A stretch of DNA of 38,595 nucleotides, taken from the NCBI GenBank assembly GCA_022565805.1, contig JAIULZ010000024.1, forward strand, positions 1 to 38,595, given 5' to 3'. The position numbers and the translations under genes are program-made. Under the pieces are notes generated by a model. That model saw only the letters and a list, made by a program, of their open reading frames with translations, did not search any database and was not told where the DNA came from. Position 1 is the stretch's first letter; the number at the start of each line of letters is the position of its first letter. Shown here piece after piece: positions 1 to 38,595 of this stretch. This DNA is from Balneolales bacterium. GTDB lineage: Bacteria > Bacteroidota > Rhodothermia > Balneolales > Cyclonatronaceae.

Positions 1-51
1 TTTTGATCCAAGGAAGAAGGCGGGCAAAAGAGTGGTTTTGCAAAGCCTTCT
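1..51 (+). repeat. Dispersed hairpin repeat, copy A (truncated by window edge)
   Basis: This 51-base segment recurs on the opposite strand at 38469-38519 with one mismatch (position 32 against 38488). It folds as a stem: AAGAAGGC (14-21) faces GCCTTCT (45-51), and GCAAAA (24-29) faces TTTTGC (36-41), around a GAGTGG loop. The element probably continues to the left of the window, because the other copies carry a second hairpin on that side. It lies about 65 bases upstream of the histidine kinase gene. A contig end exactly inside a repeat is typical of an assembly break. Confidence 0.85.
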
Positions 52-116
52 ATTAGTAAACACGAACGAATCCAGAAAATTAAAGATATATATTTTAAAA
101 GGATATTGGGCTGAAT

Positions 117-1889
117 ATGAGTTTTATCAAAAACTTCCCAGATTATAAGCCGGCTGATTTATTCTCAGGTTCGGCGGATGAGGCAGAGCGTTTTTTAGAC
201 AAATTTAACCTTGATTCAAGCTCTAAAGAAAATGTAATCAGGCAGATTAGACTTATCAAAAAGTCTTCCGCAAACAACCTGAATAAAGGAGCTAAGATAC
301 TTTCCGGTACTTCAAATCAAGGGGAAGTGGTAAACTTTGCAATACAGACCGAAGAAAACAAAATCCACTTACTACGGATAAAAGAAGACTTGTATGTAAA
401 TGATTTCTTTGAGGCTAATGTATACAAATCAATTGTTGAGAAGCAGCATGAGTTAGTATGTCGTTTTTTACCGGATACAACGCTCATTTATATTAATGAG
501 GCCTATGCGAAAGAGTTTGGTGCCCAAAAATCTGATTTGATCGGAAAAAAATTTATACACTTTCTGCCTGTTGAAGATCATGAGCTATTATTTGATCATC
601 TTAAAAAAGTTGGTGCATCAGATACAATCGTGTATTCTTTTCATAAAGTAATAAAAGATGGGGCCGAACGCTGGCACGAATGGGCAGATTATGTGGTAGA
701 GCGAGATTTTGAGGGTAATCCGTCAATTTTTCAGTCAGTTGGCCGTCACAGAAAGAGCGATGTTTCGGATGAGCTTCGGTTAAAGGCCGCTAACGAAAAG
801 CTGCAAAAAACTAATCAGGATTTGGAAAGTCTGCTTAAAAACAGATCTTTTTACGTTATTAAAACAGATATTGAAGGCCGATACACCTATATGAATGAGG
901 TGTTTAAAACAAAATTTGAAGGTACAGCCCCAATGTTGGGAACAAGTTCTATGAATTCTATTATTCAGGAAGACTGGGAACTGTGTATTCAAACGGTGCA
1001 GCAGTGTATCGAAAATGTGGGTAAGCCATTCGAGGTAATGCTACGTAAGCCCTACAAAGACGGCTATATTCATAACAAGTGGGAATTTAAATGTTTAGCA
1101 GATGATTCTGGTAATCCCCGTGAAATTCTATGCGTGGGCTTCGATGTTAGCACCGAAGTTGAGTCTTTAAACCGGCTTAAAGAAGTTGTAGACCTGCTTA
1201 ACGATCAAAATGAACGGTTAAAAGAATTTGCACAGATTGTTTCCCACAATATTCGTTCTCACTCGTCTAATATCATGGGGTTAATTGAAATACTTATTCA
1301 TGGTAAAATAAAAGATAGTTTTAAAGAAGAGTCTCTGTTAGCCCTAAAAGACAGTTCCAATAAATTAGATGAAACCATTCGGGATTTGAATACTATACTG
1401 CACATGAGCGATAAAAGACGGCTTAAACCTCAGCTTGTTAATTTATCGGACGTTGTTAGAAGTGTTATTGAAGAGTTTGGCCCTATTATTGAGCAAAAAA
1501 ATGCGGTTGTGAACTTTAGTATAGATGGGAATCTCCAAATTGAAACTGTGAAATCGTATTTGAAAAGCATTGTATACCAGCTGATCCATAATAGCCTGCA
1601 GTTTCAAGATAAAAATAAAAAACAGTTATTAATTAATATATCGTCAAAAAATGCTTCAGATGCCGTTTATTTGATCATTGAGGATAACGGAATTGGAATT
1701 GATATTAATAACCAAAAGAATAAAATTTTCGAAATGTATCGGACATTTCATTCCACAGGTAGTAGAAGTAAAGGTTTTGGTCTCTTTTTAGTAAAAAATC
1801 AGGTTTCTTTCCTTGGTGGAGATATCGATGTAGAAAGTAAGTTAGGTTACGGATCTAAATTTACAGTTATGTTACCTTTGCAAGCTTAA
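117..1889 (+). CDS. Cytoplasmic PAS-PAS sensor histidine kinase
   Basis: A 590-residue hybrid-free sensor kinase that should autophosphorylate on histidine and pass the phosphate to an unlinked response regulator. No signal peptide or membrane helix is visible, so the sensing is probably cytoplasmic. Residues about 105-215 form a first PAS-like domain and about 240-350 a second (FYVIKTDIEGRYTYMN). The dimerisation/phosphoacceptor helix is near 365-430, with SHNIRSH and His377 as the likely phosphorylated residue. The ATPase domain follows: N-box QLIHNSLQF (Asn492), G1 box EDNGIGID (522-529) and G2 box GFGLFL (553-558). The N-terminal 100 residues match no domain I recognise. No receiver domain or partner regulator is encoded next to it, so the signal and output are unknown. 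The next gene is 487 bases away and the kinase appears monocistronic. Confidence 0.9.
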   Translation: MSFIKNFPDYKPADLFSGSADEAERFLDKFNLDSSSKENVIRQIRLIKKSSANNLNKGAKILSGTSNQGEVVNFAIQTEENKIHLLRIKEDLYVNDFFEANVYKSIVEKQHELVCRFLPDTTLIYINEAYAKEFGAQKSDLIGKKFIHFLPVEDHELLFDHLKKVGASDTIVYSFHKVIKDGAERWHEWADYVVERDFEGNPSIFQSVGRHRKSDVSDELRLKAANEKLQKTNQDLESLLKNRSFYVIKTDIEGRYTYMNEVFKTKFEGTAPMLGTSSMNSIIQEDWELCIQTVQQCIENVGKPFEVMLRKPYKDGYIHNKWEFKCLADDSGNPREILCVGFDVSTEVESLNRLKEVVDLLNDQNERLKEFAQIVSHNIRSHSSNIMGLIEILIHGKIKDSFKEESLLALKDSSNKLDETIRDLNTILHMSDKRRLKPQLVNLSDVVRSVIEEFGPIIEQKNAVVNFSIDGNLQIETVKSYLKSIVYQLIHNSLQFQDKNKKQLLINISSKNASDAVYLIIEDNGIGIDINNQKNKIFEMYRTFHSTGSRSKGFGLFLVKNQVSFLGGDIDVESKLGYGSKFTVMLPLQA

Positions 1890-2376
1890 ATAAACCAGGT
1901 GTTGCCCCTTTTCTGCTAATTTATATTTAGCTCAAAACTAAGTTTCGCTAATTAGTAATAATGTTATATTTCAAATAGATTTGATGCTAAAGAAAATATA
2001 CCACGAAAAATAAAAGTTGACATTAAGAAATTTCCATTGTAACATTTGCCGGCCTTGAACAAGGTTGAATAAACTATAAAAAAAATAATCACAGAAATGG
2101 ACGACAGTCATAGTTGCATAAAACATACTGATTTGCTGAGCGCTTCCTGCGAAAAAAGCTCTGTGATTGTCTGATTGCTCGAATAATTCTTAATTTGAGT
2201 ATCTGCTTCACAAGCCTTCCCGTGAAGCACGCCCTTAAATCTTATATACTCAGTCTGGTACCATTGTAAAACAGGTATGGTCTAATATGCTTGTTTACCG
2301 GTACTGTATGAGTTTGCTTGGTCGAACTGATATGTTTTGACTATGTTTTAGTGCATTTCTAAAAAGGGTAAAATAA
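1890..2376. other. Intergenic region, 487 bases
   Basis: No convincing gene is visible. A perfect 7-bp hairpin (GCTTCAC at 2205-2211, GTGAAGC at 2222-2228) lies about 150 bases before the next start codon and has no T-run, so it is not an intrinsic terminator. It could be a 5' UTR structure or an operator. A near-match to the Bacteroidota -7 box (TATGTTTTG around 2331-2339) precedes the next gene, but the spacing to an upstream TTTG is short, so no promoter is called. No clear terminator for the kinase gene was found. Confidence 0.4.
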
Positions 2377-3096
2377 ATGAAGCAAACGAATTACAACAAA
2401 TCAATTCCCGATATCGGCTTGTTTATCAGGATTGCTATCATGGTGGTTGTATCCGTATTTCTGCTTGTGGGTCAGGCAGCTTATGCACAGCAGTTCATTA
2501 TAGATGATGCTGCGGTAACAACCGAAAGATCAATACAAATAGAGAGTTGGTACGGCGAATTCGAATCTGAATTTGTTCCGGCAATTAGTGTTACGAGCTG
2601 GTTGGAAGCAGGAGTTGCATTAGCTTTCGATACTAAAGATAACTTTTCATTTGCGGGATATGCGCTCGAAGCTAAAGCAGTAAGCGCCGATTTCGAAGAA
2701 GCAGGCCGCGCGTTTGGTCTATTTGCAGGCTTCGGATTTAATAACGAGTCTGTTTTTGAAGAGTTTGTGGCTTATGTACCGTACAGCCAGCTCATTTTTA
2801 ATGAATCGTCGGCTCTTCACCTTAATCTCGGTATTGCAATTGCTGATAATGGTACCGATTGGGAAACCAGCCTTATTTACGGTTTTCGAACAGATATTGG
2901 TTTGCATGAGCGTTTTACGCTTCTAACCGAGGTATTTGCCGAAAATGATGTTTTTGGAGTTCAGGCTGGTGGTCGGTTTGGCATTATTCCAGGTTTACTT
3001 GAGATGGATGTTATGTATGGAAGTAGCCTGCGAAACAGAAACAGCTTTCCCGGCTTTACAGTGGGATTAGCCTTTACGCCAGATTCGTTATGGTAG
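2377..3096 (+). CDS. Secreted, probably outer-membrane beta-barrel protein of unknown function
   Basis: A 239-residue protein with an N-terminal signal peptide: a hydrophobic core near residues 17-34 followed by AYAQQ, with cleavage probably after AYA. The mature part alternates polar and hydrophobic residues and is rich in Gly, Phe and Glu. Segments such as FGLFAGFGFNN, LHLNLGIAIAD and FGVQAGGRFG look like transmembrane beta strands. The C-terminus (FTVGLAFTPDSLW) resembles a last barrel strand plus a short tail. I do not recognise the family; it is loosely like small porin or transporter-type barrels. The start follows a purine-rich AAAAAGGG about 10 bases upstream. It ends 41 bases before the Glu-Pro ORF, so it may share a transcript with the mgtE region, but a link to magnesium is speculative. 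Confidence 0.65.
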   Translation: MKQTNYNKSIPDIGLFIRIAIMVVVSVFLLVGQAAYAQQFIIDDAAVTTERSIQIESWYGEFESEFVPAISVTSWLEAGVALAFDTKDNFSFAGYALEAKAVSADFEEAGRAFGLFAGFGFNNESVFEEFVAYVPYSQLIFNESSALHLNLGIAIADNGTDWETSLIYGFRTDIGLHERFTLLTEVFAENDVFGVQAGGRFGIIPGLLEMDVMYGSSLRNRNSFPGFTVGLAFTPDSLW

Positions 3097-3137
3097 AACG
3101 ATAAATAAATTATATAACCCAATTAAAGCTTATCGAA

Positions 3138-3338
3138 ATGAAAAATAAAATAAAAAAATCTTTTTCAGAACCCGAACCCGAACCCGAACCCGAACCCGAA
3201 TTAAAAGAATCAGACTTAGCTCTGAGTCCATACTCAAATTATACAAAACGGTTCAAAAGGTCCGCTCATAGCATGAGGCGTTTAGGCCTCAGAAAGAATT
3301 ATTTCAATTTATCTAAAAATCTTCAGGCACAGTTATGA
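3138..3338 (+). CDS. 66-codon ORF with Glu-Pro repeat, candidate Mg2+-sensing leader peptide of mgtE
   Basis: The encoded 66 residues begin with a lysine-rich stretch, then an uninterrupted EPEPEPEPEPE run (residues 11-21), then a basic, Arg-rich tail. There is no signal peptide or membrane helix. The stop codon is 42 bases before the mgtE start. Known background: in enterobacteria the mgtL leader upstream of the Mg2+ transporter gene mgtA is short and begins with alternating acidic and proline residues. Such nascent chains destabilise the translating ribosome when Mg2+ is low, which raises mgtA expression. Here a Glu-Pro run near the N-terminus, directly upstream of an Mg2+ channel gene and ending inside a hairpin, suggests the same logic. 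That role is inference. The ORF could instead encode a small cytoplasmic protein, or be a chance frame. The upstream gene ends 41 bases earlier. Confidence 0.5.
   Translation: MKNKIKKSFSEPEPEPEPEPELKESDLALSPYSNYTKRFKRSAHSMRRLGLRKNYFNLSKNLQAQL
3168..3200 (+). repeat. Hexanucleotide tandem repeat GAACCC, 5.5 units
   Basis: Five perfect copies of GAACCC plus a final GAA, in frame with the short ORF and read as alternating Glu and Pro. Perfect short tandem repeats can change copy number by slippage. Each step of six bases would add or remove one Glu-Pro pair without shifting the frame. Confidence 0.95.
3210..3291 (+). promoter_or_regulatory. Two small hairpins inside the mgtE leader ORF
   Basis: TCAGA (3210-3214) can pair with TCTGA (3221-3225). 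TGAGGC (3274-3279) can pair with GCCTCA (3286-3291) around a GTTTAG loop. Both lie downstream of the Glu-Pro codons and upstream of the larger hairpin at 3324-3362, so ribosome position on the leader could decide which of them form. A regulatory role is inferred from position only. Confidence 0.35.
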
Positions 3339-3362
3339 TTGTATACTCATAGTCTGTGCCTG
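3324..3362 (+). promoter_or_regulatory. Long hairpin spanning the leader stop codon, just upstream of mgtE
   Basis: CAGGCACAG (3324-3332) pairs perfectly with CTGTGCCTG (3354-3362). Above a small internal loop, TATGA (3334-3338) pairs with TCATA (3347-3351). The TGA stop of the Glu-Pro ORF (3336-3338) is part of the stem, so a ribosome finishing that ORF would hold the structure open, while one that falls off early would let it form. There is no T-run after it, so it is not an intrinsic terminator. It sits 18 bases before the mgtE ATG and could act on translation initiation or on Rho-dependent termination. Confidence 0.55.
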
Positions 3363-3380
3363 GATAATCATGCACATATT

Positions 3381-4781
3381 ATGACATTACAAGAAAAGAA
3401 CTTCACAAACCTTAATCAGGCGCTTGAAACTGGAGATACAGCTAAGCTCCAATTATTCCTGGATAAATTAAATGCTGCAACTATTGCCGAATATATAGAA
3501 AGCCTGGAAACTCAAAATAAAATAAGAGTTTTCAAATCATTAAATCGGCAGAGACAGCTTGATGTACTCCGACAGCTTGATATTGCCGATGAATATGACA
3601 TATTATCCACTCAGGAAATTAGCTTTTTTTAACCAGCTGGTAGAAAAAATGCCACATGATAAAAGAGTGGATCTGTTAAAGAGTTTTCCAACCGAAAAAC
3701 GAAAGGAAATACTTAAAAAACTTGATCAGACGGAGCGTGAGGATATACAAAAACTCCTTTCGTTTGAAGAGGGAACCACTGGCTCTATAATGACCACAGA
3801 CTACGCGGTTCTGGATAAAGACATGACCGCTCAAAGTGCAATCGATAAGCTCCGTCTCGTTGCGCCCGATCGCGAAACTATTTATTACGCTTATGTTATC
3901 GATAAAAACCGCACATTACTTGGTGCAGTTTCTTTAAGACAGCTTATTACAGCCGAAAAAACGGATAAGGTATCTGAGCTAATGTCGAGCGACACAATTC
4001 GGGTAAAGGTAAGCGATGATGATCAAAAAACGGCTCAAATTATTAAAGAAGCCGATCTTATTGCGGTTCCGGTTGTTGATGAGAACGGACGAATCGTCGG
4101 AATTGTAACTTTCGACGATGCCATGCAGGTTTTGGAAGAAGATACTTCCGAAACTATGTACCAAATGGCGGGTATTACCGGTCGTTCCGACAGAGATAAA
4201 GAGCGGGAGCGGGATTTGGTGAATAGCAGTAAGTTGCTTCAGGGGTCACTTTGGTACCCAATCCGGCTTAGAATGATGTTCCTTTTTGTAACTCTGGCCG
4301 GGGGTTTTATTGTAGGTGGTCTTATCGACTTTTATGAAGAAGTACTCGAGGCTGTAATTGTAGCTGCGGTTTTTATCCCGGTTTTGATGGATATGGGCGG
4401 TAATGTAGGTACGCAGTCATCCACGATTTTTGCCCGAGGTCTGGCGCTTGGACATATAAATACCCAAAAATTCTTCTCCCATTTGACCAGAGAGTTTTCT
4501 GTTGGTGTGGTTATGGGCCTTGTTCTGGGTCTAATCGGTGGTTTTGTTGCATGGTTCTGGCAAGGTGCTCCTAACGGAATTCCGGAAATTGGCCTTGCAG
4601 TTGGTATCGGTTTGGCTGTTGTGGTACCCGTAGCTGCTCTGCTTGGGTTTGTGCTTCCATATATCTTGCTAAAACTCGGGTTCGATCACGCTCCCGGAGC
4701 CGACCCTTCATAACTACTATAAAAGATTTTACAGGGCTTGGTCTTTACTTTTATCTGGTTGCGACCTTCATAGGGGTGTAA
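3381..4781 (+). pseudogene. mgtE: mgtE magnesium channel gene with two opposite single-base frameshifts
   Basis: Read through both shifts, this is a complete MgtE-type Mg2+ channel of about 466 residues, the usual length. The N-terminal helical domain runs to the SFEEGTTGSIMTTD segment. Two CBS domains follow (about 135-255 of the joined protein, including IAVPVVDENGRIVGIVTFDDA). The membrane domain has the MDMGGNVGTQSSTIFARGLA signature. The first frame stops at 3630-3632 after a run of seven T (3624-3630); six T would keep the frame into NQLVEKM. The second frame stops at 4711-4713 after GADPS. Adding one T restores GADPFITTIKDFTGL and a normal last helix ending at 4781. The two shifts cancel, so N- and C-termini share a frame. 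Everything between is well preserved, which points to recent mutation, sequencing error in T-runs, or slippage rather than old decay. Start ATG 3381 opens MTLQEKNF; an in-frame TTG lies at 3339. Confidence 0.85.
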
Positions 4782-5053
4782 AGGTAATTATTCGTACGCG
4801 AATTTGTAATGCGGCATGTAGTTCTTGGTAATAAGGGCTCATGTCGCTTTTTTTCTTTAATTTTAGCTTGAAAACATAGCAGAATGAATGCTTTCTGCAT
4901 AAACATAAATGAAGCCAAAGTCGCCAGCCGAATTATTCTGTTTGAGTGATAATCCTTACTTTTACGAATATTGCACAACGTTGCAGCCGCATTGCAGTTA
5001 GAAATACACTCTCTGAATAGTTTTAAATCATTTTTATCATCGAGCATAACATT

Positions 5054-6007
5054 ATGCCTGTTATAACAGCTTTAAACCCTAAAGACCCTGTTAAAAAAGC
5101 GCTCATCATAAGTTTGTGCGTTTCCTCGGTCTCTCTTTCTCTTAAGGTGGGTGCATTTTGGGTTACAGGCTCGTCTGCGGCCTTGTCTGATTCTTTGGAG
5201 TCTGTTGTGCATTTGTTTGCAATTGCATTCGTGGTTTACGGCTATTATCTGAGTCTGAAACCAGCCGACGAAGATCATCATTATGGCCACGAGCGTGTAG
5301 AGCATCTCTCGGTTGGTGCAGAGGGTGCGATTATTATTATGGCTGGTATTTCTATTGTGTACTATGCTATACAAAGTATGATTCATGGTATTTCGATAGA
5401 AAATATGGGTACGGGCTTGTATTTACTCGTTAGCGCTGCTTTGGTTAATCTGGTGCTTGGTACCTATATTTTAAGAACCGGGCGAAAATACAATAGTATG
5501 ATTGCTATTAGCAACGGTAAACATACCTTAACGGATGTCTGGACCAGCGCAGGTGTTGTTATTTCATTGGTCATCATCCATTTTACCGGCTGGCTCTACA
5601 TCGATATTATCGTAAGTTTACTTATGGCTGCATATATAAGCTATGAGGCGTGGAAACTGCTCACGTTTTCCGTAAAAGGAATTATGGACACTCGTAATAT
5701 CGGTGCCGATGAGGCGATCAGGGGAGTGTTGGATTCGGATTTGCCCGGGGCAATTAAAGATTGGCATCATCTAAGGCATAGAACATCAGGTAAAACAACT
5801 TGGGTAGAGCTACACCTTGTTTTTGAAGACGGTATAAGCCTGAAACAAGCTCATAAAGATGCTACAATTCTGGAACGTAAACTAATCGATTCTATACATA
5901 GCGATGCTGTAATTACAATGCACCTCGAGCCCAGGGATGCGCATGATAAAGAGCACGAAATCTTAAAAGGCGCAAATAAAGAAAAAAGACTCGACGAGTT
6001 TATATGA
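5054..6007 (+). CDS. Cation diffusion facilitator family transporter
   Basis: A 317-residue CDF-family inner-membrane antiporter that should export a divalent metal such as Zn2+, Fe2+ or Mn2+ in exchange for protons. Visible elements are the first helix (residues about 17-38), the helix-2 metal motif SDSLESVVH (45-53), HHYGHERVEHL (75-85, the loop typical of the family), the helix-5 motif HTLTD (His157, Asp161), six predicted membrane helices up to about residue 200, and a cytoplasmic domain with WHHLRHRTSG and HLEP near the end. The usual D-x3-D of helix 2 is D-x2-E-S here, so the substrate cannot be read from the YiiP pattern. It follows mgtE by 272 bases and is convergent with glgP. Confidence 0.88.
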   Translation: MPVITALNPKDPVKKALIISLCVSSVSLSLKVGAFWVTGSSAALSDSLESVVHLFAIAFVVYGYYLSLKPADEDHHYGHERVEHLSVGAEGAIIIMAGISIVYYAIQSMIHGISIENMGTGLYLLVSAALVNLVLGTYILRTGRKYNSMIAISNGKHTLTDVWTSAGVVISLVIIHFTGWLYIDIIVSLLMAAYISYEAWKLLTFSVKGIMDTRNIGADEAIRGVLDSDLPGAIKDWHHLRHRTSGKTTWVELHLVFEDGISLKQAHKDATILERKLIDSIHSDAVITMHLEPRDAHDKEHEILKGANKEKRLDEFI

Positions 6008-6049
6008 TCTCTGGTAAACAGAGGCCATATAATCGGGGATAATCATCAT

Positions 6050-6090
6050 AAAAAAAGCAGAGAAAAAACCGAAAGTGGTTTCTCCTCTGC
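6050..6090 (-). terminator. Intrinsic terminator of glgP
   Basis: Read on the minus strand, GCAGAG (6085-6090) pairs with CTCTGC (6057-6062), with an inner AAACC/GGTTT stem. It is followed by seven T (complement of A6050-6056). The position, about 50 bases past the glgP stop, fits glgP termination. The structure could also stop the convergent CDF transcript, but that side has no T-run. Confidence 0.85.
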
Positions 6091-6139
6091 CTAATGTTAA
6101 AGTGAATGGGCCTGTTTAAAGCCTCATCTTCTTTGTTTC

Positions 6140-8641
6140 TTATTTCTTGGCTTTAGTACCCTGATATTCACGACCTTGCTTCAGCTGATCGCCCACTCCC
6201 CAAATGTCGTTGGCGTAGTCGGAAATAGTTCTGTCGGATGAAAACTTCCCGACCCGAGCCGTGTTATAAATGGCTTTTGTAAACCATTGATCTTTATTGC
6301 GGTACAAGGCCTCAACTTCAAGTTGTTTTTTCGCATAGGCAGGGTAATCTGCCATAACAAGAAAGTAATCGTTTGAGTCGAGCAATGAATTTGTAATCGA
6401 GTGGAAGAGTCCCGGGTTATCGGGGCTAAAGAAACCATCCTTAATCTGGTCGATCACCTTTTTAAGTTCAGGATCGGCCTGATAGTATTCCCATGACGAA
6501 TATCCGCTTCGTCTGAGTTCCTCAACTTCTTCTACCGTTAAACCGAAGATGAAAATGTTATCCTCACCAACTTCCTCAAGAATCTCTACATTGGCACCAT
6601 CGAGTGTTCCGATGGTAAGGGCGCCGTTGAGGGCAAATTTCATGTTACCGGTTCCGGATGCTTCCATTCCGGCAGTTGAAATCTGCTCCGAAAGATCTGC
6701 CGCAGGTATTAGCTGTTCTGCCAGGGTAACCGAGTAGTTATCCAGGAAGAAGCATTGCAGGCGGCCTTTCATATCGGGATCGTTGTTTATTTTATCGCCA
6801 ATACTGGTAATCAGCTTGATAAACATTTTGGCCATGGTGTAACCCGGAGCAGCTTTACCGGCAAAAATTACCGTACGAGGCTCAATTTCTACATCCGGAT
6901 TAGCTTTGATTCTGTTGTACAATGCCGCAGTGTGAAGCGCCGCCATAAGCTGACGCTTGTACTCGTGAATTCGCTTTATCTGTATATCGAATATAGCTTC
7001 AGTATTTAGCTCGTAGCCGTATTTTTTGTGTACATATGCAGCAAGGCGCTCTTTGTTTTGCTGTTTGATGGCCGCATATTTTTTGCGAAACGCAGCATTC
7101 GTAGCCAGTTTATCTAAAGATTTAAGCTTATCCAGATGTGTAATCCAGGAATCTCCAATTTCGGAAGTAATGAGCTCGGCGAGAGGCTTATTGCACTGTA
7201 GCAACCATCTCCGTGGCGTTATTCCGTTGGTTTTATTAGTGAAGCGCTCCGGATACAGCTCATAGAAATCACGAAATATCGTTTTCTTGATCAGCTCGGT
7301 GTGCAATGCAGCTACACCATTTACTTTATGTGTACCAACGATTCCCAAATTAGCCATCTGTACAGATGGCTGCTCCCCTTCACTAATAATAGACATTCTG
7401 CGAACACGGTTAACATCGTCTCCGAACGTATTATGTACTTTATCTATGAAACGCTTGTTGATTTCGTAAATAATCTGGAGGTGTCTTGGCAAAAGGTTTC
7501 GAAGTAAAGAAACAGGCCATTTTTCCAAAGCTTCAGGCAGGACCGTATGATTGGTATACGAAAGCGTTTTTACTGTAATATCCCATGATGTATCCCAGTC
7601 GAAGCCTTCTTCGTCCATTAGAATACGCATTAAATCGGGTACAGCCAGGTTCGGGTGCGTATCGTTACACTGTATGGCTACATAGGTTGGCAGTTCGCGA
7701 AGGTCGTCGTGGTATTTTTTGAATTCGCGGATAATATCCTGCAGGGTAGACGATACAAGGAAGTACTCTTGTTTAAGTCTAAGTTCCTGACCCACAAATA
7801 CCTTGTCATTTGGGTAAAGAACCCGTGAAATGTTCTCATGCAACTCGATATCTCTTACCGCATTGATATACTCACCTTGATTAAAGCTAGTTAAATCCAG
7901 CGATTTGGGCGAAGTTGCCTTCCACAGTCTAAGGTTGTTTACCACACCGTTCTGGAAACCTGGCATCGGTATATCGTTGGCCAGTGCGTAAACATGCTGC
8001 GTGTTATCCCATTTAAAGCGTAAGTGCCCTTCTTCGTCGGTATAGGGCACCGATTTTCCGTAAAACTTGACCGGGTACATAACGCTTGGTCGTGTTACCG
8101 CCCAGGGTGTTCCGAATCTGAGCCAGTCGTCGGGTCGCTCAACTTGATATCCGTTTACTATTTTTTGGTTGAAAATACCATAGTCGTACTTTATTCCATA
8201 CCCGAAGCCGGCTAATCCAAGCGTAGCCATCGAATCCAGGAAACAGGCCGCAAGCCTGCCCAAACCGCCATTGCCAAGAGCCGCGTCGTTTTCCATTTCG
8301 CGTATAGACTCGTAGTCGTATCCTATTTCTTCGCATGCTTCTCTAACCTGCTGCTCAATACCCAGGTTTAAGAGCGCATTATCAAGCAATCTTCCGATAA
8401 GAAATTCCATGGAAATGTAGTACACCTTTTTGGTTTTTTTATCGGTGTACTTTTTCTGTGTGTCGAGCCAGTTGCCATGCAGGCGATCCATAACCGAAAG
8501 AACCACGCTCTTATAGATTTCTTTCTCGGTGGCATTACTAAGGTCAGTTGCCTGCGTATACTTTAAATGATTAAGAATATCATTTTTAATGGATGCAGTA
8601 TTCATCCCTGTTTTAGGTTCAAGAACCTCTTTTTTTCCCAT
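6140..8641 (-). CDS. glgP: Glycogen/starch phosphorylase
   Basis: An 833-residue cytoplasmic enzyme that cuts alpha-1,4-glucan chains with phosphate to release glucose-1-phosphate, using pyridoxal phosphate. Length and sequence are normal for the bacterial/animal GT35 family. Clear family signatures are YYISMEFLIGRLLDNAL (about 75-90), the glycine-rich GNGGLGRLAACFLDS, TNHTVLPEALEKWP, KRIHEYKRQL, and the PLP-binding motif EASGTGNMKFALNG with Lys668 as Schiff-base lysine. The start ATG 8641 precedes a short Lys/Glu-rich leader, normal for this group. No other glycogen gene is in the window; the gene stands alone between the terminator at 6050-6090 and a 650-base intergenic region. Confidence 0.97.
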   Translation of the reverse strand: MGKKEVLEPKTGMNTASIKNDILNHLKYTQATDLSNATEKEIYKSVVLSVMDRLHGNWLDTQKKYTDKKTKKVYYISMEFLIGRLLDNALLNLGIEQQVREACEEIGYDYESIREMENDAALGNGGLGRLAACFLDSMATLGLAGFGYGIKYDYGIFNQKIVNGYQVERPDDWLRFGTPWAVTRPSVMYPVKFYGKSVPYTDEEGHLRFKWDNTQHVYALANDIPMPGFQNGVVNNLRLWKATSPKSLDLTSFNQGEYINAVRDIELHENISRVLYPNDKVFVGQELRLKQEYFLVSSTLQDIIREFKKYHDDLRELPTYVAIQCNDTHPNLAVPDLMRILMDEEGFDWDTSWDITVKTLSYTNHTVLPEALEKWPVSLLRNLLPRHLQIIYEINKRFIDKVHNTFGDDVNRVRRMSIISEGEQPSVQMANLGIVGTHKVNGVAALHTELIKKTIFRDFYELYPERFTNKTNGITPRRWLLQCNKPLAELITSEIGDSWITHLDKLKSLDKLATNAAFRKKYAAIKQQNKERLAAYVHKKYGYELNTEAIFDIQIKRIHEYKRQLMAALHTAALYNRIKANPDVEIEPRTVIFAGKAAPGYTMAKMFIKLITSIGDKINNDPDMKGRLQCFFLDNYSVTLAEQLIPAADLSEQISTAGMEASGTGNMKFALNGALTIGTLDGANVEILEEVGEDNIFIFGLTVEEVEELRRSGYSSWEYYQADPELKKVIDQIKDGFFSPDNPGLFHSITNSLLDSNDYFLVMADYPAYAKKQLEVEALYRNKDQWFTKAIYNTARVGKFSSDRTISDYANDIWGVGDQLKQGREYQGTKAKK

Positions 8642-9293
8642 ATCTGAGTTTCGTTAAATGATCAATAAGCTCTTTAAAGGCAGAGCGGATTGTGAAATGG
8701 CCTTTTACCGGAATGAACATCAACAGCTACGAATCCCACAGCGGTTTTCCCGGTATGCGGACTGAAAATATAATATTGTGATGTGTTCATTTTTGAATCT
8801 GAAATCGAGAGTATGAGGCAACATAAGTGTTTACAGATGCCTTAAGCTGCTCTAACTTTCTTTGTTTTGTGCTGTAAACTAACCGCCTTGTATTACAGCT
8901 GTGTATTTGTGTTTTAATCAGAACGCTTTTTTCATCTTCAGTTTGCTGTGCAATTAAGTGAGCACAGTTTCTGTAAGGCATTAAAAAGCTTTCTCATAGC
9001 TTTATAGATAAATATTTCAAGCCGGGAGAACGTAATCCGGCATCATGTTTATACTACTCTGTGACAGATAATATTATAGCAAATAGACTTCCAAAATTGC
9101 AAATCTGTCAAATTTACACGCATAAGTGGATATATAGCAAAATTAATAAAATATTTAAAGAAGGCTTTGTAAAAGCACTCTTTTGTCTGTCTTCTGCCTT
9201 GTAAACCCCATGTTTCGGGGTTCCGGCTTTGCATCCTAATAAGATAGAAGGTTATTTAAAGCCTTCAAATAAACGTACAAGATAAGAAAAATC
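8642..9293. other. Intergenic region with hairpin repeat, 652 bases
   Basis: This region separates the glgP start from the ispE end. Apart from the repeat copy at 9158-9235 I see no gene. Two minus-strand open frames of about 60 codons (8787-8981 and 9049-9234) lack family resemblance and one runs through the repeat, so they are not called. GAAGG (9247-9251) and CCTTC (9262-9266) form a small stem just past ispE; it may weakly terminate ispE but has no good T-run. The glgP promoter should lie within 8642 to about 8850. Confidence 0.5.
9158..9235 (-). repeat. Dispersed two-hairpin repeat, copy B (diverged)
   Basis: On the plus strand it begins AAGAAGGCTTTG like copy C at 38468 and retains the TTTTG/CAAAA inner stem with a short loop. 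It then carries a second hairpin AACCCC (9204-9209) / GGGGTT (9217-9222) followed by TCCGGCTTTGC. Copy C has the same order: first hairpin, second hairpin with a CCCC/GGGG core, then TCCGG. Base identity is lower than between A and C but the two-hairpin layout is kept, suggesting selection for, or mobility of, the folded form. Confidence 0.7.
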
Positions 9294-10166
9294 TTAACCT
9301 TTAAGATAAACGTTGTGTTGCGGTGTAAAGCCGGGTGGTGTAAAACTACAGCTGTATTTTAGCTGTACCAAATAATCGTAGGCTTGTCTTGCGGTAATTT
9401 CGTGTTCGAAAATTCCGTATACCGCACTGCCGCTACCGCTCATACTTGCATACAAAGCGCCCATATCCATAAACTGATCTTTCAAGTTACCCACCTGTGG
9501 ATATTTCCGGATAACGGGGGGTTCAAGGTCGTTTCTTAGCAGGTAATTCCATTCATCCGGGTTGTATTCAGTAAGTATATCGAGTAAAGATTCTTCCGGC
9601 GGACCCATGGGTTCGCAGCTCATATATGCTTCCTGAGTGCTGCTGTGTATGCCTGGCCATGCTGAAACAATAAAATAGTCGGGTTGTATATCTGCAAACG
9701 TAAGTTCTGTGCCGGTTCCACTGCCAATAGCGGTTTGTGCACGGATAAAAACAGGGACGTCTGCTCCGAGTCCGGCTCCGAGTTCACAAAGGTCTTTTAG
9801 GGGGATATTCATGTTGTAGATCCTGTTTAAGAGCCTCAGCATTACTGCCGCATTGCTGCTACCCCCTCCAAGACCGGCGCCTGCAGGTATTTGTTTATTC
9901 AGGCGGATCTCAAAAAAACCTGTCGTGTTATACCGTGCATGAAATGCCCGTATAGCTTTAACAATCAGGTTGTCTTTGCCGGTGGGAACATCCGGGTCGT
10001 TGCAGTTAATTCGGGTAGCATCAGACCTTTGCACTTCAATAGTATCAGATAAACGAATGAACGCAAAGCCGGTTTCTATATCATGATAACCATTAGGTAG
10101 CCTCTCTTTTACAAACAGCCCAAGATTTATTTTGGCATAACTGTCTGCGATAAACCATTCGCTCAT
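9294..10166 (-). CDS. ispE: 4-diphosphocytidyl-2-C-methyl-D-erythritol kinase
   Basis: A 290-residue GHMP-family kinase that phosphorylates CDP-methylerythritol with ATP in the non-mevalonate (MEP) isoprenoid pathway. The N-terminal AKINLGLFV motif carries the conserved catalytic-site Lys12. The glycine-rich ATP loop PAGAGLGGGSSNAA spans 94-107, and GADVPVF supplies the likely catalytic Asp136. A late SGSGSAVYGIF segment is the third GHMP motif. Length is typical. It lies 37 bases downstream of the tRNA nucleotidyltransferase gene on the same strand and is probably co-transcribed with it. Confidence 0.96.
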   Translation of the reverse strand: MSEWFIADSYAKINLGLFVKERLPNGYHDIETGFAFIRLSDTIEVQRSDATRINCNDPDVPTGKDNLIVKAIRAFHARYNTTGFFEIRLNKQIPAGAGLGGGSSNAAVMLRLLNRIYNMNIPLKDLCELGAGLGADVPVFIRAQTAIGSGTGTELTFADIQPDYFIVSAWPGIHSSTQEAYMSCEPMGPPEESLLDILTEYNPDEWNYLLRNDLEPPVIRKYPQVGNLKDQFMDMGALYASMSGSGSAVYGIFEHEITARQAYDYLVQLKYSCSFTPPGFTPQHNVYLKG

Positions 10167-10203
10167 AGCTTGTAACTTTAAATGTGATTACTGTCTCTTA
10201 CTA

Positions 10204-11616
10204 TCAGACCGTAGAACCTTTATGTAGCTTATACATAAAAGTTAGTGCTGCTTCGCGTTCATTGGGGATTTCGCCATCAAGAATTGCATTTTGGATTGCA
10301 TTTTTAATTTTACCGACTTCCGGCCCCGGCTTGAGATCGAGTAGCTGCATGATTTCCAGACCATCTATTGGAGGCTGAAAGTTTCGCACATGATCTTTTT
10401 CTTCCACTTCTTTGATCATTTCTTCCACACGGTCGAAATTGGCAAGAAACCTGGCAACTTTGCGATCGTTTTTACTGGTAATATCTGCTCTGCACAGCAT
10501 CATGAGATCGTCTATATCGTCTCCGGCTTCAAAAATAAGCCTTCGCACAGCGCTGTCGGTAACTTCTTCATTAGCTAGTGCTATTGGCCGCAAATGGAGA
10601 CGAACAAGCTTGCATACGTATTTCATACGCGCATCTAAGGGCAGCCCAAGCTTTCGGAATATCTTTTTGGTCATTCCTGCCCCAATAGCATCATGACCAT
10701 GAAACGTCCAGCCATGAACTGGCGAAAACTTTTGTGTGGCCGGCTTGGCGATGTCGTGCATAATGGCAGCCCAGCGAAGCCACAGATCGTTTGTGTGTTC
10801 AGAAATATTGTCGAGAACCTGAAGCGTATGCCAAAAATTATCTTTATGACGTATGCCATTTATTTCCTTAACGCCATGCAGTTTAACCATTTCCGGAAAG
10901 AACTGTTGCAAAAGCCCCGTCTTGAAAAGCAGACTAAACCCAACCGAAGGTACAGGGGAAAGCACTATTTTATTTAATTCGTCCAGAATTCGTTCTTCAG
11001 ATATGATTGAGAGACGCTCTGCCATTTTGCACATTGCATTATACGAACGGTCTTCAATCATAAAACCAAGCTGAGATGCAAAACGGGCGGCGCGCATCAT
11101 GCGCAGCGGATCGTCGTCGAAAGTTTTTTCTGGATCCTGAGGCGTGCGCAGCATACTTTTGTCCAAATCGTTAAGCCCATCAAACGGGTCGATAAGCTCC
11201 AGATAATTTTCCTCATTAAGGGACCACGACATAGCGTTAATTGTAAAATCTCTGCGCAGTTGGTCATCTTCGAGTGTACCATCTTCTACCACCGGATTTC
11301 GCGACTCCCGTGAGTAACTTTCGCGTCTTGCCCCTACAAACTCAAGGTCGAAGTTCTCGTGTCGTATGTGAGCGGTACCAAAGCTTTTAAAGGTGGTAAC
11401 CTTACAATTTTTGAGAATGGAGGCCACTTCTTTGGCAAGGGTAATTCCGGAGCCGATCGTTACAAAGTCGATATCGGTTTCCCGCTGATCTTGTTTCCTG
11501 TTTAAATAGTAATCTCTTACAAAGCCGCCAACAACATATACAGGTTGTCCACAGCGCTTTCCGGCCTTAGAAATAACCTTGAAAATGTTTGTTTGACTCT
11601 GATTAAGCTCTGGCAA
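10204..11616 (-). CDS. cca: CCA-adding-type tRNA nucleotidyltransferase with HD domain
   Basis: A 470-residue class II nucleotidyltransferase that should build or repair the 3' CCA end of tRNA, or act as an A-adding or poly(A) polymerase relative. The catalytic head shows VYVVGGFVRD (26-35) and the metal-binding carboxylates TDID (Asp48, Asp50). RRDFTINAMSW and DPLRMMRAARFASQLGF are the family's further signatures. A C-terminal HD phosphohydrolase-type domain contains MHDIAKP (His287, Asp288). The start is TTG at 11616. No ATG or GTG lies between it and the upstream in-frame stop, and the GGFVRD motif sits at the normal distance, so TTG is the best choice. It is followed 37 bases later by ispE. 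Whether it adds CC, A or CCA cannot be told by eye. Confidence 0.93.
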   Translation of the reverse strand: MPELNQSQTNIFKVISKAGKRCGQPVYVVGGFVRDYYLNRKQDQRETDIDFVTIGSGITLAKEVASILKNCKVTTFKSFGTAHIRHENFDLEFVGARRESYSRESRNPVVEDGTLEDDQLRRDFTINAMSWSLNEENYLELIDPFDGLNDLDKSMLRTPQDPEKTFDDDPLRMMRAARFASQLGFMIEDRSYNAMCKMAERLSIISEERILDELNKIVLSPVPSVGFSLLFKTGLLQQFFPEMVKLHGVKEINGIRHKDNFWHTLQVLDNISEHTNDLWLRWAAIMHDIAKPATQKFSPVHGWTFHGHDAIGAGMTKKIFRKLGLPLDARMKYVCKLVRLHLRPIALANEEVTDSAVRRLIFEAGDDIDDLMMLCRADITSKNDRKVARFLANFDRVEEMIKEVEEKDHVRNFQPPIDGLEIMQLLDLKPGPEVGKIKNAIQNAILDGEIPNEREAALTFMYKLHKGSTV

Positions 11617-11723
11617 AACGGGAATAATTCGTTCGGTTTTTGGTCTGCCTATGTTGTTTGCGGGCTAAAGGAGGATTTACCAATTCTATTAGCCGCGCTA
11701 ATTTATCGAAATATGAACTTTAA

Positions 11724-11772
11724 GCATAATCATTTAACGCATTCACGATAAGAATCCGTTAAATGATTATGC
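11724..11772. repeat. Perfect 16-bp inverted repeat (long hairpin)
   Basis: GCATAATCATTTAACG (11724-11739) and its exact complement (11757-11772) flank 17 bases. Inside, ATTC (11741-11744) can pair with GAAT (11752-11755), giving about 20 pairs with one mismatch. It lies 83 bases past the M23 gene stop and about 110 bases before the cca start, both on the minus strand. Read that way it is followed by TTAAAG, not a T-run, so it is not a standard intrinsic terminator. Possible roles are an RNA-processing or stability hairpin, an operator, or a remnant repeat. Confidence 0.8.
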
Positions 11773-11854
11773 ATTCTACGAAAAAAAGAAAAAATTTATT
11801 AGTTGTGCCCGGCAGTTGGCTAGCACATTGGGCGCAATCTAGTATAACTGCTTA

Positions 11855-13201
11855 TTATTGCAGAAATACAGAGGGTATTTGAAGCGTAAAATGATTCTCT
11901 ATTTCGCTTTCTGCAAGAATTAATGCGGGTTTAGTTTTGTGATCTTCAGGAAAGAGCTGAGCCAGAAGGCTATTTTTTTCATGCTCAAAAGCAAAAAGGT
12001 ATTTACTTTCAATTGGTTCAGATGGCGGCATTTCCACTCTTAATGGGTCTACCGGCTGACCATTTTGCCAAAATCTGAAGCAAAGGTGCGGGCCGGTAGC
12101 AAGTCCGGTTTGGCCTACATAGCCAATAATATCGCCCTGCCGCACAGTAGCGCCGCGATTCATGCCGGGTCGAATTCTAGACATGTGCAGATAACCAGTT
12201 TCATAAACGCTATTATGACGAATGCGAATATAATTGCCATTATTTCTATCGAATGCAGAATGTGTTATAACCCCGTCGCCAACAGCACGAATGGGTGTTC
12301 CGGTTGGTGCTGCATAATCTGTACCATGATGTGGCATATTACGACCAAGAACCGGGTGAAATCGTCTGTTAGTAAATCTTGAGCTTATGCGGGAGTAGTC
12401 GAGAGGCGCGCGCAGAAAGGCTTTTTGCAGCGAGTTGCCATGTGCATCAAAATAATTTCCGCGACCGTCGCTTTGTTCAAAATAAAATCCATAAAACTCA
12501 CTATTGCGGTGTTTGAGATAGGCAGCCTTAATTTTGCCAATTCCAACCGTGTTGCCATCAATAAGGCGTTGTTCATAGACTACCGCAAACCGGTCTCCAC
12601 GCTGTATTCCATAAAAATCTACCTGCCAGGCAAACACATTTGCCAGCGCACTTACCAAAGCCGGGCTACCACCTTGTTCCATAATTGAAACATACAATGA
12701 GCCATTAATATCTCCTTCAATTCGTTTTACTTCGATTGTTTCCTCGCGGAAATTTTCTTCAATTACAGGGGACTCGCCCGTTAGATCAAATACAATGTAG
12801 CTTCGGTTGTTAGGGCTGTATACAAAAAAGTCGAGAGCGTTTGTTTGCGGATTTTCATAGAATCGAATATTCCGGCCCGAATTAATGCGGCGAACATTAA
12901 AGACAGAACGATCTGCTGCAATTTGATGAATTGTGGCAGCGGTAACTCCGAAGGGAGAAAGAATCATAGATAAATTTTCGCCGTTTCGTACTCTCCTCTC
13001 AGTTATAGTGTATGTCTCGCCAGGTAAACCAAATTCGTCTGTTTCAGGCTCAAATACATCAGAAACCAGCTCTGCATATTCTGAACCGGTTGACTCGGAA
13101 GTTTCTTTTTCGGATTGGCTTAAGCATGCTGAGAGAAACATCAAACCCGTAATATAAAATGAAATGATGAGGGTAGATGAAGGCAACCTTTTAAAGGGCA
13201 T
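11855..13201 (-). CDS. M23-family peptidoglycan endopeptidase, lipoprotein
   Basis: About 448 residues with a lipoprotein signal: MPFKRLPSS, a hydrophobic core, then LSAC with Cys26 as the lipidation site. The frame opens at 13237, but ATG 13201 gives a compact signal peptide and is preferred. Residues about 50-130 resemble an OapA/LysM-like region (RRVRNGENLSMILSPFG) that may bind peptidoglycan. The C-terminal M23 domain shows HHGTDY (His291, Asp295, metal ligands), GYLHMSRI and GPHLCFRFW. It should cut peptide cross-links in the cell wall. The usual H-x-H is H-x-C here (His372, Cys374); I recall the same HLCFRFW or HVCFRFW form in many Bacteroidota homologues, so this is probably functional. 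It stands alone on the minus strand, divergent from the RND genes. Confidence 0.9.
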   Translation of the reverse strand: MPFKRLPSSTLIISFYITGLMFLSACLSQSEKETSESTGSEYAELVSDVFEPETDEFGLPGETYTITERRVRNGENLSMILSPFGVTAATIHQIAADRSVFNVRRINSGRNIRFYENPQTNALDFFVYSPNNRSYIVFDLTGESPVIEENFREETIEVKRIEGDINGSLYVSIMEQGGSPALVSALANVFAWQVDFYGIQRGDRFAVVYEQRLIDGNTVGIGKIKAAYLKHRNSEFYGFYFEQSDGRGNYFDAHGNSLQKAFLRAPLDYSRISSRFTNRRFHPVLGRNMPHHGTDYAAPTGTPIRAVGDGVITHSAFDRNNGNYIRIRHNSVYETGYLHMSRIRPGMNRGATVRQGDIIGYVGQTGLATGPHLCFRFWQNGQPVDPLRVEMPPSEPIESKYLFAFEHEKNSLLAQLFPEDHKTKPALILAESEIENHFTLQIPSVFLQ

Positions 13202-13237
13202 ATAGGATAGTATACGTGTTGGCTTTTTGCAGAGCAT

Positions 13238-14002
13238 TAATAGTAAGAGCCGCGTGAAAGTGATGAACGGAGCTATTACTTTTAAATAATCGGCAAAAGT
13301 AGTGGATTGTGTAGTTTATTTTGTTGTGTAATGCTTGCTGGGAAAAAACGAAGCGATTTGCTTTTTTGCTTAAAGCGATAGGATAAACATATTTGATAAA
13401 GCCTTAATTCAATTATAAGTCATAAAGACGAGACCGTAGCGTGCATCACTAGAAGCTATGCTAAATTTTATATTAAATCAACGGAATAGGCAGTAATAAG
13501 GCGACTGCCTTGCATTTAGTTTAACGACGGCACTTTTAAAACGTTTGGGTTCGTAGACGTTTGACCGGAATTGTAAAATTATGATGATAAACTGCCTGGC
13601 AGAAAAAAGAGTGGTTTTTGAGGACTAAATAGCTGAAACAAACGCAGATAATGGGGTAAAGCGCTTAAATCAGTCGGTAATTCTTTTAGCCGTATGCCTT
13701 CTAAATCGATAAGGTAGCATGCTAATTAATTGGTAGAGCTGGCATAGGTGTTTTTGTTTAATAGTTCATTTAAAATGTTTTACAGCAAGAATCAAACGAT
13801 TTGTTAAGATTACCCTATTGTATGGTTAGATGTTGCAACACATATTTTGGCTCTTTGCAGGAATAAACATTGTTCCTACAAACCGGGGTAGCTTGCTTTA
13901 ATGCATCTTCGGCATTACGTGTAGAAACTATATGCAAAGCATACTTTATAGGATTCACAGAAAAACCAATAAATCTATAAAATTTTAATTACGATTAAAT
14001 TA
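13238..14002. other. Divergent intergenic region, 765 bases
   Basis: No gene is visible between the M23 gene and the efflux operon. Notable pieces: a hairpin GGCAGT (13489-13494) / ACTGCC (13504-13509); an 11-base palindrome CTGCCTGGCAG (13592-13602); and, directly after it, the 14-mer AAAAGAGTGGTTTT (13605-13618), identical to the core of repeat copy A, so this may be a decayed repeat copy. Closer to the efflux genes lie the perfect palindrome TGTTGCAACA (13831-13840) and the inverted repeat AGGAA/TTCCT (13859-13877). Either could be a repressor site, but no regulator gene is adjacent. Confidence 0.4.
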
Positions 14003-15298
14003 GTGAACAACTCACGGCATTATATTTACCAATTAGCAACTTTTGTATTTGCCTTTTTGCTTATATCATCTTGCTCGGGAGACGAAGAAGAAAGTGGCGG
14101 AAGAGGACAAGGTTTTATTCCTACGGTCGAAGTTATTGAAACCGTAATGGGGGGCTTACCACTTGAGGAAAGGCTCACCGGAACGGTAAGGGCTCGCAAT
14201 CAAACCGGCATTTATCCTGAAATTACTTCTGTAGTTACAGAAATATTGGTAAATAGCGGCGATCCTGTAGTAGAGGGGCAACCATTGGTAAAGCTGAGAG
14301 ACCGCGAATCTCAGGAGAGACTAAGGCAGGCCGAATCGGGCTTACAGATTGCCCGTGCACAGGTGCGTCAGGCTGAAGCAAATGTAGACCGGCTACAGTC
14401 GCGCCTGGGTCGTGTGCAGACTCTTAGCGTACGAAATCTTGAGAGTCAGCTTGAGCTAGAGCAGCTGGAAGCCGAAGTAGAGAGTGCAAGAGCTGCTTTA
14501 TCGCTTGCAGAAGCACAGAAAGAGCAGGCTTCTTCTATTGTGGAGGAGAGGAAAAATGAGCTGGGCTTCACCACCATTAAAGCTACAACCGACGGTTTTG
14601 TGGGCAATCGAAGTGTAGAGCTGGGGCAGCAGGTTAATCCTTCTATGCGGATTTTTGAAATTGGAGATACCCGCCGAATGACGATCAGAATTTCGCTTAC
14701 CGAGAGAATGCTGGCCTATATCGCAACCGGGCAAACGGTAAATATTACCTCAGATGCATTTGGTGGCGAAGTAATACAGACTACCTTAACCCGAATTTCA
14801 CCCTTTTTAAACCCGGTTACAAATGCAGCCGATGCAGAAATCGAGTTGGATAATCCCGATGGCCTGCTTCGCTCGGGTATGTTCGTAACGGTAGATATTC
14901 TTTACGGCGAAAGTGATCAGGCTGTACTTGTGCCAAACAATGCGCTTTTTAATAATCCCAACGATGGCAGGAGAGGGGTATATGTAGCCGATCATTCTGC
15001 TTTATCAGAAACGGGGCAGCTGGAGCGTGGCTCTATCATAGGTCCGGTACCGATATCTTTTGTGCCGGTTCAGGTAGTGGCACAGGGACGACAAGTTTCC
15101 GGAATTCGCGGTATTGAAAATGGCGATATGGTGGTTACTATAGGCCACAATCTGATAGCGGCCGGTCGCGATCAATCCCGCATTCGAATTATAGAATGGG
15201 ATAGAATTCTTGAGCTTCAACAGTTGCAAAACCGTGATATACTGGAGCTCATTCGCAGAAAACTTGCGGAGCGTAATCACCAGAATGAAGAGGTCTGA
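14003..15298 (+). CDS. RND efflux periplasmic adaptor (membrane fusion protein), lipoprotein
   Basis: A 431-residue adaptor that links an inner-membrane RND pump to an outer-membrane channel. The start is GTG 14003, giving a lipoprotein signal with LISSC (Cys24). A lipoyl half (SVVTEILVNSGDPVVEGQPLVKL, about 72-95) is followed by a long alpha-helical hairpin rich in heptads (about 97-185), then the second lipoyl half (FTTIKATTDGFVGNRSVELGQQVNP). The beta-barrel and membrane-proximal domains (DTRRMTIRISLTERML onward) complete the HlyD/AcrA-type order. It precedes the pump gene by 97 bases. The outer-membrane TolC-type partner is not in the window. Confidence 0.93.
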   Translation: MNNSRHYIYQLATFVFAFLLISSCSGDEEESGGRGQGFIPTVEVIETVMGGLPLEERLTGTVRARNQTGIYPEITSVVTEILVNSGDPVVEGQPLVKLRDRESQERLRQAESGLQIARAQVRQAEANVDRLQSRLGRVQTLSVRNLESQLELEQLEAEVESARAALSLAEAQKEQASSIVEERKNELGFTTIKATTDGFVGNRSVELGQQVNPSMRIFEIGDTRRMTIRISLTERMLAYIATGQTVNITSDAFGGEVIQTTLTRISPFLNPVTNAADAEIELDNPDGLLRSGMFVTVDILYGESDQAVLVPNNALFNNPNDGRRGVYVADHSALSETGQLERGSIIGPVPISFVPVQVVAQGRQVSGIRGIENGDMVVTIGHNLIAAGRDQSRIRIIEWDRILELQQLQNRDILELIRRKLAERNHQNEEV

Positions 15299-15395
15299 AA
15301 CCGAAAGTGACCATCATTTTCCTGTATGTTACAGCAGTAAGGTTTAATACAGGTCAGCACTATTTTAAAATCAACAGCTATATCAACAACGTCTT

Positions 15396-18300
15396 ATGTC
15401 TATATCGGCTAAATCTGTAAAAAGACCCATTGCAACCACGATGGTTTATCTCATCGTAATAACGCTTGGTATAATCGGTTTCAGATTGCTACCCGTAGAT
15501 CTTTTACCTCCAATTGAATTTCCTCAGCTAACTGTTGTAGTATCCTACGACAATGTAGGGCCCGAGGAAATGGAGCTTATTGTTACCGATCAGATTGAAA
15601 ATGCTCTCGCAGGTGTGCCTAATATAGATCGGGTTACATCTAACTCATCGGAGGGTAACAGCCGGGTTACCCTAAACTTTGCACAGGGAACAAACCTGGA
15701 TGAAGCCACCAACGATGTTCGAGCCGCACTCGACCGCGTTAGAAGAAACCTGCCGCCCGAAGCAGATGCTCCAAGAATTTGGAAATTCGACCCGAACGAC
15801 AGCCCCATTGTAGTGCTGGGGGCAAGATCTGAAAGAGAACTTTCTGAGCTGACCCGAATTTTAGAACGCGAAATCGGTAAACGTTTCGAACAAATTCCCG
15901 GTATTGGTTCCATCGACCTTTGGGGCGGTGTATATCGGGAAATTCATGTTGATATGATTCGTGAGCGACTCATATCGGCAAACCTCACGGCTGTGGATAT
16001 TGTAAATGCTATTGGCAGAGAAAATATAAATCTACCGGGGGGTAATATAAGAGAAGGATTAAACGACCTTTATGTACGTACCCTTGGAGAATTTCAGTCG
16101 GTAGACGAAGTACAAAACACCATCATTACGGTTGTAGACGGCACTCCTATACGAATTGGTGATGTGGCTCTTGTTACCCTCGGCTATCAGGATATTAACC
16201 GGTATGTGGAAATTGAAGAGCAGCCCACGCTTAGAATGGGGCTGCGAAAGCAAACAGGCGCTAATACCGTTGCTGTTGCACAGCGGGTACACGACGAAGT
16301 GCGGCGAATTAATCTGGAACGCTCCGATCTACAGCTGCGTGTAATAACAGATCAAAGCGATTACATAAACCAATCGATAGACAATGTGCGAAATTCGGCA
16401 ATTTGGGGCGGAATACTAGCCATTATTGTACTTTTTTCCTTTTTGAGAAACGGTTCTGCTACCATGATTATCGGCATCACTATTCCGATATCAATTATTG
16501 CGACTTTTGGTCTTTTGTATTTCGGTGGCCTTACTCTCAACCAAATGAGCTTCGGCGGGCTCGCCCTCGGGGTGGGGCTTATTGTAGACAACGCAATTGT
16601 GGTACTGGAGAACATAGTAAGGCAGCGGCAAAAAGGCTTAAATGCCGAAAATAGCGCCCTTAAAGGCACAAAACAGGTAGCCGGTGCAATTATCGCCTCA
16701 ACCTTAACTACATCGGTTATTTTTCTGCCGGTAGTTTTTATGACAACCATAACAGGTATGATGTTTCAGGAACTCGCTCTGGTGGTTGTTTTCTCACTTT
16801 TATGTTCTTTGCTGGTTGCGCTTACTCTGGTTCCCATGCTATCCAGTAAATTCCTGAATGTACAACCAGATGATCCGGATCCGGAAAAACGTCCGAAGTG
16901 GCAGCGCTTCATGGAGTCTGTCGAAAACAGATATGCAGGTGGGGTAAAGACAGCCCTTAAATGGAAAGGTACCATAGTAATGAGTACAGCGGGCTTGGTG
17001 GCACTCTCATTTTATATGCTGCCTTCTATTCCTTTTGAGCTGGCCCCACAAACCGAAGCCGATGAGATCCGCATTCGCATGAGTATGGATGGCGGTACAA
17101 ACATCGCCGTAATCTACGAATATATGCAGGAACTAAATCTGCTTGTAGATGAGGTGGTTCCTATGGAAAATGTTCGCTATGTAACCCGCGACATTAGAAA
17201 CGGTCAGGCACGAATCGATTTAACTTTGGTGGAGCATAACGACAGAACGGTATCTCCAAATGCACTGGCAGACGAAATCAGGTCTAAAATACAGGGGCGC
17301 ATACCGGGTGCCGATCTTAGAGTAGATGCCAGAACCGGTCTATGGGTGCTTCGGCGCGTGTTTGGCTCGGGAGGTAGCGAAGATGGCGAAGCTGTACAGC
17401 TGCAACTCAGGGGTTATAATCTTGAAACAGCAGAAGAACTCGCAATGATGATGCGCGACAGAATCGAGGATATTGAAGGGGTAACCGATGTTTTTGCAAG
17501 AATTCGTGAAGGACGTCCCGAGCAAAATATACGGTTCGATCGCGAACGTATGTCTCGCCTTGGAATTAATGCTCAGGACTTAGGTGCCGCTATACAAGCT
17601 AATGTTGGGGGGCGACAAGCCGGAGTGTTTAGGCAAGAAGGCGAAGAAATCCCGATTACAGTGCGGCTAAGGCCCGAAGATCGCGTTAGCATACAGGATA
17701 TCGATAATATAAATGTGCGAACGGCATCGGGCTCGGTAATCCCGATATCTACCGTTGCAGAACAGGTAAACGAAAGGGGACCAACGAGTATAAACAGAGT
17801 TAATGGGCAGCGGGTTACTTTTATTACTGCAAATCTGGAATCTGGTGTGGCTCTTGGAACCGCAGTAGACCGTATTCGTTCTGAGGTATCGCAAATTCCG
17901 TTACCCGACGGTTTCTCAATTTACTTTGGCGGAGAATATGAAGAGCAACAAAAAGCGCAGCGTGATTTTTCTTTAGCCATTATTATGGCTCTATTGCTCA
18001 TATACATGGTAATGGCGGCTCAATTCGAGCGCTTTATAGATCCGCTTATTGTGATGTTTTCTGTGCCCGTGGCTATTATTGGGGTAGTACCAACTATGAT
18101 GCTGACCAACACAACCATGAATCTGCAAAGCCTGATGGGAGTAGTTATGCTTATTGGCATTGTGGTAAATAATGCAATTGTTCTGGTAGATTATATTAAC
18201 TTGATGAGGAGGGAAGAGGGCTTGAGTGTGAGGGAAGCCGTTGTAGAGGCGGGCAGACTAAGGTTAAGACCCATTTTACTAACGACTTTTACTACAATTC

Positions 18301-18530
18301 TTGCATTGTTACCGCTTTCTTTCGGGTTTGGTGCGGGTGGCGAATTACAGGCATCACTCGCTCGTGTGGTTATCGGCGGGCTTACAGCCTCTACATTCAT
18401 CACCCTGTTTCTAATTCCTATCGTGTACGTAACCGTTGCGATAGCTACAGAAAAGGTGAAACAGTTCTTTGCTTCGTTGAAAAAAAATCCGGAGGATAAA
18501 AACACGGCTGTTCCACAGTCTGCGGTTTAA
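15396..18530 (+). CDS. RND-family efflux pump permease (HAE-1-like)
   Basis: A 1044-residue inner-membrane proton-driven exporter, full length for the AcrB/MexB group. The N-terminus SVKRPIATTMVYLIVITLGI is the first helix. A large periplasmic loop runs from about 35 to 335. The helix-4 proton-relay motif is GLALGVGLIVDNAIVVLEN with Asp398; the second Asp of E. coli AcrB is Asn here, as in many environmental homologues. The repeat half includes a second periplasmic loop, then GVVMLIGIVVNNAIVLVDYIN and RLRPILLTTFTTILALLPL near the C-terminus. The sequence resembles hydrophobe/amphiphile exporters more than heavy-metal pumps, but the substrate is unknown. It forms an operon with the adaptor. 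Confidence 0.95.
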   Translation: MSISAKSVKRPIATTMVYLIVITLGIIGFRLLPVDLLPPIEFPQLTVVVSYDNVGPEEMELIVTDQIENALAGVPNIDRVTSNSSEGNSRVTLNFAQGTNLDEATNDVRAALDRVRRNLPPEADAPRIWKFDPNDSPIVVLGARSERELSELTRILEREIGKRFEQIPGIGSIDLWGGVYREIHVDMIRERLISANLTAVDIVNAIGRENINLPGGNIREGLNDLYVRTLGEFQSVDEVQNTIITVVDGTPIRIGDVALVTLGYQDINRYVEIEEQPTLRMGLRKQTGANTVAVAQRVHDEVRRINLERSDLQLRVITDQSDYINQSIDNVRNSAIWGGILAIIVLFSFLRNGSATMIIGITIPISIIATFGLLYFGGLTLNQMSFGGLALGVGLIVDNAIVVLENIVRQRQKGLNAENSALKGTKQVAGAIIASTLTTSVIFLPVVFMTTITGMMFQELALVVVFSLLCSLLVALTLVPMLSSKFLNVQPDDPDPEKRPKWQRFMESVENRYAGGVKTALKWKGTIVMSTAGLVALSFYMLPSIPFELAPQTEADEIRIRMSMDGGTNIAVIYEYMQELNLLVDEVVPMENVRYVTRDIRNGQARIDLTLVEHNDRTVSPNALADEIRSKIQGRIPGADLRVDARTGLWVLRRVFGSGGSEDGEAVQLQLRGYNLETAEELAMMMRDRIEDIEGVTDVFARIREGRPEQNIRFDRERMSRLGINAQDLGAAIQANVGGRQAGVFRQEGEEIPITVRLRPEDRVSIQDIDNINVRTASGSVIPISTVAEQVNERGPTSINRVNGQRVTFITANLESGVALGTAVDRIRSEVSQIPLPDGFSIYFGGEYEEQQKAQRDFSLAIIMALLLIYMVMAAQFERFIDPLIVMFSVPVAIIGVVPTMMLTNTTMNLQSLMGVVMLIGIVVNNAIVLVDYINLMRREEGLSVREAVVEAGRLRLRPILLTTFTTILALLPLSFGFGAGGELQASLARVVIGGLTASTFITLFLIPIVYVTVAIATEKVKQFFASLKKNPEDKNTAVPQSAV

Positions 18531-19040
18531 CTCACGGTATTGTAACTTTGCCTGAAATTCCAAATCATAGGTTATTTCCAAAACCAGCATTCTGTTTTTT
18601 AGTTAAGTATGTCGTCTTGGAGAATTACAAGAATTAGTTTTGCAGGAAAAGCCACAGATTTAGCTTACAGTTACTGAATTAAAAAAACTTTATGTTTCTT
18701 GTTTGCAACTGGTTCGTAATTTGGGTAACGTATAACACTTAAGTTTCTAAATATAGTTTAGTAAAAGTTTTGTTATAACGTTTATTTAAAGGATTTTACG
18801 TGAAAAGGATTTATGCTGGAAGAGATTCCATGTTTGAGTTTTAAATGTGCATTAAAAATAACCGGCTTATGAGTTTGCATTAATGCATTAGCGTGGAGTA
18901 ATCAAACATATTTACGGTCAAGCAAAGCTACCCTCAAAAGGAAAAATCTGCACCAGGGTTTAGTCGGGTGGTACTTTCTAAACTGAGAATCTTTCTCTGC
19001 CGGCACTTAATTACATATATACTATATATCAATTGATATC
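18531..19040. other. Intergenic region, 510 bases
   Basis: This region separates the efflux operon from the chaperone-usher-like genes. I see no gene or strong terminator. AACGTATAAC (about 18727-18736) and GTTATAACGTT (18772-18782) form an imperfect inverted repeat. The AT-rich run ATATATACTATATATC just before 19041 may hold the promoter of the secreted beta-rich protein. Confidence 0.35.
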
Positions 19041-19571
19041 ATGAAAACTTTACATTCTGCTGGAGTTCTTATTTTCATTTCAATGATGTTTGCTGCATCT
19101 GTAAATGCACAGAGCGTTTCGGCCACGGCAAACATAAATTTTACGCTTCAGGAGCAAATTTCTGTAGTTAACATTTCTGATCTTGAACTCAATTTATTTC
19201 CTGCAACTTCAGATTTCCCGGTACTCGAATATCGCGTAAACCGGAACGGTACGGTAACAGTGCTTAATAATAGCCCGATTGATCGTATCGAGGTAGTCTC
19301 TATACCTGTTTTTACAGTAACTGGGGCAGCGGGAAGAGCTATCGATATTCTTTCGAACCTAAGTGCCGGCAGTACAATCACTTTTGATGGCGGAAATATT
19401 GTTTTCTCACAGTTTCTTTTAGATGGCTCGGTAACTCTGCCGGGCGGGCTTGGCGACGGGGATACTGATCTCGATATAGCCGTTGGCTTTGATATACTTT
19501 ACAATAATAGCGCTAACCCGGGTAATTATTCCGAATCGAACGCAATTGAAATTACTGTAAGCTATCAGTAG
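19041..19571 (+). CDS. Secreted beta-rich protein, candidate fibre subunit (DUF4402-like)
   Basis: A 176-residue protein with a clear signal peptide (hydrophobic residues 8-21, cleavage likely after VNA at 23). The mature part (about 153 residues) has no Cys and is full of alternating strands. It starts SVSATANINFTLQEQISVVNISDLEL and ends AIEITVSYQ. Size, composition and ending recall small pilin-like proteins of the DUF4402/spore-coat-U type that are assembled by chaperone-usher systems. The match is by general appearance, not a diagnostic motif. Its position, 151 bases before a PapD-like chaperone and an usher-like gene on the same strand, is the strongest argument that it is the exported subunit. 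Alternatively it is an unrelated secreted beta-sandwich protein. Confidence 0.55.
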   Translation: MKTLHSAGVLIFISMMFAASVNAQSVSATANINFTLQEQISVVNISDLELNLFPATSDFPVLEYRVNRNGTVTVLNNSPIDRIEVVSIPVFTVTGAAGRAIDILSNLSAGSTITFDGGNIVFSQFLLDGSVTLPGGLGDGDTDLDIAVGFDILYNNSANPGNYSESNAIEITVSYQ

Positions 19572-19722
19572 TCTTTCTGTTACCGGATAATCCGTTTTTG
19601 GGGTTTACGTATATTAAATTAGTTATTTTTTTGAGGATTGCGGCTGCGGCTTAAGCATTTATAATGTCCGAAATCTACAGTTACATAACAGGTATCTTTA
19701 AATTGTACAGACAAAAGCTTTT

Positions 19723-20598
19723 ATGCAACCGGGTTATAAATTTAAGGCGGCAAAACCATCACCAATCGTGCTATGCCTGCTTGTTTTAATTAGCTTTGCG
19801 GTATTTTATTCCATCCCATCATCTGTATTAGCTCAGTCGGGAGAGTTCCGTGTCTATCCTACACGGCTAATGCTGGATCAGCAGCAGTTTGGCTCACTTA
19901 ACGTAACAAACACTAGTTCGCATAGTCAGCGATATCGCCTCGAAATTATTTACCTTGCTTTCGACGAAAGGGGGGCGCTGAGGCCCGTTGATCCCGATAT
20001 TGCTCAAACGCAGGGCTGGGCATTAGGTCCATTAATGCGTTTTGGCCCACGACAATTCGTTTTAGGGCCCGGAGAAAGCCAAACAATTCGTATAGCTGCC
20101 AGAATGAATACTGCTGCTGAGGGCGAGTACAGGGCACATGTTCATATTCGGAATATGGGTACACCAACAGCCGATTCTGAAAATACCGAAGAATCCGAGA
20201 ATCAGATTGGATTGAGTCTTAATATTCGACAGAATATTGCGGTGCCGGTATTTGCACGTAAAGGAGATCTTGGAGAGCCTGAAATTACGCTTCTAAGTTC
20301 AAGATATATTAAAGACGACCATACAGAAAAAAATGGCCTTGAACTATTGTTCGGTTTCGACTCAAACAGGTCTGTAGTGGGGAATCTTACCGTACACCGA
20401 CTTTCTGCATTGCAGCTAAATCTAAAACCCGATGCAGCCGTCTCTCAAATTGCCATGTATCCCGACAGCCCGCTTCGGCGTATCTTTTTACCTTTCGAGA
20501 AAAGTCCTGAGCAGCAAAGGGTTGTAATTAGATATTCCGGCGAAGAAAACGAAACAGAGGTAATCTGGCTTGAGCAGGAAATTGAGCTCCACCCCTGA
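19723..20598 (+). CDS. PapD-like periplasmic chaperone
   Basis: A 291-residue protein with a signal peptide (hydrophobic core about 15-32, cleavage near VLA at 37). The mature N-terminus SGEFRVYPTRLMLDQQQFGSLNVTN, then YRLEIIYLAFDERG and FGPRQFVLGPGESQTIRIAAR, follows the pilus-chaperone first-domain pattern: a strand carrying a conserved Arg, then the long exposed strand, then the LGPGESQ turn. A second domain continues to the C-terminus. Chaperones of this fold donate a strand to unfinished fibre subunits in the periplasm and deliver them to the usher. It is longer than classical PapD (about 220 mature residues), with an acidic insert near 145-155 (TADSENTEESEN). It lies between the candidate subunit and the usher-like gene. 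Confidence 0.75.
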   Translation: MQPGYKFKAAKPSPIVLCLLVLISFAVFYSIPSSVLAQSGEFRVYPTRLMLDQQQFGSLNVTNTSSHSQRYRLEIIYLAFDERGALRPVDPDIAQTQGWALGPLMRFGPRQFVLGPGESQTIRIAARMNTAAEGEYRAHVHIRNMGTPTADSENTEESENQIGLSLNIRQNIAVPVFARKGDLGEPEITLLSSRYIKDDHTEKNGLELLFGFDSNRSVVGNLTVHRLSALQLNLKPDAAVSQIAMYPDSPLRRIFLPFEKSPEQQRVVIRYSGEENETEVIWLEQEIELHP

Positions 20599-20776
20599 TT
20601 TTAAATCTCATTTGCTGTTTCTTTAACTGTTTTTCCAAGTAGCGGTATTTCCGCTCTATAATGTATTTACCTGCTTGCAAACTGTTTTTAAACATATTAT
20701 ATGGAGCAAAGCTGTATGCCAAACTGCTTGTTTGGCAAGGCTCATAAATGTAAAAGCAGGTAGCTGGCCGGCTCTA

Positions 20777-23700
20777 TTGGGAGTAGCTGGCGGTCTCATC
20801 AAACCCTCTGTCTCGTTTTTTAGAGCATCGCACACAACACGTATAGCTGCTGCCTTACTTTTTTCCCTTCTTTTTAGTAGTAATCTTTTTGCCAGCCCGA
20901 CCTTTTTATTTCCTGATGAAAATAAACCTGCGGTACAAGATGATGATCTTACTTCGCTTACCAAAGAATATAGCTTCGAAGATATTATAATTGTTGAAGT
21001 TACCGACCGGGGTAGAGGCCTGAGCGGCTTTGTCGAATTTGTAAGTGCAGATGGGGTTTTACTTACGGATCTGAATCAATTTCTTGAATTTGCCGGACAT
21101 AATTTTGGAGTGACTGAGCAGGGAGTAGTTCAGTTAGACTTAAACGGCAACGGATGGATTCGCATAAATACAACTCTATTCGAAATCGAAACTCCGGATC
21201 TTACTGAAGCTCTGGACGAGTTTGAATTTTTGCGCATTGATCGCCAGTTTTTTCTTTCGATGGAGCGTTTGGCTAACACACTAGCCATTACTTACGAGTT
21301 CAATCCGAATACGCTACGACTCCGAATGAGTATAGATGGCGCTTCTCTGAACGGTAATGGCAATGGCAATGGCAATGGATTTAGAAGCAGTAATGGAAGC
21401 AGTAACGGAAATGGATATGGAAACGGGTTTAGACCGGTCTCTTCCCGTACTACTGTATCTAACAGCCAGCAAATGTTGGAAGCTGCAGTGATGGTAGAAA
21501 ATCCCTATTCTCTTATCGATTTTCCCTTTATAGACATCAGTGCGACCTCATCTGTGTTTGGTCGCGGTGATGAAACCCGCCAAGACTGGAGGTACTTTGC
21601 GCGCGGAAGCGGTGATCTGTTATGGTTAAATTCTGAATGGAGCATTAGCGGCAGAGAAGGCAGGCCCGCAGATTTTGTGCGGTTCAGGGCCGGGCGCAGA
21701 AGCCTCGAGCCAGACCTGCTTGGCATAGCAGCGACCCACTTTTATGTTGGTGATTTAAATACTAGTAGCCGTAGTGCGGTTGCGAACAGCAGGCAGGGGC
21801 GTGGGGTTGAGGTTGGTAATCAGCCGCTTGAATTCAGCTCAGATTTTGCACCAACGCAAATACCAGTAAACGTAGCCCCCGGGGCACAGGTAGAGCTTTA
21901 CCAAAATGGAGAGTTAATAGCTGTAGGTAACGCAGATCCGCAAACCGGTTTCTTTGAGTTTACCGACGTAATGCTCGTCTATGGTCAGAATATTTTCCAG
22001 CTGGTGTCGATTGATCAGGCAGGGCAAATGCAGCAAAAAAGTATACGAAGGTATGTAGGCCGCCGGCAGCAACGACCGGGACAACTTCAGTACAGGTTTT
22101 CGGCTATACAGCAGAACACCCCTTTATTCGAATTACACGAACGGTCTAACATACAGAACCTGGATGGTGAGGCAAGGCTGTTTGGTGAGTTTGATCTGGG
22201 TTTAAACCGAACTTTTTCTCTTAACAGCTGGTCTTACTCTTTACCATTGCCAGACGGCCGGCATAATTACCTTGCGGGTGGGGTAAGCGCGTCTTTTGCA
22301 TTAGCCGACCTCAGGGCTTCATATATCCATGATTTTAACAGTGGTTTCGCCTTACAAGGCGCGGGCCGGTTCAGGCTTGGGCGCTGGAGCGTTGCTGCAG
22401 AGCACACCCGGATGTTTGATGATTTTAGCTCGGAAGCCGATTTTGCATTTGTCCGAAATTACAGCTCTATAAGTAATTTTAGTCTTAGTGGCCGGTTGCC
22501 ATTTGGTATTCAAAACCAGATAAATGTGCAGGACTTTCGCTTTGATGAAGGCCGATCTATAACTCGGGTTCAGCATAGACTTAGCCGTAATATATTGGGT
22601 CTGTTTGTATCGCACAACCTATCGCTAATTTACAACGAAACTTCAGCAGGACCGCAGTTCGGGCGGGGGCAGTTGTTAATGCGCTATCGAAATGCAGCAT
22701 TTCAGCCTAAAGCTCGCGCTGGCTATCTTTTACGCCCACGTACAGAGCTTTCGGATGCGTCAGCCGGTTTCGACTGGCAACTTAATCGCAACACGTATGT
22801 ATCGGCCGAGGCGGGTTATCAATTCTCATTTATCGATAATGCATTTTTCCAGGCTGGGTTCACCCGAAGCTTTGGTTATTTCAATTTAAGTATAAACGGG
22901 AACTACACATTCGATAATTTCTACTACACTGGCATCACCCTGTCTACAGGGCTGGTTCGCAACCCAACAAGAGGTCGGCTGCAATTCTCGGAACGCTCTG
23001 TGAGTCAGCTATCTGGTATCTCAGGCGACCTTTATCACGATATTCCACATACGAATCCCGGCAGGGCAATGGTACACGATGCTTCGCTGGAGTTTTTCCC
23101 GGCAGTATCGTCTACATCAACACAAGCAGAGGGGGGGCGTGTTTTTCGTTCAGATGTGCGTGCATGGAGCAGGCAAACGGTGCGCATAAATCCATCAACT
23201 GTAGAAGATCCCGCGCTGCAAATTCCTTCAGAGAGCATCAGCTATCTAAGCCGGCCGGGTAAAATATTCAGGCAGGATTTCAGAATAGACGTGGTTTCTG
23301 AAATTGAGGGGCTCATTCTCGCAGAAGGCAAGCCGGAGAGTAAACCGGCTCCGGTTAGAGGCGTGCCGGTAACCTTACAGCGGCAGGAAGACAACGAGCG
23401 TATGGTGCAGTTCTCGGATTACGACGGGTATTTTCTGTTTGATGGTATCAAAACAGGAACGTACCTGTTAACTGTACCGCAGGAGTGGCTTGATCGCAAC
23501 AAGTTTGAGCTCACAGAAGAAAATGAGATCTATATGGTTTATGGAGACGGTGAGCTCTTTCTGGATCAGAATTTGATTTTAAGACCGGTAGTTACAAAGG
23601 CTGACCGGGAGGAAATGCTTGCCGAAGAGCAGCGGTTTCGCCAAGAGTTAAGGGATTCAGGCATGTGGTTGCCGTGCGACGAAATGCCCGGATTTGAGCC

Positions 23701-24877
23701 CGCATATTTCGGGTTCAACTCTTACACACTGGATGAAGAAGCCCGCAAAATTGTGCAGCGACATGCTCAATTTCTCAATGAATATCCACAAATTACGGTT
23801 TTGGTGGAGGGCTTTGCCGATTCTGTTGGCTATGAAGAATACAACGAAAGATTATCGCGAAGAAGAGCCTGGGCGATGCAGGCGGCGCTAACAGAATTTG
23901 GCGTTCATCCCGATCGCATACTGGTGCGTGGCAGGGGAGAAGTAAGCGAAGAATGCCCTACGGGAGAAGAAACTGCAGCAGGTTGTGCGGGCCATCGTAA
24001 AGCCGCATCGCTAACCTACACTGTATTTGAATCGGTTCGGATAGAAAACGGTTCTACTTTTGTAACAGATCCTAATCTGGAAAAACTGGCCCGAAATCTA
24101 TCGCTTCTAAAGGCGTGTCAAGAGCTTAAGGTACGTGTTGAAACACTGGCTGCCGGCGGCATAATGAATGCACAGGATTACGCGTCACTGCTGGATCAGC
24201 AGCTACGCCTCCGGCAGTTTTATGCAGATCAGGGCATATCGGCAGATCGTATTTCTGTTGAGGGGCCGAATACATCCCGTTTCGAGTTTATAGATGCGGC
24301 GCAGGCATCAGCCAGGGCTCAAGATGAAATACTCACCACCGATGCCGGATTGCCCTCGCTGGCATCGCGTGAAAGAACAAGGCCAATGTTTACGGTTCAG
24401 ATTGGCTCATCTGCTACTCTGGCTGGAGCGGGCAGAATGTTGGGCAACCTGCAGCCAAAAGTGCAAACGGCTCTCAAAATAGTTTTTAAACCGGAGCAGC
24501 AAGTTTATGCGATAGTGTTAGATATGGAAGGAACATCTTTTCAGGCAGAACGATTTTTGTATTCTATGAGAACAGCATCAGACTTTCGGGGAGTGTTTTT
24601 GGTACCCACAAGCACATTCGAAACGGTAACACTGGCAGAAGGTACGCAGCACGAAATGAGGTATGGTGCCTTTAGTTCCCAAAAAACTGCAAAAAAAATA
24701 GCTGAACAGATTAATGCGTTTGCGAGCGTAAAAGCGGAGGTAAAAACCGACGAAACCGGGGAACTTTATCGCATTGTTTCGGAACGTGCGGTAGATAATC
24801 AGCTTGGACAACAACTTATGGCAGAGGCGCGGCAAAACGGATATTATGACATCTTACTGATTACAATCCGGGACTAA
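20777..24877 (+). CDS. Usher-like outer-membrane protein fused to OmpA-like and SPOR-like domains
   Basis: The open frame runs from 20675, but no ATG is available. TTG 20777 gives a normal-length signal peptide (IAAALLFSLLFSSNLFA), so it is preferred; numbering below counts from 20675. Residues about 103-222 form a globular N-terminal domain (IIVEVTDRGRGLSGFVEF, DGVLLTDLNQFLEFAGH) like that of alternate-type ushers. An Asn/Gly linker follows (226-251). Residues about 280-800 are strand-rich like a pore, containing a small plug-like module (IPVNVAPGAQVELYQNGELIAVG, 396-418). Residues about 880-980 look like a carboxypeptidase-regulatory-type fold (FSDYDGYFLFDGIKTGTYLLTV). A first OmpA-like domain (about 1005-1115) has YFGFNSYTLDEEA and VEGFADSVGYEEYNERLSRRRA. 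A second, degenerate one follows (to about 1215), then two SPOR-like segments (FTVQIGSS near 1238, MRYGAFSS near 1328). It probably exports the subunit and anchors to peptidoglycan. Confidence 0.7.
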   Translation: MGVAGGLIKPSVSFFRASHTTRIAAALLFSLLFSSNLFASPTFLFPDENKPAVQDDDLTSLTKEYSFEDIIIVEVTDRGRGLSGFVEFVSADGVLLTDLNQFLEFAGHNFGVTEQGVVQLDLNGNGWIRINTTLFEIETPDLTEALDEFEFLRIDRQFFLSMERLANTLAITYEFNPNTLRLRMSIDGASLNGNGNGNGNGFRSSNGSSNGNGYGNGFRPVSSRTTVSNSQQMLEAAVMVENPYSLIDFPFIDISATSSVFGRGDETRQDWRYFARGSGDLLWLNSEWSISGREGRPADFVRFRAGRRSLEPDLLGIAATHFYVGDLNTSSRSAVANSRQGRGVEVGNQPLEFSSDFAPTQIPVNVAPGAQVELYQNGELIAVGNADPQTGFFEFTDVMLVYGQNIFQLVSIDQAGQMQQKSIRRYVGRRQQRPGQLQYRFSAIQQNTPLFELHERSNIQNLDGEARLFGEFDLGLNRTFSLNSWSYSLPLPDGRHNYLAGGVSASFALADLRASYIHDFNSGFALQGAGRFRLGRWSVAAEHTRMFDDFSSEADFAFVRNYSSISNFSLSGRLPFGIQNQINVQDFRFDEGRSITRVQHRLSRNILGLFVSHNLSLIYNETSAGPQFGRGQLLMRYRNAAFQPKARAGYLLRPRTELSDASAGFDWQLNRNTYVSAEAGYQFSFIDNAFFQAGFTRSFGYFNLSINGNYTFDNFYYTGITLSTGLVRNPTRGRLQFSERSVSQLSGISGDLYHDIPHTNPGRAMVHDASLEFFPAVSSTSTQAEGGRVFRSDVRAWSRQTVRINPSTVEDPALQIPSESISYLSRPGKIFRQDFRIDVVSEIEGLILAEGKPESKPAPVRGVPVTLQRQEDNERMVQFSDYDGYFLFDGIKTGTYLLTVPQEWLDRNKFELTEENEIYMVYGDGELFLDQNLILRPVVTKADREEMLAEEQRFRQELRDSGMWLPCDEMPGFEPAYFGFNSYTLDEEARKIVQRHAQFLNEYPQITVLVEGFADSVGYEEYNERLSRRRAWAMQAALTEFGVHPDRILVRGRGEVSEECPTGEETAAGCAGHRKAASLTYTVFESVRIENGSTFVTDPNLEKLARNLSLLKACQELKVRVETLAAGGIMNAQDYASLLDQQLRLRQFYADQGISADRISVEGPNTSRFEFIDAAQASARAQDEILTTDAGLPSLASRERTRPMFTVQIGSSATLAGAGRMLGNLQPKVQTALKIVFKPEQQVYAIVLDMEGTSFQAERFLYSMRTASDFRGVFLVPTSTFETVTLAEGTQHEMRYGAFSSQKTAKKIAEQINAFASVKAEVKTDETGELYRIVSERAVDNQLGQQLMAEARQNGYYDILLITIRD
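21353..21430 (+). repeat. Asn-Gly coding repeat in the usher-like gene
   Basis: Tandem GGCAAT/GGTAAT units (21353-21379) and a looser continuation encode an Asn/Gly/Ser-rich stretch between the N-terminal domain and the barrel-like region. It is in frame and would make a flexible, uncharged linker. Such repeats can change in length by slippage in six-base steps without shifting the frame. Confidence 0.85.
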
Positions 24878-25221
24878 AGCCACAGTAGGTGTATTTTTAA
24901 AAAATGTTGTTATGACACCTAATATTCAGCAAAAATTTACATTTGGCTTATCATTTTAAAGCGTAATGGGTTACACGCCCCATATGAATTTAAAGTGAAG
25001 AAAATGAAAAAGAGGGAACCTTTTTTATGGGAAATATGGGTGGAACGTCTTATTTTAGCATTCCCTTGTTCAGCAGGGTTTATACTATTTAGACTAGTTT
25101 CAAATAGATTACAGGCTCGTTTGAGGCACTCATTCGTTCGTATATTTGCCAGCTGATATCTATTTTCTACTATTATTTTGTCCTTCAGGCTAACTTGTCT
25201 TAACGAAAAGCTTTCATTCTA
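24878..25221. other. Intergenic region before the respiratory operon, 344 bases
   Basis: A 7-bp stem TAGGTGT (24886-24892) / ACACCTA (24915-24921) follows the usher gene and may weakly stop it; the loop is 22 bases and there is no good T-run. A 50-codon open frame starts at ATG 25004 and ends at 25156, preceded by GTGAAG; its product has one hydrophobic stretch, but there is no other support for it. TTATTTTG near 25176-25183 is one mismatch from the Bacteroidota -7 element, and a TTTG lies upstream at 25145-25148, so the operon promoter may be here. The spacing is slightly long. Confidence 0.4.
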
Positions 25222-25869
25222 ATGGCTCAACTCTTTCCTAAGTGGTCTAATAATGTTCCCAAGACGTTATTATTGTCCATTAACTTACTACTACTCGCAG
25301 TTATTTTTGGGTTTTGGTATTGGGGTTCACCAAAATATACTCAGGTTGGTTATGCTCCTTCCCAGCCAATTGATTATAGCCACCGTTTGCATGCCGGTGA
25401 GCTCGGTATCGATTGCCAATACTGCCATTCTAGTGTTAAGGAATCTTCTTATGCCAGCATACCGTCTACAGAGACCTGTATGACCTGTCACTCGCAAATT
25501 GCTACGGATAGCGAAAAACTACAGCCGCTACGTGATGCCTGGGATACCGGAAATCCGGTAGAGTGGGTTCATATACATAAGCTGGCTGGTTTCGCTTACT
25601 TTAACCACAGCGCACACGTAAATGTTGGGGTTGGTTGTGCTACTTGCCATGGCAGGGTAGACCGTATGGAAGTCGTAATGCAGGTAGAGCCCTTAAGCAT
25701 GGGTTGGTGTTTAGATTGCCATAACAACCCGGCACCTCATCTTCGTCCTGTTGAAGAAGTTACCAACATGAGTTGGCAACCCGGCGAAAATCATTTCGAG
25801 TTTGCTCAGATGGTAATCAGCAAAAAGAATATTAATCCTCCCATATATTGCAACGCCTGCCACAGATAA
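25222..25869 (+). CDS. actA: Alternative complex III subunit A, pentaheme cytochrome c
   Basis: A 215-residue cytochrome with one N-terminal membrane anchor (about 16-34) and five C-x2-C-H heme-binding motifs: CQYCH, CMTCH, CATCH, CLDCH and CNACH. Five hemes plus an anchor is the pattern of ActA. It belongs to the quinol:cytochrome c oxidoreductase that replaces the bc1 complex, where it relays electrons on the periplasmic side. It opens the operon and is followed 49 bases later by actB. The last heme motif is almost at the C-terminus, as expected for short ActA forms. Confidence 0.93.
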   Translation: MAQLFPKWSNNVPKTLLLSINLLLLAVIFGFWYWGSPKYTQVGYAPSQPIDYSHRLHAGELGIDCQYCHSSVKESSYASIPSTETCMTCHSQIATDSEKLQPLRDAWDTGNPVEWVHIHKLAGFAYFNHSAHVNVGVGCATCHGRVDRMEVVMQVEPLSMGWCLDCHNNPAPHLRPVEEVTNMSWQPGENHFEFAQMVISKKNINPPIYCNACHR

Positions 25870-25918
25870 TTGGCAGAACTGCATACTCTAACAAATTTTT
25901 AAGTACGAATTTTTCGCA

Positions 25919-28900
25919 ATGTCGAACACAGAATCCAAAACGTACTGGCGCAGCCTCGAAGATCTTTCACGCAATGAGGCGTACAAAGATTATATCAACA
26001 GAGAATTTCCTGAGGGCGCCGGCGAACTTAGCGACGGCTACTCACGAAGAAATTTTCTCCAGATCATGGGTGCATCTGTTGCGCTTGCTGGTTTAGCTGC
26101 ATGTAGAAAACCGGTTCAGAAACTACTTCCCTACCATAAACAGCCCGAAAACGTCGTGGCTGGAATACCGCTGTACTATGCATCTGCATTGCCTTTCCAG
26201 GATTATGGTGTTGGTGTCGTTGTTACAACGAACGAAGGTCGGCCGACTAAAATCGAAGGGAATGAAGATCATCCCGGCAGCAGGGGAGCAACCAATGTTT
26301 TCCAGCAGGCAAGTATTCTGGATTTGTATGATGTAAACAGATCCAGAGCTGTGCGCCATAACGGAGAAGAGTCTTCATGGAATGATTTTGTAGCTTTTTG
26401 CTCAAGCCATTTCGCAGACCGCAATAAAAACATTGCTTTTATATCCGAAGCTAACGGTTCTCCTACATATAACAGACTTAAAGCAGAAATTCTGGGGAGA
26501 TTCCCTAACGCACGTTGGGCAACATACGAGCCTTTTGGCGCGGCTAACCAGCTTGCTGGTAGCGAAATTACTTTCGGCAGTAAATTGAGACCGCATTATC
26601 ATTTTGATAAAGCCGATGTTGTAATATCACTGGATTTTGATTTTTTGAACATCGCACCAAATGATGTAGAAAATTCGATGAGCTACGCCGATCGTCGTCG
26701 CGTACAATCAACAAGCGACGAAATGAACAGGCTTTACATCGTTGAGCCCGGCTTGAGCCAGACAGGATCGAATGCCGATCACCGTCTCAGAATTAAAGCC
26801 GGCGATATGGCTGCATTTACGGCTGCACTCGCTTCCAGGTTGTCTTCCGGAGTTTCCGGGTTAGAAGCATTTAGTGGCGTTAATAACGAATTTTCGCAAC
26901 ACAGCTGGGTTAGCGTTCTTGCGCAAGAGCTACTTTCTAATCGTGGTAACTCTATTCTTGCCGCAGGGAATAGCTACTCTCCCGAAGTACATGCCACGGT
27001 TGCAGCTATTAATGCTGCTGTGGGAAATGCAGGTAGCACTGTAGAGTATCTTAATGTGCCCTTTCTTGACGATAGCTACAACCCCGATTCGTTACGGAAT
27101 GTTGCTCGCGACGTTCGTAATGGTACTATTGATACGTTAATTATTGTGGGAGGTAATCCTGTATACAATGCGCCAGCCGATCTTGAGTTCGCGACTGTAA
27201 TGCAGCAGGCTAGTACAACAATACATCTGGCCTCTCATATAGATGAAACCTCAAAATTAGCACAGTGGCACGTAAATCGTGCTCATTTTCTTGAATTCTG
27301 GGGCGATGCACACAGCTATACCGGAGAGTTGTCTGTTATACAGCCCGTTATTCGCCCGCTTTTTGGCGGGAAAAGTGAAATTGAATTTCTGGCAGCCATC
27401 CTGCATGGCGAAAATCACGAAGGCTACGATCTGGTAAGAGAATCATGGAGAAATGTACTTACCTCTGAGTTCGACAATAGCTGGAATGAAGTTGTGCATG
27501 ATGGAATTTATCGTCAGACAAGATTTTCCAGCGGCAATACTGGTTTATCTTCCGGTTTTAACAGTAGCATGCGAAGCTGGCTTACATCGGTTCAGGGGTC
27601 TTCCTCCAGCGATATTGAGCTCATTTTTAAAGCAGATAACCGTATTTACGACGGTCGATATGCTAATAACGGCTGGCTTCAGGAGTTTCCTGACCCTGTG
27701 ACCAAAATTACATGGGATAATGTAGCGGCTATGAGCCCGGCTATGGCTGCATCGATAGGTGTACGCGAAAGATCTTTTGGCGAAACAACCTACGATTTAG
27801 TAACAATTACTTCCGGCGGTACAGAGTTAACGATGCCCGCATGGATAGTACCCGGTCATGCCGACAATAGTATTACTGTAACAGTTGGGTATGGTCGTCA
27901 AAATATAGGTGCCTCTGCAGATGACATAGGCCATAACTCCTATATTTTACGTACTTATGATAATCAATTAGCGGTACCATCTGTAACTGTAGCCAGAAAT
28001 GGCAGAAGTTATCCGATAGCCTGTACCCAGAACCATCATCAGATGGAAGATCGTCCGCTGGTTCGTGAAGCTACTTTAGAAGAGTACAGAGCTAAGCCCG
28101 ACTTTGCCCCTGCAATGGTTTATACCCCAGGCCGGAGACCGGAAGACGGAAAGCCGAAAAACCTGTTTAATGATCAAATGTTCCCTCCGCATCAACCGCA
28201 GTGGGGTATGGCAATTGATCTAAACGCTTGTACAGGTTGTGGAGTTTGTACAATCGCTTGTCAGGCAGAAAATAATATACCTGTAATTGGTAAAAGAGAA
28301 GTAGAGCGTAACAGAGAAATGCACTGGATACGCGTTGACCGCTACTTCCAGGGCGACAAAGAAAATCCGAAAGTTGTTCATCAGCCCATACCCTGTATGC
28401 ACTGCGAACAGGCACCATGCGAGCTAGTGTGTCCGGTAGCAGCTACCACACACAGTGATGATGGTCTCAACCAAATGACGTACAACCAGTGTATTGGTAC
28501 CCGATACTGCTCAAACAACTGTCCTTACAAGGTAAGACGATTTAATTTCTTCAATTACGCCAAAAACTGGCTCGAAATAGACGAAGATCCGGATATCATA
28601 CAAATGGCAATGAACCCTGATGTATCGGTTCGTTTCCGTGGTGTAATGGAAAAATGTACTTATTGCGTACAAAGAATAAACCGCGCGAAGATTGCCCGTA
28701 AAAATGAGACCGGAAACTCAATCAAACCCGTAGATGGAGCGGTTAAAACCGCTTGTCAGCAGGCTTGTCCTTCTCAGGCGATCACATTCGGCGATATAAC
28801 CGATCAGGAAAGCGTAATTTCCCGCACCAAATCTAACGAGAGAAATTATCTGCTGATTGAAGAGCTGAACATTCGTCCGAGAACATCATATCTCGGCAAA

Positions 28901-28930
28901 TTAAGAAATCCGAACACAGAGCTGGTTTAA
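25919..28930 (+). CDS. actB: Alternative complex III subunit B, molybdopterin-oxidoreductase-like iron-sulfur protein
   Basis: A 1003-residue fusion of a molybdopterin-oxidoreductase-like domain with a ferredoxin-type iron-sulfur domain, as in other ActB proteins. A twin-arginine signal with YSRRNFLQIMGASVALAG (41-58) ends in LAAC (Cys62), suggesting Tat export and possible lipidation. The iron-sulfur domain starts near residue 760 with CTGCGVCTIAC, then CMHCEQAPCELVCP, CIGTRYCSNNCP, CTYCVQRI and CQQACP, enough for about four clusters. In characterised ACIII the N-terminal half has lost its molybdenum cofactor and is structural; I see no reason to think otherwise here. It sits between ActA and the membrane subunit ActC. 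Confidence 0.95.
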   Translation: MSNTESKTYWRSLEDLSRNEAYKDYINREFPEGAGELSDGYSRRNFLQIMGASVALAGLAACRKPVQKLLPYHKQPENVVAGIPLYYASALPFQDYGVGVVVTTNEGRPTKIEGNEDHPGSRGATNVFQQASILDLYDVNRSRAVRHNGEESSWNDFVAFCSSHFADRNKNIAFISEANGSPTYNRLKAEILGRFPNARWATYEPFGAANQLAGSEITFGSKLRPHYHFDKADVVISLDFDFLNIAPNDVENSMSYADRRRVQSTSDEMNRLYIVEPGLSQTGSNADHRLRIKAGDMAAFTAALASRLSSGVSGLEAFSGVNNEFSQHSWVSVLAQELLSNRGNSILAAGNSYSPEVHATVAAINAAVGNAGSTVEYLNVPFLDDSYNPDSLRNVARDVRNGTIDTLIIVGGNPVYNAPADLEFATVMQQASTTIHLASHIDETSKLAQWHVNRAHFLEFWGDAHSYTGELSVIQPVIRPLFGGKSEIEFLAAILHGENHEGYDLVRESWRNVLTSEFDNSWNEVVHDGIYRQTRFSSGNTGLSSGFNSSMRSWLTSVQGSSSSDIELIFKADNRIYDGRYANNGWLQEFPDPVTKITWDNVAAMSPAMAASIGVRERSFGETTYDLVTITSGGTELTMPAWIVPGHADNSITVTVGYGRQNIGASADDIGHNSYILRTYDNQLAVPSVTVARNGRSYPIACTQNHHQMEDRPLVREATLEEYRAKPDFAPAMVYTPGRRPEDGKPKNLFNDQMFPPHQPQWGMAIDLNACTGCGVCTIACQAENNIPVIGKREVERNREMHWIRVDRYFQGDKENPKVVHQPIPCMHCEQAPCELVCPVAATTHSDDGLNQMTYNQCIGTRYCSNNCPYKVRRFNFFNYAKNWLEIDEDPDIIQMAMNPDVSVRFRGVMEKCTYCVQRINRAKIARKNETGNSIKPVDGAVKTACQQACPSQAITFGDITDQESVISRTKSNERNYLLIEELNIRPRTSYLGKLRNPNTELV

Positions 28931-28972
28931 TGCTTTGCCATCAAAAAATAACAAGAAAACAAGCAGTTATAC

Positions 28973-30397
28973 ATGAGTAGCAATAGCGGATACGTCGAAG
29001 AAGCTCCCCTGGTAAAGGGGAACCATACTTTCAGCAGCATCACAGCTCTTGTAGCGGATATTGTTGAAAAGCCAACTCCTTTTTGGTGGTATATAGCATT
29101 TGGTATTTCAAACCTCTTGCTTGGCCTGCTGTTTGCCATGCTCGGATACCTTATTTGGGAAGGTACCGGTGTGTGGGGTCTTAATAATACCGTTGCATGG
29201 GGATGGGCCATCATTAACTTTGTATGGTGGGTAGGTATCGGTCATGCCGGTACGCTTATTTCTGCCGTATTATTTCTGTTCAGGCAGGGCTGGCGAACGG
29301 CGATTAACCGTTTTGCTGAAGCTATGACTATTTTTGCGGTAATGTGTGCCGGTATATTTCCTGCCGTACACGTTGGCCGTATTTGGGTTATATACTGGGT
29401 ATTTCCTCTGCCGAATCAAATGCAGATGTGGCCAAACTTTAACAGCCCCCTTCTTTGGGATGTGTTTGCCGTATCTACTTATTTTACCGTATCTCTACTT
29501 TTCTGGTACGTTGGTCTAATTCCGGATTTGGCCACATTAAGAGACAGGGTTAAAAACAAATTAGCAGCAAAAATATACGGTATTTTTGCCCTAGGGTGGA
29601 CAGGTGGTAATAGACAATGGCAGCATTACGAGAAATCGTATATGATTCTTGCAGGTATTGCAACTCCACTTGTACTATCTGTTCACACAATTGTATCCTT
29701 TGACTTTGCTGTTTCTATTATACCGGGATGGCATACCACAATTTTCCCGCCTTACTTCGTAGCCGGTGCAATTTTCTCTGGTTTCGCTATGGTAATGACG
29801 CTCATGATTATCGCCCGTAAAATTTACGGTCTTGAAGATATTATGACGATTGACCATATCGAGAAGATGAATATTATTATTCTGGTTACCGGCTGGATGG
29901 TAGGTTTCGCCTACATTATGGAATTCTTTATTGCCTGGTACTCTGGAGTCGAATACGAAAAATTCGCTTTTGTAAATCGAGCTATAGGCCCATACGCATG
30001 GGCCTACTGGATAATGATGTCCTGTAACGTAATCGCACCAAATTTCTTCTGGTTTAAGAAAATGAGAAGAAGTATACCAGTATCTTTTGTACTATCTATT
30101 GTGGTAAATATCGGGATGTGGTTCGAGCGTTTTGTAATTACTGTAACCTCACTTGCTCAGGATTTTCTGCCGGGCTCTTGGGCCTATTACTCACCAACAT
30201 GGGTAGATGTTTTAACCTACGTTGGAACATTCGGACTGTTTTTCTCTAACTTCCTCCTGTTCCTGCGCTTCCTGCCCATGATTGCTATTGCAGAAGTTAA
30301 AATGGTGATGCCACAGGCAGACCCGCACTATTATGATGAAGACGGAAACGAGCCGAAAAAATCGGATCAGATTAACGAGCCAAATATTAAAGCTTAG
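28973..30397 (+). CDS. actC: Alternative complex III subunit C, NrfD-like quinol-site membrane subunit
   Basis: A 474-residue NrfD/PsrC-family membrane protein with about ten predicted helices. After a soluble start, helices begin at [20 protein letters not shown]. The [26 protein letters not shown] and [15 protein letters not shown] segments are typical of ACIII NrfD subunits. It should bind menaquinol or ubiquinol at the periplasmic side and pass electrons to ActB. The C-terminus is acidic and cytoplasmic. It is separated from actD by only 5 bases, so the two genes are tightly coupled. Confidence 0.94.
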
Positions 30398-30402
30398 TAT
30401 CG

Positions 30403-30954
30403 ATGGATCACAACAACGCCGAAAATAAAAAAGTATTTGCAGTACTTGCCGAGTTTGAGAATCCTGGCAAACTGATGAAAGCAGCCAAACTCGTAAGCAG
30501 GGCAGGTTATGCTAAGTTTGATGCCCACAGTCCGTTTCCAATTCACGGTATGGACGACGCTATGGGATTGAAAGAGTCTAAGCTAGGCTGGATTGTGCTG
30601 AGCCACGCCCTGGTAGGTTTTTCTGGCGGACTCGCGCTGCAGGTTTGGGCAAGTACATACGCTTATCCTATAAATATAGGTGGACGCCCATTTATGAATC
30701 TGCCGGCATTTGTGCCGGTAACCTTTGAGCTTACCATTTTACTATCTGCCTTTGCAGCTGTATTTGGAATGCTGTTCTTAAACAATTTGCCAAAACACCA
30801 CAACAGTATTTTTAACTCAGATAACTTCAACAGAGTTACAGACGATAAGTTCTTTATCTGTGTGGAAACCGACGACCCGCTTTACAATGAGGAAGAAACA
30901 GAAAAATTCTTCCAGGATTGCGGGTGTGTATCGTATGAAAAAGTATATGAATAG
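30403..30954 (+). CDS. actD: Alternative complex III subunit D (DUF3341)
   Basis: A 183-residue protein of the DUF3341/ActD family. A soluble N-terminal domain (VFAVLAEFENPGKLMKAAKLVSRAGYAKFDAHSPFPIHGMD) is followed by two membrane helices (about 66-88 and 105-130) and a short tail. ActD has no cofactor; it packs against the quinol subunit in known structures. The HSPFPIHGMDDAMG segment is a family hallmark. The next gene starts 10 bases after its stop. Confidence 0.93.
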   Translation: MDHNNAENKKVFAVLAEFENPGKLMKAAKLVSRAGYAKFDAHSPFPIHGMDDAMGLKESKLGWIVLSHALVGFSGGLALQVWASTYAYPINIGGRPFMNLPAFVPVTFELTILLSAFAAVFGMLFLNNLPKHHNSIFNSDNFNRVTDDKFFICVETDDPLYNEEETEKFFQDCGCVSYEKVYE

Positions 30955-30964
30955 GAGAAATTCA

Positions 30965-31621
30965 ATGACATTCTATAAAAACCTGAATTTTAATGTTGTT
31001 GCACTCCTGTTTCTGGCGATATTGCTGTCTGCCTGCAGGGGTCAACCTACAGAAAATACACAAATACAGCCACAGCAGAATATGTACTGGCAGCAAAAGT
31101 TCAAAGCCTTTGAACCTAATGACTTTTTTGAAGACCGGCGAGCTATGAGGCTGCCAGTGGAGAATACGGTTGCCCGAGGACATCTTCGCAATGATATTCA
31201 AAAATATGAAGGCGTTAATCCAGACGGCTCATATGTAGAGCGTATTCCCATACAAGTAACACGGGAGTTGCTTGATAAAGGCCGTGTACAGTATAACATA
31301 AGCTGCACTCCGTGTCACGGTGTGGCTGGTCTTGGTGATGGTCTTGTAATTTCAAGGGGGTATGTTCCACCACCATCTTTCCTTGAAGAGCGTATTCTAG
31401 CAATGCCCGATGGTGAAATCTACAGCGCAATTTATAATGGGGCAGGAAGTATGCCTTCATACCGCAACATGGTAAAGCGAGCAGACGAGCGCTGGGCTAT
31501 TGTTGCCTATATAAGAGCAATGCAGGTTAGCCAGGGAGCTACAGAAGAAGATTTGCGCACAGTTAACATGAGCTCGGGTTTGTTCCAAACCGATTACAGC
31601 TCAGATCTGGCCTCAGAATAA
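30965..31621 (+). CDS. actE: Alternative complex III subunit E, monoheme cytochrome c lipoprotein
   Basis: A 218-residue protein. The open frame begins further upstream inside actD, but ATG 30965 has a good AGGAG at 30953-30957 and gives a lipoprotein signal ending LLSAC (Cys24). One heme motif, CTPCHG (Cys114, Cys117, His118), and a later GAGSMPSYRN with the probable axial Met mark a class I cytochrome c. ActE is the likely exit point for electrons from ACIII to the caa3 oxidase. The Shine-Dalgarno site overlaps the actD stop codon, indicating translational coupling. Confidence 0.93.
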   Translation: MTFYKNLNFNVVALLFLAILLSACRGQPTENTQIQPQQNMYWQQKFKAFEPNDFFEDRRAMRLPVENTVARGHLRNDIQKYEGVNPDGSYVERIPIQVTRELLDKGRVQYNISCTPCHGVAGLGDGLVISRGYVPPPSFLEERILAMPDGEIYSAIYNGAGSMPSYRNMVKRADERWAIVAYIRAMQVSQGATEEDLRTVNMSSGLFQTDYSSDLASE

Positions 31622-31651
31622 TTAATCAAAGAATCAGTATCGATAAGGAAA

Positions 31652-32836
31652 ATGGCGCATACTAAACTAACCGATAACGTACAACTGCCAGACAGTGCTA
31701 ATCCTTCGAAGTTATTTATAACTTTGGGAGCTGTGGGTGTTATAGCCAGTTTAATTGGTGTTGTCGTTAATTACGAGCAATTTCTTCACTCTTATCTTAC
31801 CAGCTTTACATTTTTCATGAGCATTTCACTTGCGTCTATGTTTTTGGTGATGATTCACCATATAACAAGATCGAGCTGGGGTATAACGCTCAGAAGAATT
31901 CCGGAGACTTTTTCATCCTACATTTGGGTTTTTGCTCTCCTGTTTATACCAATTCTTATCGGCATGGGTAGCTTATACGGCTGGACACAGGAACAGTCCG
32001 GTTGGTTTTATCAGGAGCTCAGAGAATATAAAAGCCCCTACTTGAATGAGCCGTTCTTTATCATCAGAAATATAATTTATTTCGCAGTTTGGTCTTTCCT
32101 TGGGTACAAGCTTTACAAGAATTCTATTGAAATGGACAAGACCGGCGATTGGGGTATAGACAGTACACTCCGCAAAATATCGGCACCAGGTATTTTCTTT
32201 TTTGGATTTACCGTTTCATTTGCATCCTTCGACTGGATCATGTCGTTACGCTTCGATTGGTTTTCGACCATGTTTGGCGTCTATTATTTCGCCATGTCGT
32301 TTCAACTCGTATTTGCAGTGTTAATTTTGATGGTGTTATTTCTCAGAAATAAAGGTTTACTATTAAACACGATCGCAAAACCGCACATACGTGATCTTGG
32401 TGGATGGCTATTCGCGTTTTCAGTATTCTACACCTATATTGCATTCGGGCAGTTCTTCCTTATTTATTATGCTAACATTCCTGAAGCAACTTTGTTTTTC
32501 TACTATAGGCTAGAAGGAAGCTACCAATACATGCTATACTTCACCCTTTTTGGAAGATTTGTAATACCGTTTATATTATTACTTAACAAACCATCTAAGG
32601 GTAATTACAAAGTTCTGAAATTCGTATCGGTGTTAATTGTTGTTAGCCATATAGTTGAGCTGTACTGGTTAATTATGCCATCTCTCCACGACTCATTCAC
32701 ATTTCACTGGCTTGATATTGCAACATTTTTTGCACTAGCAGGTATTTTCTTCGCTTTGTTCTTCACATATTTCAAAAAACAGAACATGGTGCCGATAAAT
32801 GATCCGAAACTCGCAGAATCACTAAATAAACACTGA
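31652..32836 (+). CDS. actF: Alternative complex III subunit F, membrane subunit
   Basis: A 394-residue protein with about ten predicted helices, related to ActC but diverged. Recognisable ActF stretches are FFMSISLASMFLVMIHHITRSSWG (about 55-78), FASFDWIMSLRFDWFSTMFGVYYFA and YIAFGQFFLIYYANIPEATLFFY. Its exact role in known ACIII is debated; it is structural and may carry a proton path. It is followed 17 bases later by a small unknown gene. Confidence 0.93.
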   Translation: MAHTKLTDNVQLPDSANPSKLFITLGAVGVIASLIGVVVNYEQFLHSYLTSFTFFMSISLASMFLVMIHHITRSSWGITLRRIPETFSSYIWVFALLFIPILIGMGSLYGWTQEQSGWFYQELREYKSPYLNEPFFIIRNIIYFAVWSFLGYKLYKNSIEMDKTGDWGIDSTLRKISAPGIFFFGFTVSFASFDWIMSLRFDWFSTMFGVYYFAMSFQLVFAVLILMVLFLRNKGLLLNTIAKPHIRDLGGWLFAFSVFYTYIAFGQFFLIYYANIPEATLFFYYRLEGSYQYMLYFTLFGRFVIPFILLLNKPSKGNYKVLKFVSVLIVVSHIVELYWLIMPSLHDSFTFHWLDIATFFALAGIFFALFFTYFKKQNMVPINDPKLAESLNKH

Positions 32837-32853
32837 TTTCACTCGTTACGAAC

Positions 32854-33219
32854 ATGATCCAAGATAAAAATCTTCCAAACAGCTCTGAGGAATTCGAGAT
32901 AGAAGACTCGGAGGTTAGATCATCTATTAATGCCGGTGTGATGAGCGACACGCTTGATATGAAGCGTATTGTTCTTTGGTCTGTGATTACATCTGTTGTT
33001 ATTATTATTCTTATTGCAATTGCTTTCAATATTTACCAATATTTTAAGTTCGAACAGCAGTTTCAGCAAGCCATAAATACAGAGTATCGCGAGCTTAATA
33101 ATCATATTGATTCAAATCTTCAGTTGCTTAACACAACAGATGTAATAGATGAGGAAGCCGGTATCTTCAGGATACCCGTTGATAGCGCTAAAACTATTAT
33201 CATTCAGCGCTACAATTAA
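32854..33219 (+). CDS. Small single-helix membrane protein of unknown function in the ACIII-caa3 operon
   Basis: A 121-residue protein with an acidic N-terminus (EEFEIEDSEVRSS), one strong membrane helix (about 40-62, with a run of Ile/Val), then a charged helix (FEQQFQQAINTEYRELNNHI) and the ending TIIIQRYN. I do not recognise the family. Its spacing, 17 bases after actF and 31 before the SCO gene, says it is part of the operon. It could be an accessory or assembly subunit linking ACIII and the oxidase; that is inference. Confidence 0.75.
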   Translation: MIQDKNLPNSSEEFEIEDSEVRSSINAGVMSDTLDMKRIVLWSVITSVVIIILIAIAFNIYQYFKFEQQFQQAINTEYRELNNHIDSNLQLLNTTDVIDEEAGIFRIPVDSAKTIIIQRYN

Positions 33220-33250
33220 ATAATTATGCACTGAAAATATTATAGGCCTT

Positions 33251-34141
33251 ATGCCAAGTTATAAACCGCAATTATTACTCAGCTCATGCAAGCTTAGATT
33301 ATTGTTCGCACATTTGTTGCTCGTTACATTTTTCGCATTTTCTTTTCAGGAGGCTGAGGCCCAACGTACACAGCCTGCTATTGAAGAAAATCAAAGGTTG
33401 TTAGAAGAACTAACTATTCGTGAAAAGCTGGGAGAGACTATACCTGCCGATATTCGTTTAGTTAATGAGCAGGGTGAAACTGTTCTTCTCTCTGAGTTGT
33501 TTGAATCAAATAAACCAGTAATTTTAAATCTTATTTATTTTCAATGTCCAAGTATGTGTAGCCTCATTCTAAATGGAGTTGCAGATGCCGTTGAAGATCT
33601 TAGATGGGATTTAGGAAGAGAGTATCAGATTATTACAGTTAGTATTGACCCTGACGAAGATTACCAGCTTGCTGCCGACGTTAAACACGGATATATTTCC
33701 AGACTTAACAGGTCAGGCAACGCAGAAGATAACTGGCACTTCCTTACTGGCGAACAAGATCAGATTGATCGTCTTATTGAAGCTGTTGGAATGCCCTTTA
33801 AATGGAGTGAACAAGCTCAGGAATTTCTTCATGGTTCAGCAATAATGTTTGTTTCCCCGGAAATGAAGATTACACGCTATCTTTACGGTGTTCAATACAG
33901 AGAACTGGATGTACGAAATGCACTTTTCGACGCGGCTGGAGGTAGAGTTGGTTCTACTATTGAAAGAATCGCGCTTTTTTGTTTCACCTACGACCCTGAC
34001 TCTCGTTCATATGTTCCTTATGCCATGAATATTATGAAAGTTAGCGGCGTAGTTATACTATTAGGTTTAGGCATCTTCTTGGGAATATTCTGGCTCAAAG
34101 AAAGAAAAAAAAGTAACTCAGAATTCAGCTTCGACGATTAA
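33251..34141 (+). CDS. SCO-family copper chaperone for cytochrome oxidase
   Basis: A 296-residue thioredoxin-fold protein with an N-terminal signal or anchor (about 15-37) and a C-terminal membrane helix (about 262-282). The copper-binding C-x3-C is CPSMC (Cys99, Cys103), and the third ligand is His194 in FLHGSAIMF. SCO proteins deliver copper to the CuA site of oxidase subunit II, encoded by the next gene 14 bases downstream. The C-terminal anchor is common in Bacteroidota-type SCO proteins. Confidence 0.93.
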   Translation: MPSYKPQLLLSSCKLRLLFAHLLLVTFFAFSFQEAEAQRTQPAIEENQRLLEELTIREKLGETIPADIRLVNEQGETVLLSELFESNKPVILNLIYFQCPSMCSLILNGVADAVEDLRWDLGREYQIITVSIDPDEDYQLAADVKHGYISRLNRSGNAEDNWHFLTGEQDQIDRLIEAVGMPFKWSEQAQEFLHGSAIMFVSPEMKITRYLYGVQYRELDVRNALFDAAGGRVGSTIERIALFCFTYDPDSRSYVPYAMNIMKVSGVVILLGLGIFLGIFWLKERKKSNSEFSFDD

Positions 34142-34155
34142 TTTCTCAATTAATT

Positions 34156-35109
34156 ATGGAATATTTAACAAATTTCTTCTTGCCATCTGCGGAGTCAACT
34201 TACGCTGCAAACGTAGATGCATTGTTTCATTTTATCAACATTGTAAGTTTAATACTGCTGGTGGGTATCACCATCGCTATTATTTACTTCGCAATCAAAT
34301 ACCGGAGAAAGTCACAGGAAGATACTACTCCGCTTATTACTCACAATACAACACTCGAAGTAACCTGGACCGTAATACCATTGATTTTGATCCTTATCGT
34401 TTTTGGTTGGGGATTTAATGATTATGTGGAAATGCGTACCCCACCGGCTAATTCATATGAGGTTTACGTGGAGAGTTTTTCGTTTGGATGGAATTTTGAA
34501 CATCCAAATGGAATTAAAGAGTCTAACAACCTTACTGTTCCTGTTGGCACTCCTGTAAGACTTATAATGCGTTCAAGAGATGGTGACGTACTCCATTCGT
34601 TTTTTGTACCTCAATTCAGGCTTAAACAGGATTTAATGCCAAATCGTAACACTTATGCCTGGTTTGAAGCTAAAAATACTGGTCAATTTGTTTATTTCTG
34701 TACAGAATATTGCGGTGGTGGTCATTCTATGATGAATGGTACAGTTACTGTTCTAACAGCAGCTGAGTTTGATGAGTGGAATGAGGAAGAGCTTGGAAGG
34801 GATTTGGATGCTCTTCCGCTCGCAGAACTTGGCCGATTGGTTTATCAGCAGGCGGGTTGTCAGGGATGTCATTCAGTAGATGGGTCATCTCGTGTAGGTC
34901 CTACTTTACAAGGATTATACATGAGAGAAAGAGAATTTACCGATGGCTCTACCCGTATAGCTGATGAAGATTACTTGATCGAATCAATTCTTTATCCCCA
35001 AGAACTGGTTAATGTCGGATATCCAAATAACATGCCCAACATTTATCAGCAAACATTAAGTGAGCGTGAAGTACTCGGCCTTGTTGAATTTATAAAGGAG
35101 TTACAATAA
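34156..35109 (+). CDS. coxB: Cytochrome c oxidase subunit II with fused cytochrome c (caa3 type)
   Basis: A 317-residue subunit. Two membrane helices (about 25-48 and 70-90) precede a cupredoxin domain with the CuA motif [12 protein letters not shown] (two Cys, His, Met) and the upstream HSFFVPQF His. A C-terminal cytochrome c domain (about 225-317) contains CQGCHSV and a probable axial Met in PNNMPNIY. It accepts electrons, probably from ActE, and passes them to CuA and then to heme a of subunit I. The fusion makes this a caa3 oxidase. Confidence 0.96.
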
Positions 35110-35113
35110 TACT

Positions 35114-36850
35114 ATGGAAGCTACAACAAATGGTAATGGCAAGACTTTAAAAGTCCGCTATTTCGATATAGAAGAAAATCCGGAAACGCATTATCTGAAT
35201 GCTGAAAAAGGAATAAAATCGTGGTTGTTTACAGTAGACCACAAACGTATAGGTATTATGTACCTGGCGTCTATTGCCTTTTTCTTTTTGATTGGTGGTA
35301 TACTTGCGCTGGTATTGCGTACAGAATTACTTACCCCAACAGAAAACTTAATGACCGCAGAGCAGTACAACCGTGTGTTTACACTACACGGGGCCATTAT
35401 GGTATTTCTGTTCATTATTCCATCTATACCCGCTGCTCTTGGTAACTTCTTGCTACCTATCATGCTTGGCGCAAAAGATGTGGCTTTCCCGAGACTTAAC
35501 CTTGCATCTTTTTGGATCTACTCAATTGGCGCTTTGTTTACACTTGCATCTCTTGCGGTAAATCCGATCGACACAGGCTGGACCTTCTACACTCCCTACT
35601 CCGTACAAACGGGATCGGCGGTTATTTTAATGACCTTCGGTGTGTTTATTATGGGTTTTTCTTCCATTTTAACGGGGATGAACTTCATTGTAACCATTCA
35701 TAAGTTACGTGCACCAGGGTTAACATGGGGCAGAATGCCGCTGTTTTTATGGGCTATGTATGCTACGTCTGTAATTCAGGTTCTTGCTACTCCTGTCCTT
35801 GCCATTACTTTGGCACTCTTAATCATGGAAAGAACACTTGGTATTGGTATTTTTGACCCGGCTCTGGGCGGTGATCCTGTGCTTTATCAGCATTTCTTCT
35901 GGTTCTACTCCCACCCGGCAGTATACATTATGATCGTGCCTGCATTCGGTGTTATATCAGAATTAATAGGTACATTTTCTCGAAAAACAGTCTTTGGTTA
36001 TTGGGCTATTGCTATGTCGAGTTTGGCCATTGCTTTCATCGGGTCACTTGTATGGGGGCACCATATGTTTGTATCTGGTCAGAGTGAATTAAGTACAGTA
36101 GTTTTCTCTTTCCTTACATTCTTTGTGGGTATACCTACAGGAATTAAGATATTTAACTGGCTTGCAACGATGCATAAGGGTTCTATCGATATGAAGACTC
36201 CGATGGTTTATGCCTGTATGTTCCTCTTTCTATTTACAATAGGTGGTGTTACCGGTATCATGCTTGGCGCTATTTCAGTTAACGTTCACCTACATGATAC
36301 CTATTATGTTGTTGCTCACTTTCACTATGTGATGATGGGTGGTACTGTAATAGCATTCCTTGGAGGACTACATTTCTGGTGGCCAAAAATGACCGGTAAA
36401 ATGTATAATGAGTTTTGGGGTAAAATTGCCTCTGCTTTCATCTTTGTCGGATTTAATCTTACATTCCTTCCTCAGTTTATTATGGGTAGCCAGGGAATGC
36501 CGCGCAGGTATTACAGCTATATTGAGCAATTCCAGACTATGCACCAGCTTTCAACCTATGGCTCATACGTCTTAGGTGTTGGATTCGTAATTATTGCAGT
36601 ATATTTGGCACATTCCTTAGTTAAAGGGGCTCAAGCACCAGCTAATCCATGGGGAGCAAGATCTCTGGATTGGATGACTTCTTCTCCACCAGACCAGCAT
36701 AACTTTAAGTATCAGCCTGTTGTAAGCAATGGTGCTTATGATTATCACAAGCCGATGGCAGATTTTACCTTGGGTATAGCAGAAGATCCTGCTCATCACG
36801 GTCATGATGATGCGGTTAAAGTTGAGGCTGAAAAAGCTGAAATTAGATAA
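35114..36850 (+). CDS. coxA: Cytochrome c oxidase subunit I, A2 type
   Basis: A 578-residue heme-copper oxidase subunit with about twelve helices. His92 (TLHGAIMVF) is a low-spin heme ligand. YSHPAVY (265-271) carries the CuB His267 and the Tyr271 that is cross-linked in known oxidases. WGHHMFV gives two more CuB His, and [15 protein letters not shown] gives the heme a3 and heme a ligands. The Tyr-Ser in front of HPxVY, with Ala in place of the usual Glu, is the signature of A2-subfamily oxidases, as in Rhodothermus marinus caa3. It starts 4 bases after coxB. A His-rich acidic tail ends the protein. Confidence 0.97.
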
Positions 36851-36918
36851 ATATCCGGCTTACACAGTTGTGCTTCTGTGAGCTAAAATGTTGTATAGTT
36901 AAAAATGTAATTACAAAG

Positions 36919-36954
36919 GACGGCAGATCAATAAAAGATCTGTCGTCTTATTTT
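36919..36954 (+). terminator. Hairpin with T-run between coxA and coxC
   Basis: GACGGCAGATC (36919-36929) pairs with GATCTGTCGTC (36937-36947), 11 pairs including one G-U, with a 7-base loop, followed by TTATTTT. It has the form of an intrinsic terminator inside the cox gene set, so part of the transcripts may stop before coxC. A second, smaller stem (CACAG/CTGTG) lies just upstream near 36864-36881. Confidence 0.75.
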
Positions 36955-36992
36955 AAAACTTTTAAATCGTTAATACGTCAAATCCTTCAATA

Positions 36993-37643
36993 ATGGCGAA
37001 TGCATCTACGATAAATAATTCCCGTGTTCAGCATCACTTCCGAAATGCGGATCAGCAGTTTAGCTCCTCTAAGCTTGGAATGTGGTTATTTCTGTTTACC
37101 GAGGTTATGTTTTTTGGAGGGCTTTTTGTTGCATATATCATATATCGAGCCTGGAATCCGGAACTCTTTACAATGGCTGCAACAGAGCTGGATACACTTT
37201 TTGGAGCTGTTAACACGGCCGTACTAATTGGTAGCTCCTTAACCTGTGCTTTGGCTATACGGGCAGCTCAAACCGACAACACAAAGATGGTTGTCAATTA
37301 TCTATTGATTACAATAGCCTTGGCAACTCTTTTCTTAGTCATTAAGTATTTCGAGTACACTGCTAAAATTGAAATTGGTATTCTGCCTGGTGCAATGTAC
37401 ACTTTTGAAGGTATCGACCATCCAAAGGCATCCGTTTTCTTCAGTATTTATTATATGATGACAGGCTTACATGGTCTGCACGTTGTAATCGGAATAGGAT
37501 TGATGATATGGCTTGTAATTAGGGCGAAAGCAGGTGACTATAACAGCGCTTACTATACCCCCGTAGAAATTACAGGTTTATATTGGCACCTTGTAGATAT
37601 AATCTGGATTTTCCTGTTTCCGCTCATGTATTTAATTGATTAG
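36993..37643 (+). CDS. coxC: Cytochrome c oxidase subunit III
   Basis: A 216-residue membrane protein with five predicted helices, the short bacterial form of subunit III. Family marks are SSKLGMWLFLFTEVMFFGGLFVAY (about 25-48), GLHGLHVVIGIGLMIWLVI and the ending YWHLVDIIWIFLFPLMYL. It binds no metal and stabilises subunit I. It is separated from coxA by 142 bases that contain a terminator-like hairpin. Confidence 0.96.
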   Translation: MANASTINNSRVQHHFRNADQQFSSSKLGMWLFLFTEVMFFGGLFVAYIIYRAWNPELFTMAATELDTLFGAVNTAVLIGSSLTCALAIRAAQTDNTKMVVNYLLITIALATLFLVIKYFEYTAKIEIGILPGAMYTFEGIDHPKASVFFSIYYMMTGLHGLHVVIGIGLMIWLVIRAKAGDYNSAYYTPVEITGLYWHLVDIIWIFLFPLMYLID

Positions 37644-37807
37644 ATATTTCCTGGAAGATCTTGTTTTTAATCACTTATTGTTGACCGTTTTACTTTTAAT
37701 CGGCTCAACTTGTTGATTAAATAGCATTTGAATTAATGCGTATAAACAGATGGATATCTAATCTACATAAAGACATTTTAAACTAGCTTTAATAATATTT
37801 TCGACTT

Positions 37808-38110
37808 ATGAGCTCACATCACATAATACCGCTGAAGGTTCTACTTTCTACAACCTTCGCTCTTATTGTACTTACTGTAATAACCGTAGGTGTTTTTTAC
37901 GTTAATATACCGCCACCTTTTGATGTAATTGTTGCGATTATACTTGCAACTTTTAAAGCTACTCTTGTAGCCATGTTCTTCATGGGTCTGTATTACGATG
38001 AAAAGTTTAATACGGTCGTATTAGTATTTTCTTTATTATTTTTCCTTGTGTTTGTGGGTATCACGATGCTAGATACTATGTTTAGAGATACAGGCCTGAA
38101 TATTTGGTAG
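37808..38110 (+). CDS. coxD: Cytochrome c oxidase subunit IV, prokaryotic type
   Basis: A 100-residue protein with three predicted helices. The first is near 9-30, the second (VIVAIILATFKATLVAMFFMGLYYDEKFN, split about 39-60) has the conserved KATLVAMFFM stretch, and the third is near 70-90. It matches the small COX4-like subunit that closes many Bacteroidota and related cox operons. It lies 164 bases after coxC and is followed by a strong terminator. Confidence 0.88.
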   Translation: MSSHHIIPLKVLLSTTFALIVLTVITVGVFYVNIPPPFDVIVAIILATFKATLVAMFFMGLYYDEKFNTVVLVFSLLFFLVFVGITMLDTMFRDTGLNIW

Positions 38111-38467
38111 TCTTTTTCTAATGAGTCACGACTTCCCATAATAATTGTTTGGAATAAGTTTAGTTAGCAAACACAGTCAAATCAAAAAAGCCGTCGCACT
38201 TTAAAGTGCAGACGGCTTTTTTGGTTTCTGTATCAACGCTCTATAAACCACGATATTTAGACATATTCCATCACATTATTTTAATACTGCTAATGTAACT
38301 TCCTCAAAACTTGGAGAAAAGTTTTCTTCCAATTTGAAACATGCATAGGTAATGCTAAAACTTTTATTTTCATAACAATATGCTTACTTAAACATATTAT
38401 TTATGTAAATCAGAGCTTTGTGTTGATTTAGGCTTTAAACAATAGATAATCTATTTAACTGTTGCAT
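38111..38467. other. Intergenic region after the cox operon, about 357 bases
   Basis: Apart from the terminator at 38184-38222 no gene is seen. AAAACTT (about 38307-38313) and AAGTTTT (about 38320-38326) can pair as a small stem. The region is AT-rich and ends in the repeat copy at 38468. Confidence 0.4.
38184..38222 (+). terminator. Strong intrinsic terminator of the respiratory operon
   Basis: AAAAAGCCGTC on the left pairs with GACGGCTTTTTT on the right. The inner GCACTTTAAAGTGC is itself self-complementary, giving a long stem followed by a T-run. The A-run on the left means it can also work on the opposite strand. It lies about 75 bases after coxD. Confidence 0.92.
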
Positions 38468-38580
38468 AAGAAGGCTTTGCAAAACCAATCTTTTGCCCGC
38501 CTTCTTCCTTGGATCAAAAATTAAAACCTCGACCCCGAATCGTCGGGGACTCCGGTTTTATTTTTGCTCCGGCGTCGAAT
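38468..38580 (-). repeat. Dispersed two-hairpin repeat, copy C (best preserved)
   Basis: Hairpin 1 (38468-38506): AAGAAGGC pairs with GCCTTCTT and inner GCAAAA with TTTTGC. Hairpin 2 (38522-38560): outer TAAAACC pairs with GGTTTTA and inner CCCCGA with TCGGGG, with an ATCG loop. Its 38469-38519 part matches copy A at 50 of 51 bases in inverse orientation. Copy B at 9158 has the same two-hairpin order. It contains no coding frame and is too short for an insertion sequence, so it is best called a MITE- or REP-like element. Confidence 0.85.
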
Positions 38581-38595
38581 ACGAACAAAATAGAA

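Follow-up and report, generated by a model that had tools for sequence, protein, structure and literature searches.

A divergent chaperone-usher gene set with a putative wall-binding usher tail in a Balneolales genome

Results

The locus and its genes

The window analysed here is a stretch of 38,595 nucleotides from a Balneolales genome (GenBank assembly GCA_022565805.1, contig JAIULZ010000024.1), in which three open reading frames lie on the same strand, at the positions given by the original prediction, between genes for an HlyD-type adaptor and an RND pump upstream and a cytochrome/molybdopterin cluster resembling alternative complex III downstream (Table 1). The trio is found again, identically ordered, in a different genus of the family (locus L021), and the three are therefore real genes. 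The original prediction read them as a secreted beta-rich protein, a PapD-like chaperone and an usher-like protein, and this assignment held in profile comparisons and predicted structures. The small first protein carries a signal peptide. The first start of the large third frame is a TTG, the true start being uncertain and probably slightly downstream; at window 20675-20900 this frame has no ATG start, and only TTG candidates precede its signal peptide.

Table 1. Features of the chaperone-usher locus in the window.
Feature	Position	Strand	Size or basis
Fibre subunit, secreted, pilin-like, divergent DUF4402 relative	19041..19571	+	176 aa
Predicted N-terminal donor strand, subunit residues 24-36, QSVSATANINFTL	19110..19148	+	Family alternation; outside the FimG-aligned Ig-like core
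PapD-like periplasmic chaperone (very likely)	19723..20598	+	291 aa; profile-profile match
Putative G1 donor strand and following K/R-x-G motif, chaperone residues 159-180	20197..20262	+	Alternation in 25-sequence alignment
Usher with putative peptidoglycan-binding tail	20675..24877	+	1400 aa; Pfam, profile-profile comparison, structure model
N-terminal periplasmic domain at usher NTD position	20957..21331	+	Match to E. coli usher NTDs limited to its final 18 columns; low-confidence model there
Predicted barrel, 24 strands	21515..23041	+	DSSP of model, strands counted by hand; VIA-align to FimD 9fw9_D
Plug domain between barrel strands 6 and 7	21842..22012	+	In-register profile alignment with FimD plug; position in model
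Usher CTD1 and CTD2	23063..23587	+	hhalign through CTD region; structural alignment; Pfam CarboxypepD_reg/SdrD_B within CTD2
OmpA domain 1, conserved peptidoglycan-binding Asp and Arg	23705..24001	+	PF00691, E 3e-19; alignment with E. coli Pal and OmpA
OmpA-like domain 2, degenerate, without Asp and Arg	24038..24334	+	Alignment
SPOR-like repeats	24392..24877	+	PF05036, 24.5-29.7 bits, cut-off 21

Searches of the trio with Pfam and NCBIfam recognised only OmpA, SPOR and a CarboxypepD_reg/SdrD_B-like segment, all in the large protein. No Usher, PapD or pilin model of Pfam matched the window proteins, the chaperone and the subunit received no fitting name from either collection, and a Pfam Usher search of the window's own genome returned nothing; of the HMM searches proposed beforehand, those for OmpA and SPOR were thus positive and that for Usher was not. 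The identities of chaperone and usher consequently rest on profile-profile comparison and predicted structure. Sequence searches of the PDB with the usher, chaperone and subunit profiles did not retrieve any chaperone-usher (CU) protein, which we put down to divergence. That all three proteins are homologous to CU components, and that wall-binding modules are present, is nonetheless shown by computation, and the trio very likely represents a complete, strongly divergent CU set, a judgment resting on profiles and predicted structure.

The usher and its tail

A profile of 10 family ushers matched the eight ushers of E. coli K-12 (hhalign, 98.9%, E 3.8e-17, 630 columns) throughout barrel, plug and C-terminal domains (CTDs), and FimD alone aligned with the family profile in the same register across the plug. 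Some relatives exceed the Pfam Usher cut-off themselves (members in two genomes). A match by chance was ruled out by three controls compared with the usher profile, LptD, FhuA and BamA, which remained at E 0.45, 0.31 and 0.21, respectively. An AlphaFold2 model of residues 75-1000, built without templates, was of moderate confidence (pLDDT 63, pTM 0.47); Foldseek ranked FimD or PapC chains in all positions from 1 to 16 (best E 1.9e-22), and VIA-align superposed model residues 200-895 on residues 132-833 of FimD (9fw9_D) with Z 15.2 over 604 residues, as compared with Z about 12 over at most about 260 residues for unrelated barrels. Profile alignment and predicted structure thus agree on a barrel with a plug between strands 6 and 7, followed by CTD1 and CTD2, and the absence of an usher pore, which would have refuted the original prediction, was not observed. 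The usher N-terminal domain (NTD), which in known systems recruits chaperone-subunit complexes, gave no match to the E. coli usher NTDs beyond 18 columns, in a region where the model is of low confidence.

The alignment reaches the end of FimD CTD2 at model residue 895, that is usher residue 969, and the Pfam CarboxypepD_reg/SdrD_B match lies at usher residues 884-934. This segment is therefore the ordinary usher CTD2 and no added module, so that the earlier description of a carboxypeptidase-regulatory-type fold as an extra part failed. What exceeds an ordinary usher is the tail, made of an OmpA domain, a degenerate OmpA-like domain and SPOR. The original prediction had contrasted this protein with known ushers ending in two small domains without wall modules, and the window usher indeed possesses CTD1 and CTD2 plus the extra tail; its claim of OmpA-like domains held in part, as specified below, and that of SPOR-like segments held, with Pfam scores above cut-off.

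The Pfam OmpA match covers residues 1011-1090. In Pal and OmpA an Asp and an Arg bind diaminopimelate, and alignment with these proteins indicated that domain 1 retains both residues and that domain 2 has lost them; in the L021 usher both are apparently kept in the second OmpA domain, as judged by eye. The SPOR match spans only 33 residues. Since usher CTDs are periplasmic, the tail is in the compartment from which it can reach the wall, and it likely binds peptidoglycan, an inference from conserved domains and residues without binding data.

The C-terminus was complete in 30 ushers, that of the window and those of 29 named loci. In 14 of them Pfam recognised OmpA, SPOR or LysM in the tail, nine had a TPR tail and seven no recognised tail; SPOR was the most frequent type in the family. 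The presence of many relatives with TPR or no tail indicates that a wall-binding tail is not essential to the mechanism. The occurrence of three distinct wall-binding folds at one position may reflect repeated selection for wall attachment. An Ignavibacteriales usher (L087:5705-6532) ends in SPOR and LysM, the latter being the third wall-binding fold at the same position, and in a Paludibacter usher (L101:10431-12734) the tail is 768 aa long and consists of many SPOR-like repeats.

The chaperone

The profile of 25 family chaperones matched 11 chaperones of E. coli K-12 (hhalign, 95.2%, E 2.6e-8) in the N-terminal domain only, the second domain being unmatched in this comparison, and controls against ushers and pilins were much weaker (E 0.53 and 0.0072). 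PapD_N was weakly matched in three of 11 related chaperones by Pfam. Positions 162, 164 and 166, which align with the PapD G1 strand, are hydrophobic in 92-100% of the 25 sequences and flanked by polar positions; the strand-donating face whose absence would have counted against the original prediction is thus represented, in the sequence alignment, by an alternating donor-strand motif. The window, L021 and the Bacteroidales/Cytophagales types retain the equivalent of PapD Arg8 (Arg48), which most Balneolales lack, while no certain candidate for Lys112 was identified. On these grounds, which are limited to profiles of the N-terminal domain and include no structure model, we consider the protein very likely to be a PapD-like chaperone.

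Arg48 and an IxVPxxxR segment at residues 172-179 are features that the window chaperone shares with Bacteroidales/Cytophagales chaperones and not with most of those of Balneolales. This likeness would fit a horizontal transfer of the cassette, which is a possibility.

The subunit

Pfam assigned nine of 11 operon subunits of relatives to DUF4402, a family without assigned function that was not mentioned in the open-access literature we searched; the window subunit was too divergent to match it. In its AlphaFold2 model (pLDDT 77.6), residues 37-176 resemble CU pilins, the best VIA-align match being FimG (Z 6.9, 115 of 132 residues), and CU subunits (FimG, FimA, PapA, PapE, PapG, Caf1, CsuE, Csu, CupE or similar) held the first 15 ranks and made up 42 of the 50 matches listed. 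Taken alone the fold match is moderate, with all Z values below 8 and a non-significant Foldseek E of 0.12, and the profile comparison with E. coli pilins reached only 51% (E 1.5e-4, hhalign).

Two further lines of evidence are independent of the fold match. The predicted donor strand forms the N-terminal 13 residues of the mature protein, where hydrophobic residues alternate family-wide with a score of 106, against a mean of 44 and a maximum of 68 in 2000 shuffles. Nearly all family members end in a strand whose penultimate residue is Tyr (26-27 of 30), and the alignment of E. coli pilins likewise ends with a near-invariant Tyr. The subunit is therefore likely to adopt a pilin-type Ig-like fold with an N-terminal donor strand and a penultimate Tyr, as predicted by model and family pattern. 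It contains no Cys.

Distribution and genomic context

Of the 129 genomes searched in the order, 70 contain relatives of the usher at E <= 1e-5; in a phylum-wide sample of 296 genomes the number is 64, at E <= 1e-10. The subunit-chaperone-usher order is kept across the order-wide family, and loci of this kind span Balneolales, Ignavibacteria, Bacteroidales, Cytophagales and Saprospiraceae, with named examples in Balneolaceae, Gracilimonas, Balneola, Saprospiraceae, Ignavibacteriales, Melioribacter, Bacteroidales, Porphyromonas, Paludibacter, Litoribacter and Anditalea. No relatives were found in the viral contigs searched, and a search across the class for the archaic pilin family SCPU gave sub-threshold matches only.

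In the window exactly three CU genes separate the RND gene from the cytochrome gene ActA (compared region, window 18531-25221). In six related genomes (L129-L134), four of the same genus and two of other genera of the family, these two genes lie side by side, a few hundred bases apart and without the cassette. The neighbourhood survey thus revealed both a conserved operon and the absence of the cassette from the same site in six relatives. The intergenic DNA immediately 5' of ActA remains alignable between the window and these relatives. The L021 trio (usher about 34-36% identical over its full length, chaperone 31%, subunit 29%) is instead located between metal ATPase-like and electron-transfer flavoprotein-like genes, named by eye. 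Being a discrete insert between RND and ActA, and having another context in L021, the three genes form a unit, and the comparison of contexts shows the trio to be a compact, self-contained cassette. Its G+C content is not different, and a search of its borders for direct repeats or attachment marks returned only 9-base matches. Gain in the window and loss in the six relatives are both possible, and neither can be excluded.

TPR-tailed relatives

A FliG-like gene follows the usher in all nine loci with a TPR-tailed usher (L072, L073, L074, L075, L076, L079, L081, L085 and L098; L074:10849-15853 is an example), and it is usually followed by a gene for a separate TPR protein. Pfam identified the FliG middle and C-terminal domains (FliG_M/FliG_C) in the two FliG-like proteins tested; by eye, the N-terminal half is FliF/YscJ-like. 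MotA-like and MotB-like genes occur in the six loci with enough sequence, and the MotB-like proteins (two tested by Pfam) contain MotB_plug, OmpA and SPOR, their C-terminus resembling the SPOR tails of Balneolales ushers. None of six SPOR-tailed Balneolales ushers examined was accompanied by FliG/Mot-like genes. FliG-like relatives adjoin ushers in the window's own genus (G002, G004 and G005) and are absent from the window genome. The TPR-tailed loci thus resemble CU operons equipped with counterparts of flagellar rotor and stator components. Wall binding seems to be supplied either in cis, by the usher tail, or in trans, as an inference from these arrangements.

Discussion

Comparison with known systems

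By the features examined, the trio very likely belongs to the chaperone-usher pathway, NTD binding and donor-strand exchange being inferred. It shares with type 1 and P pili (FimC/FimD/FimA; PapD/PapC/PapA) the gene set and the logic of its order, the 24-strand barrel with a plug between strands 6 and 7, CTD1 and CTD2, the PapD-like chaperone, and a pilin-like subunit with a donor-strand N-terminus and penultimate Tyr. It differs from them in lying below Pfam recognition, in its unmatched usher NTD, in its single subunit gene and in the predicted wall-binding tail after CTD2, a feature that known ushers are, to our knowledge, not reported to have. The compact gene set recalls Caf1M/Caf1A/Caf1, and the subunit model resembles the subunits of Caf1 and of the archaic Csu/CupE systems as well as FimG; unlike these systems, the window belongs to a different phylum, its subunit is devoid of Cys and its usher bears OmpA and SPOR.

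Ushers with an added functional domain have a precedent in the P-usher CupB3 of Pseudomonas aeruginosa (cited in PMC4793230, ref. 74), whose addition serves TpsA secretion rather than wall binding. A wall-binding module holding the translocator of a surface adhesin is found in the autotransporter YeeJ, which binds peptidoglycan (PMC5595812), and in TpgA, by NCBIfam model name a wall-binding partner of trimeric autotransporters; both are, however, autotransporter systems and not CU systems, and TpgA acts in trans. In the open-access literature searched, which leaves out many subscription journals, neither ushers with OmpA, SPOR or peptidoglycan binding nor ushers of Bacteroidota were found. The original prediction, which knew of no described system with this architecture, is thus not contradicted within that literature, but the architecture is not unique to this locus, as it recurs with different wall modules across Bacteroidota, Balneolota and Ignavibacteria.

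Proposed mechanism and alternatives

The best explanation, which we regard as likely, is a minimal CU secretion system with a wall-tethered usher, its fibre assembly, wall binding and mechanical role being inferred. The steps are deduced from anatomy, without expression, binding or microscopy data. Subunit and chaperone would be exported by Sec, and the PapD-like chaperone would donate its G1 strand to the subunit and anchor the subunit C-terminus. The usher would then take the chaperone-subunit complex, and the subunit would cross the 24-strand pore as the plug moves aside, donor-strand exchange joining the subunits as the alternating N-terminal extension of one fills the groove of the next. 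Because the locus has a single subunit gene and lacks a gene for an adhesin, the product would most likely be a homopolymeric fibre or a capsule-like coat. Beyond CTD2, OmpA and SPOR may fasten the periplasmic face of the pore to peptidoglycan, which would fix the base of the fibre and pass a pulling force to the wall. The surface fibre and wall-fixed pore of the original prediction are therefore supported as an interpretation, fibre formation and wall binding remaining inferred.

A first alternative accepts a true CU system and assigns to the OmpA/SPOR tail mainly the placement of the usher, for instance at the septum, without mechanical load. This remains possible: SPOR is the commonest tail in the usher family, and SPOR domains recognise denuded glycan at division sites. 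On the other hand OmpA and LysM, which are general wall binders, occupy the same position in relatives, and the first OmpA domain of the window keeps its binding residues. We therefore lean, with limited confidence and by inference, towards anchoring rather than placement as the purpose of the tail.

In a second alternative single subunits or short oligomers would be exported and displayed, the usher being a simple wall-held translocator and no pilus being formed. A cassette with one subunit gene and without an adhesin or terminator gene is in agreement with it; however, the family-wide alternating N-terminal extension corresponds to the polymerisation part of known CU pilins, and homopolymers made from one subunit gene are known (Caf1), which renders this possibility unlikely. 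A third alternative, in which the large protein would be a porin or outer-membrane anchor carrying OmpA/SPOR and the small proteins would have no relation to it, could draw on the lack of Pfam Usher or PapD matches in the window but is largely refuted and all but excluded by the profile and structural matches to ushers, including plug and CTDs, with negative controls, and by an operon with PapD-like and pilin-like proteins conserved over several orders and classes.

Significance of the proposed wall-tethered usher

Nearly all knowledge of chaperone-usher pili comes from Proteobacteria, and no usher is known to be attached to the wall. The locus differs in its predicted wall-binding usher tail and in belonging to a lineage outside Proteobacteria that current family models mostly miss. 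With the tethered CU system as the preferred reading, the locus and its relatives point to a large group of bacteria, mostly environmental and in part host-associated, that may build CU fibres from unrecognised genes with the pore tied to the wall, and they make testable how the envelope carries a pulling force on a pilus.

A bolder reading, which at present we would not quite favour, is that Bacteroidota, Balneolota and Ignavibacteria possess a CU class of their own in which the linkage of usher and wall is a working part, supplied in cis (OmpA, SPOR, LysM) or in trans (TPR tail with a FliG-like and MotA/MotB-like complex). If it were true, the trans form would be a machine perhaps driven or moved by proton-motive force, by which no CU system is known to be powered. 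The FliG/MotA/MotB-linked relatives make testable whether an usher can couple to an energy-using motor.

Directly upstream of the CU genes, two loci (L072:3-4424 and L084:1076-4912) encode giant proteins that combine Invasin_D3 with a type IX secretion tail (Por_Secre_tail) and may possibly act as surface partners of these systems.
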